From Kappaphycus alvarezii (lineage: Eukaryota > Rhodophyta > Florideophyceae > Gigartinales > Solieriaceae), in NCBI GenBank assembly GCA_002205965.3, contig NADL03000523.1, forward strand, positions 1,302,001-1,366,000: a DNA stretch of 64,000 bases, in the 5' to 3' direction. Every line of letters begins with the position of its first letter. Within the stretch, counting starts at the first letter, position 1. Made by a program: the position numbers and the translations under genes. Under the pieces are notes generated by a model that saw only the letters and a list, made by a program, of their open reading frames with translations, was not told the DNA's origin and ran no database searches. Positions 1 to 64,000 of this stretch are shown in pieces.

Positions 1-965
1 TCTTCTGGAAGCAGGAAGACACCTAGCATTCTCTGCCTCTGTTTCTCAGGCGTAGTAAGCCAGAAATAAACTACACTGCATACGAGCAAACGGAGACATG
101 TAAACCCTATCACGGCGATCTCTTGTTTCCTCGGGGGGCATTCTTACATCATAGACATCAACAACTGGGCCGGACGGAACATGATCACCCTGTTCGGTAA
201 CACTCCCTTGGCATGGTTCAGGAACTGATCTTTGTTTAATAGGACTGCCTGCACCACTCCGCGCTCCTCCTGCATTCGCCCTTGCCTCAGCACTGCCCAG
301 CCTTGCCCCATCGCTTTTCGGACGAATACCGCAACTATTTTCACGTGGACCCCCTCTCACCATATTTTCGGGTGATTACTGGGGATTCACCTCGTTGTCG
401 AAACCTAATTGATAGATTCTCGGGATTCGAAGACCCCTACCTCTAGATGCGGGACAGACCTTGCTCACCCCTCCTGTTTCCCGGCAGATGACGTCTTTGA
501 CTGTAGTTGATACGCGAGTGTTGACCCCTAGAGGTATTCTTTTGTCGGCATCGGGCGCTATCCAGAGGGATCAGACTTTAACAGGATGTTATACTCCGGT
601 CGCAATCGGACTGAAAGGCAAATCTAATAGAGACTTTGGCTTTCTGTCGGACTGGGAGAACTTGCAGCACGGACAAACTTTTGTCTATATACCGGGCGTG
701 GGGGTTTAGGCGCACACCAGGTAATCGCTGGCTGAACTGGTGTTGGTCTCCCCCGGTGAGCAGATCGGAGGCTCAGATCAGGGTTTATATAGACAGCCCG
801 AATTATTCAAACCTTACCCAACAGTTCTAAAATTAAATATTTCCTTTAAAAAACTGCCCCTACATTACCAAATTAGATAATTGTTCCCCGAGCCATCGAC
901 AGTACTGTACTGTTGCCAAACAGAATTTTTGTGGCCCAAATTTGCGCGCACACTACATTGTCCCG
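1..965. other. Left edge, no assigned gene
   Basis: I see no recognisable gene here. A minus-strand frame at 46-363 is open for about 105 codons and arginine/glycine rich, but shows no known motif. A plus-strand frame at 461-709 is also open without recognisable motifs. The region probably holds older repeat DNA to the left of the non-LTR 3' end described below. Confidence 0.4.
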
Positions 966-1009
966 AGGAGAGGGATTTTGGGGTTATTTTAATGCATGGA
1001 AGATGTGGT
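966..1009 (-). mobile_element. 3' tip of non-LTR element, cut off by the Ty3/gypsy insertion
   Basis: This stretch continues the 3' UTR of the minus-strand non-LTR element at 7895-10200. It matches the same part of the related copy at 23608-23655 (gagaggga, then ttttgg, then a run ending atgcatggaagatgtgg). The Ty3/gypsy element at 1010-7894 separates it from the rest of its parent. The last five bases, gtggt at 1005-1009, are the left target-site duplication. Confidence 0.7.
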
Positions 1010-1342
1010 TGGTGTTGGATCTCGAGATTGGTTAGGTGTCGCAGGACTGAAGCCAAGCGTTTGGGGGCAGAGGGGACGGTGGCACTGTTGAAGCACACCA
1101 GAAGGCTGGAAGTCAAGTACTGTAGTGGGAGGGGAGAAAGGAAAGATACACTCAGCCCTGTAAGCACATTTGCTGGAAGGTGGGCTGTAATGGTGAAGCT
1201 TGCAAAGGGCACTGTGTAAGCACACATATAACTTGCGGTAAGAGAATAGGGACAAAGAGAGACCGAAAAGAACGAAAAGAAAAAAGGAAAAAAACCTCGC
1301 ATCAACTGTTGTTCCGACTCCCAAAACAAAAAAACAACACCA
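1010..1342 (+). repeat. 5' LTR of Ty3/gypsy element
   Basis: The LTR begins TGGTGTTG and ends CAACACCA, perfect 8-bp inverted termini. It aligns along its whole length with 7559-7894, including the shared stretch gatctcgagattggttagg and the block agcacaccagaagg. Substitutions and small indels are frequent between the two LTRs. Confidence 0.85.
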
Positions 1343-1344
1343 AA

Positions 1345-2489
1345 ATGGTACTCTTGGGACAGGGTGACTCCGAAAAAGCTGCATCCTCTAGCATAACCGG
1401 GGTCAGAATGTTCAACGGACAACAAGATGTACGTCGTTTCTTCTTTAACCTGGAAAACGTTACCATGCATGGGAAGAAGATGGTAAGAGAAGCTTTGAGT
1501 TACTCGCCAATCTTGACGGTGAAGCCTTCAAGTACTTCTTCGATCGATTCACTGAAGATGGACAGATCATGTCGGAAGGATTGGACTTCTAGGAGGTTAA
1601 AAAGTCATTCATTGAGCGTTTTTAAATAAGAGAGGAGCTACAGGATATCATTCGAAAGGCCATGTCCGTAAGTCTGGAAAAGAACGAGCTTTCAACTTCT
1701 CTACATAAAGTAAACTATTTGTAAAACAAAGCATCGTTCAACGAGGAGGCAAAGTGTGGCTTCTCGCGCAAAATTGTGATGAAAATTCCTAGGCTGACTG
1801 CGTTTTGTATATACAGAGGCCTAGAAGACTACGAGACCTTGAAGAAAGTCGTGGAAGACTTCGACCGAGGCAATAAGACATTCCAATCCATCGACGTCAA
1901 TCAAAGCCGTCTCTTCCTTCACTCAAGCGACAGCATTGGTAAGAAAGAGGCTGCATTGAAGCCGCAGAAAGACACATCTCGTGATATCCAGATCAAGGAT
2001 GTGGAGGATAAGATCGACACCCTGGCGGATAAGCCAGCAGATTTAACACTCGTGATCAAAAAGAGTCAGATAAGGCAGAAAAGTGGACAACCTAATGGAA
2101 AAAATCCCAGAGCTAGTCAGGCCGGATCGGAGAGAATGTTCACTTATTGCAAGAAACCGGGACACAGTTCAAATAGATGCTTGGATAATCCCAGCAGAGA
2201 AAAGAAATGATATTCATGTGGAAAGATGGGCCATGTCGAGGAAAACTGTTGGTCACGCCTTCGCATGGAAGGAAAAAGTGAACTCAATGTGATTAAGGAA
2301 ACAAATGGTAGAGAAAGAGATGAAGTTCCGCCCAAGGGATTAAGCAACAAACAAGTAGCCCAGGTGAATCTAGTAATGGAAACTTATTCATCAGATGAAG
2401 AAGTGCTAGCAGTCAAGAGGAGTGCAGACGGTCAACCGGCCCAGAAGCAGCACAGAACTGGAGGTAAAACACCGATAGGACCTTTTTGA
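1345..2489 (+). pseudogene. gag-like polyprotein, frameshifted, two zinc knuckles
   Basis: The frame starting at 1345 encodes a gag-like N terminus (motif FNGQQDVRRFFFNLENV) and then shifts frame several times. The segment 1776-2210 holds the C-terminal part of gag. Two consecutive CCHC zinc knuckles are visible at about 2136-2240: YCKKPGHSSNRC, whose first Cys is lost, and SCGKMGHVEENC. The stop codon TGA at 2208-2210 lies where the first cysteine of the second knuckle is expected, so it is most simply a Cys-to-stop mutation. The frame continues to 2489 as a hydrophilic linker. The product would package element RNA. Decay makes function unlikely. Confidence 0.75.
1346..1363 (+). other. Candidate primer binding site
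   Basis: Three bases after the 5' LTR the sequence reads TGGTACTCTTGGGACAGG. A start of TGG immediately after an LTR is expected for pairing with the CCA end of a tRNA. The tRNA is not assigned. The candidate gag ATG (1345-1347) overlaps it. Confidence 0.55.
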
Positions 2490-2606
2490 AATCCCGGCAC
2501 ATCACTAAGAGCCAAGAAAAGGGTGGCAGCCAAGAACACCAAAAAGAAACGGAGTTTGAAGAAGAGCAAGAAAACCTATCCAACCGAGCAGACGCCGAAG
2601 TAAGAA

Positions 2607-3218
2607 GTGATTACTGAGATGGTGAATGAATCATCTTGGCTTACGTTTGGACAGCTCCTACGAGGGGACACGTTGGAAGCTAGGTCCGAGATAGTAGGGC
2701 TTCTGAAGGATAGGACCTCCCAGAAAGTGAATGTGTTAAATACTACAAACCGTCCAGCCGATCACGGCAGACGAGTTTTGAAGCTAGCCCGTATCAAGGT
2801 ATTCGGTATGAAAGTTTATGTGCTACTTGATTCGGGAGCAGTACCGAGTGTATTGTCCAAGAATATTGCTTACAGACTAGAAGTGCCTTTAGAGGAAACA
2901 AAGAAGAGAATCACAGTGGCTACGGGTGTCACATCTGCGGTTTCTGGTATCCTAAGTTATGTTCCTATCACTTCAGACGAGATGACAGTAAAACTGGACT
3001 TTCAGGTATTCAAAGACTCACCTTTCGATGCCGTTACTGGAGACCCATCAATGGAATCTCTTAAAGGAATACTGGATCTTGGAGAAAAATTCCCTTGGAA
3101 CCTGGTTATAAACGTCAAACAGGCTCGAAGACCGAGACAGATAGTGAGTACTTTACTTCAGCCTCTTCAGCTGTGCCCTCTTCCAGCTCCGAATCTGGAC
3201 GTGAAGAAGGAGAGATAG
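2607..3218 (+). pseudogene. Retropepsin-type aspartic protease domain
   Basis: The frame contains VYVLLDSGAVPSVLS with the catalytic DSG at 2829-2837, preceded by a hydrophobic strand, as in Ty3/gypsy proteases. Such domains act as dimers and cut the Gag-Pol precursor. The frame is open for about 200 codons and ends before the reverse transcriptase. Its distance from gag and the many breaks on both sides show it is part of a decayed pol gene. The DSG motif itself is intact. Confidence 0.75.
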
Positions 3219-3375
3219 AATATTTCATCATGATCAAGAGTGACCTATTAAGGCGAAAATAACTCCCTTCAGGGGAAGCATGAGCACGTGGAGAAACCCA
3301 ACCGCAACCGTATCGATGAGATAATAAGCACAAGCGTCGTTATAGCATCATCTTTGTGCAACTTGAAGCAGGCAG

Positions 3376-4664
3376 ATGTTCCCATTGAGCACCTGTTTGA
3401 GCTCAAGGATTAAAAACACATCGCTCTTCGAGCATAAGATCGTGGGAGAAGAGCTGGACGAGATGCTAAGTGCTGGAGTTATCGTCCCTTTATCATCTGC
3501 ATGGTCCTTCCCAGTCGTCATTGCGACTAAATCGGATGGAAAGGCAAATTGCTGCGTCGACTACAGAAAGTTAAACGAAATTATGGTGCAGAAAAGTTGG
3601 CCCATCCCCAAGCTTCAAGAGATATTTGATGACATCGCATGTTCTAAGGTTTTTACAATCCTGCATTTGTTCACTGGGTACTGGCAAGTATGTCTAGCCG
3701 AGAATTGCCGAGAGAAGCACACTTTTAATTGCATATATAGCAACTACCAGTTACAAGTTATCCCGTTTGGGTTAATGAACGCACCCTTCACGTTTTAGCG
3801 CATGATGGACAGGGTGTTAGCAGAAGTGGAGTTTGTCCTTGTCTACATTGACTATATAGTTATATTATAGAGATCAATAACCGACCACATGGAACATATA
3901 AGGCAGAGTTTCGGGCGGCTTTCCCAGTACGGCCTCAAGATTAAGCTAAAGAAGTGTCTTTTCGCGAGGAAGGAGATCAGTCTGCTTGGACATGTCGTAA
4001 GATAAATCGGAGTGAGCGTTGACTCAACGAATATCAAGGCCATCCGTCAGACTCCGAGGCCAATGAATAAAATCGAGCTGCGTAGCATTCTAAGCCTCGT
4101 TGGTTACCACTGACAATTCATCCGTGGATTCGTGAGTATATTAGCAGTGCTGCATGAGGTTACATCGAAGAATAGACCGTTTAAATGGACAATGGAGATG
4201 AAAGAGTCCTTCGAGACCCTGAAGATTTCTCTGACATCTCCCGCAGGCTTAAAATTTCCATTCTTCGAGCGGCCGTTTATAGTTGAGACGGACGCATCAT
4301 CGGTGGCTATCGGGCTGCTCTCTCTCAGAAGAGTTCGGATGGTACCATACATCCAGTGGAGTTTGTCAGTCGCTCAAAGACGACGGCCAAACACAAATAT
4401 CCAACCTGGGAAAGAGAGCGCCTTGGCGTGGTATTTTACTTGCGGAAATTCCGGATGTATTTCCTTTCTCCGGAACCTTTCAGGTTTAAGACGGATCATC
4501 AAGCACTGAGCTATACTTTCAAGAAGAAAGATGTACATGGAAGACTTGCGCGGAGGTTGGATTTCTTGGCCGAATACAATTTCGAAATTGAATACATACC
4601 GGGCGAAAAGAAAAATGTTGCGGATTTCCTGTCAAGTTTACCTCCTACACAAGAGAGAAGCTGA
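3376..4664 (+). pseudogene. Reverse transcriptase and RNase H domains of Ty3/gypsy pol
   Basis: Reverse transcriptase motifs are visible in order: CVDYRKLNEI near 3556, the tyrosine block GYWQV, and PFGLMNAPF ending at a TAG stop (3796-3798). The catalytic box reads VYIDY at 3841-3855, so the second Asp is replaced by Tyr. More stops follow, then the RNase H domain: VETDASSVAIG with its first acidic residue at 4291, a frameshift, TDHQALSYTFKKKDVHGRLA, and IEYIPGEK before ADFLSSLP. Domain order and motifs are those of Ty3/gypsy. The copy cannot encode active reverse transcriptase. Confidence 0.9.
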
Positions 4665-4688
4665 GAATCAGACGAGGGCGACCTGTTC

Positions 4689-5930
4689 ATGATAAATATA
4701 AGAAATCAAGGATTTGGGTCACTTGAACTAGAACCAGAGCTTAGAAAAATCCAAGATTACTTGAAGGGTCGCGAGTTTACCGAAGCCGACGCGAAGAAGC
4801 GGCGGAGAATCAAACGTATAGCAAATAATGTTCTTGGTTGGGAAGGGAAACTATTGCGACGCACTAAATTGGGGTTGCGACTAGTCCCGATGGTGTCCGA
4901 GAGGGGTTAGACTCTTAAGTTCTACCAATATGAGCTGGGGCACTTGAACTCGATATCAACGATTCAGATGATCGGACAAAGATTCTAGTGGCCGAGATCG
5001 GTAACGGATATTATACAGTACGTCCGGTCTTGCGACATTTTGCCAGCGTATGGGACCTCGCCCACGTTACAAAACGAACCGCGGGACTCCATTCCGGGGA
5101 CTATTCGACATCTCCTCTATCGATTTTGCTGGACCTTATTCCCTGACAAAAAGGGGTTCGCGCTTTATCCTTGTTTGTTTAGAGCACCTCAGTGGATGGC
5201 GAGCAGCAAATGCCACTTCCAACGCAACTGCGGAAGTGGCTAGGACTTTATCGAAAGGGAGGTGGTCCACTCATTCGGACCCCCAACTAAAGTCATAAGC
5301 GATAATGCCGCATGTTTCGCAGCTAAAGTGTTGAAGGAATACCTACTCAAAAGCGGTATTTAATGGAAGATGATTTTATCATACGCCCCAATGTTAAATG
5401 GAAGTGCAGAACGGATGTTTGGGACCATTAAGAAGAGTATTCAGAGGATAGTTCAACCCGACCAATTTGAATGGGACGTCGCTCTAGATTCAGTGGTCTT
5501 CGGCTACAGACGTAGACAAATGGCTGGAGGAGTTTCCCCGTTTAAGCTCCTCTATGGAGTCCCTTCGAACATGCTACCGCGGTAAAGGTTGGTAGAAAGG
5601 CCGAAAGAACGGACATTGCCAGATGAGGGACGCAAGATGCCGCTAATGGGACTCGACTCGAACAGGGCCAGCAGGATTATACAGGGGATCAAGAAGCCTG
5701 ACAGTATCAAGATACTTTCGTTCGAAGTCGGAGACCAAGTACTCGTGGCATATGGGCAGGCCTTCGGGACAGAGAAGTGCCCAGCCTTTAAGGCACTGTT
5801 CTATGGGCCCTGTGAGATCATTAGAGCCCGCTATCCGCGATGTCTCCTGAAGTCAGAGAAGGGCCGCTTTACCCGCAACGCGATCCATGCAAGGCGCTTG
5901 GTGAAATACATCAAGCACAGCAAATATTAG
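4689..5930 (+). pseudogene. Ty3/gypsy integrase with C-terminal SH3-like domain
   Basis: The N-terminal zinc-binding region is degenerate (GHLNS, then SCDI, near 4930-5040). The catalytic core keeps all three acidic residues at the DNA level: Asp at 5122 (SIDFAGP), Asp at 5301 (ISDNAACF) and Glu at 5409 (NGSAERMFG). The last two are 35 residues apart, the usual D35E spacing. The first Asp is in another frame, and a TAA falls between the other two. A conserved patch GVSPFKLLYG and a C-terminal VGDQVLVAYG segment at 5730-5760 follow, interrupted by TAA at 5583-5585. The enzyme would join element cDNA to host DNA but is broken here. Confidence 0.88.
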
Positions 5931-6076
5931 GGTTGAGATATCATCTATCCCCTCAAACACTCCTTAAAATCTACGTGGAATTGGATATTCATCATCACAT
6001 GCATAATCGAAGAATCATTAAGTAGCTACGACACCTCAAACTGAGTCCAAAGCCCTTTTCCGTCTCTTCCGTTCCG

Positions 6077-7440
6077 TTATCTTTTCGTTGCCCTCTTCGT
6101 TGCCTTTTTTGCTTTCGTTTCTTCCTCGTTGCGACCATGGAGATATATCTCGAAGGCGTCGTCGAACCAGAGATAATCACGCGGATCATTACTTACACTG
6201 CAGATTGCAAAGAACTCCTCGGCCAGGCTCATTGGATATATTTCAGCACAATCCAATATTTTCACAGGATGGGAACGTCCGTCGATACAAACCGCCTGAA
6301 GTAGCTCATGTGCCCCGATGATACGTAAGACACACACGCCCCGCGAGAGTTCGTTATCCGGAAGAGTGCTCAACCAACTGTAGTCATGCTCTTCAAGACA
6401 GAGACGGCGGCGGGTGTAACCAGAGGAGGGCCCTTCAGCTATAATGACAGGTCTACGGAATCCAAACTACTTATGTAACCCACAGGTCGCTTTGTCAAAA
6501 TCGATGAAGCTCCTGAGTACCTGAAAGTACGCATGCTCCACGAAAAACGCCTCGAACCGTTTCTTCTCCGCCTGGCAAAATGACCTTGCTCGATCTTCCC
6601 TTACAAGTTCTCTTAGGGCATGGGCGACGGACATCCGCATGCGTTCATCGAAAAAGTCCCTAAGGTTCTCAGGAAAAAATCTTAGGAGAATAGAGGCGGC
6701 AAGCGGAGGTGGTGGACGTGTCATGGCGTAGTTCACATTTAGCTTTTCCCCTCGGTTTTTAGCACACCAGGAGTCAATAAACAGTATCTTGGCAACGCGG
6801 GTTGGATTATCAAAGATGACTCGTACGGATTTATCGGCCGGATCTCCTATGAATGTCAGAATATAGAGATAGATCATCGCCTTCTGAGGGTCAAGTTGAC
6901 ACAAAACATAGTAAAGCCCTTCTTTTTCATCAACTTTGCCATCTGAAAGCCAAATACTTGTGACGTTCGAAGGTAGAGATTCCAGACACACGGTATAGTC
7001 TTCGGTATCAGAGTGGTTCTCCGTAAGTGCAAGCCGTTGACAGCGTGAAACACTCATGTCTTTACAGGATCCATCTTCAATGAACGCGACAATCTGCTTT
7101 TCGAAAAGCTCGAGCAGGACATTTTTGTGGCTTCAAGACGAAGGTTACGTCGCTGAGGACCGAAAGACACGAAGAACTGGTCGACGTTGCGGGCCCGAAC
7201 TATGTTATGGAAGTCGTTTCTCTCACAGAAACAGAACACTTTCTTATGGACGACAGAGAGAGAGAAATAATCGAAATTGAGGGCTTTGAGTTTGTCCGCT
7301 TCGGTTGAACCCATTATGATCGTTCGGTTGTCGGACTTCACCAACTTTCTAGTCTCCGAGCGTGCGGCCTTTTCCGCTAGCTCCTTGCGAGGGACTATAC
7401 CGCCCACACTCCTCCTCGCGGTCTGCTTAGTAAGAGCCAT
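6077..7440 (-). pseudogene. Antisense gene: histone H3 tail-like N terminus joined to an unknown protein
   Basis: This minus-strand reading frame starts at ATG 7440-7438. Its first residues, ALTKQTARRSVGG then PRKELAEKAAR, align without gaps with the N-terminal tail of histone H3: 19 of the first 27 residues after Met are identical. T3, K4, R8, S10, R17, K18, K23 and R26 are kept; R2, K9, K14 and K27 are not. No histone fold follows. The rest, about 425 codons, resembles nothing I recognise: a mixed acidic/hydrophobic region and a basic lysine-rich C terminus. Two lesions break the frame. One is a one-base shift in an A run near 7120; the other is a TAG at 6467-6469, after which the same frame stays open to 6077. 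The gene lies between pol and the 3' LTR, antisense to both. H3-tail-like sequences can in principle engage histone readers and modifiers; that role is inference. Confidence 0.6.
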
Positions 7441-7558
7441 TACGGGGAGCCAGCGGCTAGGGATTTGGAACCGTTTAGAACGACCTATTCTCCAGTCCGA
7501 TCCTGGCTGATAGGCGTGTGCTCGTGGACGAACGCCGGGGTTTCGTCGGAGATTGGAG

Positions 7559-7894
7559 GCGTGTTCGATCTCGAGATTGGTTAGGGTTTGCAGGACTGAA
7601 GCTAAGAGTTTGGGGGCAGAGGGAAAGGTGTAACTGTCGAAGCACACCAGAAGGTCGGAGGTCAGGTACTGTAGTGGGTGGTGACAAAGGAATGATACAC
7701 TCAGCACTGCAAGCACATTTGCCAGAAGGTGGGCCCTAATGGTGAAGCATGCAAATGGCACTGTAGAAGCACAAATATGACGTGCGGTAGGAAAATAGGG
7801 GCAGAGAGAGAACGAAAAGAAAGAAAAGAAAAATGAACGAAAAAAAGCCACGCATCAACTGGTGTACCGACTCCCAAATCAAAAAACAATACCA
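7559..7894 (+). repeat. 3' LTR of Ty3/gypsy element
   Basis: This is the partner of the 1010-1342 repeat, alignable end to end and ending CAATACCA. The left terminus has drifted (gcgtgttcg instead of tggtgttgg). It lies directly upstream of the antisense H3-tail gene as read on the minus strand, so any antisense promoter for that gene would lie here. Confidence 0.85.
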
Positions 7895-7981
7895 TTAGTC
7901 GGTTATATACACGCCATTAATGCATTATGCAGGATAAGTCGTCGGTGATGGGTAAAAATACAGTACTGTACATGACCTTCC

Positions 7982-8896
7982 TTACAGGGCCGGCTCAATG
8001 CCCGCGAGCAGGCATGCAGCGATGGACATGACGGCCGCGGCAGCGTGCGTTTGGGTAAGAACCGCTCTAACCATCCCATAGATCTCCATCGCCCGAACTG
8101 CCACGTTCCGCGCGACGTCGGTTAGCACCGCGTACGCGTCTGGGTGCCAGCCTCCAAAGGTGGATATTGGGATAGGCACTAGCATTCCTCTAGTAGCCGT
8201 CGCGAGCAGTGGTTCATACTTTCTACGTTTGGCGGAGATGGCTGCGTTGAGGGAAGTGAGTGGGTTGAAAGTACGCACTCTCGTATTGGAGGGCGCAAGA
8301 GGATTGACGGACGTGACGTCAAAAAAATCCGTTCCTCCGTTGCTACCCATTGCCTCGATATCCGGCCTTGTGCGATGAAGCCCCTGCTGCCGCTCAATAG
8401 CCGGATGACGGGCTGCCTTCTGGAGGTCTTGGGCGAGGAGGACGACTTGACGGTCTTGTCGTCGGGTGCGGTGCCCACTATGCAGGCAGTGCATGAGGCG
8501 ATCCCCGTGGCAGTCGAGGACCTCTAGGCAGTTTGGGCGTGGGCACGGCGTGTCTGGGGCGAACAGCGGGACTTGGAGGTAGTACTGGAGCCACACTGAG
8601 AAATCACGGGCTTCAATATTGGTCTTGAGGGCGGGGCGCGGAGCACAATAGGCCCATTCCTTTGCGCCGGGAAGGCCCCTAGGAGCCCGGAAAGCTTGAC
8701 GTCGTTGGTCGCCGAGAGGGATTTCTTCTCGTACTGCGGCATAGACTGCGTCTGTCAGTGTCTTTTGCGGAGGAGTTTTGATTGAGCAAAATACACAAAA
8801 GGGAAGGAGTCGTGAGGGCAGGCAGGAGATAGAATATATGCGGTCGGCGCGGACGGCATCGTTGTATGTCGTAAGATCCGTGATAGGTGCCGGCAA
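7982..8896 (-). pseudogene. C-terminal zinc knuckle and restriction-like endonuclease of non-LTR element
   Basis: This frame is open for about 300 codons to its natural stop near 7982. It contains a cysteine/histidine cluster (CPRPNCLEVLDCHGDRLMHC) followed by RTRRQDRQVVLLA and the endonuclease core RPDIEAM, then TDFFDVTSVNPLAPS. That is the pattern seen after the RT in restriction-like-endonuclease non-LTR elements. The end of the protein has GWHPDAYAVLTDVARN and an alanine-rich tail. The same C terminus recurs at 37.3-37.9, 38.7-38.9, 24.1-24.3, 25.2 and 31.2-31.4 kb, which supports a real family. The frame joins the upstream thumb only through a frameshift. Confidence 0.85.
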
Positions 8897-8899
8897 GAT

Positions 8900-10150
8900 T
8901 CAGGTGGCCAGCATGTTGGCAGCTGCGCCGGAGGCAAGGAAAGCAACCCCCGCGGTGCTTTTCGCCGATGTGGACCCTAAGCCGAGGGTGGGTTTCTTAG
9001 GGTCCAGGGGCTTCACCGGTAGTTGGAGTTCTCGGAATATATCCGAGTCTAGTACTCCTCTGGAGAGTTTCCGGAGATATCGCTCCATCATGGCGTCAAA
9101 CATAGCGGCGCCCTCCGCCGTGCAATAGGGTGGCACTACACGAAGAAGGTATCCTATCTTGCGTACTCTGAAGCATTTGAGCAAAAGCTGAAAAGCCACT
9201 TGGGTGTTGATAATATCTACGACAGCTTCGAGGAACGGTTCGAGAGACTGGGATTAAGTAGTGAAGAATTTGTTCGTCCAGTCCGAGGAACCGACGGGGG
9301 AGTTCAGAACACGTGTATTGTCTCTATTTTCTCGGTTAGCCTCCTTCGGTTATGAGCATTGAACGGGCGTCAGCGGCGCTGTAGGCCACCAGACCCTGCA
9401 TTTGGGCAGGAATAGATGTATTCCCTTGCTAATGGCGTCGATGGACGGGAGTGTTTCGTCCGCACGGGCGATTTAGTCGTGGCTCGCGATAATGTACCCA
9501 TCATCATGGTATCATAGATGGAGCAGCAAGCTACCCACGGTGTCGCCTTCCTGGTTACCTGATCGCAGTAGCTCCTGGATCTTAAGTATGACGGGGTGCA
9601 GGAGAAGGTCAAATAGAAGCCCACCAAGGTTGTCCATTTGCTGTGTTCTTCTCATGCTTCAAATGATATGCGGACCGGACCACAAGTATGGTGGCTCGTT
9701 TGCGTGAAATTTCGAGACCTATGACAGCAATTCGGGGAATAGTCGTTTGACGAAGTCCAGAAAAGCGGTTCTGCTGCACATGTTAAAAGCGTTTCTTAGG
9801 TCTACCATGAGTAAAGCGTACTCAGAGCTATTCCAAAACTTTTCGACAACCCTACGGACATTGTGGACGATGGTATCGGTGCTGATCTTTGTGGCGATGC
9901 CCAGTTGCGGCGGTTGGAGCTAGTTGGCAACCTTCCTCATAGCTCGTTCCATGCTGTACACAATTTTTCCACGACAAATTCGTGGTAAAATTCGAATTAA
10001 CGAATAAAAAAGACCCCTAATGATACTGTAGATGTCGATGTTGTTGCCTACCAAGCCCTGCCACAGAACAGCGAAGCATTTTCCACTTCCTGGAACAACT
10101 CCTCTGGAGGCTTTGTGCCACAGTACCACGGTATACTGTACTGTACTGTA
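8900..10150 (-). pseudogene. Reverse transcriptase region of the non-LTR element
   Basis: Read on the minus strand, motifs appear in several frames. QLGIATKISTDTIVHNVRR lies near 9.9 kb and ALLMVDLRNAFN at 9.80-9.83 kb, the first catalytic Asp block. A degenerate GTQQ block with LLFDLLLHPVILKIQEL follows near 9.6 kb, then YHDDGYIIASHD near 9.5 kb in place of the usual YADD box. The thumb-like segment 8900-9199 contains LLKCFRVRKIGYLLRVVPP and VAFLASGAAA. At least three frameshifts separate these parts. The domain would copy element RNA at the nicked target. Confidence 0.8.
10134..10150. repeat. Short tandem TACTG repeat
   Basis: The stretch tactgtactgtactgta repeats a 5-base unit. It is the densest example of a TACTGTA/TACAGTA motif that occurs throughout the window. 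Confidence 0.7.
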
Positions 10151-10200
10151 CATACCGTAGAATCAGGGCCAATGGGCGCAGCGCCATGCTGCCTTGGCAC

Positions 10201-11858
10201 CAGCCCATTGGATCAAATCGCTAGCCCTACTGCCAACGAGTGTAAAATATTAAAAATTATCTAAGAGCCAATTGCAGCACTGTACCCGCGTGCACTGCGT
10301 GCGCATTGGTCATAGAAAATTAATATTCGCTAATTTTTGAAAAAGCCGCAGCCAATGAGAATTAAACATTGCTGCCGCTTATGCTGATGATGATGCTGAT
10401 GCTTATACTGAATTTTTTCATTGGCTCTCATTTTGTAGATTTTTGATAGTTTTTTTCGCAGGTCGTACTTGAAAGGGCTCAAAGTTGGCGGGAGTTGCAT
10501 GCCACAATATAAAATGTGCGATTTTGGGTATTTTTTCCTACATTTACTGTACACTGTAACCTGCCTAATTTGGTGCGCCACGTGCGAATCTGCCTACCTT
10601 TTCAACATCTCCCCTAATAAAGCCCTCCTAATACCCCGTTTAAAGCTAATACTTGACCTAATCATTATTATAGTAGAAAACACATTTTTTCTCACAAGGA
10701 GGAGAACTGAAAATGCTGAGGATTTCTTGCTTTATTTTTGGGTAAGAGCAGGCTTATTTCATCCTCATATCAACGCTCGGAGGCTTGCATCGGGTGGCGA
10801 TCGCTGTCATCTAGGAACATGTGAGTATTGTCGCTATCCGCGCAATGGATCGTGTTTTGAAGGCCCAAAGTATTCTTTTACAGCGACAATCCACATCGGC
10901 AGTAACCTCCAGTTTGGGGTGTTTGCCTGCAGTCCTCCCCTCTACTTGCTGCTAGAGTGAAGCGCCTTTTGTGCCTGACACAACGTTTCAAGTAGATGCT
11001 CGCTACCATCATACAAGTTGAATGGGTACCAGCGAGCTTATTTGTTACGGTGAGGGAACCCCCGTGACCCTCTTGATTTCTGCCACATGGTTTGGAAAAG
11101 ATTTATAGTAATTATACTTTACTCTCCGCGCCACTCAAAGTAAAATAACCACGTTAACTCAGTTTCGCCTTTCGACCTCCCAGTTTTAATTTAGTTATTA
11201 TGAGTGATGCATTACTGTACAGGGTGCAACTATGGGACAAAGAGTGTGAAAATTGAAAAACTACGTTTACAAGTACTGGAAAACCATTTCATTTACTTTT
11301 AGTATCGAAGAAAGTGATAAAAAGTTGTGAAACAATGTTTTATCAGAGTCCCTCAATTATTACTTATCGTCGATCATCGAAAAATATTTTTGTCTATTTG
11401 TCACTGGCCCATATTTCATACTGTATTAAAATTGGAGCATTTGCTATGTATTTCAGACGGTTAATAAATTCTACAGTTATTATCACTGTAATGATATTGC
11501 AAGCAAATTATTATTTGAATTAATGATCACCTAGAGAATTATTCAATAATTATTGTTGAGCATGAATTTGGTATACAAGAATTAATACACTGCTGTGACC
11601 ATCTTTCTAGATATTCTACTCTGATTTAAAGTATAAATAATCTTGGTGTATTAGAAAATTTAGCAATCCTCGGGTCATCGAACTATCTCTGTCGATCAGA
11701 AAATTTTTGTTTTCTTTATATTATTATTTTCAGTCCTATTCAGGTCATTTTAATTGTTCATTTACTTAAAATTTTCTACTTTATGTCTAAACATTTCATT
11801 TAATTTTTGCAGTCATGGGCCCAGATCGCATTGATATCCTCTAAAGGACGCTCACTCG
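10201..11858. other. Region without assigned gene
   Basis: No convincing gene is visible. A 163-codon plus-strand frame at 10469-10960 has no domain and crosses AT-rich, low-complexity DNA. Near 10745-10800 the plus strand faintly resembles the end of the non-LTR element (a stretch comparable to its VPISTLGG-HPDA motif), so part is probably old element debris. 11100-11858 is AT-rich and featureless. Confidence 0.5.
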
Positions 11859-12704
11859 TGGCAAAAACGCGTTCCTTCGTCTTTCAGGACAAATGCGTAA
11901 GAAATTTGACTATTGGGAATCTAAGTTCGACAATACTACACTCCATAGTGTTCATATCTCTACCACGCCAAATCTTATCGTCCTTTCACGAAGCTCATAC
12001 ATCTCTAGGCATCTACTATTGCTGATTACTCATCGTTTGAGGACTAACGCTCCCTTTGTGGAAAGCTTGCTTAGGCCACTCACACTCGCCTAGATATTTC
12101 TTGTGCCGTCGCCTTAGCTGGACAGGTGACCAAAATTTAATTCAATTCAGACAAATCACGAATCTGAATAAAATATTGACGCACGTCTAAACATCCCAAT
12201 AAATCTCTTTCATACTCTCCCCTGGATATCAACTCTCTCCGCATCACAGTGTACTCTAATGCCGCTTTCTCCAATAATACTTTTATTCCCTCTCAGCTAG
12301 GGCTTCTTATCCTACTACTGGACGCTTCGGAAAAGTTTCATGTACTCCACTACTACAGCAAGAAAAGTATTATGTTGTTCGATCTATTATAGCTGCTGAA
12401 TTTGTCGCCCTCGCAGATGCATTTAATTTTGCATAAACACTTCGAATGGATCTCCAAAATTTCCGTTACCGAGACATTCCTTTCAATATGCCTACAGACT
12501 CAAAGTCTATGTTTGACCTCATTACAAAATGCTCTTCGACAGCTGAAAAAGGCTTATGATAGATATACCCCCAACAAAACATACCTACGATCTCGAGGAC
12601 ATTTCATATGTTGGGTTTGTGCTGACATTTGCGAACCCAGCCGATGCCTTCACAAAGGTGGGCCACTGCTCCGCCTTGACTACCATTTCGAGAGCACCAA
12701 ACAA
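11859..12704 (+). pseudogene. Copia reverse transcriptase/RNase H fragment, left arm of inverted repeat
   Basis: This plus-strand fragment encodes the end of a copia-type reverse transcriptase (MRKKFDYWESKFDNTTLHS) and an RNase H (SNAAFSNN, SQLGLLILL, AAEFVALADAF), in several frames. It matches 14185-15032 in the opposite orientation almost base for base: I counted 7 differences over 260 bases at the outer end. Homology stops sharply at 11859 and at 12704. It lacks the upstream catalytic VDD box that the other arm's element keeps, so it is a truncated copy. Confidence 0.85.
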
Positions 12705-12967
12705 GTACTAGAACAATTGGCATGTACACTCAAATAATGATAAGTTAATTATATTATTACAAAAAAAATGTGACGATGAATGCAAAAAATATTTATCAAC
12801 CATTATTGATTCGTGCAAATATTTTGATATCAATAATAAACCACATCATTCTCGGGCAGTGTCCATAAGTTCAATATCTCGTTTTTAATGAATTGTTGTG
12901 AGTGGATCATTTTATGTGGACAATTTAGATTTTTTTCATATTATAGACTCAGTTACCAGTTTTCTGT

Positions 12968-13540
12968 TTGAATGATAGCAAAATACTTATAAAAGGAAAA
13001 TTTAACTACTTACTTCGATTCTCGTTGGATAATTTAATTTTGGCTCCTTGCAATATTGTAGAAAACCAAGCATTTGACAATGATATTTTGAAATTTTATC
13101 TTCAAAGAAGAGGCATTTCCTTTTGTCCTATTGGCTGCTGCGGACATCGCAAAAATCAATTGAATCAAAAAAATTATTACTAGACATTTATATTCGCTTA
13201 GAATTATATGAAGCTTCTACAAGTGAATCCACGCGTATTACTCAAATGTTGCATATATCAAATGATTTATATGGTAATGATGTTGATTCTTCTTACGAAC
13301 TTGCTACAGGCAACAATAGACCTATCGATGGGTCCGGTCCCAGAGCTCCACCAGAGTATATAAGTCATGCGCATAAAATGCAAATTTTTAGAAGGAAACT
13401 AAATCTTAACCTCACATCGAAGTCAGTGAACGATATACCTATCGAAATTTTGGTGACATTGTGGAGGTGTTCATGCATTCATGCATTTGCCAAATTAAAA
13501 AAGAGGATTATGTTTATCTCCTAAACCAGTGCTAAATTTC
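12968..13540 (+). pseudogene. Copia integrase fragment, same family as the 40.4-kb element
   Basis: The frames here contain QAFDNDILKFYLQRRGI then GHRKNQLNQK, and further on ISNDLYGNDVDSSYELATG. The intact-looking relative at 42.6-42.9 kb has ISNDLYGNDVISSYELAKG at the same place after its catalytic glutamate, so this is the second half of an integrase core. The position of the catalytic Glu reads Asn-Gln (NQLNQK). The piece is isolated between the two arms of the inverted repeat and is a relic. Confidence 0.75.
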
Positions 13541-13698
13541 GAGAAACAATCTGTAATCGCTTCAATCTCTGCGTCCAATGGAATGTTTACTAATGCCGTT
13601 ATAGAAGATTTCCGCAATTCTGTTTCATTAGATGTACTTGCATACTTGTCGGGATAACAGAGACCATCTGCTTTGACCTGAAATTTTAGATTGAACTT

Positions 13699-14098
13699 TG
13701 TGAGGCCAATAGATGGTTCAGGCCACTACTCGGCCGAATCCCGGTATTTATTTTATTCCAGATAGACTAGCAAAGGCAAAAGTACATTGAATAATGGTAG
13801 CCCAGTGAGTTATGTAGGAGAAGAAAGGCCCCTGAAACGGTGTGGATTCTTACTTTTTGGTACCCAGCCAAGTATGGCAACCCGAGATACCACGATACGA
13901 AGCACGCTTCGCCCCAACAGGATGAACCTAATAAGGGAAAAACTACATATAGGGGGAGCCTAAAAGGTGAATTGCATCATTAAATCATTTTTCTGTGTAT
14001 ATTGTGGAAAGAAATGTCACCCATATACTATTTTGAGAACTAACATACTGAGCCAGCGTTGAGTCGAATCAACTAGATCACCTAGGATATTACTAACA
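13699..14098 (-). repeat. 3' LTR of minus-strand copia element
   Basis: This is about 400 bp. It aligns with 19556-19921 through several long shared blocks, for example ggttcaggcc, actagcaaaggca, cttcgccccaacaggatg, gggagcctaaaaggtgaa and cacctaggatat. As read on the minus strand it begins TGTTAGT and ends CTCACA. Confidence 0.7.
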
Positions 14099-14123
14099 CT
14101 TCGCAGTATTCTAGTCGTGAGAC

Positions 14124-15240
14124 TTATGAGATAAGGAGACTGTTGGTTTTGACGTATGGCCCATCGCTTATTAGAAAGAGAACATGTTTGGTGCTCTCGA
14201 AATGGTAGTCAAGGCGGAGCAGCGGCTTACCTTTGTGAAGGCATCGGCTGGGTTCGCAAATGTCAGCACAAACCCAACATATGAAATGTCCTCGAGATCG
14301 TAGGTATGTTTTGTTGGGGGTATATCTATCATAAGCCTTTTTCAGCTGTCGAAGAGCATTTTGTAATGAGGTCAAACATAGACTTTGAGTCTGTAGGCAT
14401 ATTGAAAGGAATGTCTCGGTAACGGAAATTTTGGAGATCCATTCGAAGTGTTTATGCAAAATTAAATGCATCTGCGAGGGCGACAAATTCAGCAGCTATA
14501 ATAGATCGAACAACATGATTACTTTTCTTGCTGTAGTAGTGGAGTACATGAAACTTTTCCGAAGCGTCCAGTAGTAGGATAAGAAGCCCTAGCTGAGAGG
14601 GAATAAAAGTATTATTGGAGAAAGCGGCACTAGAGTACACTGTGATGCGGAGAGAGTTGATATCCAGGGGAGAGTATGAAAGAGATTTATTGGGATGTTT
14701 GGATGTGCGTCAATATTTTATTCAGATTCGTGATTTGTCTGAATTGAATTAAATTTTGGTCACCTGTCCAGCTAAGGCGACGGCACAAGAAATATCTAGG
14801 CGAGTGTGAGTGGCCTAAGCAAGCTTTCCACAAAGGGAGCGTTAGTCCTCAAACGATGAGTAATCAGCAATAGTAGAAGCCTAGAGATGTATGAGCTTCG
14901 TGACAGGACGATACGATTTGGCGTGGTAGAGATATGAACACCATGGAGTGTAGTATTGTCGAACTTAAATTCCCAAAAGTCAAATTTCTTACGCATTTGT
15001 CCTGAAAGACGAAGGTACGCGTTACTGCCATAAATGATCGTATCATCAACATGGACACCTATAAGGCCTCTTAGTCTATCAGAATCACTTGAAGAGAACA
15101 GAGTCATTTCGTTCAAGGACGATGAAAGTGCGACGTCTCTTTTACGGTGCGCAACCATTGTGGGATTCCAGTAATCTTGAGCATCCGATAGACCGTAGAG
15201 GGGCTTGAGTAAATTGAGAATTTTTTCATTTGAGAGTCGA
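14124..15240 (-). pseudogene. Copia reverse transcriptase and RNase H
   Basis: On the minus strand the sequence reads NEKILNLLKPLYGLSDAQDY at 15236-15170, the characteristic copia YGLSDA block, continues in frame into MVAHRKRDV, and reaches GVHVDDTIIYGSN, so the VDD catalytic pair is intact. The frame stays open to 14796. RNase H follows in another frame (SSAAFSNN, SQLGLLILL, AAEFVALADAF) and ends near 14124, just inside the 3' LTR. The segment 14185-15032 is the right arm of the inverted repeat with 11859-12704. Confidence 0.88.
14185..15032. repeat. Right arm of 0.85-kb inverted repeat
   Basis: This is the reverse-complement match of 11859-12704. Arms of 848 and 846 bp flank a 1480-bp spacer. 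Base differences are few and gaps short. A transcript across both arms could fold into a long double-stranded stem. Confidence 0.85.
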
Positions 15241-15873
15241 AACTGAGGAGGAGCTCTTAAGTAAAGGCTTCGGCAGAGAACCTCTGAAGACTGAAGGTAA
15301 GCCTGGCTGATATTGTTGCTCCAGATTCGGAAATTGTGAATTGCCGCGATTGAAGGGATGACTCTGGTTTAATATTGTCGTAAATTCGTGGAGTTATGAA
15401 CAAGTACATTTTTATCCTTGTCTCAATGCACTTGCACGATGAATATAGCTTTGTAGTCGGTGCGTCTGTTTCGACATTTTTGAGGGTAAGGAAAAATCTA
15501 ACATTCAAAATATTAGCGTTCTTTAGAAAATGCGAGTTTGAAATAGTACTTTAGACCTTACGGCTCAGGAGTATTTGTATTTCTGTATGTATAGTGTCCA
15601 TAAATTGCGGAAGATATTTACAAGGATTTTTATGATGGAGCGTTTCTGAGTGGTCTACGGGTAATTGCTTTGCTGGTTTATGATTGAAGGGTGTTAATAT
15701 GGAGTATAGAATTGCAGCGACTTTTCCATCCCGGATAAGAGGGGGTTCAAAGCCCTTGTGTACGGACGATGCTCTAGAAATGAGGTTATAAAGTGTTTTG
15801 GGTTGAGGGGTGGAAGAAGTGGTAGTGGAGACGACGCAACTGACGGTGGGGAAAAAAGGGAGCCGCAGTCCCA

Positions 15874-16416
15874 TTATAGGTGCGAATACCCATGATTTCG
15901 AGTGAGAGACAGTGAGCAATTTGAATTCTTGCTGAAGAAAGCATACAAGACGTTATCGGCGACAAGTTTTTCCCTGTCTAGGACGTCGAGACCTAGTAAC
16001 ATAGGTGTATCCGCAGTGAAGACATCTATACTGATTGCTGTGAAAGAACGATCAGGGCCATGTATGCGAACTGGGAGAATCCCGATAGAAGCAAAGGTTC
16101 CATCCCCGGAGAGAAAGACAGTATTTGACTGGTAAGGAGTAATCTTGCGTTCAGTCATTTTTCTATATGCAGCTGCTTTTTTTCGTCCTATAACTGACTT
16201 TTTAGGACAAATGTCTAAACAGACACCATTGAATCGAAAAAGGGACGAGGGCGTGAAATTCGAGATCTTGGCATGGAGGACATGGGCAACAGTACAGGGA
16301 TTATCTTTGGCGTTACAGCCCAGGTAGGGAAAAGAAAGGATCTGACTGCGGCTTGTTGGTAGAAAATCTGTCAAAATCCGTGGAATCGTCCATAGTGTCA
16401 TGTCATAAAGGTGCAT
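15874..16416 (-). pseudogene. Copia-type protease region
   Basis: The minus-strand frame holds GVCLDICPKKSVIGRKKAAA, which has the layout of a retropepsin active site, but the glycine of the D-x-G triad is Cys. Further on, FTADTPMLLGLDVLDREKL is the second conserved part of this protease type. The 47.7-51 kb element has the same two blocks (FCVDAGASKSFI and a degenerate LDVLDLE), supporting the assignment. The downstream frame at 15551-15919 contains KTLYNLISRAS, like the zinc-binding segment before integrase. An integrase core is not recognisable between here and the reverse transcriptase. Confidence 0.7.
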
Positions 16417-17061
16417 AGAAATGGGAGGCTGATCATGAGTGATTTGGTCTAAAGAGAACGGATGGAATGCATGTTCAGACTCGGACTCTTCGACAAAGTT
16501 TGTCTTTGGTTTTTCAAATAGGCGGGTATCATAGGCGCTATCTGGATAGAAAATATATCAAGTTCTGAAAAATTGTCGATAGTTTCGAAAAGTACTCGTT
16601 TCAAGACTTGAGTTTCTTGATTCGGGTTTTTATTGGAATAAACAAGAAGAACATTTTCGGTAGTTTTGTTATTTTCTTACGATGTGGGCATTTTCTGAAA
16701 AAATGGCTTTATGCAGTTCCAGTAATGCAGAAGTTTTTGTGAGGAAAGTCCAGTAGTGGCCTCACAAACGAATACTGTCCAGTCCAGTAATGCGGAAGGG
16801 TTTGTGGGGGGAAGGGTTAAAGTTGGAGAGACGTGGATGTGGTCGGGATGGATTGGTTTGGGAGTAGGGGTGTCGAGGAAGGGAACGAGAGCACATGGGC
16901 TGCCGAGAAGCAAATTACGTGGAGGCTGATGCGATAGGTCTAGAACGTCGATTGCATACAATTGATTATTCTTCCTCTGTATAGATTGGACCGTGCAGTT
17001 TCGACATTAGGTCTTTGTACGTTATCTCGTAGTTTGTTGTGTGCGTGAGAACGTGTATTGA

Positions 17062-17325
17062 TCAAGAGCCGGAGAAATTGAAGTTTTGTTTCTTCACCTC
17101 GCTTGTGACGTGGGATACGAGGTTCTTATTTGATATTTTATCCAGAGCTGCTGAAACGGAAAATGAGGACACGAGATGGTCTTCAACGTGCAATTTGCGA
17201 AGGTATCGGTAGAACTGATTTTGACGTGAGATCGGGTTGAAGCGCTTTTCGATCTTGGCAATGGCTGAGCCGAAATGAGGGAAACGACCCTCAATATATT
17301 TTTTTATAATTATAGAAGGCATCAT
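17062..17325 (-). pseudogene. Probable gag remnant
   Basis: The 87-codon minus-strand frame is rich in charged and aromatic residues (SAIAKIEKRFNPISRQNQF, then YLRKLHVEDHL) and lies 5' of the protease in the copia element, the gag position. Frames at 16677-16961 and 17380-17595 are proline/serine rich and may be linker parts of the same protein. No zinc knuckle is seen. The assignment rests mainly on position. Confidence 0.4.
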
Positions 17326-17840
17326 TGCGGAATAGTAATTGGAGGAATTTCATATCATGTTCTTGCAACAAAAGGAGGTTTACAGCTGCGTATTGCCATT
17401 CGGGGAGACAGTTGGAGAAGTGAGGATATTCTCCGGTGCAACTATGTTGGACTGCTCAGCGACAGGTGCATGTATGGAAGGGTTACTTTCCTGAAGTAGC
17501 TGTAAATTATCCCTCTTTCCGTCTGTGGAGGAGGAGGGTACGTGGCGCTGCGAAGAGTTTGGTAAGCGAGAAGTCGTGCGTCTACTGTTGATCACATGGC
17601 TACCTCCTATATTGTCGAAGCAGAGTACCGTAGAAGGTTCTTACAATAATTGCTCACTGTGTAAATTTGACTTGTCCACAAACTAAGAATTATATTGTAC
17701 TGTAGTCTCCAGGTACTGTATTATGTACAGTTAGAGCAGTCACTTCAGAGGTACAGAGCGATTTGTAAGCAGTACGGAGCGCTGTAAGTCGTCCAGCCAG
17801 AAAATACTTAGTAAAGAGAAAACCCTTGTGGCCTGTTTTT

Positions 17841-17867
17841 TGAATTTTTGAATTTTTGAATTTTTTT
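17841..17867. repeat. Short tandem tgaattttt repeat
   Basis: Three adjacent copies of tgaattttt (the unit steps by 8 bases) form a small low-complexity tract. Confidence 0.7.
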
Positions 17868-18794
17868 GAGCATTTTTTGTGAAAAACATTAGCCAAGACT
17901 CCTGCCAGGTATCAAAGTCGGCGGCGATGAGGTGTATTATTATTGTTGTTTGTCAGATCGTGTTGACTTGGAAACCAGTGATCACACTGTGTACAGTGTA
18001 AGCCTCGAAGTTCGGAAAGTCTCTTTAATGTTCGTTAGTGGTGATCAGGATCTTTGTAAAACTTTAATTTGTTGTAATTACAACACATAATGTTGCAAAC
18101 AGTACACTCAAAGGTCTTGCGGTTCTATTCGTGCACGCGCGAGATTGCCACACGGTAGAGAGTAGCGCTTACGTTGTTGGTAAGGGTTTGTAGGGGTGTA
18201 GTGCGACGAGTGGCCTTGGTGGTGCGGGTTACGGTAGGGCTCGCGCGAGTTACTAATCTGTGAGGGGCGGGGCTGGTGTTGGTGATGGTTGATGGGGATG
18301 AGCGAGTGCTTTTGGGAGCAGAGTGGGAGCGTAGATGAGGAAACCAGAAAGACGAGGTGCAGGGGCAGGAAGGGGACGTTTGGGGACGATAAAAGGGTCG
18401 GATGGTTGGGACAGGAGCAGGCTGGGAGCGGAGTAGGGGTACACTAGGAGAGGTCGGGGGGAACGGTAAGATCGATCACTTCTGGACGTGCTGTGGGGCT
18501 TGGCGAGGGAGTGCGACCAACGAGTTATGCCTCGGTTTTCACGAGCAACAAATACTCAACTGAGCCCCAAGATTCGTCAGGTAATTCCTATGTGGATGAT
18601 TCGGACGGTGTAGGAGCGCGGAAGCCTGAAGTTACTTCTCCAATCACCAAGCGGTCGGTAAAAGCCATTTTTATCACTACAATTCATGGTAACATAGCCT
18701 CATGTAGCTTTAAAGTTAGCTGTAGGGCGATTTCTATCTCTTTTAGACACAGAAGTATTGGTCTTCAGTATAATAGTTGTTTTAATTCACTTCA

Positions 18795-19290
18795 CAGACC
18801 TTACAGCTTTACATGAATTCACTGCATCTACTGTACTGTAGATTCAAACCACAGGTAACTTTGTAACCAGGACTACTAGGCACTTTGCTGTCACTACACC
18901 TTCCTTACAGTTCTGAACACAGCGATTGACCCCATTGGTACACTTGGAATAGTTACGGGCGAGTTTTACACTGGGATATTATATCATTGCTTTACCAATC
19001 AAAAGTCGCCTTGCTATCCCATGCCACCTGGACCAATGTACTTCTTACATCTTGTCAGAGTATGTCACTCGTGCCGACTACAATTCTGGAAGCGCTACTT
19101 ACGATACCGTCAGGGCTGTTTTACGGGAACACCTTTGAATTCGCTACTGTTAGACTGCATTTTCCTTTAGTGTGTAGCTATCTTCAGTTCTATATAAACC
19201 CTGGTTTGGAGCGGCCGGCTTAACCGAGCCAGCCTCAACCAAAAGTTTCAACCACCGTTCTACCTTGATCTGCTCGTGTGCCCTTAACAC
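18795..19290 (+). repeat. Dispersed 0.5-kb repeat, copy 1
   Basis: This stretch matches 55033-55528 in the opposite orientation. Shared blocks include cttacagcttta, gattcaaac, atagttacgggcgagtt, a block with catcttgtca, cgtgccgactacaattctg, and ggccggcttaac followed by tttcaaccac. No protein motif is visible in either copy. It lies inside the presumed 5' half of the minus-strand copia element. Confidence 0.75.
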
Positions 19291-19555
19291 CCCACAATAG
19301 AGATAGGGACATCAAACTCTTTCCAGTATAATCTTCTGTATCTTGAGTTAGGCTGCGACACTGACAGTGGCGGCGAACGATTCGGCAGCGTAGTACTCGG
19401 GTAGAGAGATAGCGATAAGGAAGGAGAGGTAGGGGTAGAAGAAGAGGGTGTTTTATAGGGAGTTTCGGTAAGGGGAATGGACCTATTGCCCTCAAATTCG
19501 CGAATGTCGAGATAACAGAGCCTGTTCTCGTTAAGCTGACAAGTGGGATATAATT

Positions 19556-19921
19556 TGTGAAACCAATAGCTGGTTCAGGCCGCTACTCGGCTGTGCCCCA
19601 GTATTTATGCTATTCTAAGTAGACTAGCAAAGGCAGGACTACATTGACTAAGGATAATGTAGAATTGAACGTTTCGCTACCCAGCCAAGTACGGCAGCAA
19701 GGGATACTACAATAGGAACTAGACTTCGCCCCAACAGGATGGACCTAGTAGAGTAAGCGCTACCTATAAGGGGAGCCTAAAAGGTGAACTGCATCATTGC
19801 TTATTTGACTATATATATTGTGGGTAGCTATGTCACTAACATACAGTATTTGAAAACTTAAACTACTATACTGTACTTGACTTGAGTCAATTCGACTGGG
19901 TCACCTAGGATATGACTAACA
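19556..19921 (-). repeat. 5' LTR of minus-strand copia element
   Basis: This is the partner of 13699-14098, in the same orientation. On the minus strand it starts TGTTAGTCATATCCTAGG and ends TTTCACA. Either it is the true 5' LTR or it is a solo LTR of the same family that happens to lie here. Confidence 0.6.
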
Positions 19922-20960
19922 GTTGCGCATGTACATGAAATGTTGCGGCAGGCGCTGATGGCACTAAACTCTATGGGAAAGTAGAGGGGAAGCCTGTTAA
20001 GTGCCAACTGTGCTAGTAATGAGTGAGAAAGTCAGGGTCCTGATAGATACCTCGGAGACCTCGGAGACCTCGAGTGATCTCGGAGGTTAAGAACAGTCTG
20101 TTGATTTTGTACATGATCCGAGAGGGATACTTAATTGCGGGAGGCATACGACTGAAGGGAAGTAAATCGTGGAGAAGCCATTTTCCCCACAATACCAGTA
20201 AGCAAACAAGCCGCATTGGAGGTTACAGCCAACGCGGGGTGCCGCTGAAAAGGAATACCTTTCAACTTCGAAATCGGCTGCGCAGCGCCAGTCCTGTAAC
20301 AAAGGCCCTCCTTGTCCCCTCTTCATGCTTAGGTACTCCCCTTTTCTGTTACTAACCGCCACTGTCTCTAAATTAATGAAGCACCAAAGCTTTCGCCCCC
20401 TCCGAAATCTGTTCCATCCCACGACTGGTAACGGTTATCAAAAGTTCCTCCACGACAATGAGCTCCGCCGGATGCTAGTCTCCGAGCGCTGAGATGAGGA
20501 CTGGAACTAGCCTGCTTTTCCATGCTAATTCAACGAGAAATCTTGGTATTTACACTTCTTCACCTGGGCTGCTTTGAAGGTCCTGAGTGGATTGAACCTC
20601 TTCACTCTGCACAGGTTGTTAGGCGCGTGCTGGTAGGAACTGATTTTGTGTCGCCATCATCTACAGACTATTAGTTTACTATACTACCTCCCCTTGTCCA
20701 AAATTGCTTATAATTCCGGTCCTTCCTCGTCCTCCGAGAGCCTTGCTTATCATTACCGCGGTCTTCTCCAAGTTTACTTCCATTCTATCTAGATATTTTT
20801 ATACTGTATCTACCCCTCTGAATCGATCTCGAATCAAGTTCTTTTCCCCTTTTTGCTTACCTCCTCCTCCAAATTCGCATTTTTGAGAAAAAGGGCGCAA
20901 AATGAACTACTACAAAATCCCTTGCAGATTTATTTTACCTATTCCAAATCTATAGAACCT
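19922..20960. other. Region without assigned gene; small repeats
   Basis: No gene is recognised. A tandem acctcggag repeat (three units) is at 20049-20075. Near 20460-20515 the minus strand resembles the RLVPVPIS-LG-HP part of the non-LTR family's C terminus, a short relic. The minus-strand frame at 20087-20422 shows no domain. Confidence 0.5.
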
Positions 20961-20971
20961 GCCCAGGGAGC

Positions 20972-20979
20972 CTATTTAA
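20972..20979 (+). promoter_or_regulatory. TATA box before the acidic-protein gene
   Basis: The sequence ctatttaaacc lies about 115 bp before the ATG at 21090. A pyrimidine- and CA-rich leader follows (cctctccccccacacaccc), then aaaATG. This looks like a genuine polymerase II promoter and is unusual among the decayed elements around it. The paralogous pseudogene has a comparable tattttaaag at about 63176. Confidence 0.6.
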
Positions 20980-21089
20980 ACCCCTTTATTCCAAGTTTCA
21001 AATGTACCCGATCATTTCACTCATCACTCCTCTCCCCCCACACACCCAAAACACCCTCCACTGCCTCCCATTCCCTAAAGCCTACCAAA

Positions 21090-21637
21090 ATGAACAATCT
21101 TCGCCCATTCGCTCCCATCACCAAAAATAGCCCCTCTCGCCCCTTAAACGGCCTTGCGCTCGCTGCATATGGCCCGACGGACGCAGAAGACTACCTGCGA
21201 CGCCACACTAAGAAGAAGATAATCGAGTTCGTCGGCAAGCTCTTCGTCGAGGATGAGGCCGAGAATTTACCTGGGGGCAGGAGTGGGAAGTCGAGGGGGG
21301 AGCTAGGGAGATCTTCGAGGAGTGGGCGGCCCCGGAATTGGTCTTCGAGGTTAATGATGAGGAGGATGACGAGTACAAGGACGAGGATGAGGACGAGGAT
21401 GAGGACGAGGACGAGAAGGATGAAGGACAGGGAGGCCTGGGAAGTGTTGAAATGGTGGAATGTATGGAACAAGTGGTACCGACGATGGACCCGAACGGGG
21501 ATATCTTTAGTAGTTTAGATATCTCCCAGGAGGAAATAGATAGTTATGAGCCGTTCGCAGATATCTGTAGGGACTGCTTGGGCAGCATGGATATTTTAGA
21601 GGAGTTGTTTGGATCTGATTTAGAGAATGAGAAATAA
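21090..21637 (+). pseudogene. Small acidic protein of unknown function, one frameshift
   Basis: The ATG at 21090-21092 opens a frame starting NNLRPFAPITKNS and reaching KKKIIEFVGKLFVEDE. At about 21245-21262 the meaningful frame moves by one base. The new frame is open from about 21257 (REFTWGQEWEVEGGA) through an Asp/Glu run at about 21350-21420 to VVPTMDPNGDIFSSLDISQE and a TAA at 21635-21637. The shift could be a mutation, an assembly error or programmed; no classical slippery site is visible. A relative at 63260-63799 shares the start (ILRP, NALAL, YxRR), the acidic middle and the C-terminal motif, including conservative Asp/Glu changes, which suggests past selection on the protein. No function is recognised. 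TATA box and leader suggest expression. Confidence 0.6.
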
Positions 21638-21639
21638 GA

Positions 21640-22535
21640 GGACCATATTGATTGTTAGTTTCTTAAGTATCTTTTATGTAGAGTATATCGTCCACACAAA
21701 GTGTTTTTATGCATTTCCTGGTATCTTCTGTAGTTTTGTTCGGACTTACGGGGTCGCCAAAAGTCTATATAAGCTGAGTAAACTGCTTCCTCATAGAGAG
21801 GTCAAGCAAGTTTGAAGACAACTTCAAGCCAAGTCCTGAGTAGTAGGGAGTTGATAGTCAACTTCAGACCCAAGAAACCTTTTTCCTAGGCTGCTCACAG
21901 AGCATCAGCGGTAGACCCTACCCCTTTCATACTTGCTTGTAGCTCTACCAACTCTCTTCTATATACACTCCTTTTTGTTCGTTCAACTATACCACGGTAG
22001 CATTTTCGTCGCTTGCAACAGCTCCTTCTTGGGGCAGTTGGTTCTGAGTATCTCTTCTCTCGACGATTTACCCCTATCACAGGTTAACGGGAATTTCACC
22101 CTATGTTCCACCCGCAGTAAATTGTGAAATTGTGGGTTAATTTACTGTGGTAGATATGTGGGTTGGTACCCAGTAAATTTGTACCGGAGCGTAGATACCG
22201 TATATTGGCCGCTGTAAATTGACCTAAACGTCCCCATGTTCGATCTGGCACAAATTGGGCTGGAAAGTTGACGATGCTTACTGAAAGTAGCCCTTGCTAT
22301 CGTTATTTAGTGGTTCAAAGTAACTTACTGCATGTTTTCTAGTTACCCAACTAAATATTCTGGGGAACTTTCGAGAACCGTTCACATTGATTGGCTAATT
22401 TCCGTTGCAAAATGATGGTGCGAGCATGTCCACTCTATACGCACCCCCGGTCGAAACGATTAATCAATGAATTGAAGCAAATACACATTACCTGCATGTG
22501 CATTTTCGGTCGTAAGCGCCGATAAGAATTAAAAT
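21640..22535. other. No gene recognised
   Basis: The stretch shows only short frames. Bases near 22133-22152 (gggttaatttactgtggta) recur at about 47833, so part of it is probably an old dispersed repeat. Confidence 0.5.
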
Positions 22536-22631
22536 ATGATGTCTAGTTCAATATCAAGCTCGATGCCGAATTCGATGTCAAGCTCGATGCCGAGTTCGAT
22601 GTCGAGTTCGATGCCACCCAAGGTTTACTAA
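22536..22631 (+). CDS. Possible micro-ORF over a 12-bp tandem repeat (Ser/Met/Pro)
   Basis: From ATG 22536 to TAA 22629-22631 a 31-residue frame reads Met-Met followed by repeats of SSSM with alternating Pro or Ser. The DNA is a tandem array of about six 12-bp units (tcaagctcgatg alternating with ccgagttcgatg-like units) at about 22543-22614. Because the unit is a multiple of three, the frame stays open by construction, so an open frame is weak evidence for coding. Several units differ only in a way consistent with the alternating pattern. It could equally be a minisatellite without a product. Confidence 0.25.
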   Translation: MMSSSISSSMPNSMSSSMPSSMSSSMPPKVY

Positions 22632-22999
22632 ACAGGCGCACGCTGGTGTATGGAATAGAAAATGATGTGCAGTGGAGAGTGAGGAAGCTGCGATTGGAAC
22701 ACAGTCTACAGTTCGCTATCTAATGATTTCCTAGCTATGTTGGCTGCAGCGGTCCTGTGTGTTTCCCTCTAACATCACTGGTTTATGATTTCCCTCCACT
22801 TCAGCTATGGTGTCCTATGCAGCCGGAAGTGGCTGCATACGTCCTGCGTGTTGCTAGCTCATGCTCTAGTGGATGTCTTTCATCCACTACATCTTGGTGG
22901 CATAGCCACCACATACCTGCATCAAACGATGGAGCACTAAAGGCCGAGAGACATCAGACCTCCTGGAGGGAAAAAATGAGAATGCGTCCACTTTTCACG

Positions 23000-23251
23000 C
23001 TAATTGATACTACAGAAGGTTGGACGACACCGTCCCGTAGTGTTCGGCACGAAGATGCAAATTCCAATTCCATTAGGGCACCTTTGACCAGGTGGGCACC
23101 GGTAAGAACACGACACTGGCGGGCGCACACTGGTGAAGTTTTCGATGTAGCTCTTGGCTGGGGCCGGCACTCCGGTCGAGGTAATTATCAACAAATTGAT
23201 GACGATGAGACTGGCAAAGATCAGAACCATGGAACGCTGCAAGGCAACCAT
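23000..23251 (-). CDS. Small secreted cysteine-rich protein
   Basis: The minus-strand frame from ATG 23251 to TAG 23000 encodes 83 residues without interruption. A signal peptide is clear: a short basic start (MVALQRS), a hydrophobic stretch MVLIFASLIVINLLIITS, and a likely cleavage site near GVPAPA. A second in-frame Met at 23230 could be the start instead. The mature part of about 52 residues has six cysteines, spaced C-x3-C-x5-C-x6-C-x9-C-x4-C, so three disulfides are possible. A potential N-glycosylation site (NFT) precedes them. The protein is probably secreted; similar small cysteine-rich secreted proteins serve as effectors, inhibitors or antimicrobials, but no specific family is recognised. 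It is the best-preserved gene in the window. Confidence 0.75.
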   Translation of the reverse strand: MVALQRSMVLIFASLIVINLLIITSTGVPAPAKSYIENFTSVRPPVSCSYRCPPGQRCPNGIGICIFVPNTTGRCRPTFCSIN

Positions 23252-23363
23252 CTTCACACTTCTTTTGTAGCAGATTTTGCGGCGTGCCGTTTTGGGTGTG
23301 TTTCAATTGCAATTGTTGATTGTTGAATGAAAAGGAGATTCATTAGCACCGCTGTGTATTGAA

Positions 23364-23370
23364 ATATATA
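23364..23370 (-). promoter_or_regulatory. TATA-like box before the secreted-protein gene
   Basis: On the minus strand the sequence reads ggTATATATttc, about 113 bases before the ATG at 23251. The leader between them is A/C rich (caatcaacaattgcaattg), as in many eukaryotic 5' UTRs. Confidence 0.45.
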
Positions 23371-23607
23371 CCATCTGAAGGAAGTTGTCTCCTGGTAAAA
23401 AGCATAAACAAGAAAACAATGGTTGGAAAATAAGCTCAAATTTTGTGTATGAGAAACATTCTTGACTTGCATCGATTGGTTTGCCATGTTGTCCAATAGG
23501 TGCTTCTTTTATCAATCGTCGCTCTCTCGAGCAGACTTCAGGTTGACTTCCCTGCGTATTTCGAGGCCTTTGCCTATGTTTCGCTTGCGGCATCATTACT
23601 GTTGCTC

Positions 23608-23740
23608 ATTCAAGGAGAGGGAAATTTTTGGTTATTATAATGCATGGAAGATGTGGTCGGTTATATCCACGCGGCTAATGCGTTATGCGGGATAAGTCGT
23701 CGCTGATGGGTAATACTACAGTACATGACCTTCCTTTCAA
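23608..23740 (-). mobile_element. Non-LTR 3' tip: empty version of the Ty3/gypsy insertion site
   Basis: The block matches both flanks of the Ty3/gypsy element: 966-1009 on the left (gagaggga, atgcatggaagatgtgg) and 7900-7980 on the right (cggttatat, aatgc, ttatgc-ggataagtcgtcg, tgatgggtaa, catgaccttcctt). Here the two halves are continuous, reading gatgtggtcggttatat. It is therefore a paralogous copy of the same non-LTR 3' UTR without the insertion, and it fixes the insertion point of that element. Confidence 0.85.
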
Positions 23741-24060
23741 GAAGATGCTTTCGCGTAAGATTGCTGAAAAATACGGGGTGTAATTGGAAATAGCTTTTTC
23801 ACTGCACGTAAATCCATAGAATACACATTTCCGGAAACCGCACCGATTTCCAGTACCTCTCCCGCTTTGATAGTTATCGTCACATGACCAAGTACGATTT
23901 TCAGGTCCACAAAAGTCAAGCACCGGCAATGTCCAATACAGCAATATCCAATACAGCCTACCCCCCTTATCTGTTTCATTCGTAGTTAATTTCTGAATAC
24001 CCTCTGCACGCTTCTGTACCACACTGTACAACTCGTAAAGATTTACCACCACTTAATAAA
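23741..24060 (-). pseudogene. Unidentified ORF fragment with LYELY-QKRAE motif
   Basis: The minus-strand frame at 23675-24052 begins VVNLYELYSVVQKRAEGIQK and is open for about 125 codons. The same beginning, with LYELYHMAQKRAEDIQKLTA, is found on the minus strand at 38395-38320. The helical, charged pattern would suit a gag-like or ORF1-type protein, and both copies lie next to 3' parts of the non-LTR family. Downstream of the motif the two copies differ. No domain is recognised. Confidence 0.4.
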
Positions 24061-24077
24061 GTCCCCCCCAACACAGC

Positions 24078-24470
24078 ATGCCCGTTGCTGCTATCCAACG
24101 GTCCTCAAGGGATCTGACGGCGTCATTCCAGTCGTTTATAGAGGCATACGCGTTCGTCGCAGAATTGCCAGCAAATGTGGCCACGAGGGCAATACAGAGC
24201 TTCTCGAGAGCCAAAATGGTCCTCATGCATAGACACGCAGCGCAAGGTGCACTGTCTAATGCGGTATGCCTCCTCGCCTGCCTTGACCCGTCGATGTAGC
24301 CTCAGGGTCACGGAGGCGCAGACCCTTTTCTCCTTTCTCCTTTCCTTCTCTCCAAACTCTGTTTAGATCCCCCCGCTAAGAGAGTCGGACGACAAAGTAC
24401 ACTACCCTATCTTCCCCCTTTAACGAGTGGAATATATCTTCCAGGAATAAAACACCCTAACATTTCCCTT
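24078..24470 (+). mobile_element. Non-LTR element 3' end, plus strand
   Basis: The frame at 24078-24299 is the last part of the element's protein (AFVAELPANVATRAIQSFSR, then MHRHAAQGALSNAVCLLACL), comparable to the alanine-rich tail at 7982-8150. It is followed by a 3' UTR with ccaaactctgtttagatcccccc, gctaagagagtcggacgac and, near the end, ttccaggaataaaacaccc. The same 3' UTR blocks occur at 25.7-25.9, 27.0, 31.1 and 33.5 kb. The copy is 5'-truncated, as is usual for non-LTR elements. Confidence 0.75.
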
Positions 24471-25189
24471 ACTATCATTCTGTTTGTAGAGAACCTATTC
24501 CTGTTCTATGAAATCACTCTGGAAGCAACTGGCTTCAACTACCGAGAAATAAAACACTACAACTTGTGGTAATTGATCCTACTTTCCAAATACTAAACTA
24601 CCCTAGCTTTTGCCCCCCACGAGGTTCCTGCACCGGGGAGGAATAGTGGAGTTGGTTCAATGCGATAGCACTGTAGGTTAAAGTTCTAGGAGGAAGAGTT
24701 GGGGTTTTAATATTTGAAAGTGATTGCTAGCTGTTTTCAGCGCTACATGAAGAAGTCGCGGGCTGTCCGAGGAGAAATACAGTTATAAAGTAAGCACAAT
24801 ATTCGTTGGAGGGCTGGCTCCAGCCGAGCCAGGAAGCAGGCTGTTTCTAACAAGGAGTGCGAGATTGGTTGCAGGAGAGCTTACCCTCGATGCACCAGTT
24901 CAACTCTGAGGCTAGAGGGGTCTTTTGTTAGGCAGCAGTGGACCGTAGATAAATAGTCAAGTACTCGAGGATTTTCGGAGGGATTTTACAAGTAACGGCT
25001 TATGTATTGAAAGAGGTTGCTCTTGCAGTAACATTAAGGCAGGCGATGATTGACATATTGATGACACGTAATATTGCAGGTTCACTGTCCAGTTGTTACA
25101 TTGCCCCGCTGACAGGATGCGTTAGACGTGACAGCGATCGCGGTATGCTTTTGCCTCAATATCCCCCGCACGTCTCATTAATTTCCAAA

Positions 25190-25330
25190 GCCCTCACGGC
25201 TGCGCTCCTCGAAATCTCAGATATAATCGCATAAGTATCCGGGTGCTAGCCTCCGAAAGTGGTAATCGACACAGGGACGAGCCTACTTCGAGCAGAACCA
25301 AGAGTCCAAGAGTAAAAAACCTAAACCTTT
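25190..25330 (-). pseudogene. Non-LTR element C-terminal fragment
   Basis: Read on the minus strand, the DNA gives RLVPVSITTFGG then HPDTYAIISEISRSAAVRAL, the C-terminal motif of the non-LTR family, with a stop between the two halves. Only this short piece is recognisable. Confidence 0.6.
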
Positions 25331-25667
25331 TCCCCTCGAGCAGAACTCGGGATGAATGCTTGATACCTTCTGTGCTTCGCGGCCAACGCTGCGTTCAAGG
25401 AGAACAGCGGAGAAAAGTCTCACCCTCGCTACGAGATAAAGCCCTAGCGAAGTTGTTCTGTTCATACAGCAACTAATTTTTGGTATTGCATAGGAGTCAT
25501 GGCTTTTTTCATATCCTTCTGCTCTTCGAGGCTTAGCAATCCTTTGAATATTCACCAGGACCAGGATTGTAGAAACCCAAAAGGCCAAAATGCTTTGCAA
25601 GAACTATACTATTCTGTTTTGCTGTACAGTACAGCACTGAAAAACACTGCGATATTACTGTACTACG

Positions 25668-25870
25668 GAGGAAAGGGTTTAGTGTTTTATTTTTGGAAGA
25701 TATGCTCGATCTATCCTAAAGATTTCCAGATATTACTACAGTTAGACATGTGTATGCCTTCAGGCGGGATAGTCAGAGGGGGTGAATGATGGGATATTTT
25801 ACTTCGTCGTCTGATACTTTCAGTGGGGGGATCTAAACGGAGTTTGGATTGCTTAAATGTTTGGAGCTTG
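25668..25870 (-). mobile_element. Non-LTR element 3' UTR fragment
   Basis: The block carries the family 3' UTR pieces in minus-strand order: aaactccgtttagatcccccc (25835-25855), the tcagacgacgaagtaaaata part (25795-25825) and the terminal tatcttccaaaaataaaaca (25682-25702). No protein part remains. Confidence 0.6.
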
Positions 25871-28800
25871 GGTTGTGCCTCGGCCTGTGCTTAAGGCTGC
25901 ATTACATCATTGAGACTTTTACTTTGTTGTGCGTGCATACGCAAACGATCAATAATATTTGCATTCTTCATGTCTTCTAATTCTTGGTTATTGAAATTTG
26001 AGTTGCAGAGGTACAGGTGTACAGGAAGATAGTGTGAGTAGTTTAATATTTGGAAAGAAGGGTAATTTTCTCAAACCAGGCCCGTTTTGCGGAAGGGACT
26101 ATACATATTGAGTGTAAGCATACACGTCATAAGATCAGCAGCGCGCTCAGATCACCCTAGAATCCAGGATGTCAGGCATCAGGTATTTAGCATTGAAAAT
26201 TGATGCGGTTGCATTAATGTTATTCATGGCTACATACGTCGACGTACAGCCAACCACGACACCGTTATTGCCTCGTTCACAACATATTGATGTTCCCAGT
26301 CTGAATCGACATCTGTGGCGCATTGGGAGAGAGATACTTTAAGATCGTCAGCCTTCCCGCTTCCTCCGTGGCCTCCCGGTGAAACTCCTCTCCCGTCCGA
26401 GTGTTGCGGGCCCTCGCTACACGTTTTGCGTTCCGCCCCCAGGGCGTGCAGGCCCGCCAGGCCAGCATTCGCCGATTCCCCGACCATTTTTCCTTATTTA
26501 TGCCTATTTTCAGACATCTGTCCGCAAAGGAATGCCTAGATCCTGTCTTGTAAGGATTTCCCACTACCATGTACACGTGGTAGAAATGGGGTGCCTTACT
26601 GATTAGGGATGCAGGACGGCTATTTTCCAAAGACTAGAGGGCAGATCTGTGTACAGGTGCGATAATTTCGTAGGATTTACTAGGTGTCTATTCCAAGACA
26701 TTTGATTTGTGGAAAAACCTGTGGGACTTTCATGCATGTACTGCTGATGTACAGTATTACTAAGAATCCCAGTCGCATCTCGTGTGCACTTCAAGCTGTT
26801 GTAAGTAGTCGATTAACCAATAAAAAGGGGTATTAAGAGAGTAGTCTGCATAGGAGGCCAAAGAGGGGTTCCGTTTACTGTGACACATGCTTTGGCTGTA
26901 ACCCAATCATATTTCATATCTAAGTGTTACATTGGATGCAAACTTTACAAGGGAACCCAAAGGGGAGGGAATGATGAGGTAGTTTACTTCGTCGACTGAC
27001 ACTTTTAGCGGGGAGGTCTGAACATCGCGGCCACTCAACAGATTACGAACTATTCTTAATCAACAGACTAGGGAAGTGCAATACGGAGGACCACTGGTTA
27101 CAATAGGATGTGATAATGCTGTAAAAATTACAAGGAAACATACATTTAGTTTATGTATTTTTTGCAGTCTTGTAGTGTTACTATTCTGCCCTCTTGTAGT
27201 GTGACTATTCTGCCCTCACTAATATTATCATCCTACGTAGTCTATTTTCCTCTATTTTATTGAACTTTAAGCGACGCCTGTTATAATTTTTGTGATGTAA
27301 GGGTCACTAGGACCATCCGCAGTACTATCCGCTAGGGATTTTAGTCAGTAGTTAGCAGATGTGCTAGAATCGACGTCATCTGCTCCCTATGTAAGCCCTC
27401 ACCCACCTTGGGCACTGAATTTAGAGAAATATCAACGTTTTTATTCTCAACTTTCTCAACTTATCCACACTAGCAAAAATACCTGTCGTCTTTATTCAGG
27501 CTCGGTGCAAACGTCGACCGTGTACTTTTTCTACCCTAACACTTGAATTAATGCGAAAATCCGGATATACTGCCTTTCGGGGAATATAAGAAGTAATTCT
27601 CTTCTCTATTCGATAGTGTAAGAATACTTATTTGTTCTATTTCTGCGTTCTTTGGAGCTATGTGTAACCCGGTTATTACTAGCAATCATTGTTTTTTAAG
27701 TCTGTTTTGAACTCAATTCAGTGTGCAACATGGACAGAGATATTCTCGCCGTGCAACATAGCTACTTTGGCCGAACTGGATCCAGAAAAGGACTGGAATA
27801 TAGATGAACGCTCTGTGCATTAATGTCTACTATACAGTACCCTCCTAATCCTTCTGTCAGGACTAATACCACGTCAGATACACTCATTTCGCCAAGTTTC
27901 TCTTCTAATGGGACCAAACAGGTCTTTTGAAGTGGACACATTGCCAATCGAAGCTTGACATGGGGCAGAAACAGACCAATTTGATTCCATGTAAGATAAA
28001 CAATAAAAAAGTGACAGCTGTCCGTATGGCTTCAGTTTCAGGTTGTGCTGACTTCGTTCCAAGTCCTACTCCAGTTTTGGTTTCAGATTTACCTACTGCA
28101 CCTTGTCGTCTACTGCCTGAGTAGCAGTCTCGATAATAAAAGAAAGACCCAGTCCTGACAGCCGCACGAAATATTCCTCACTTCCTTGTAAACTGCCCCA
28201 CTAAAATGTAGCCAAGGATTTAAAATTGTGGGTTGTCACAATTATGGAGCAATATTATTTAAGCGGTAATTTGGTTAGCGAAGGTTGAGACCTTTCATTA
28301 ACAGGCAGCGTACTTCACGTTCCACATTTCTCTAACAATTGATTGGCTTATACTTCTTTGTTCCGTCTTTTTATCCCTTAACTTTTAGTACCGTGCAGTT
28401 TAATAAATGCAGGTCCAATTCAGATCCTGCCTGCTCTAAACTGGATCTAATCTTGGTTCAAAGTCAGTGGTAACATTGCGTTTACTCATATTTTAAGGTC
28501 AAATTCGACAAATACATAAAAAACAGGAACTTTAATAACATTAATTAGCTAGGCAATAATAATTTGGACATTACATTGCTGTGATTGAAATACCCGTGGT
28601 ATATCAACGTCTGCATGTTAATTTTATAACGTTAACTTAACGCAACATAGGACGTATACTGTAACTTTGGACTAAAGTTGGTTCTATGCGAAAGGTCATT
28701 ACTGTAGAACAAGAATATTCTGGATGAATAGCAGCCGAAGGAGTGTGTTTTTCCATATCACCTAATTTGTTGCAAACGTAACCACAAGGACGATGACGCT

Positions 28801-29807
28801 ATCTGTCGTATTTGCCAAAGTAAGTACTGGGGAGCTGGAGCACATAAACACATGGGGAGTAAGGTAGTTGAGCATATTTCCATTCTTGACGCCGCCACCG
28901 TCGGCAGAACTGAAGACATTTTGACTATTTGTTGAATCTCTGACCAAGAATCCTGCAATAGGGTGGGAATTTAAGGAGCCACCGGAGCGGTCCAGGGCAC
29001 AGCTCTTGTGATGTGTTAGTGATATAGAGCTAGAGATTACAAGGAGTTTCTGAGGAAGAGAGGCGTATGGGGGGTGAGAGAACTCTGACTAGGGAATGTA
29101 ATAACATGCTCGTTTAGCCATGAAATAAATGTAGTCTTGACTATATCTACCAAGAAGGACCATTGAAAGAGCAATTGTGCAAGAAGCAATGCATATGCCT
29201 GTGGAGGCTGCGGGAAGACTACCGGTGGAAATATCACCATGGCGGGGAAGGGCCACTCATTGAGAAGCGATTGCATTATCTAGACAGTTACGCTCTGGAT
29301 TGGACGCTACATTTCAATTTCTGTAAATGGATCCCTGCTTTTCTCTCTTGAGGAACCATGTTGGTCAAGGCGAATGGGAAGACGTGACTAGTCTTGGGCG
29401 GCATTTCCTACGGGCTACGAAATGCAGTTAGGCATGGAGGGACCGCTTTAGGGAGTCAACCTGAGTCGCAGAGCCTACTGGGTGTTAGATGAAACAAGCT
29501 TATTAGATTGGCATTAAGGTATTTCAAAGTTCGAAGTGCAAGGATACGGAACAGCTCAGTAACTTTCTCATTGTTTATTTTACACGTTGTATAAGTATTG
29601 CATATTTCAAATATTGACCTTGAATTGTCAGTAAAGAATACACTACTTGGTGAAATTCCATAAACCTTTGACTCATAATATTTCAGGAATGTGACACATA
29701 TAACTAATGCGACAAATTCTTGTCACATCTATTTCAGAAATCATTTGCGTAAATTCCATTCTCTTTTATTTGTAAAAGTTTTTATTATAAGTCGTAAAAC
29801 GTCAACC
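25871..29807. other. Mostly unassigned DNA
   Basis: Apart from the 3' UTR fragment at 26960-27035 no gene or element is recognised. A GC-rich patch at 26340-26500 has overlapping minus-strand frames of about 85 and 117 codons without known motif. The plus-strand frame at 27927-28124 is short and has no motif. The rest is AT-rich with many stops. Confidence 0.4.
26960..27035 (-). mobile_element. Non-LTR element 3' UTR fragment
   Basis: The sequence gggagggaatgatgaggtag, then tttacttcgtcgactgacac and agcggggaggtctgaac repeat the 3' UTR motif found at 25.8 and 31.15 kb in the same orientation. Nothing else of the element is recognised. Confidence 0.6.
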
Positions 29808-30056
29808 TTATCCTAAAGTTCTCGTCTTAATAACAGTGTCGATGAAGAAAGGATCACTAACGCACATGACATAAGTCCACCCTAAAAATAAATTTTCATG
29901 TACCAAGGGCCAGTACAATCTTTGACGGTTATAGTTTTCGTCTGTATACTTTAATGTACCAAGCGAGTAGGATAGGTAATTAATGGCCATCCAATCACCT
30001 TTTCTTGCCATAAGCACGGCAAAACTTTCCGAGTCTCCCAAAGTAGGGGAAATCAT
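29808..30056 (-). pseudogene. Possible retrotransposon RNase H fragment
   Basis: The 82-codon minus-strand frame contains WMAINYLSYSLGTLKYTDEN, which has the spacing of a Ty3/gypsy RNase H (I-x-Y-x-S-x-SL, then E-x-x-Y), and later FFIDT where TD is usual. Key acidic residues cannot be confirmed and no neighbouring pol domains are recognised. Treat as a guess. Confidence 0.3.
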
Positions 30057-31109
30057 GACATCGTCGTCCTTTCATGCAGATTAAGACCCTTCGCAGATGT
30101 TTTATTAGTTGTTCCACGAATGTCTTAAAATTATGCTTTCTGTACCTGAAGAAAAACATATTTATGGTATTTTATTCAATTTTGTAATTAAATGAGGGTA
30201 TCTTACTCACGTTACTCACCTGTACTCACCTGGATACTTGATTTGTACTTTCGCTTTGCTTTTCTAGGTCAAATGTCATCTTCAATAAGTTTTCGCTTAA
30301 GATTAGATCTAAAATGCTGATATATAATAAATAAAATCTATAGTTTGGTAAATATTGACTCCATCTTATTATGAAAATAGTGGGAATGACCTCAGCATTA
30401 TATTGGATACCACATCTCCATTATATAAGAATTGGACCGATATTATGTTTAATGTTTGATTTTAGCAAGATGAAGTTTTTTCGATTCAATACAGTATGTT
30501 CAAAATGTTTATTTGAACATAATCAATCTTCAAAAGGCTAAAATATATTAAGGTTATCTGAAAATACTCTAAGGATATTATTTTACCTGAAATCAATTGC
30601 AAATATTTCAATGGAACAAATACAAACCTAGTAGTATGTGAAGATTTCGATAATTGAAAACCAAGGAGAATATAATTTAAAAATAATTTTTGCTACCAAT
30701 GCTAATTCCAATATCACAACTACTTTCAAAATAATGGTAACACTTTTTGTAGGATATTTTGTCAGTTCTGGTGGTATTGATATATATACTGGTTAAGAAT
30801 ACTCTATACCTTTATCGCATACCTGTCCTATTTAATCACTCCTGCGATTTTAATTTATAGATTTTGTGCAATATTTACATGTTTTGTAATCCGAAAAATG
30901 ACTTACTTATTATCTGAATCCTCGCATCGAAGAGGCTGAATTGGATAGATGATCTTAACTAACAACTGTTGTTTTTTTGCGTTCGATTTATACTCCAAAT
31001 GCGATACGCGAAATATAAATATTGGTACTTTTAATTCTGAGTTCTGTAGTGAAATCTGTTGACTATCATAGAGATAAATTGGAAACAGTTTTCTCCCGAT
31101 AGATAGATA
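30057..31109. other. AT-rich, no gene recognised
   Basis: Only short frames occur. I see no repeat or motif. Confidence 0.5.
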
Positions 31110-31405
31110 GCCCTTTAGGATGGGTACCAATAAGGGCGGAATGATGGAGCAGTTTACTTCGTGTGAAACTTCTAGCGGGGTGTCTAAACGGAGATTAGAA
31201 AGAAGGGAAGGACAAAACAGAAACGGTTCTGCGCCTCCGTGACCCTGTGAATAGATCGACGGATAAAGGCAGCCGAGGCTGCGTGCAGTACAGCTTGCGC
31301 CCTGTGCACATGCATGAGGATCATTTTGGCTCTCGAGACAGCGAGCGCTTTAGGTATTAAACTATTTATTATTACAATAACTCTAACTAACCGTTTAGAA
31401 TACAA
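31110..31405 (-). mobile_element. Non-LTR element 3' end
   Basis: The minus-strand frame at 31184-31405 gives the tail of the element's protein (SRAKMILMHVHRAQAVLHAA) and reaches VTEAQNRFCFVLPF. The 3' UTR motif (gtttagacaccccgctagaa, then gaagtaaactgctccatc) follows at 31135-31190. It parallels the plus-strand copy at 24.1-24.5 kb, which has VTEAQTLFSFLLSF at the same place. Confidence 0.7.
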
Positions 31406-33419
31406 CTCTAACTTTAGACTTTCCCTTTACGATAAGTAATATGTGATAAGCATTGGAATTGTCTTGAAACAAATAAACTCCGTATCGACTACAAGTTAAA
31501 TCAAAATTATAAACCTGGAATACACAATTTGCGCACATTTTGATCGAAACCAGGGATTTATTCATGTATGTGGGTTCTCTTCTACATACTGCGCAGAATT
31601 TAAAGAAAGTTTATCATTTCTTTATTAATCGATTTTACTTTTCAATTATTACCGTAATAAGGGAATAAACGCAGTGTCTGGGAAGTTCAAAAGACGCAAA
31701 CTAAGCTAAGATGCTCTGTCTGTGAGTTAAGGGTGTAGATCTGGACGTTTTTCATGAGACGGTGCACCGAAGGCGTTGATCTTATGTCATCCCATATTTT
31801 TTGCAGGACGGTGTAAGTACAAGCCAGTGGAAGATACACACTGATGAAGAAAAATCCTGACTACAGTGTCTCTCAGTGGAATAAGGCCTTACAAGGAAAG
31901 ATATAAGCTAAAACATTGGGCCCCAATCTTTCCTGGGAATTTTACAACTTAATAATCACTTTCCAGGCTTTATTTTAACTCTGAGGGAAGAAGCTACGCA
32001 TAATATTGAATACGAAATGGAGTATACCTGAATCAAACCCGAATCTAGATCAATAATCCTAATTAGGATCAATATCCAAGAAATAGATGAAGATAAGTCA
32101 TATCCTGGACCAAAAAAGTTTATATTGAACGTTTAGATACAGGAAACGGCTTTTTTCATATAATCTGCAGAAACGCCATTTAGTTTCATCCATGCCTCTT
32201 GGTTTGGCGCCAAATTATAAGTAATTACCAAGTGCGCTCACCAAAAGACGTCCAAAGTGGCTGTTAAATTTCCTGAGGTGAGAAATATGGCGCAATTGTT
32301 GCACAAGCGATGGAAAATTCACTCTTTCGGTCGTTAATTTAGGGAAAATACATAGTTAACTGGCCTCAACTGCTTGCGAAAAGCTGTAGGATCTCAACTA
32401 GAAGTCTATATTTTGGAATAAGACGATGAGGATTCGAAATATAAGGTTTATGGTCGCAGATTGAGGCAAAAAAATCTTAACACAACGAAAAGACTGATCG
32501 CATCTTTTCTTTACATTTAAAATGATCAATTACTTCACATTACCCCGTCCATGAGGATCAAAACTCACAAAATAGCGGTCCGGGTTGGAACATACAAACA
32601 TCGCCACAGGGGCATCGAGGGCCACCAATTGATCAAAGGAGGTATGCTATGACTTGTTTCACATTGCAAAGACCATCCTCGTATAATCAAAGACTATGAA
32701 GCGCTATCATCTGTGGAGAGGCTGGACGTGAAATCGGGAGGTTCTGTTATCTTTAAGCATATAGTATTCGGGGTAAATCATAACGCCTGAGGTAGAAATT
32801 GTCAGTTCTAATGTGTCGTAGAAGGACAAAAATAAGCCCTCGAATTACGGGCCTGCACAGAAAAAGAGAAAATGCGCGGAGCACCTCACTCGGTTAGACC
32901 AGAAAGACGCTGATGGTAAGCCGTTAAGTTACCACTAATTCTTATTATTCACCCCGCTATTTTAGTAGTGTACCTCTACATTTCCGTGGAGAAACTTCGG
33001 ACGGAAAATCGGAGGCGGGAACTGTCACGGCATGCTAGCATCAAGATTTGCTGCGACATGAAGAAGTTTATTTCTTTAATTTTATTCTCCGTCACTTCAT
33101 TCTTGTCCGTCGCAGAAAATTTCCATCTGGTTCCCCACTGAATCACGTAAGAATTGTAGTTAGTACGCCTCCACAGGTCTTACAGCCTATATTATTAAAA
33201 TATGTCTTCCAACAGGAGAACAACCAAATTATGTAACTTTAACCAGCTAGAACTATGCTGAAGCGAGAACATGTGACCACTGCAGTTGTCTGTCGCAAAT
33301 TTTGGTATGGCCTAAATTACGACTTACAACTGCATGCAAAGAGTTTTTCAGTGTTAATAAGAAATATTAAAGAAGCTATTTACAGAAAAATAATATTTCA
33401 GCTTCGTATGGGACCATTG
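31406..33419. other. AT-rich, no gene recognised
   Basis: Two kilobases with short frames only. A plus-strand frame at 33255-33464 is open for 69 codons but has no motif. Confidence 0.5.
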
Positions 33420-33620
33420 CAGTTTTCATTGCCGTCACTACTCTGGCACGCTATGACACGCTGATGTAATGAAAGCCTCCAGGAGACGCAGAACCGTTTC
33501 TATTTTAATCTTTGCCTTTCTCCAAACTCCGCCGAGATTCCCCTTGCTACAAGTATCAGATGATGAAATAACCTTTCTCATAATACTCCATCTACTCTTG
33601 AAACAGGAGAGAAAAAATAC
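33420..33620 (+). mobile_element. Non-LTR element 3' end fragment
   Basis: The plus strand shows ggagacgcagaaccgtttct then ctttctccaaactccgccga and caagtatcagatgatgaaat, the order seen in the 3' UTR of the copy at 24.3-24.4 kb. Only a trace of the protein tail precedes it. Confidence 0.55.
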
Positions 33621-34530
33621 TATTCTAAAACAGAAGGACCTAAAGAGTGCGTATTGTCTATCGCATTCGGTCCACTTATTCATAATATAAACTCAAGAAA
33701 ATGTCTATTCGTTAGCTCTGGTTCTCTATTGAAGCCAGTTGGGCCAAGGCAGTTTTTGGCACTCATCAAGGTCAGCATTTGCGAGGAGCCTTACAAATGC
33801 ATTATCCAGGATGCGCATTTTTTACAACGATTTATTTGATTCCATCCAACATCATTCAAAGATGACCTGGTGATTCCAGTTACTAGAGAATGCCAATCAA
33901 AGAAGATCAGGCCCAAGAGTGACACAGCCCAGAGCTGTTACGATTATCGTACCCCCGGTAAAATCACATAAAGTTATAATAGGCAACATTGAAGTTCAGA
34001 TAAGTTCAAAAAATGACGTAATACAATATAGGGTATAACTACTGTTTTAATTCCAAAAAGACTTGCCCCGGATATATATTCAACATGAATAAACGCGAGG
34101 TGCATATATGTACATATGTGTGTTTACATATGTGCTAGTTAGAAAGGCACGTTACTCAGTAGCGAGGAAATGGTAGTATTGTTTCAGAAATTCCACAAGC
34201 AAAAATACACAACAAATGATTCAACATGTCGAGTACAGGCTGATTAAACGGGTTACAAGTTAATTCATCATCATATTTCGTATACATTCCCGTTTTGTAG
34301 AATTTCAACGTAAGAATCCAATTAGCAGTTCAGCAATACACTAATATCGTGAATTTGTCAAGCCGACTGGTTTTACTGCATCGAAAAAACCAGAAATTGA
34401 CAAATTAAAAGTTCTCTAATTTTGAGTGGAACGATGTGCACTGGTAAATCCAGAGGAATTAAAAACTATTAACATCTAAGATTCAATTGATAAGTCATAG
34501 AATAAAGAAATAAAACATAACTGAAGTAGA

Positions 34531-36763
34531 TTAACAACTGATATCAAGCCCACATCCAAAAAATGTAGTATCCCAATGTGTTTTCAAGCTTGCATTCTCG
34601 TTGACCAGACCATGTAAAGCAGAAAAAAATAAGAAGTAGAAAGAATTTCTGAGTATTCGTGAGGATCTACTACGCAAAAGTCCATAATGCTGACCCAGAC
34701 TATAAAAATGAAGACTTGACATTATTCTTCGATAAAATCCCGCTAAAATGATAGTAATTTATAAAGAAAAACAACTACCGTAGGAGAACAAAACTCTGAA
34801 CCTGTCTTCAAATTCATTCTCCTTTTCCTAATTCCTATAATGGGCAATCCGAGCTTTGTAATACTGTTTTTCATCATCCAAAAATTTGATTCTGTATAAA
34901 ATATGACTGTACTGTATACTATATTGAAGTCCTTAGGAGTTTTTCATGCCTAAACTTTTGAGAAGGAATTTTATATAATTGTTTTGTTCTGTATTCTATG
35001 CATTCAAAGTAGTATGAAATATAATGCTAGATGCCTGTCGAAGTAAAAATCGATTACGGTAAGAATCGAGATCTTTTTGGTCCGAGGATTTCAGTTCTGT
35101 TCCCGGTAATAATTATATGTCATGGGCATCGATCCCATTTCTTCCTCTAGGTAGAATTTAAATTAGATTATCAGAATGAAGCTATTTTCCGTTTCAATAG
35201 GTATATGTTGAAGAGAAAATAATTATTCAGAGTCTGATAAATTTTTGCCGATTATTGATCCGTTATAAACCGCCCTTGGCGATGGAAATCACAATCAAAC
35301 AATACTACTCTATATTATTTTGGTTCAAGTGCTTAATTACATATATATTTTATTCTATACAGGTTTCTGAAATTTCGTCAACAAAAATATAAATAAATTC
35401 ATGCTATAAATCATTCTATTTAAGATTTCATACTCAATTTAATATGATTAGGCTGAAGGGCGGGAATTGTCAATCGCTGCATCAAAAAAGTTTCCATTTG
35501 ATCCAAGAACCGTGACGAGAATTCATTTTTGCCGCGTTTTAGCGTTGGTTTGGGAGACGGCCATGATTCTCCTTTTTTGCTTGGTTCATGAGCAAATATT
35601 TCCACATAATCGCCAAAAGTAACTGGGATATCGGTCAAATACTTTGATATCAGGATAAGGTTTAAATTCCTATTGATAATCAGCTTGTCTTGAGATTCTT
35701 TTAAATCAATAGTATAAAACGATAAACATAACTATAGATTGGTTAGTTGTGACCAGTGGCACGTTTATATGAAGTGAAAACATGATTAAAAAAAAAATAA
35801 TTTGATACTTTAACCATTCGATTTACTCGTTCAGTATCACTTACAAAAGTATCGGATATTTTTTAAACGTATGAAATTATCTACTAACAACGATTATCGT
35901 GGTGGTAGTAACCAATAGGACAAAATAAAATTACTTTTTCCTAAAGAAGTTTCCTGATAATGTCATTTTCTATAACTCCAGATCTCAAATTATATTACTA
36001 TGATTCCCACAATGTGTTAACTAGAGAGTCTCGAAAGAGTTTATTCAGCTTTCTTTTTTAAAGGAGGGCGCATTGAACCAGTTCAATACCTGGTAACTGA
36101 GTCCATAATGCGAAAAAATCCAAGTTTTCCACAACGAAGTGATCAAATCGGACCAAATAACTAAAGCTACAAGATAAAGAAATTATAGATACTGCTCGAG
36201 TATGACCTGCTTTTTCCGATATCGCAAATTTCACATGAGTCGATTAAGTCTGAAAAGTAGTTTTTACTTTCATACCATATAAAATTTCTCTGTAAAAATA
36301 ATATCATTTTATCGAAATTTTGGTGACCTTAAATTTTTTCACCTCATCAATTCTTTTACTGATCTCTGTCAAAGATCTATTTTTTTGTTGCACTTTTATT
36401 TGGAAAAAAATATTTGGTAGAAAGGAAATATCAGTAGAGTCAGAAGATTTTAAAAATATATTTCCGAGTATATAAAGATAGTGAGCATGACCCACCAATG
36501 CTACGAATGTATTTAATTATTTCAGATTTTAACTCAATATAGTCCTACGCCATATGAATAATATTTTCTTTTATTGTAAAGTTTCTTCCAATAACCCACT
36601 GCGATGATCCCGTGAGAATTTCGGCCTTGAAGGAAACCCGGGGAGATTTGGGCCCATAGCTATTTAAATTTTGAGGTAAAAAGATCCAAGAATAAACAGT
36701 TCCAACTTTAATAATAGGTAATTGCTTGAATTGGCTCAAATAAAAGTATGAAAAGAAAACCAA
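34531..36763 (-). pseudogene. Old copia element of the 40.4-kb family
   Basis: Three minus-strand pieces occur in the correct order. At 36763-36545 is protease-region text ending LTGSSQWVIGRNFTIKENII, like LDGSSQWVIGRNVTRHSEIL at 42.0 kb. At 35638-35420 is the integrase end, FGDYVEIFAHEPSKKGESW, like AGDMIEVFSRTGMDKTGTW at 43.0 kb. At 34722-34531 is reverse transcriptase text HGLVNENASLKTHW, like YGLVNANAKWQMK at 44.1 kb. Everything between is degraded and AT-rich. The element is a far older member of the family that inserted at 40.4 kb. Confidence 0.7.
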
Positions 36764-37139
36764 TTTAACAATAGATGATGGATGGAGATAGTTTTACAGC
36801 TGGAACGATGTAAATATATTTCTACCAACTTAAGACTGTATATTCTCTAGACCAGAGTAAATCTGCTACCAAAAGTCAGGCAACAATTCAATAATTTGGG
36901 TAGACATATTTCAGAGCTTGCAATAATTGTTACAAGCTGGCAATAATTGTTACATTATTTTCCTGGTAGGCATTATTCTAGATCATAATTTTGTTAGACA
37001 ATAGAAATACAATAATTATATCCAGTAACCGTAAAATACCAAGTGCAGGAAATCGAAAATAGTCTACCCTGAATATGTCAAAAAATAGGGCCAAAATTAA
37101 AAGGATGAAAATATTCCTCGATGATTTAGGATAAATATA

Positions 37140-37930
37140 AAGGGGAAACATTGGGGTGTTTTAATGATTGAAAAATAGCGTAGCCTACATTCCAAAGCGC
37201 CTCAAGTAATTGGTACAAGTGGTCGGCATGTGGGAACCAAGAAACGGAATCAATCCGGTTCAAAGTCGCTAGAAGACTGGCTCGAGGCCAGCCAGCAGGC
37301 AGTCCGCGTTGGACTTGGCAGCGGCCACAGCGTACCTTTGCATGAATATCCCTCGAACCTTCCCGTACGATTCCATGGCCCTGACTGCAACGCTTCTTGC
37401 CACCTCGGTTATCACTGCTTATGCGTCTGGATGCAAACTACCGAGAGTGGATATGGGCACGGGGACGAGTCTGCCTCGAGAGGAAGTAGCAATGAAGGGT
37501 TGATACTTTCTGTGCTTCGCCGCTCGGGCTGCGGTAATGGAGATCAACAGATTGAACGTGTTGACTCTCCTGTTCGATGGCGCGAGGGGATTGACAAAGA
37601 TGATGTCGAAGAAGTCAATCCCCCTACAGCCTCCCATTGCCCGAATATCCGGTCTCGCGCGGTGGAGGACCTCTAGCGTCTCTACGACCGAATGACGGGC
37701 GGTTCTGGCCAGGTCCCTCGCCAAAAGACTCACTTGCCGGTCGTGACGAATGCTCCTGTAAGGGCCGTGCAGGCAGTAGAGGAGGTGGGCACCATAGGCG
37801 TCCAACAAGTGAGGGCAATTTGGTCTTGGGCATGGTTTGCAAGGAGCAAACAGCGGGACTTGGCAGTGTTATCGGAGCCACTGGGAAAATTGCCGGGCCT
37901 CGATGTGCGTTTGTAGTCCGGGAATATATA
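37140..37930 (-). mobile_element. Non-LTR element C terminus and 3' UTR
   Basis: On the minus strand the sequence begins near 37925 with THIEARQFSQWL, followed by a cysteine/histidine cluster (PCPRPNC, then YGAHLLYC), the endonuclease core RPDIRAMGG and IDFFDIIFVNPLAPS, RLVPVPISTLGSLHPDA, and a tail ending ADCLLAGLEPVF near 37265. One stop lies after HPDA. The 3' UTR runs to about 37140 and ends with the family motif around ttaaaacaccccaatgtttc. It is closely related to the copy at 7982-8896. Confidence 0.85.
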
Positions 37931-38395
37931 TAAAGTGTAGGCCTCGAATGAAAACATTACACCACAATTTAGTATCACTGCATGAACCGTTGACGTTTCT
38001 GTTGCCCACCCCTCCGCTCGCCGCCACATTTGCCAAGTACGGTTACCGCAGGCACTGCCGTGACACTCGCAGAGCGCGAGAAACATCGTCATTATGGCGG
38101 TTACTGCGACCAAATCGATATCGTCCTCTTCCCTGTCGGGATTGATTTCTATGGCGCCTTTGGCGATGACAGCCAGGGTTGCCGACTTGCTTCCTTCGCT
38201 GCTTCCCGTCGCGGTTCCTCCCCTCAACAGGAGCTTCGCGAATTTGATACCTGTCTCGCGTTTAGTCTCCAAGTGATGCAGGCGCGACAGGGTTCCACCC
38301 GCCGCCTGCACTCGCCGTTAATTTCTGAATATCCTCCGCACGCTTCTGTGCCATATGGTACAACTCGTAAAGATCTACCACCACGCATGAACCTT
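37931..38395 (-). pseudogene. Unidentified ORF with LYELY-QKRAE motif
   Basis: The minus-strand reading starts VVDLYELYHMAQKRAEDIQK at 38370-38310, shifts by one base, and continues as GTLSRLHHLETKRETGIKFA with a later acidic stretch PDREEDDIDLV. It shares its beginning with 24060-23980. It lies immediately upstream of the non-LTR C terminus, so it could be part of an ORF1-like protein brought next to it by deletion. No known domain is seen. Confidence 0.4.
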
Positions 38396-38569
38396 GATTC
38401 GGACTAGAATACTTGCTCATTTTTCAGATTAATACGCACATAATTCTTGAAGTCAGTATCCAAAGATACTGGCGTTGGTTTTGGAGCTTCCGCCCAGCCT
38501 TTTCATTTAAACGTTTCTGTATCACATCGTCTTTTTAGGTTGTCGATCTTTTTCACCTTTATAAATGTG

Positions 38570-38908
38570 TGAAGGCGAATAATAGAAGAGAAAACGTTTG
38601 GGTGTTTTACTGTAGGAAGATATTTCCGACCTATCCCATGGTTTTCCAGACAACCGCAATCGACTCAAAGAGGGTATACCTACAGCGTAATGGGGAAGGA
38701 ACTACGCTTCCTAAAACGCTACCTTCAGGCCAGCCATCAAGCAGGCCGCATTGGACATGACGGCTGCTGCAGCGTGCCTTTGCATCACAACCCCCCGAAC
38801 CTTTCCGTACGTCTCCAGCGCCCTCACAGCCACGTTTCTTGCCACGTCATTTAGCACTGCACATGCATCCGGGTGCCAACCTCCAAGAGTGGAGATTGGC
38901 ATTGGCAC
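38570..38908 (-). mobile_element. Non-LTR element 3' end
   Basis: The frame at 38711-38908 reads PMPISTLGGWHPDACAVLND and ends NAACLMAGLKVAF, the last 65 residues of the non-LTR protein with no internal stop. The 3' UTR follows to about 38570 with the terminal motif tcctacagtaaaacacccaa. It is a 5'-truncated insertion. Confidence 0.8.
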
Positions 38909-39443
38909 AGGCTCGTGCCTGTGCCAATCTAGAAGTGAGCAGTTTAGTTATAAATGACAGTTGAAGCAGAAAATTGCGTTCCTTGTTCGGCTGCATCTGT
39001 TGGTTTTCGAATATGACCACCACGCTCCTCGAGGAATGTTTGAACAGTATGCAGTCCCAGCGTTTTGATCATGGGATATTGTATCGGTAACAGAAGGGGT
39101 TTGCCTGCCCCATGGGAAAGGTCCAGCCTCTCTTGGAGGACTGTCGAGATGGTTGCAGCACGGCTCTCTGTCGGATTTCCTGCCTTAGCTTTTACTGACC
39201 GTCCTCCGTTAGCTTAAAATTGAGGTAGTAATTTGAAATGGGTTGAATTTCATAATTGCAGATATTGTAGGGGAGACACTGCTGCATTCAGAGCATTCAG
39301 TGTATTCCGTCAAGAGAGACTTTGGCAAAATTCTCGCATTTCATGAAGGCAAGTGACCAGGTGTTCTCACAGGTGACATGCTGTTGCAGAATCGAGTGCA
39401 AACACAGCGGCTTGTGGTTAAAGTTTCAGGTAGACACACTCCA

Positions 39444-39876
39444 TCAACGGGGCTCGATAGGAAACGATTGATGGAAACTGCAAAGTAATGAACGACTAAG
39501 AAAGGCCGGTGGAAAGAGTAGAACGCTCTTCACTACGCGACGTAACGCGTTTAGAAGTACCGTATTGAATCTCAAGTCTGCGCAAAAATCCAGGAGTGTG
39601 TTGCAGATAGAGTCGAATCTATCTTTCAAGAGTACACACACTTAAACCTTGCCCGTTCCAGATAGTCAATGAGTAAACTTCATCATCGTCATCATCAATG
39701 TACAGAGAGTTTGGCAAAATGCGCATGGGATTGACTTTCCAGCGACCCAACGGAAAATGTTTGGTTACCAACACTCTATGACCTGCGCGATGTGCGGGAC
39801 AACGTCTGAACCCACAGAACCGATGCCCTAAGCATGGCCAATTCCTCAAAAAAATTCCATATAGTAGTTGTGGCAT
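39444..39876 (-). pseudogene. Unidentified coding remnant, possible continuation of the interrupted ORF
   Basis: Two overlapping minus-strand frames (39876-39619 and 39641-39444) contain SLYIDDDDDEVYSLTIWNGQ and LLKDRFDSICNTLLDFCADL. Composition looks protein-like, but no domain is recognised. They lie just downstream of the interrupted ORF that ends at 39896 and may be its shifted 3' part. Confidence 0.3.
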
Positions 39877-40417
39877 ACGCCTCCGACAGAACCCATCATT
39901 GACATGCCAGCGACCTACACTCTATGTACACATGCGGGCAAGAGTCATTTGCCGCACGCAATCCGCTTATGAAACCATCTTCGCATTCCGTACGCCACAA
40001 TTGCCTACTCGTGTACGGATTCGCGGCACACTTGTACGTTGGACTGCCAATGCGCAAGTCACGCTCCAACCTGGAGCATCGGATCAACATTTCATATTCC
40101 TGAATATTCTTGACCAGAAATCTACTCGCCCTCGCTCTCCGCTCAACTGCAACGCGTTTAAATAACGACTCACTCAAAAACATCCCATCCGGACAACTCG
40201 CACTCTCCCTGTTCCCAAACCACCCACTCTCCCACCGTGCGTCACCCAGCTCGTGAACTCCCGCAAGCAGACGCCCCGCAATGTACCGACGAGACAACTC
40301 CAAGCCGCCAAGTAAAGTGCCCGCGCCGTCCACGGTCCACTTTCGGGAGCCCGAACGGCTGGAAACGCTCGTGAGCAACGAGCCCGGTGGGGAGGTGAGT
40401 AAATCGCAAAACAGTCT

Positions 40418-40422
40418 GTTTG
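40418..40422 (+). other. Target-site duplication, left copy (GTTTG)
   Basis: Identical to 45578-45582. The pair defines the LTR boundaries and shows a normal integrase-type insertion. Confidence 0.9.
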
Positions 40423-40744
40423 TATTGATAATATGACCCCCTGCATTTTTCTTTGATTGCGTTTCTATATCCTTTTGAGTTCTGAGACGACCGTTCACCT
40501 GGTTTAAGATTACTTTCGTTCTCTCCTGCACTCTGACGATTCCGTGTACAAGTTGGGGGATCTGTATTCATGTTTGTTTTACTCACTGTAGGCATTCTCC
40601 CTCTAGTACAAATATGATACTCTTTTTACTGTCTCTGTAAATTCGGAAGGCAGAGACTTTCCCGAGAGTGCTTTTGTCCTTTTGTCGCAGCATCTTGAAG
40701 TACCGTAATACTCACTTTCTGTGTGATTGCTCAGACTATTGTTA
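40423..40744 (+). repeat. 5' LTR of copia element
   Basis: The LTR begins TATTGATAATATG and ends CTATTGTTA. Both ends are fixed by the target duplication, the primer site and the purine tract. They are not the usual TG...CA. The only differences from the 3' LTR are at three single positions. Confidence 0.9.
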
Positions 40745-40760
40745 GTTATGGGCCCAGCCC
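40745..40760 (+). other. Primer binding site for an internal initiator-tRNA fragment
   Basis: GTTATGGGCCCAGC follows the LTR directly. It is complementary to the anticodon stem-loop of eukaryotic initiator tRNA-Met, the site used by Drosophila copia, where the primer is a cleaved 5' half of the tRNA. The first possible gag ATG (40748-40750) lies inside it. Confidence 0.85.
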
Positions 40761-41455
40761 TTAACGCTACAAAATCTCTTCCGACTCGCCCGCGTTTCTC
40801 GTGGGATGCGAAAAGTCCACCATGGACCGACGGGAAGGGAAATCAAGAAAAATACAAGAGTGCTGTAATGGACTGGAAAGCGTTTCATGACTCTTTGCCG
40901 GATAATAGCTCCAATAAGGTTGCTACTACCGTGCAAGGTATTGTACTAAAGTCTCAGTTATATGGCGAGGCTGCTGATCTGTGTTCAGAGCTCTCGAATG
41001 AGCAGCTGAAAGGCGAAAATGGCGTTCAGCTCATCGTTGATGTTGTGTACCAACGAGACTTTATCTGTGTCATCAGTGAGGCATACGAAGGCTTTCATCG
41101 CCTGCTAAACACACACCGCAACAACATTGAGTCCTTGAAGTCTTTTGAGATTCGATTCTCCGCCGCTCTGGCGAAGTTCAACTCGATGTCTACTACCACA
41201 AAGTTGCATCAGTGTATTACAGCTCTCATGCTTTTGAGCAATGCTGCTATTGAGCACTCGCAACTTATATCTTGTCTGAACGCCGCTGCACCCATTGGTA
41301 CTGCATTCACCGACCAATCGTCAAACGATGACTTCTTGAAGGCGGTGACGTACAAGCAGTTAGCATCGGTAGTCAAGCAATGTGAGAAGGCTGCGACTAT
41401 GTTTCCCCCTAGAAATGGTGCTCTATCAGCCAGCTCTGCTAGTGCTTTCCCTTAA
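40748..41455 (+). CDS. Copia gag protein
   Basis: The frame from ATG 40748 to TAA 41453 encodes about 235 residues (MGPALNATKSLPTRPRFSWD near the start), with the helical, hydrophilic character of copia gag. No ATG later than residue 1 is needed to include the conserved-looking N terminus. The same frame is open upstream into the LTR. A zinc-knuckle-like segment follows after a frameshift near 41530 (PCTC, then YGHWRDSHDSDG in the next frame), so the stop or shift truncates the original protein. Confidence 0.7.
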   Translation: MGPALNATKSLPTRPRFSWDAKSPPWTDGKGNQEKYKSAVMDWKAFHDSLPDNSSNKVATTVQGIVLKSQLYGEAADLCSELSNEQLKGENGVQLIVDVVYQRDFICVISEAYEGFHRLLNTHRNNIESLKSFEIRFSAALAKFNSMSTTTKLHQCITALMLLSNAAIEHSQLISCLNAAAPIGTAFTDQSSNDDFLKAVTYKQLASVVKQCEKAATMFPPRNGALSASSASAFP

Positions 41456-41519
41456 AAGTATTATCATGGACGCGGTAACAACATGCGCCGCCCTTCCAAT
41501 GCCGCACTAAAGAAAAATC

Positions 41520-42243
41520 CGTGCACATGTGCTCCAAGTATGGGCACTGGAGGGATAGCCATGACTCTGATGGCTCTCTCAAAGAAGGAACAAAGTCCTT
41601 CGACACTGCAGAGTAATTTGCTGCTGCTATTAGCGGTAGATCCTCAGGATATGGCGGTAAGAATGGCTCAGCGAAAAAGAAAACTGTTTCTTTTAACAAT
41701 GCTGTGTTGACGAGCTTTAACTGTGGAAGCTCTACAACGGATCATTACTGAGAAGCTCAAACTAAAGGTCCCTTAGTCGATGACGGTGCACCTTATTCTG
41801 CTATTGGCCATGTTGAGCTTATGCTGCTGCGCAATCATCTTGGCCTTGATGACAAAGTTTATACTGAGCCCATTCCAAACTTTCTCCACGGATATACACA
41901 CTGGCAGTATGGAGTTGGTAAGCATTCCAGTGACGCTCGCCCTATTATTGGTTCTGTTCCCCTCATGGCTCGCACGGACAGCGGCCTTGAGGTTACTATC
42001 AGGCATTTAGTTCTGGATGGCTCTAGTCAATGGGTGATTGGCAGGAACGTGACGCGTCATTCTGAGATTTTGCATTCCGAGCGAAATGCTTTGAAGATTA
42101 TGGTAGAGGAAAGGCCTGAATATCTTTCACTTTTGGAAAGCAATCTCCTCAGTTACTTACCCATCTCCGTATTTGAGTCGCAACCCGCCAATGAATCAGT
42201 GAAGTCTTGCCTCAGTGGCAATATACACAATGACTGGCCTTGA
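41520..42243 (+). pseudogene. Copia zinc knuckle and protease region, three in-frame stops
   Basis: The frame that leads into integrase is interrupted by TAA at 41614-41616, TGA at 41749-41751 and TGA at 42241-42243. It contains KYGHWRDSHDSDG (zinc knuckle type C-C-H-H), then VDDGAPYSAIGHVEL at 41776-41820, the likely aspartic-protease active site with DDG in place of DTG/DSG, and LDGSSQWVIGRNVTRHSEI near 42020. The last block recurs at 36.55 kb in an old relative. The domain would process the polyprotein. Confidence 0.7.
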
Positions 42244-42294
42244 AAAAAGGTCAAAGCAATCGTCGATAAGTTACATTTTCATGTCTGTAGACAT

Positions 42295-43794
42295 GTGTCT
42301 CTCACAGATATTCGCCTACTTCTTGAGCGGAACAATCTTTGGTCTGACACCGTTGCTGATTATGTACATCAGCTGATTGAGAACTGTGTCTCATGCAGAG
42401 CTACTGCTCCCCAGCAGCCCAGCCGGAAGGTGTCCATATCCTCTCTGTCTCGAAATTTTAATGAGGTTGTCTGTATAGACCACTTTTATCTCGATGAAGT
42501 GCTGATACTGAACTGCATGGACATGGTGACAAGATTCTCCGCTGCACATGTAGTAAATTCTACAGCGATTGATGACGTAATATTTGTGTTCGAGGCTTGT
42601 TGGCTAAACCAGATTTGGTTACCGGAGTCTATTCAAGGGGACAAGGCATTTGCAACTGCTAGCTTCAAAAAGTATATGGATGAACGTTCCATTTCCTTCA
42701 GGCTTGTACCCCCCAACAGGCATAGCAAGAATCCTCTCGAAAGCAAGCACGGTATTACGAGGAGCATTTTTCTAAAGCTCAGAAATACCGAACCCGACAC
42801 CGCTGCTGACCTACATGCCTGTCGCGCGGTGGCCATCTCGAATGATCTTTACGGAAACGATGTTATTTCATCATATGAGCTTGCCAAAGGATTCATGAAG
42901 CCACTGACCGATGCTGATTCACAGGCCATCCCCGATGATGTTATAGAAGCTCATGAGAAACTGAAAGCCAAGCGAAAGCTCGCACTGATTCTCAAATCGA
43001 AGTCCACACGAGAAACTAGTGTGGCTGCTGGAGATATGATAGAAGTCTTCTCTAGGACTGGTATGGATAAAACTGGAACTTGGTACATGCCGAAGGTTGT
43101 CCTTTCTGTGGACTCTAAAGCACGCACTGTACTAGTGCCAGCCAAAGGTGGCAAACGTGCCACTGCAGCCTTGGAAAATAATCGTCTCGCTCTGCCTACT
43201 GACTCCTTTGCCAATGCAGTTCAGACTGCAATTGATGAGGTCGAAAATACCCTTGACGATGTCTCGGTCCCTGAAGAAAAGGGTGAGGATCTAGATAAAG
43301 GAAGTGCATGTCAGACGACGCATGATGATGCACACTTCAGTGATGAGAAAAACATTACCTCTACTTGTTTAACGAACAAAGACACTGTAAGGCGTGGCGT
43401 TCGTGTGCTCGTGTACTGGCCTGATGACCAAGCACACTATGCTGGAACTGCCAAACTCTTGCACCGTGATGGTTGCGTTACTGCGAACTATGACGACGGA
43501 GATCAAGAGCGCCTAAATCTTTCTCAGGAAAATTGGCACCTTGAGAGTACCACTATGTCTGCCAATGCTTCACAGATTGTATCTAGTCAGTCAAATGTGC
43601 CATGTGTCTTTGACGAGGAGCCTAATGACCTGAAACTCATGAATGAGCACTTTGGAAACAAGAGCTTCATGAAGCATCAAGCTCAGGGGTTCGAGCAGTA
43701 CACCCTCAACAAGTCGGACGACACCGAGGAGACTAGCTTTCTCAAACTGTCAAAGTTGTTCCCTATTCGGGCGTGCCGAGCAATGCCAATATAG
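42295..43794 (+). CDS. Copia integrase with Tudor-like module
   Basis: This 499-codon frame is uninterrupted and continuous with upstream sequence except for the TGA at 42241-42243. The N-terminal zinc site (HVCRH before 42295, then CVSC) is followed by the catalytic core: Asp at 42478 (VCIDHFYLD), Asp at 42640 (IQGDKAF), Glu at 42739 (NPLESKHG), spaced x53 and x32. Further on is GDMIEVFSRTGMDKTGTW, a C-terminal integrase strand region. Residues 365-417 (43387-43545) read RVLVYWPDDQAHYAGTAKLL, then VTANYDDGDQERLNLSQENW, strongly resembling Tudor/agenet-type folds, which bind methylated residues in chromatin proteins. The frame ends at TAG 43792 and overlaps the next frame by one-base offset. 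Confidence 0.85.
   Translation: MSLTDIRLLLERNNLWSDTVADYVHQLIENCVSCRATAPQQPSRKVSISSLSRNFNEVVCIDHFYLDEVLILNCMDMVTRFSAAHVVNSTAIDDVIFVFEACWLNQIWLPESIQGDKAFATASFKKYMDERSISFRLVPPNRHSKNPLESKHGITRSIFLKLRNTEPDTAADLHACRAVAISNDLYGNDVISSYELAKGFMKPLTDADSQAIPDDVIEAHEKLKAKRKLALILKSKSTRETSVAAGDMIEVFSRTGMDKTGTWYMPKVVLSVDSKARTVLVPAKGGKRATAALENNRLALPTDSFANAVQTAIDEVENTLDDVSVPEEKGEDLDKGSACQTTHDDAHFSDEKNITSTCLTNKDTVRRGVRVLVYWPDDQAHYAGTAKLLHRDGCVTANYDDGDQERLNLSQENWHLESTTMSANASQIVSSQSNVPCVFDEEPNDLKLMNEHFGNKSFMKHQAQGFEQYTLNKSDDTEETSFLKLSKLFPIRACRAMPI
43387..43545 (+). other. Tudor-like domain inside copia pol
   Basis: The segment shows YWPDD, then an aromatic AHYAGT, then YDDGDQERLNL and a closing W. This is the arrangement of Tudor, PHF1/agenet and related Royal-family domains (Y-W, Y-x-G-x-V, YDDGD, L-x-x-E-x-W). 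Assignment is by eye. Confidence 0.6.
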
Positions 43795-45242
43795 TGAACA
43801 GCCGTGTATTGTATAAGGTTAAAAAGAACGATGATGGCTCTCTAAAGCTTAAAGCTCGAATAGCACCCCATGGCAAGGAATATGACTTGAAAGACCATTT
43901 GACATCAGGTTGTACCACGTTTCCACCGACTGGACTGATGATTGTGGAATCAATAGCCTCATTGTTTGGGTGGAAATTGTTTAAGGCGGATGTTAAAACA
44001 GCTTTTCTTCAGACCGGAAGTGCTGCTCGTGATGTGTACGTCAAGCCTCCTCGTGAGAGCAAGATGCGATCGACGCATTTGTGGCTTTTGCTTACTGCTG
44101 CATATGGGCTTGTAAATGCGAATGCTAAATGGCAGATGAAGTCTGACGAGTGCTTTCTAAGTCTTGGTTTCGTGCAGTGTCAGCAGATTCCGCAGCTCTT
44201 CTACAAGCATGCTGATGGAAAGCTTGTACTTGTCGTTCCAAAGATTGTTGACGATATCTTGGCGGCTGGTGAAAATAACAATGCGAAGTCCTTTCTTGAG
44301 AATTTCAATATTTCATTCAAGTTGGGTACTATATCGAGTGGTCCTGGTGCTCTACGCTTCTTTGATATCAACAATATTCAAGATGAAGACTTTACTATCC
44401 GCACTGATGCTGATGACAAGCTCAGTGCTCTGACTGAGCATGCCCTGACACGCCAACGCCGTAAGCTCCCCAACGAGCAATTGAAAGAACTAGAAAGGTC
44501 CTTCTTCGCGTCTACGAACAGCTCTCTTGGCTGGATCGGTACTGCTGCTTCTCCCATCTGTTCATTCCATGCGTCATATTTGCAACAGAAAGCTCCAAGT
44601 ACACGTGTATGTGACCTTGTGGAACAGCGCAACGTTGTACGCAAGCTGCAGAAGCCTGGGACTTCTATTGGCTATCTGCACCCAACTGATAATAAGGAAT
44701 ATGAGCTGTCTCTGTTCACATTTGCAGATGCTTCTCGTTCCGATACATATGGGCAGCTTGGTGTCATTGCTGGACTACTGGTAGGTGATCTCGCTCATAA
44801 CTCTATATTCCACTGTTTATCGTGGATTTCTCATAAGTCTAAGAAACCTGTCAAGTCGGTACCTGCTGCTGAAATTCTTGCCTCTTCTGGAGCTATTGAT
44901 GAGGCTAAAGGAATTGTTCATGCTCTATCTGAGATTCTAATATTGAACATTAAGGTTCATCTTTGTGTTGACAAAAAGGATCTATTTACATCCTTATCAA
45001 CACAACGTAACTCTATAGATAGGTCTATTAGAGGTGATGTCGCATGTATCAGGTATGAGTTTCAATCTAGAAATGTTGATCGTATCACCTGGATACCTGG
45101 CAAGGTGAATCTAGCCTATGTGTTCACAAAGAAAGACTCGCCTTTGACGGAAGCTTTACAACTAACCCTCTTCACTGGAAGACTCAACATCTCCTTTGAA
45201 GATGTCGCCGAAACCAAGTCTACTCAGAAGTACCTTGGTTAG
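43741..45242 (+). CDS. Copia reverse transcriptase and RNase H
   Basis: Open from before GTG 43773 to TAG 45240-45242 with no internal stop. Motifs in order: VLYKVKKNDDGSLKLKARI, KADVKTAFLQTG, AYGLVNANAKWQMK, then VVPKIVDDILAAG with catalytic Asp-Asp at 44250-44255, the last intact. RNase H follows (FADASRSDTYGQLG, PAAEILASSGAIDEAKG, WIPGKVNLAYVFTKKDSPL). The upstream integrase frame is offset by one base, so expression would need a -1 shift; no clear slippery site is seen, and an upstream indel near 43740 is equally possible. The catalytic residues are intact, unlike most elements here. Confidence 0.9.
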
Positions 45243-45255
45243 AAAAGAGAAGGAA
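45241..45255 (+). other. Polypurine tract before 3' LTR
   Basis: agaaaagagaaggaa immediately precedes the 3' LTR. It is the expected primer for plus-strand DNA synthesis and supports the LTR boundary at 45256. Confidence 0.85.
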
Positions 45256-45577
45256 TATTGATAATATGACCCCCTGCATTTTTCTTTGATTGCGTTTCTA
45301 TATCCTTTTGAGTTCTGAGACGACCGTTCACCTGGTTTAAGATTACTTTCGTTCTCTCCTGCACTCTGACGATTCCGTGTACAAGTTGGTGGATCTGCAT
45401 TCATGTTTGTTTTACTCACTGTAGGCATTCTCCCTCTAGTACAAATATGATACTCTTTTTACTGTCTCTGTAAATTCGGAAGGCAGAGACTTTCCCGAGA
45501 GTGCTTTTGTCCTTTTGTCGCAGCATCTTGAAGTACCGTAATACTCACTTTCTGTGTGATTGTTCAGACTATTGTTA
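45256..45577 (+). repeat. 3' LTR of copia element
   Basis: 322 bp, identical to 40423-40744 except at three positions (for example agttggtgg against agttggggg). Followed by GTTTG. Confidence 0.92.
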
Positions 45578-45582
45578 GTTTG
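45578..45582 (+). other. Target-site duplication, right copy (GTTTG)
   Basis: Identical to 40418-40422. Confidence 0.9.
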
Positions 45583-46399
45583 CCAGCTGCATATCCACCA
45601 GGACCTGGACGCATAACAGCTTTAATGTCAGGCAGTCTGTATCATTACATTCTATGCCATCGAGATAGAACGAATCGCCGCACATGTTAGATTCATCCAT
45701 CGCCTGTTGTGCGGGGTTTTCTTGTCTCTCTGCCCTTCCGTTTAGCATGACGGCGGAAACGTTGTTGAGAGCGAGTTGAGTTGCCCTGGACAAGGCGTAA
45801 GGACGTAGGATGACTACTCCCCGTTTGTTTCCCTTACGCAGATGGGTCTGAGACGAGCACAGGAAAGGACAAGGTGAGTTCCACGGCGGGTTACAGACTG
45901 CAGCATAAATTGGCCGGGGCGTAGGACCCTGGGATTCGTACGAGAGAGTGCGGGGCTTTGTAAGCGCTTGGAAAGAAACGGGACCTCTGCACGGTGACTG
46001 GGTTGGAGTTGAGGTTGATTGTAGGGGTCAAGGGGGGTTAGGTCGCCGTGGTCTTTGACCTCGATTTGAAATTCGGCATTCCAGTGTGGATCGGAGACTA
46101 GGCCGCATAGTAGGGCTGAATGTTTGTCTGGGTTGGAGGAATCTGTGGTGGAGGTAATGAGCTTGTTGATACGGGAGAAGGGAACTAGGTGGGCGGTTTT
46201 GAGGTGAAAAAAGAAAAGGCCTAGAGCGACGACAGCAAACATGTTGCTCCAAATGGTGACGGTGAGGAGCGGAGAAGAGGCATGCTATGTGGAATTTGTA
46301 GTTGCAGATTGTTAGAGTGGAGAAGATGCACGCACAGTGAAAGAGAGAAAAGTCTGGGTGCTCTCCACTTGCAACATATATTCGATGTATCCCAGACAA

Positions 46400-47700
46400 C
46401 AAACAAACAAACTCTTTTATTACAGATTCACTAAACCGAGCAGGGTCACTCACGCATCAGGTGATGCGAGAGACAGGGCACGGCGAGCTACGGCATGGGC
46501 CGTGAGCTGGAGGACGAGGGAGGAGAGGGTGGTGACCAGGCGGTCGTATTCGACGGCAGCGGTAGTGCCGCGTCGTGTGGAGAAGAAGGCAGCTATCTTC
46601 CCTAGCGCGTGTGGAGCAGAGGAGCCCAGTGCCCCGTGTGTGTCAAAGCCAAGGGGGTAGAAGTCAGCGTGTATTGTTGCGCAAAGGTCGGCGTAGCGTG
46701 CCCTCTTCTGGGTCTCCACAGGGAAAGTGGCGCCGCCTGGGGTCTTGCGGGCGTGGGGGATGGCGGCAGCTGTGTACGGGCTGGCGACAAAGACATCTAT
46801 GGCGCAGGGGCGAGGAGAGAGCTCGTAATTGTCGATTAAGATGTCCATCCTGTGACGTTCTTGGGGCGGGAGGTGGTTTTCCGCGGGGAAGGTGTACTCG
46901 AGGGTGGGGTTGAGCAATGCGGATGGGTGCCGAAGTAGGGAGAACAGCTTGTTCCGTAGGTGGTTGTGCCTTCGGAGAAATCCTTCCATAGTTGGGCAAT
47001 GAGTCGCGTGTCTGCCGAGCGGGTCGAGGATGGGCGGTGAGCGAGCGTTGGAGAGCAGACATCGAGGGCACTGGTCGTGGCCACTGAAGACCGGGTTGCC
47101 GAGGCGCAGTAGGACCATGTACGTCCAAATCTCGGGGGAGACTCGAGTAGAGCTGCGTGAGTCCGGGAGTGTGAGGAAAGGGGAGTTGGCAGAGCGGGTT
47201 CGGCAGCTAAGGTTCCTCGCGAGGCGTTGGGCTGCGGTTTCATGTTGCGGGGGAGAAGTTAGGTATGCTTGCAGGCGTTGCTCATGAATGGCATTGGTGA
47301 TAGTTTGCTGGACGCCTTGCGGTGGGCCCACCGTATGAAGGCGGGCGAGCAGGGGCTCAAGTTGGAGGTGGTCGGGGAGGAGGGACTGGTTGAGGGAGCT
47401 GTGCGTTCTGCGGATGGCAGAGGTGAGGAGGTGGCGCCCGTACAAGACAAGAAAGCAGTGTCAAAAGGTTGGGAATGCGTTGCATGCAGAGGCTCATGGA
47501 GCGGCAACGAGATATTTTGACTACAAGGATAAAGGTTGTATTCGATCCTGAGACTAGATCGAGCGGTTGTTGATTGGCACTCGGCAAAAATGTGGCAGCA
47601 AGGAGGGATATTTCGTACCCTCGCGCCTGGTAATTGTAGGTGCCGCATGACGCGATGGACATCAAGGAAAGTCGACAATGCTTTTTATGTATGGAAACCG
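46400..47700 (-). mobile_element. Second non-LTR retrotransposon family, 3' part
   Basis: The 331-codon frame at 46450-47445 starts MYGRHLLTSAIRRTHS (possibly inside the element) and has the endonuclease-type C terminus: a CCHC knuckle (CPRC then LGRHATHC), RHNHLRNKLFSLLRHP, RMDILIDNYELSPRPCAIDV with the catalytic-type Asp residues, GATFPVETQKRARYADLC, and an alanine-rich end. Sequence is clearly different from the 7.9-10.2 kb family. Frames at 47259-47678 and 47357-47725 extend it upstream with shifts; no reverse transcriptase is recognised there, so it is 5'-truncated. GC content is markedly higher than its surroundings. Confidence 0.8.
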
Positions 47701-47746
47701 GTGATAACAGCATGATGTGACCCACTTCTAGTGAGAAAATCTTTTC

Positions 47747-48638
47747 TCAATACTTAATAAAGTAGTGAGTAGTCGAGATGAGCGCATTTGACTTTTCTTC
47801 CGCCCCCGAATAAAAACTGTCGGGGAAATGGGGGGTTAATTTACTGTGGTATATGTGTAGGTCGAGCCAATTGTGAAACCGTACAATGCGTCGAATACTG
47901 TAGATGGCACTCCAATCTACCAAAAGGTGGAAGGGAGGCCAGCCATAAAAAGTTGTGGAGACATGATGCAGTATGTACAGTATGGCCACAAAGCACAACA
48001 CAGTAAAACCATAGTTCGCCTTATAATTGCTAACTATCCATTGTCCCGTCTTTATATCCAAAGGTCTAGTCATTAAGACATTTTGTAGGGACTTTTGTTG
48101 CGCAGCGTTTGTCAGTCCATCCGCAATTTTGCACGAGCTCGGTACAAAAATGACATCAGAGATGACTCTTTTCCTGGATGCGCCCCTTACGACTGCAATG
48201 GAGAGCATCATTCTCTCTTCTCATTTGTCGTAGATTCCATTGAAATGACATAGAAAAAATTTTGCTGTCCGTCAAGAGATGCACCGTAACCTTGATGGAA
48301 AGCAAAGCTTCGAGTCTGGCCGAAAAGACAAAAGCAATATCAAAAAGGTCGATAAAAGCAATGACCTCACGAGCCATAGCGGGCGTTGTCACCCTTTTAG
48401 ACTTTTCGGACTTGAACGAGATGGGAACTACTGAGCCAGTGTCGTCACCAATAAAGCGAACATGGCCTAGTTGCGTAGAAGGGTCACTATTGTTCGCAAA
48501 TGACACGTCCGAGTAGCCAATGACTCTAATATACTTGATATGTAGTTGCGATATATGTAGAGATACGCGGTTGTCGACAGCGAATGCAACTGCCTCATTA
48601 AAACGTTTCAGAATCTGTTTTGGATCCTTTTCTAGCAT
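47747..48638 (-). pseudogene. Copia RNase H and element end
   Basis: The 160-codon frame at 48156-48638 contains VIGYSDVSFANNSDPSTQLG, the copia RNase H signature, and AREVIAFIDLFDIAF with one acidic residue position changed. The overlapping frame at 47747-48211 continues with VISDVIFVPSSCKIADGLTN, the expected end of copia pol. A one-base shift separates them. Confidence 0.8.
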
Positions 48639-49319
48639 CTCTTATGTGATTTGGGTAAGTTGCGAAATTTCAAACAAAGAGTTCAGGCGTTTGTCCCGTA
48701 ACCATGCAAATTTCATTCCAATTGATCTAAAGTGCGTAAAGCTTGCGTTCAGCGGCAGTATTTCAATTTTTTTAAGCACCCGTGTTGATCCTGACTGATA
48801 GTTCGATCCTTGTCGAAGTCGGGAGGGAAATCAGTAACGGAACACGGGAACATCTGCTTTTCAGTCATCTCAAAGTTTTCGTTGTCTTCTTTGATAACTC
48901 CTTGAAGTCCTTGTCCCTTGCTCGAATTGGATCATTGAAATAGCCTCCCTTAATCCCTTTGAGAATCCTATTTTAGATTAAAGTATAGATGAATGGATCA
49001 GGTCGAAGCGCTTTGATCCATAAGTTCTGGCGATGTATTTCGCAAGCATTTCGTAACAAAATTACCAAGATTAACAAACCCTGTAGAGTGTTTTAGCATC
49101 TTTAAGCACTGCAAAGTGTCCAGATCAAACTCCGGGACGGAATTACGTAGAAATCTATCCCTATCCAGCGGGTCAGTCGATTGGAGGTAAGCTTGGCGGA
49201 CACCATAACTCCATATATTGAGCTCAAAAATGAAAGGTAATGCTTAAAGAACCTAACTATCTGAGTCTGTATCGTTGAAGAACTGTTTTATGTACCCATG
49301 GGAACTCAAAAAACAAAAT

Positions 49320-50034
49320 TACAGATAAAACTAATCCTTCAGGGCCTAAATTGCAGTTTAAGGCCTTCATGGCGGCGGCCAGTGCTTTCTCCGGAGAGGT
49401 TTACGGGTTCTGTGCCATGATATTGTGACAAGTCTGCCGAAAACGGTGATGATAGCGCTCGCTGAGGCCCAAGCTGTAATGAGCCTAATCAACCATATGA
49501 TTAACATCTATGTTGGACATTGCTCCGAGCACAACGAATGTTCCTCGAAATTAGCTCCCCTGGTCAAGAGAATACAATTTGGGAGACCAATATGGATCAT
49601 GGCCCATTATTTCAGAAAAGTGGACCATAGCGTCTTAGCAGATACATCAGGAACGATTCGGGCAGAGCTAAATCGAGTCACTTCGTCGACGATATGAAGT
49701 AACGGCTTGCCGTCAATTTTTTGATATTGAGAAGGACAAGCTCATTTAATCGAACATTTTATACACCGAAAGAGACCTTGGAACGATTCAGGGCGCTACG
49801 TATTCGCTAACAGGGGTCACAATGCTTCAGAAAGTCCTGAAGAATCTCTATAGTCTCAGAAGATGTTTCTTCCGGTCGATATCTCTTTAAAATTTTGATA
49901 AGTTCCTCAGCAGAAGATAAAAGAACTGTTAATACATCTGGTTCAATTAGGACTTTGTAAACATCAGAGAGGTAGAGTAGTCCATTTTGATGTAGACATG
50001 ACCGCCTTTGGATCGGTGCAGGGGGACATGCCAT
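49320..50034 (-). pseudogene. Copia pre-integrase zinc site and integrase piece
   Basis: The frame at 49807-50034 includes SSAEELIKILKRYRPEETSS and ends at LKHCDPC, the HHCC-type zinc segment. Near 49480-49320 the minus strand reads YSLGLSERYHHRF and KALAAAMKALNCNLGPEGLV, the part of this copia group's integrase that includes its catalytic glutamate (SERYH). Stops separate these segments. Confidence 0.65.
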
Positions 50035-50099
50035 TCCTCAAGATATGAATATGAGCCATTCTCATCTTCAATGCTGCGTTTCACTAATTTTTTGGATAC

Positions 50100-50400
50100 C
50101 GTATGACTCAATAGTGATTCTAGGTCCAGTACATCTAGAAAAAGCAGGACAATAATATCGGCTTTGAATACATAAATATCAACGGAAACAGTTGGTTTCC
50201 CAGGCAGTGTTGCAAGCGGCAAGATAATCTTCCAAGGGGAGTCGTAACATTTGTCCGCAAATCTGAACCGATTCGGGGACCACTTTAGCTGAGATATGTG
50301 GCGCGAAAACGTGGGAAAACAGAATTTCGTTCCTTGAGACCAATAAAGGATTTAGAGGCCCCGGCATCTACACAAAAGCTCGGTGTGGCAATTCGACTTT
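50100..50400 (-). pseudogene. Copia-type aspartic protease
   Basis: At 50378-50340 the minus strand reads SFCVDAGASKSFI, matching the retropepsin active-site layout with D-A-G, a functional-looking triad. Farther on, FKADIIVLLFLDVLDLESL is a drifted form of the second protease block seen at 15.9-16.4 kb. Frameshifts fall between. Confidence 0.65.
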
Positions 50401-50540
50401 TTCGAATTTGCTTCATCTCCTCATAAAGCTTAGAAACATATACGGGTGTGACGTGACTCTATACACACTTATTGCGTGTCGAATTAGTCGCTGCATTGAT
50501 CGTGACTTCTTCAAAGTGGAGAAGATCCCGACGCTTTATT

Positions 50541-50914
50541 GATCGTCGCCAACAACAAAAATACAGGGTCTCGTTCTGTACCATTTCTTGATCCTCGGAG
50601 AAAATCGCAGAAATATTGTTACTGAACCATTCTTTATCGCCTTTCTCAACTAAAAGAGTGCCAACAATTGACTCACAATTCATCAGATTTTGAAACATAG
50701 TGAGCTCACCCTGCACTCCGCTAAAGTTGATCGTCGCCAACAACAAAATACAGGGGCTCTTTCTGTACCATTTCTTGAACCTCGGAAGAAAACGCAGAAA
50801 GATTGTTATTGAACCACTCTTTATCGCTTTTTTCAACTAATAGAGTGCCAACAGTTGACTCACAATTCATCAGATTTTGAAACATAGTGAGCTTACCCTG
50901 CACTCCGCTAAAGT
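50541..50914. repeat. 188-bp tandem duplication
   Basis: Units 50541-50728 and 50729-50914 are near-identical, both running from gatcgtcgccaacaacaa to cactccgctaaagt. They lie in the gag/linker region of the minus-strand copia element and encode the repeated segment TMFQNLMNCES then VGTLLVEK. Several substitutions separate them. Confidence 0.85.
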
Positions 50915-50984
50915 ACACATCGTTCTCGCTGCTTTCATCCTCTTCGTATGTTTTGGACCGGTAAATATTTAATAGAACAGACAA

Positions 50985-53455
50985 ACCATAAACATAGAAC
51001 TAAACTAAATGTACTCTCAGTAGCTCAAAAACTCTACATCATTTTGGTAAAGCATTCACCTGAAGGCTCTGAAAGGGTAATATTCGGCAAATAAGCACTA
51101 AAATAGAATGTTGCAGAGTGGAAAATGGATTATTTCCTGACCAGTGTGTAAAGTACCGACAATTTTGCTTTGATCGAGCTTCCCTACTGTTCAAAGTACT
51201 GAATTGCCCAAAAAATCGAGGAACCGTTTTCGTACTTTAAGATATCAGCCCTCAACTTTTTCTTCATATGCGAAAAATGGTCCGATAGACACTAGGAACT
51301 CAGATAGTTAAAGATAATTAGGAAAAATAACGAAATGAAAAATCCACCAGCCAACCAAATTGCTATAGTGAGTTGATAAAATTTTTTTGGGAACTGCAAA
51401 TATTTAGGGTATCTAGACACCAACTGTTGGCTCAGATGAAAACGCCCATATAAGTCGTCCTTGAGGACCATCTTTGGGCCCAGCAGTCCTGCGCTCGCTT
51501 TTAACACAATTGAAGTATATTTACCTACCTCTACAAAAACTTTTCAGCTAAAAAACTTTGCCACTTGATGATTTAATACCCTCAAATATCCATTTAAGGC
51601 CTATTGACTTAAATTAAGTACATTTTCCTGCTTTTGCGCATATTTTTTGTCCTTCGACTCTATTTTCGTGTTTTTATACACCTCCTTTGGAGCTCACGTA
51701 CTTAAGAATTTATATGCAAATATAGTTGCTCATTTTTCTGTCTTCGGAGGAAAATCTGTGACCACTACAGAGATTGGGGGTCCAAACAGAGTCTAGAACT
51801 TTTGTTGGGCTTCGCTTGGCTTAATGTCTGAAAAAAAGACTCTGCAGCAAATTAGATCCTTGATCATCTTTACAATATATTGGTTTTTAGGACCTACAAC
51901 CTGGCATTTGGAGTGATTCCAGAACACCATAAGACTTCTATAATGCTCTGTCGCACGCCTAGGTTCTTTTTTTCGAGACGCTGTGACTTACAGCACAGAC
52001 AATGGCGTCTTAGATGTAAGACTGAGCTATTTAAGTGCAGTTTGCTTTAAAAAAAAAGCTGATGCCGAACAAAAAGTGAGCTCTTCGTGTTTTACTTTCA
52101 AGTTAAGAATTTTCTGAGTGCTATATGCTCTATAGCTCGCTCGCGTAAGTTATTCGCATTGTTATACAGCTCTCTAGGTTCCTCTTTTACAGAATCTAAT
52201 TCCAGCCAATTTTTCCTGAGCATGTAGTCTACCGAGAAACATGCTTCTGAAGATCAAGGAATGTTGTTTAGATCTGAATCGATTATGGTGCAAATGGCTA
52301 GAAGATTGCGAGGTAGAAAAATGAGAAGAATTATAGCTGCGGAATGTATGTAATTGAAAAGTAACCATTGCTCACATGAAGTAGCATGTACTTGGCGGTT
52401 AAAGGGGAAATTTTAGATTAACTTTCAGAAATAAAAAACTGTACCGACATATTATTACAATAAAGTTGCTGAGTGACTGCGGAATTCTTCCTAGGTGCAA
52501 TTCAAGTGACATTTGTTTATGCGACATATAAAAAGATGGCACTGTTTTTTGCCAGTACAGTTTTAAATTTAGTTTTTGAATACAAACACAGCCGATGTTA
52601 GATGGATAGCATTCGCCAATACCTAGAGGAGTTATAGGGGGTGTAATGACCATTTCGATTAATTTTCTGAACTTGTCAAATATTTCGAAAACTATTTATA
52701 AAACAAGTTTTTAATTTTGAAATGGAGTTCGTTTTCACAAAGGAAAGGCTACATCTCTCACAAATGTATCTATAAAACTGAAAAGTAGATATTTTCACGT
52801 TTCTCGAGTTTTATATTCCGGGAAAAGCGAGCAACAAACAAAAATAAAATAAAGAGTGCTTTTTCCTCCTTTTAAAGTGTAGATGAGGGGTAAATCTAAC
52901 TTGCTCATAATAGCATCATGGGAGAGGTAGCCCACCTCATTGCAGAATAAAAATAGAACAAAGAGAGTTTCTTGATAGTCGCCGAGCTGAAATTCTGCAC
53001 TGGGAGCCCTGAAGATAGTACATATCTTAAGCGCTTTCTATTTACGAAGAGTAACTAAATTCGAATTTGTTCTATAAATGCAGTGACCAGCAGAAAGAAA
53101 ATGAAAATGAGAAGATTGTGTAGAAGTATAGCTTATTCTGTCTTTTTGGATATTGTGCGACAGCCTTAGACCGACTTGCAGATTGCGGGATTTGGAAGAA
53201 TTTTTTTGATTAACGGCGCCGAAAAAATTCCAAAAAGATAATTTCGTGTTGCAGATTCGCGTTTGAGTAGAAAAAGAAGGATATCAAAAAATACTTTATT
53301 TAAGTCGCAAATGCTCGTTAACTTAGTATAAATAGATCCCGAACTAATTTGGGATATTTTTTGCCATACATTATGACTTCAGAGCTTGGTACATAGCTGT
53401 ATTATTGTCGAGTTCCAACCCTTGAGAGATTTAGAAACGTATGATTACTGGATTT
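50985..53455. other. AT-rich DNA, no gene recognised
   Basis: No frame has a motif. Near 51770-51800 the plus strand (gagattgggggtccaaacag) faintly resembles the non-LTR 3' UTR. The rest is unexplained. Confidence 0.5.
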
Positions 53456-53660
53456 TTCCTGATTGATTAGTAAGGAATGGTCTATCTGCCTCGAGAGGCC
53501 ACGATGTAATATTTGACATATTATCTAGCTATATTCTGTGAATATTTTGTGGTTTACAGTATGCTCGAAACTTACATACGGCTTTTATTCTTCTTGTCGT
53601 GCCTGGTACCCCAGCCCTGTCTCGATGCTCAGTTATTTCCTGTGTTTGGGTGGTCCTGCA
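53456..53660 (+). repeat. Direct repeat, left copy
   Basis: Aligns with 53852-54050 in the same orientation: aaggaatggtct, gaggcca, gacgtaat/gatgtaat, ttgacatattat, atgaatattttgt/gtgaatattttgt, and a shared tail gtctcg...ctcagt-atttc-tgtgttt. Clearly related but diverged. The two copies are about 400 bp apart, start to start. Confidence 0.7.
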
Positions 53661-53851
53661 CCCATCAATTCACTAGTAGCTAATTTCTGATTACTCTATC
53701 CCCTGATTTTATGATTGCTAGTATCCTCACCAAGCAACTGAACCTTCGAGAGTTTGAACCGTGTCAAAATGGTTTGGTAATTCTCCGAATTAAATAGGGA
53801 ACATTTTCATTCCGAATCCAAAAATAGGGCCTTGAAAATGTGTGCCTTCTG

Positions 53852-54050
53852 AATTATTCCTAGCTGATTGGCAAGGAATGGTCTGTACCTCGTGAGGCCA
53901 TGACGTAATCCTTGACATATTATTTAGCTTTATTTTATGAATATTTTGTTCTTCCCAGTATTTCCGAAACGAACATGCGAGTATTTTATTCGTGTTTTGT
54001 CTCGTGCTCCAACGGAACTCGAGTCTCAGTAATTTCGTGTGTTTAGGTGA
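53852..54050 (+). repeat. Direct repeat, right copy
   Basis: Partner of 53456-53660. Either a tandem duplication with a 190-bp intervening part or the remains of short terminal repeats. Confidence 0.7.
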
Positions 54051-54377
54051 TTTAACATTAATCTTTTCGTTTTTAACTGCTGTTTTTTCGATTTTGGGTG
54101 TCCAGTAGAGCCATTTAATATGTAAGAGAGAACAATATGAAGCCTTCTGCAGTCATTTGTGGATGGCAAGAGTTTTGACTTAAGATCTGTGTTTTGCCGG
54201 TGGCTAAGAGAAGGCGTTGGGCTCGGAGAGCTCACATTTGTGGATAATTGTCATATATAGATCGGTCCTTAAATCTAAATCAGTGCAGTCTGTCGTCCGT
54301 TCTTAGTATATTTAGGTCAGTCCCAGCTTTCTGCAGTAAAATCTAAGAAAATACAGGCACCTTTCTTATCATCATCG

Positions 54378-54629
54378 CTAGTGAGGGTTCCTGATCTTCG
54401 ATTCATTCGCAATAAAAGTAGATATCAGTTCGCTCCGCTCAATTTGCTTTTTATATTGAAAAAACCAGCGGCTTTGCTTCCAGACCGTCACTGAGGGCTT
54501 AGTATCCACCACTAGAGCGTTCCTTCTCCTATGGACTACACATTGACGAGAACTTTGCCCCATTCCCACACCTTCCCCCAGTTTAACATACTCTTTATAA
54601 ACTATCTTCGAAATATCTACCCTCGCCAT
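54378..54629 (-). CDS. Unidentified small ORF
   Basis: An ATG-initiated minus-strand frame of 83 codons begins MARVDISKIVYKEYVKLGEG and is mixed in charge, with a basic stretch VVHRRRNAL. No domain, signal peptide or relative in the window is seen. Context is AT-rich with no neighbouring gene. It may be spurious. Confidence 0.2.
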   Translation of the reverse strand: MARVDISKIVYKEYVKLGEGVGMGQSSRQCVVHRRRNALVVDTKPSVTVWKQSRWFFQYKKQIERSELISTFIANESKIRNPH

Positions 54630-55032
54630 TTTAACGATTCGCCATCTTGCTGATCTAAATCACTGCAAACACCTTCCGCTGCCAGTCACGGCGTGTTTTC
54701 AGAATATAGCACTGATTTTCAACTATAACGACTCGTCTCACTACGTCCCCTAATGATTACAGAGAATTGATTTCTATAACTGACGCTGACAGTAGGGTAA
54801 AGGTAATTTGGACCGAAATAAAGCGCTGTAGAGGGGACTAGGAAATGGGTAAAGTAGTAAATACCAGGTAAGAGAGTCGGAGATTCGGGAGATATATGAG
54901 AAAAGGGATGTTGGAGAGGCAGACGGCCTGGAACTGGAGCGGAGGTGGAGGAGTATGAAGTTCATATCCAGGAGCGCGGTTACCGCAGCGAGTAGAATTT
55001 TAGTATTTTAGGGACCGGGTTACCGGCTTTGA

Positions 55033-55528
55033 AGCGGACACGAGCAGATATACGTTCAACTGTGGTTGAAACTTTGGTTGACGCTGGCTGGGTTAAGCCG
55101 GCCACTCCAATCCAAGGTCTATTTAAAACTAAAGATACCTACATACAAAAGGAAAATTTAGTTAGGCAATAGCTATTTCAAACGATTTCGCGTAAGACAG
55201 CCCTAAAGATATCGTAAGAAGCGCTTTCAGAATTGTAGTCGGCACGAATGGCATACTTTGACAAGATGTAAGACTTACATCAGTCCAGGTGGCGTGGGAC
55301 ATCAAGGAACCTTTTGATTTGTACACCTAGTGATAAATAATCCTTATGTGCAACTCGCCCGTAACTATTATAAGTGTACCACTTGGGTAACACGTTGTGT
55401 CAAGAATTGTAAGAAAAAGTGTAATTTCAGCAACTCTCCTGGTTGAAAGGTTACCGGGGGTTTGAATCTATAGTACAGCACGTAGATGAAGTAAGTTCGT
55501 TTAAAGCTGTAAGGCCTTTGAAGTACCA
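55033..55528 (-). repeat. Dispersed 0.5-kb repeat, copy 2
   Basis: Reverse-complement match to 18795-19290, about 36 kb away. Neither copy has coding potential that I recognise. The right end (gctgtaaggcctttg) and left end (cgagcagata) mark the limits of similarity. Confidence 0.75.
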
Positions 55529-56541
55529 CGTCAGTAAGGAGAGTAAGACTGTGGAATACAGCAGATTCGAAATAAAATGAAATAGGGAGAGAAAGGTAAT
55601 GCGCTCTGAGGTAGATATGCTCAGGGTAGTTGGTGTATCCTTAGGTCGAGGAGAAGGAATTGCTGGAGGAGAAAGAATGGCTTGATGGAAGAGTGTTGAG
55701 GTAGTTAGAAGTAGGGGAAGAGTAGGAGGGTATGTCTGCGGAGAACGCCACAGAGTTCAGGAAAATGGTGCGATTGGAAGAGTGCAGGGGCGTTATCGAG
55801 GAAGATTATGTGAACACGGACGAATGGGGAGGTTTCTGCTAGGATAGTAGTAGGGGGCGGAGGGCGATGAAAAAAGTTAGGTGACAGAAGCAGGAGGGAT
55901 GAGCAAGGAAAAATTTGCGGATAGGGGGGTTTGGAACGCGGTAAAAGTAAAATGTGCTGATATTTAGGCTGCAGAATGTGGCGTTCCTTGCAAAGGCTGG
56001 ATTGTCTGAATCTAATCGGAATGAGGCACTGAAGGACATTGATTTCTACCCAAGCGACAAAACATTTGCTCTGAGGTTCTCGATTAGGTTCCAAAATGCT
56101 TCGCTGCAGTCCTGTTCCCAGAAGCAGCTTAGCCGTAGTTTCCTCTGCCTTTCTAGACTAATCTTGAAACCTGTGCTCTTCTAGACCACAAACGCGTTTA
56201 TCAACACTGCAGTTGTATTTCGTTGGAATTTATTCTTTTCCAACTCGATCTTGTTCCAATTTCAGTCACTTATACTCACATACCACACTTACATTCCCCA
56301 ATATAGCTCTTTACTCATCTCTAGTATATTGACAATTTGACATAGTTACTCCCTATTTTGAATATTATCGCAGAAATAGTCGATTTGTTTTATGTTTTTC
56401 TGCATTCTTCGCGCCGAAATGGTTTCCTTTTCCGCGTTACTTCTGTGATTTCATCTTCCATTCAGACTTTCGAAAGAAAAGTAACCTATTGCAATATATT
56501 TACATGTTTCCTTGGTTTTTTACTGCAATTAGAAGGCCATC
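55529..56541. other. No gene recognised
   Basis: The minus-strand frame at 55705-56094 is open for 129 codons and rich in serine, phenylalanine and leucine, but has no motif and reads through pyrimidine-rich DNA. No repeat partner was found. Confidence 0.4.
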
Positions 56542-57310
56542 TCATTTTTCTTGAGCTTCTGTTTTGCAGAGATCCATCTGCGTTTTTAATTCAACAAGTT
56601 TTATTCGTTTGGCAACCAATAAATAGTCACCCACTGAAAACTTCACCGACTGCACCCTTTCTTGCTCGTTTTGAGCCTTGACTGCGGCAGGACGAGCTTT
56701 GGCGCGCCTTAGAGTGACATCTGAATGCACACCGTGTAAGGCCTAGAGCATTGCATTTGTGTTTTCTATGTGTAGAGCGACAAACTTGTCGAATGACACA
56801 GTCTTCCCAATAAAAAGACGAAAAATGTGCTCTAGATGGTTATCCGGGGGAAGTCCAGTGAACACAGTAACTGGGGCCCAATTCCCCAATGAATTACGAG
56901 AGGTATGGTTAAGCACTGATTTTTTGACAGGAAGAACGCTAGACCAGTCCTTTTCGCGGAGTCTAAACTCGGAGAGGAGGGCTCGGCATGTTCGCAGCAG
57001 CTCACGGCCTAGTCTTTTCACTGTACTTTTTGATTGAGGAACATTGGGTGCGGTCAAATGATGCCGTGAGTGAAGTGATTTTTTTAGATCATGCATTGCT
57101 TGATTCTTGAAATGAGAACCTCTATCTGACACCCATATCGAAACAACACCAAATGCTGCAAACCAGCGCAGCAGAACAATTACCGTTGCTTCAGGATCCG
57201 GTGGTTCAGCTGGAATGAGCCAAGCGTATGATGATGCGTCATCCTTTCGCATTAATACTTATTTCAGGTCGGAGTTGCTTTCCCCCATGAACATGAAATT
57301 AAAATGAAGA
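56542..57310 (-). pseudogene. Ty3/gypsy integrase with mutated catalytic triad
   Basis: The core begins just upstream of 57252 with HFNFMFMG, where the first catalytic Asp is Asn. The second block is VSDRGSHFKN, with its Asp intact. The third reads PQSKSTVKRLGRELL, where the catalytic Glu is Lys. It continues RALLSEFRLREKDWSSVLPV and VTVFTGLPPDN. The small frame at 56542-56730 contains VKFSVGDYLLVA, the start of the C-terminal domain. The 169-codon frame at 56743-57252 is open, yet two of three catalytic residues are changed. Confidence 0.88.
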
Positions 57311-57644
57311 AGCTCATTAGGCTTATCGGCGTGCAGAGCATGTCCGAGTGATCCCGTCACTCCCGGATTGATCGCTGTGACGGCACAGTGTATAAATGAG
57401 TCATAGAAGTAGCGAATATTTTCAGATATTTTGTCCCAGGTGAAATGTGCTCGTATGTTGCTCAGCGCACTATCTTAGCCTGGATGCACTTCTTGGCCGC
57501 AATGACCAATACCACAGATTCTCAGCTGTTAATTGACGTCATCGCGGGGAATATAATTAGAACCAGACTTTTCCTTCCAAATACCATTAACCAAGGAAAG
57601 ACCCATTTTTCAAATAACTTCTGTTGGAAACGAATTATTCCATC

Positions 57645-58082
57645 CTATCTTGGCCACTTGAAGTAATCATCCATAGAGACCGCTACTGGCACCGCCATTA
57701 TACAAGCTCGTTGAGCTCCATTTGCATCCCCACGCTCCAGTACCTTACTACTGTTGTCATACATGCCCCACCTAGATAACAAGTCGGCCCAGCAGTTTTG
57801 TTCGCTATGTATATGTACGATTTTATACTGAAACGAATAATTTAACATACTTTAACGCCTTACTTTGTTGCGTGCATTGCGAAACATGGTTATAGAACAT
57901 TGCTGCAGAATAAAAATGAAAACCAAGATACTATGGTCCGTGAACAAATAAAAACCATCCAGTCTCATGAGAAGGTGATCGATTTTCTCGATCGAAAAAT
58001 GATGGCTGTGGCTCTTTTTATGTTGTTGGCAAGTTTCGAGCCGATGAATGAAAAGAACAGGATAAGAAATCCAATGGCTCAT
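57645..58082 (-). pseudogene. RNase H region of Ty3/gypsy pol
   Basis: The frame at 57645-57848 includes YKIVHIHSEQNCWADLLSRW, the C-terminal end of a Ty3/gypsy RNase H. The preceding frame (57852-58082) contains HRLETCQQHKKSHSH and is poorly conserved. Confidence 0.65.
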
Positions 58083-58329
58083 GCATTTGATCCAAGAAAG
58101 GTATCTCGAGCAGTTCTGGTGGTATTTGTGTCAGGATGACAGACCAATGATAGTCGCTAGCATCAGTGAAAAGACACATAGTTTTGTTTGTATCCGGATG
58201 TGATAGCCGTAATGCGTTTGCAAGAGCACTTTTGATTATTTCAAATCCCTCATTTTGCGTCTTGTTCCATCCATTATTCGCAAGTTTTATCTTAGATACT
58301 GCTTTTTTCTTTCGTCTTTTTGTTAGAAT

Positions 58330-59133
58330 TCACACGTGTTCTATAAAATCCATTAGAGTTTGCACAATTGTAGTGTATTCAAGAACAGCAGCGCTCATCC
58401 AATTTTCTGGACATAAAAATTGTTGTAGTTGCTCTCCGCTGGTGGTCAGGGGCATTTCGAGAAGTGCTGTTAGATTCGATGGATCTGTTCTTATTCCCTT
58501 ACTATCTATGGCCCTGCCACACAATCGGACCTCTCAGAGAAATAATCTACACTTTTTGGCGTGAATTTTGTGTTCTGAACTCAAACATATGTGGAGAACG
58601 ATTTACAGCGTTTTCAAAAGATCTTTTTTGTCCTCGGCGTGAACTACCATATCATTCAACCACAGCAGTATTTTTGACAGTACTAATTGAAAGAGCTGCC
58701 GTATGGCGCTTTGACAGTAGGCGGTGGCGTTCTTTTGGTCGTTTATCACCCATTTGGGAGAATATAAAGCATACGGCGTAATAACTATTTGGCACTGCTG
58801 TGAGTATTTCGCCAGTGGAAGTTGTCAGTATCCATAGAAAAGATGTAGACTCGAGAAACACGGCATGCCAGCTGCCCGTGCTGTTACTATTTCCACGTTT
58901 GGCGTTGGCCAGGCATATGCCTCAGTGACCTTTTTCACTGGTCTAAAATCTACAGTAAAACGCCACTGCTCTGGTCCTGCATTGGGAATGATAAGGGAGG
59001 CACAAGCCCGTGAGGTTTCCGGTTTTTTGTAGATAAGTCCTAGATCAAGTAGCTCCTTGATTTTCTTCTCCAAGGAAGAAAGGCTGTTGAGAAGAGTACC
59101 TATGAGGTTTCTCGCGGACTGGTTGTGCCACAT
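58330..59133 (-). pseudogene. Ty3/gypsy reverse transcriptase
   Basis: The frame at 58825-59133 has LIIPNAGPEQWRFTVDFRPV and AYAWPTPNVEIV. Continuing in other frames, the catalytic box reads LLWLNDMVVHAED at about 58660-58625: the first of the two Asp residues is Asn. The end of the domain is MCGRAIDSKGI and LLEMPLTTSGEQLQQF at 58524-58330. Function is excluded by the Asp change. Confidence 0.85.
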
Positions 59134-59343
59134 TCTGGATAGTTATTGTCATCGGTTTGATTTGTACCAGTGGGTCGGACCTTAAACGAACCCGAAACAC
59201 GTCGGAATACTTTTCTAGCAGATACTTCAATGAAGAAAGATCATCGCCCGCTAACATGTTGTCTTGTGTTTCTCTGATCAAGTAATCAAGCAGGCAGAAC
59301 CTCCTTCGAGCCAGGTACCCCTGGTTCAATTATGTTCTTTAGG

Positions 59344-59870
59344 TTATTTTTCCGATGTTTCAAATCGATCGGTAGTATTTGATGACGAAATATCGTCTCT
59401 CTCCTTGAATGAGCCTTGATTGTCATTTACATGTGTCGTTAGTATACTAGATGAAGTACCGCCATTAGTCAGAGGCCTTTTGCTAAGGATTGAGTCTGGC
59501 TCCCAAGAGATCTGGGAACAGTCCGCATCATATAAAAAATATCTAACTCGCGCTATATGGTTGTCTAGATTGAAACCTAGAGACTGAAGTAATGTGCGTG
59601 AGAGGAATACTTTATCTATGTCGTCATCCATAACCAAGTACCCCACATTTCTGAGCCTCAGTGGGCCCTCTGGGGTGTCAACAGCTGTAACAGTTCTATC
59701 CTTATGGTGAGCTTTGACCGTATATGTTGAATCGTTTTTTTACTGCCAGCCTGAGCTCTTCTGGCTCTGAGAGTGGTAGTACAGGGACAAAGATATTTGC
59801 ATCCACTAGTAGGTTCAGATGCTATGCACTTAGTGCCGCATGATCTGCACCGTAATCACCTGATATGATG
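59344..59870 (-). pseudogene. Ty3/gypsy protease region
   Basis: At about 59870-59830 the minus strand reads VIISGDYGADHAALSA, the retropepsin active site in which the middle residue of the triad is Tyr (DYG in place of DSG/DTG). The frame at 59344-59646 continues with VMDDDIDKVFLSRTLLQSLG, the typical flap-side ending of this protease type. A stop and a frameshift lie between. Confidence 0.7.
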
Positions 59871-59999
59871 ACTTGTAAGTTGTTTATTAATCTCCCAGAA
59901 AGTCTACCATCAGATCTTCCTGGTAGGTCAGTGTTGAAGGCTTTCAACGATTTGGAATTTTAGCATTCCGAAAATCTTCAAGTAGCTCTTTCCTCGTCG

Positions 60000-60871
60000 C
60001 GTCATCCGTTATTGTGCAATCCCTCATGAAATGACGTTCTCCCTGGCACGTCTTCTTGTTTAAACAAAAAGGAGGCCCTCTGCCATCCGTTTCATTTCTG
60101 ACATTCTTGGTTGAAAAATATAAGTTCTTCTGTAAGTTGCCAGCGCCCTCAACTCTTCTTTAGAAGGCGCCTACTGGATGACTACTTGCATGCTTTTTAT
60201 ATCTAGTACTTTCTGTCTGCTGATGTCCGCATTTTCCTTGAGAATTGTTCTTTTCGTCCTTAACAGATATGAATATATCACAACTTACTGCTTCTGATAC
60301 TTATAAGAGTAAAAATCGAACAAATTGTTTATTAAGTCTGCCTTCCTCACTTGCAAGTCTGCTTCCAACTTATTCTTTAAAGTGGCGGGCCTCAATAAAG
60401 AGCATTTATGACTCACCTCCAGCTTATTGTTGTTAGCGGTGAGGTTTTCTAAACCTCTTGAGCGCAGAAAAGTATCGTAATCTACAAAAAAAGACACATT
60501 ATTAGTTCTGGATAATCTGTATTAGTATTGGTGCGGTCGTACCATTTTAATTCTACATCCAGTAAAGCAGGTTTCAAAGTCTCTGGCTGCTTTCTTGCCT
60601 TTTCCCGTGACCATGATTCCACAATGTCATCAGTTAGCTTATCTATTGAATTGATATCCTTGAACGCTTGAATACGAGCAAGAGAGTGATAAAGCTCAGA
60701 TTCAATTGACACAACCAGAGAGACTTGTGTAAAATTGCTATCCTGTCCGTCAGCAACTCTGACCCGACGAAAGTAATGACCTCTATCCTTCAGAAATGTC
60801 TGAATGGTAAGGCGCCCTAGTTTTCGAAGGAACGGATGCTGGACCGGGAGGAACATGGGCTGTCCCGCCAT
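60000..60871 (-). pseudogene. gag region with zinc knuckle
   Basis: The frame at 60482-60871 (LVVSIESELYHSLARIQAFK, then DKLTDDIVESWSREKA) is gag-like. Farther 3', at about 60062-60010, the minus strand reads KKTCQGERHFMRDC, a C-x4-H-x4-C knuckle missing its first cysteine in place. The two are separated by frame changes. Confidence 0.6.
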
Positions 60872-62223
60872 ATTCTATTCCTCCTCGATGTATGTGGGGT
60901 GATTTCACAAATTCTGACAGCGCGGCTCGGTTGCGGGGTGAATCCGTGTCACGATAACAAAGTGGTCACTGTAGCTTTACCCAGTTGAAGAATGGTTTCT
61001 TAATCCCTCTTTACTTTCAGGATAATTCCTTCTCAGTATTAAATAGTGAGCGAGCGTTTTTCTGAACGCTATGATTATAAAACTATCGGAGATTGATAAT
61101 TGCATTCAGTAAAGAGAGTAATAATTAGATTCAGTGAAGAGAGTAATGATTGGATTCTGTGAAGAGAGTAATACCAGAACCCTTCCATTTAACGTAGATA
61201 GACGAAAAGGTGTTACAGACGCTTCTTATGATGTGAAGGACAACCCACATGAATGAGGGTTCTTTTATGAAGCAGTATAAAACTTAAGACTGTATCTCGT
61301 GGCATAGCTCTCGAACAGTTATGAGAAAGGTGAGTCCACTGCACACATTAAAAAATTATTGTAATCAACCGTCAACAACCTTTAAGCTGGAGTTCTGCCT
61401 TTTTTCTGAACTAATATTCGGGCTCCATGACCAGCCGCCTCGGTACAGAACTTGGTGGCGATACCTACTCGGAAAGGTTGGAGGTAATCTGCCGTCTTCT
61501 TAGGAAATCGCTTCATTAAGCAGTTACCGACCAATCTGCGCAGCGTCTCCCAAAGAATATTGGCCGAAATAAAATTTATTAATTCGTCTACTATTGCTTA
61601 AAACGGTGAAAACAGTGAGTACTTCACTTGTTTCCAAAAAAAAATAAGAATTCGCGTCTAATCTGTCAAAAGCCTGGACATTCCTGATAGAGAAGGACAT
61701 CTTAGCGATTCATACATGTCGTACGGCTTGAAAATGAGCCTCCCGGAGAAGATCGCGTATTAAAACTACTGAATGCACCAAGAACCTGAATTTCAGTCAT
61801 TTTGGAAACCTTACCTGATAGAAAATGTGCTACTGATTATGGCAGTCATTTGGGGCACCAAACGTGTATTTCTACCCATAAGAGCATCAATAAATTAATT
61901 GGTAGCTGGTAGATCACCTGAGATAGGAAAATATTTTCCAGCCTTTAGATATGCACCTTTTTTGACAAGATTTATCTCTCTGTTTATGTTGACCTCTTTT
62001 CAGTTCGCGGTATGAAGATCAGATACAGTGAATTTTTTTGACGGGTATTGAGCTTGCACTCATAGTGTTTTGAGCTGGCCTCGTTCCGTTTGTACATTTT
62101 GTCCCTCATTTTAACGGTAACAGAGTATCATCGGTATTATTACGGGCAAAATTCCAAATAATGAATGCTCGGAAACATGGCGGCAGGTAACAGAAATATT
62201 TTTGTGACTGTGTTAGCTGATTT
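60872..62223. other. No gene recognised
   Basis: Outside the small tandem repeat the sequence shows only short frames without motifs. No terminal repeat of the neighbouring Ty3/gypsy element was found here. Confidence 0.45.
61104..61174. repeat. Three-unit 25-bp tandem repeat
   Basis: Units start at 61104, 61129 and 61154, each with attcagtgaagagagtaat-like sequence, with one to a few differences per unit. Confidence 0.8.
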
Positions 62224-62740
62224 TCAACTGAGCAAGATATGTGCCCACTTGTCTTCAGGAGTTCGGCAAATTGTCATTGCTGAAGAAGGATCCTTAGAAT
62301 CAACGACTACTGCTAGGTGACCATCAATTCCAAGTAACGTGCAGTACGTGGTGGGAATTAGTCGACCTTCACCGAAAAAATTGCCAGCTGCTATGAATTC
62401 CGTAGAAGCGCTGCTCTTGACTGCATTTTTGGAGAAGTGAGATGACCATATGATAAGATGATAGACTGCGTTGCGGGCCAGTGACCCGAACAGCAATCCC
62501 ACTGAAAATCCAAGCTGCCCATTTTCATTTGGTCTAACAGCATCAGCAAAAAACACAACAGATAATTCGAATGTCCCTTTCATTTCTGGACGGAGAAACT
62601 TTGATGTGGACCCCCAAACTTTTCACCTCACGGACTGCTTTGTGCTGTTTGACGAGGTCATAAACAGTCGGAGTAGAACACTGCTGAAGGTGACCAACTT
62701 GCTAGCAATGTTACCTGACGTGCAAATTTGATTTTTCCAA
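62224..62740 (-). pseudogene. Copia RNase H fragment
   Basis: The 119-codon frame at 62224-62583 has SVVFFADAVRPNENGQLGFS and SSHFSKNAVKSSASTEFIAA, which match in layout the RNase H of the 40.4-kb element (FADASRSDTYGQLG, SHKSKKPVKSVPAAEI). Upstream frames to 62740 continue the connection region. The remaining element is not recognised. Confidence 0.75.
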
Positions 62741-63259
62741 CGGTTATTGTAAGAACATAGTTTACTGAGAAGAACGTTCCCCCGGATCGGGGGAGTCTTT
62801 TGTTGTCATTAGTTGTCATTAGTTCTGTAGGAGAGCGGTCCTCTCTACAAACTTCGGTCTTCTCCTTCTCTGCGAGTATTCAAAAAGAGCCCTTCCCATC
62901 AATTTTCTTTTACGAACAAAACTGTGAAACGAATTTTCCCCATAAATCAAAATTCTGTGTGCAACTCCATTTCCATTTTTTTGATCATTTTGGTCATTTT
63001 TCAAAAAAAAGAAATATTTCCGCTCTTGATCTGCTTCGTCCTCCAAAATTCAGTTCCGATATTTTACCAAGCAAATTTTAAGTTATTGCCCTGATTGCAT
63101 GCAAGTTCGAAGCCGTGCAATTGCTTCACATTTTTTATTTCGTGCAAGGCAGTGAAACTGTCGATGACGTCGCCCTATTTTAAAGTTCGAAATTGATGTC
63201 TTTGAGGGAATCTCCCCGCCATGAACTACTCTATCGTCTCACTCCTTTTCTCGTTCAAC
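62741..63259. other. No gene; small hairpin and TATA-like site
   Basis: A GC hairpin (cccccggatcggggg) lies at about 62779-62793. About 85 bases before the following pseudogene a TATA-like tattttaaag occurs near 63176. No coding frame with a motif is seen. Confidence 0.4.
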
Positions 63260-63799
63260 ATGACCATCCTCCGCCCATCCCTCACCATCTCCACGTCATC
63301 CCGAGGCCGCCGCGCCCTCAATGCTCTGGCCTTGATGGCCAAAGGACAAACCAGCTATGATGATTATTGCAGAAGAATGAACCCAGAACGCGTTTGAGAA
63401 TGGGTCCGCCGGCAGTGCTTCAAGGAGGCAGAAGAGGCAGAGTAGGAGATAGAGGAAGAAGAGGCAGAAAAAGGGGCACAAGAGAAGGATCCTGACGCTG
63501 AGGTGGAGGGATCTGAAAGTGAAGAGGACTGGGTAAACCCGTGGAAGCCACTAGTGTAAAAAGGTGGGGGGGCTGTTTTTAGATAACAAAGGGTAGACTT
63601 AGCGAGTAATTTTTATGTATGAATCTTCTGAAAAGGATGAAGTGGAGGATGAAGAGGAGGACGAGGAGAATGTGTAGGAGGGAAACGTGGAAAGTGTTGA
63701 AATGGTGGGGCGGGGCTGGACAGCAAGGATCAGGTGGTCCCGACGCTGGAACCGGATGGGGGCATCTTCAGTGATTTAGATATCGCCGAGGAGGAGTAG
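63260..63799 (+). pseudogene. Second copy of the acidic-protein gene
   Basis: ATG 63260 opens MTILRPSLTISTSSRG with NALALMAKGQTSYDDYCRRM, related to the start of the gene at 21090. The same frame is interrupted by TGA near 63396 and TAG near 63443 but otherwise runs to 63559 (ending EEDWVNPWKPLV). Farther on an acidic run (SSEKDEVEDEEEDEE) and, at 63734-63796, VVPTLEPDGGIFSDLDIAEE match the C-terminal half of the first copy. The order is the same, so this is a decayed paralogue. The TATA-like site and leader are also related. Confidence 0.65.
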
Positions 63800-64000
63800 A
63801 AAATTGTAAGCCGTTAGCGTATATTTTTGGGGACTTCTTGGGTGGTATTTCTTGGGTGTAATGGATATTTTGTAGATATAGTTTGGCTCTGATCTCGAGG
63901 ACTAAAATTGTAAGTAAAAAATCTAAATATTTATCCGGAAAGTATCTGGTTTTAGTTCTTTTCGTCAACACGATTCCATTCGATGCATTTTGTGGTACTT

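Follow-up and report, generated by a model that had tools for sequence, protein, structure and literature searches.

Plant Ty3/gypsy elements are known to carry genes on the antisense strand between pol and their 3' LTR: most copies of the Retand/Grande lineage carry such an ORF, which encodes TRP28 proteins whose function is given there as unknown (PMC11963269). The gene described here, found in a 64,000-nucleotide stretch of Kappaphycus alvarezii DNA (hereafter the window), is likewise antisense between pol and the 3' LTR; however, the plant proteins, as presented in that paper, carry TRP28 (PF04195) and other DNA-related domains, whereas ours joins a copy of the histone H3 tail to a predicted papain-like domain. 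No Pfam match to PF04195 appeared in the window pieces or in 34 rows of the family, and the word "histone" is absent from the main text of the plant study (PMC11963269). HBZ of HTLV-1, as cited in that same study, is antisense to gag-pol and nuclear (PMC11963269). Our gene shares the antisense arrangement, and its product may share the nuclear role. We know of no H3 tail in HBZ.

Retroelement proteins that deal with histone tails are also on record, in the form of chromatin reader domains within Ty3 Pol: those of the chromoviruses and, in the Ectocarpus element Gypsy-10_Ec32, a Tudor domain (PMC12477816). Such elements, in the descriptions given of them, read the tail through Pol; here, by contrast, the tail itself is carried, and on a separate antisense protein. 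Short H3-like stretches able to engage H3-binding proteins are reported from influenza NS1 and the BAZ2B linker, and the SNAG domain is another. These mimics are a few residues long, whereas the one described here covers H3 residues 1-26, stands at a true N-terminus and belongs to a retrotransposon protein, beside a protease-like domain.

The literature searched, which leaves preprints and most subscription journals outside, yielded no retrotransposon described as carrying an H3-tail protein, and a study of fungal LTR elements mentions antisense, additional ORF, histone, cysteine protease and accessory zero times (PMC3248453). What is new is an undescribed protein in an antisense accessory gene; such antisense genes, Pol readers and H3 mimicry were already known. 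While antisense accessory genes of retrotransposons are known and their roles are not, this one has two readable modules kept across diverged subfamilies, and it would also bring one more group, undescribed and of predicted papain-like fold, to the domains taken up by mobile elements.

An H3 tail at the start of an antisense gene

The gene lies in an element whose Pfam matches run along the plus strand in the order protease, reverse transcriptase, RNase H and, weakly, integrase, which is the Ty3 order (Table 1). Its ends and its degraded 5-bp target duplication (GTGGT/TTAGT) could be fixed because the window also holds an insertion-free copy of the target repeat. The element is an old, decayed copy: its LTRs differ by a p-distance of 0.145 (K2P 0.161), and pol carries 4-8 lesions per 1364 bases, as against 2 internal lesions in the antisense gene. 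At the integrase C-terminus of this one decayed copy no chromodomain was detected, with 0 Pfam families in 5589-5927 (the frame ends at 5930). The gag ATG (1345) stands within a few bases of the 5' LTR, and since 1343-1360 leaves no room for the usual tRNA primer site, the element was, on our own reading, perhaps self-primed. We also considered the antisense gene as a nested insertion with terminal repeats of its own and rejected this, there being no convincing inverted repeats in 5800-7600.

Table 1. Coordinates of the Ty3/gypsy element, its antisense gene and the related empty site (positions within the window).
Feature	Position	Strand	Basis
Ty3/gypsy LTR retrotransposon copy, decayed	1010..7894	+	LTR pair, TG..CA ends, degraded 5-bp target duplication, empty site, Pfam
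5' LTR, 333 bp	1010..1342	+	LTR comparison
gag region, broken frames, two CCHC-like knuckles (by eye), ATG adjoining 5' LTR	1345..2600	+	
Retroviral aspartyl protease	2607..3215	+	Pfam RVP_2 E 6.6e-7
Reverse transcriptase pieces	3367..4002	+	Pfam RVT_1 E 7.6e-7, narrowly below its cut-off
RNase H	4287..4661	+	Pfam RT_RNaseH E 1.7e-16
Integrase pieces, GPY/F-like end (by eye)	5005..5927	+	Weak Pfam rve E 0.025, rve_3 E 0.0027
Antisense accessory gene, broken	6077..7440	-	ORF reading, openness test
Basic C-terminal tail KAKKATKRATKR	6080..6115	-	Reading frame; relatives with longer runs, e.g. KKKRRRRRPKP
Predicted papain-like domain, approximate extent	6130..6690	-	Placed through relatives, predicted structure
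Histone H3 tail mimic, Met + H3 residues 1-26	7360..7440	-	tblastn, phmmer; retained in other copies
Spacer between antisense ATG and 3' LTR, 118 bp	7441..7558	.	Matched in many copies
3' LTR, 336 bp	7559..7894	+	LTR comparison
Empty site, unoccupied copy of target repeat	23613..23739	+	Comparison with element flanks

The minus-strand frame that opens with ATG at 7440 begins MALTKQTARRSVGGIVPRKELAEKAAR. An initial annotation, made from the letters of the window, had read an ungapped H3 tail directly at this start, and the comparison bears it out: 19 of the 26 residues after the Met are identical to canonical H3 (20/27 with the Met included), without gaps and in the register of the true H3 N-terminus. 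As tblastn queries against the 64-kb window, animal and yeast H3 return this match at E 1.2e-7 and 6.5e-8, with runners-up at E 0.15 and 0.13, and in a phmmer comparison of the 128-aa frame with PDB, H3 or H3-variant chains fill 60/60 of the best 60 among 131 matches (best E 3.9e-5). A profile of the family matches H3 structures as well, within about its first 40 positions in all the matches listed. Taken together, the phmmer, tblastn and profile matches rule out a chance similarity to H3. The same annotation saw no histone fold after the tail, in agreement with tblastn, by which the N-terminal H3 tail is present and a downstream fold absent: within 6000-7600 no second H3 match beyond residue 26 was better than E 0.7.

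The window gene is broken. It is open over 7440-7057, changes frame in the overlap 7132-7057, continues over 7132-6470 to a TAG at 6469-6467 and proceeds in that same frame over 6466-6080. Its openness is nonetheless beyond chance: it has 3 lesions (terminal stop included), and 2000 sequences from a first-order Markov model have 5-19. Of 2506 real segments taken from both strands of the window, 140 are equally open, many of them lying over the antisense gene, its neighbour and a Copia element. The 196-aa antisense ORF (6470-7057, minus strand) occurs as P0001 in a set of 5.8 billion proteins, where its entry names a single contig (1637 bp), which suggests that this DNA was sequenced elsewhere too. 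Apart from this ORF of the window itself, the window pieces, which were the queries used, had no relatives in the protein set, nor were any found in viral_contigs and genome_contigs, which were scanned by short exact patterns.

Related genes across the genome

We searched the 336-Mb genome (884 contigs) for relatives. With the 128-aa frame as query there were 37 matches at E <= 1e-3, counting that of the window itself; L031, a protein of subfamily A, returned at least 113 at E <= 1e-5 (820 first-look candidates, 98 scored) and a subfamily B protein (L039) at least 130 (846 first-look candidates, 122 scored), all of these being lower bounds, with several matches at some places and possible overlap between the L031 and L039 lists. 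Matches at so many places rule out a single-copy oddity. They form a large superfamily of at least four subfamilies, usually antisense to related pol genes, for which we use labels of our own: C for the window's group, A for L031, L032 and others, B for L034, L036, L039, L085 and L086, and D for L038, L057, L062, L064, L067 and L070.

Whether other copies keep the tail and the antisense position had been raised with the initial annotation, and both prove to be kept. Among 31 loci examined (26 of L041-L070 together with L031, L032, L033, L035 and L037), the match begins at the tail in 29; L048 and L063 show no such match, and L056, L060, L068 and L069 are visibly degraded. The placement between integrase and the 3' LTR read in the window recurs in most of group C: out of 23 distinct places, 16 have integrase antisense to the gene and 3' of it, and 18 have an LTR directly upstream of the ATG. 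Places found with the A protein, which belong to A and D, have integrase antisense and 3' of the gene in 23/30. As for the integrase-less places, two in group C (L004, L014) end at most 3 bases from the gene, and the other twelve lack integrase in the stretch examined. For subfamily B, both flanks read (C458, C826) hold reverse transcriptase, RNase H and integrase antisense to the gene and downstream of it. Distances between antisense bodies correlate with those between integrases at r 0.86 (545 pairs from the 34 of 53 loci with enough overlap; 0/500 permutations as high): the antisense gene has moved along with pol. A subfamily A element on C488, whose two LTRs share 95.9% identity over 320 bp, is much younger than the window copy; a repeat pair at C826 is 73.7% identical over 205 bp.

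For group C, the counts of flanks, tail residues, dN/dS and Cys/His/Asp omit L009-L011 (near-identical to L008) and L026-L029 (the same places as L025, L021, L023 and L017), and all of these except the flank count also omit L030. Outside this group C list, L056 and L069, apparently copies of one arrangement, were both retained when flanks were counted. Several loci have arrangements of their own. L008-L011 form a convergent pair of antisense-gene copies, with starts about 2.3 kb apart, in identical arrangement on two contigs (C586:3964953-3967282 and C631:1566640-1568971). At L021 (C54, around 300080), LTR matches flank an antisense-gene copy in opposite orientations. L038 (C585:1418000-1419300) has a short open ORF (177 aa) in which a D-type tail runs straight into the His/Asp end of the protease-like region, the Cys part having been lost by internal deletion.

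Tail residues and selection

The tails share much of T3-R8 as well as P16, R17 and L20, which are widely retained, and in all four subfamilies the resemblance to H3 stops at about residue 26-27; after AAR, the sequence differs among subfamilies. Group C, counted with one stretch per tail (that of L024 running through a frame change), has K at position 4 in 14/17, R at position 9 in 19/21, K at position 18 in 13/21, K at position 23 in 18/21 and S at position 27 in 15/21. Position 14 is K in 14/21 and I in 2/21, and position 2 is R in 8/16 and Leu in the window copy alone (1/16). Being private in the one case and confined to 2/21 in the other, R2L and K14I are uninformative on function. Counted by eye, the 24 rows of subfamily A have R at position 9 in 21 and K in none, K at position 4 in all 24, mostly K at position 27 and R at position 14 in most rows; the five B proteins have L (4/5) or K (1/5) at position 9 and K at position 4 in 4/5; and the five D rows have K at position 9 in 5/5 and at position 4 in none.

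These counts modify what had been proposed from the window tail, namely that K4 and its neighbours are kept while K9 and K27 are lost. Both losses are a property of the whole of group C, where K is found in 0/21 copies at either position. The pairing of a kept K4 with a lost K9 extends to most of A, B and C and is reversed in D, and the loss of K27 does not extend to A, which keeps this residue in most rows. A further correction is that R2L is specific to the window copy.

Purifying selection appears to hold the tail, most clearly in subfamily A. There, dN/dS is 0.25 for the tail (codon bootstrap 0.16-0.37) and 0.43 for the body (0.38-0.48) over 71 close pairs of 210 from 21 loci, and a separate estimate gives 0.26 and 0.43; in group C (22 loci), by contrast, tail and body are alike (0.61 versus 0.47-0.62) and synonymous sites are near-saturated. 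The comparison of dN/dS that had been suggested along with the H3 reading is thus answered positively for A and not for C. Throughout, the pairs are not independent, most copies are decayed, and each value reflects both selection that acted before insertion and neutral change that followed. Tail identity also exceeds body identity in 10/10 pairs drawn from five representatives outside group C (one A, three B, one D), at 0.38-0.81 versus 0.23-0.43, with the closest pair at 0.46 versus 0.43. At four-fold third bases, 14 tails of our choice agree with the one host H3 gene compared (L040) at 48/190 sites, which is the chance level (single tails range from 0/13 to 5/10). The tail's amino acids were therefore kept while its DNA drifted, which excludes a recent capture from an L040-like H3 gene. 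A recent capture in this single copy, one of the outcomes under which the first reading was to be abandoned, is rejected by the tail-over-body identities, by dN/dS in A and by the four-fold sites, the last with respect to L040 alone.

A predicted papain-like domain and a basic end

The rest of the protein, called unrecognised in the initial annotation, can now be characterised in part, its C-terminal domain being predicted to be papain-like. The tentatively predicted fold and the order of Cys, His and Asp resemble clan CA papain-like cysteine proteases of the C39 and Josephin types; no credible sequence match was found in Pfam, for either the window pieces or 34 family rows, or, the H3 tail apart, among the best 60 of 138 rows of a PDB profile search. 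The whole-protein model is weak: its mean pLDDT is 56 and its pTM 0.45, the domain contains a low-scoring loop (305-322), and a Foldseek search with it returned no row at E <= 0.001; modelled alone, the window's 221-aa piece reaches pLDDT 37, too low to be of use. The three residues occur in this order in group C (Cys 11/18, His 12/16, Asp 9/16) and in the rows of alignment A1 (Cys 21/24, His 13/17, Asp 13/15). In the window copy the Cys column (6643-6641) is Arg and the His column (6298-6296) is Gln, with the Asp kept, and we take this copy to be a decayed member without Cys and His. Several copies have a strongly basic C-terminal tail. Overall, a large group of Ty3/gypsy elements encodes an accessory protein of about 420-510 residues, in which the copied H3 tail (27 residues) is followed by a middle region, a predicted papain-like domain and, in several copies, a basic end.

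Possible roles of the tail

The initial annotation had suggested that the mimic may engage or titrate the host's silencing machinery, or tie integration to chromatin. We tentatively favour, with slightly more doubt than confidence, a nuclear accessory protease that reaches silencing proteins which bind the H3 tail by means of its H3-tail mimic. Antisense transcription from in or near the 3' LTR would express the gene, the basic end and the tail would carry the protein into the nucleus, and readers or modifiers of the H3 tail would bind the mimic; this binding may then expose the element's silencing complexes to attack by a protease or a deubiquitinase-like activity. Replacement of K9 by R or L, in three of the four subfamilies, could allow the mimic to be bound yet not itself marked for heterochromatin. 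With K9 but not K4 present in D, and K27 in A, the tails as a whole cannot be accounted for by any one reader or mark, and this variety among subfamilies argues against one fixed ligand; at a guess, it would suit an arms race. The fuller version, in which a Ty3 clade possesses an anti-silencing enzyme, that is, an antisense-made papain-like protease or deubiquitinase whose full-length H3-tail decoy directs it to host silencing complexes that bind the H3 tail, K9 being mostly replaced to keep the decoy unmarkable, and with at least four subfamilies whose tails differ as in an arms race with host readers, is a real possibility that we nevertheless regard as doubtful. Against the mimic-guided protease stand the similar dN/dS of tail and body in group C, an Asp present in just 9/16 copies of that group and the weakness of the structural model (pLDDT 56); furthermore, the basic end could suffice for nuclear import.

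Import might instead be all that the tail is for, the accessory protein having borrowed the Kap123 signal of H3 1-28, an explanation we consider rather unlikely. In yeast, the import signal H3 1-28 is contacted at K14 and K23, with a minor effect of K14R (PMC5677370), and its length is close to that of the borrowed stretch; K23 is present in 18/21 and K14 in 14/21 group C copies, and position 14 is R in most A rows. Several copies, however, already have a long basic C-terminal run of the import-signal kind, and P16, R17 and L20 are widely kept although Kap123, in the account given of it, does not recognise the sequence of H3 residues 15-22 (PMC5677370); much of T3-R8 is kept too. The tail could also serve the enzyme itself, in that the domain would cleave H3-type tails, while its own tail would act as a built-in substrate or inhibitor or would switch on activity. 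Clipping of the H3 tail between residues 21 and 27 is known for papain-type enzymes such as cathepsin L; with the predicted papain-like fold, the ordered Cys, His and Asp and the end of the H3 likeness near residue 26-27 in all four subfamilies, this speaks for such a substrate or pro-segment. The sequence after AAR, however, is not shared between subfamilies, and we hold this explanation to be unlikely.

Quite improbable, in our estimation, is a tether, by which the tail would bind chromatin readers and steer the pre-integration complex to or from certain chromatin. In its favour, the integrase end yielded no chromodomain, and reader domains tied to targeted insertion are described for Ty3 integrases (PMC12477816); the protein, however, is not fused to integrase, is encoded on the opposite strand and carries a protease-like domain that would be superfluous for a tether. 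That the tail is a functionless piece captured from a host H3 gene is very improbable. The window tail has at least 9 nucleotide changes, near neutral decay after insertion (4.7-4.9 non-synonymous expected, P 0.05-0.06), and in group C constraint on the tail does not exceed that on the body; yet tails are retained in many diverged copies with identity above that of the body, tail dN/dS is lower in A, and four-fold sites stand at chance against L040, the sole H3 gene compared. Should the mimic-guided protease work as we propose, transposons would, beyond reading histone tails for insertion sites, also display one to interfere with silencing, and the differing tails of the subfamilies would serve as experiments of nature, showing which H3 residues host readers depend on.

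Other features of the window

A Tudor-like domain (43378-43524) lies between the integrase and reverse transcriptase of a Copia-like ORF (42295-43794), with a weak Pfam match to the BAHCC1-like Tudor (E 0.0013, below cut-off) and a match to PDB 7de9 (E 4.1e-6). The Tudor domain of the Ectocarpus Gypsy element was, in its authors' stated knowledge, the first in a transposable element (PMC12477816); the Tudor-like match here is in a Copia element. The minus-strand ORF at 7982-8896, next to the Ty3 element, is matched by diverged copies at 37279-37904 and 38729-38908. Like a second minus-strand ORF (46450-47445), it may represent the end of a LINE-type reverse transcriptase protein, an impression from resemblance, neither having a Pfam match. 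Finally, the window contains a long inverted repeat (11848-12709 and 14179-15041), its arms 97-98% complementary and about 1.5 kb apart, and on our own reading one arm holds a reverse transcriptase-like ORF.
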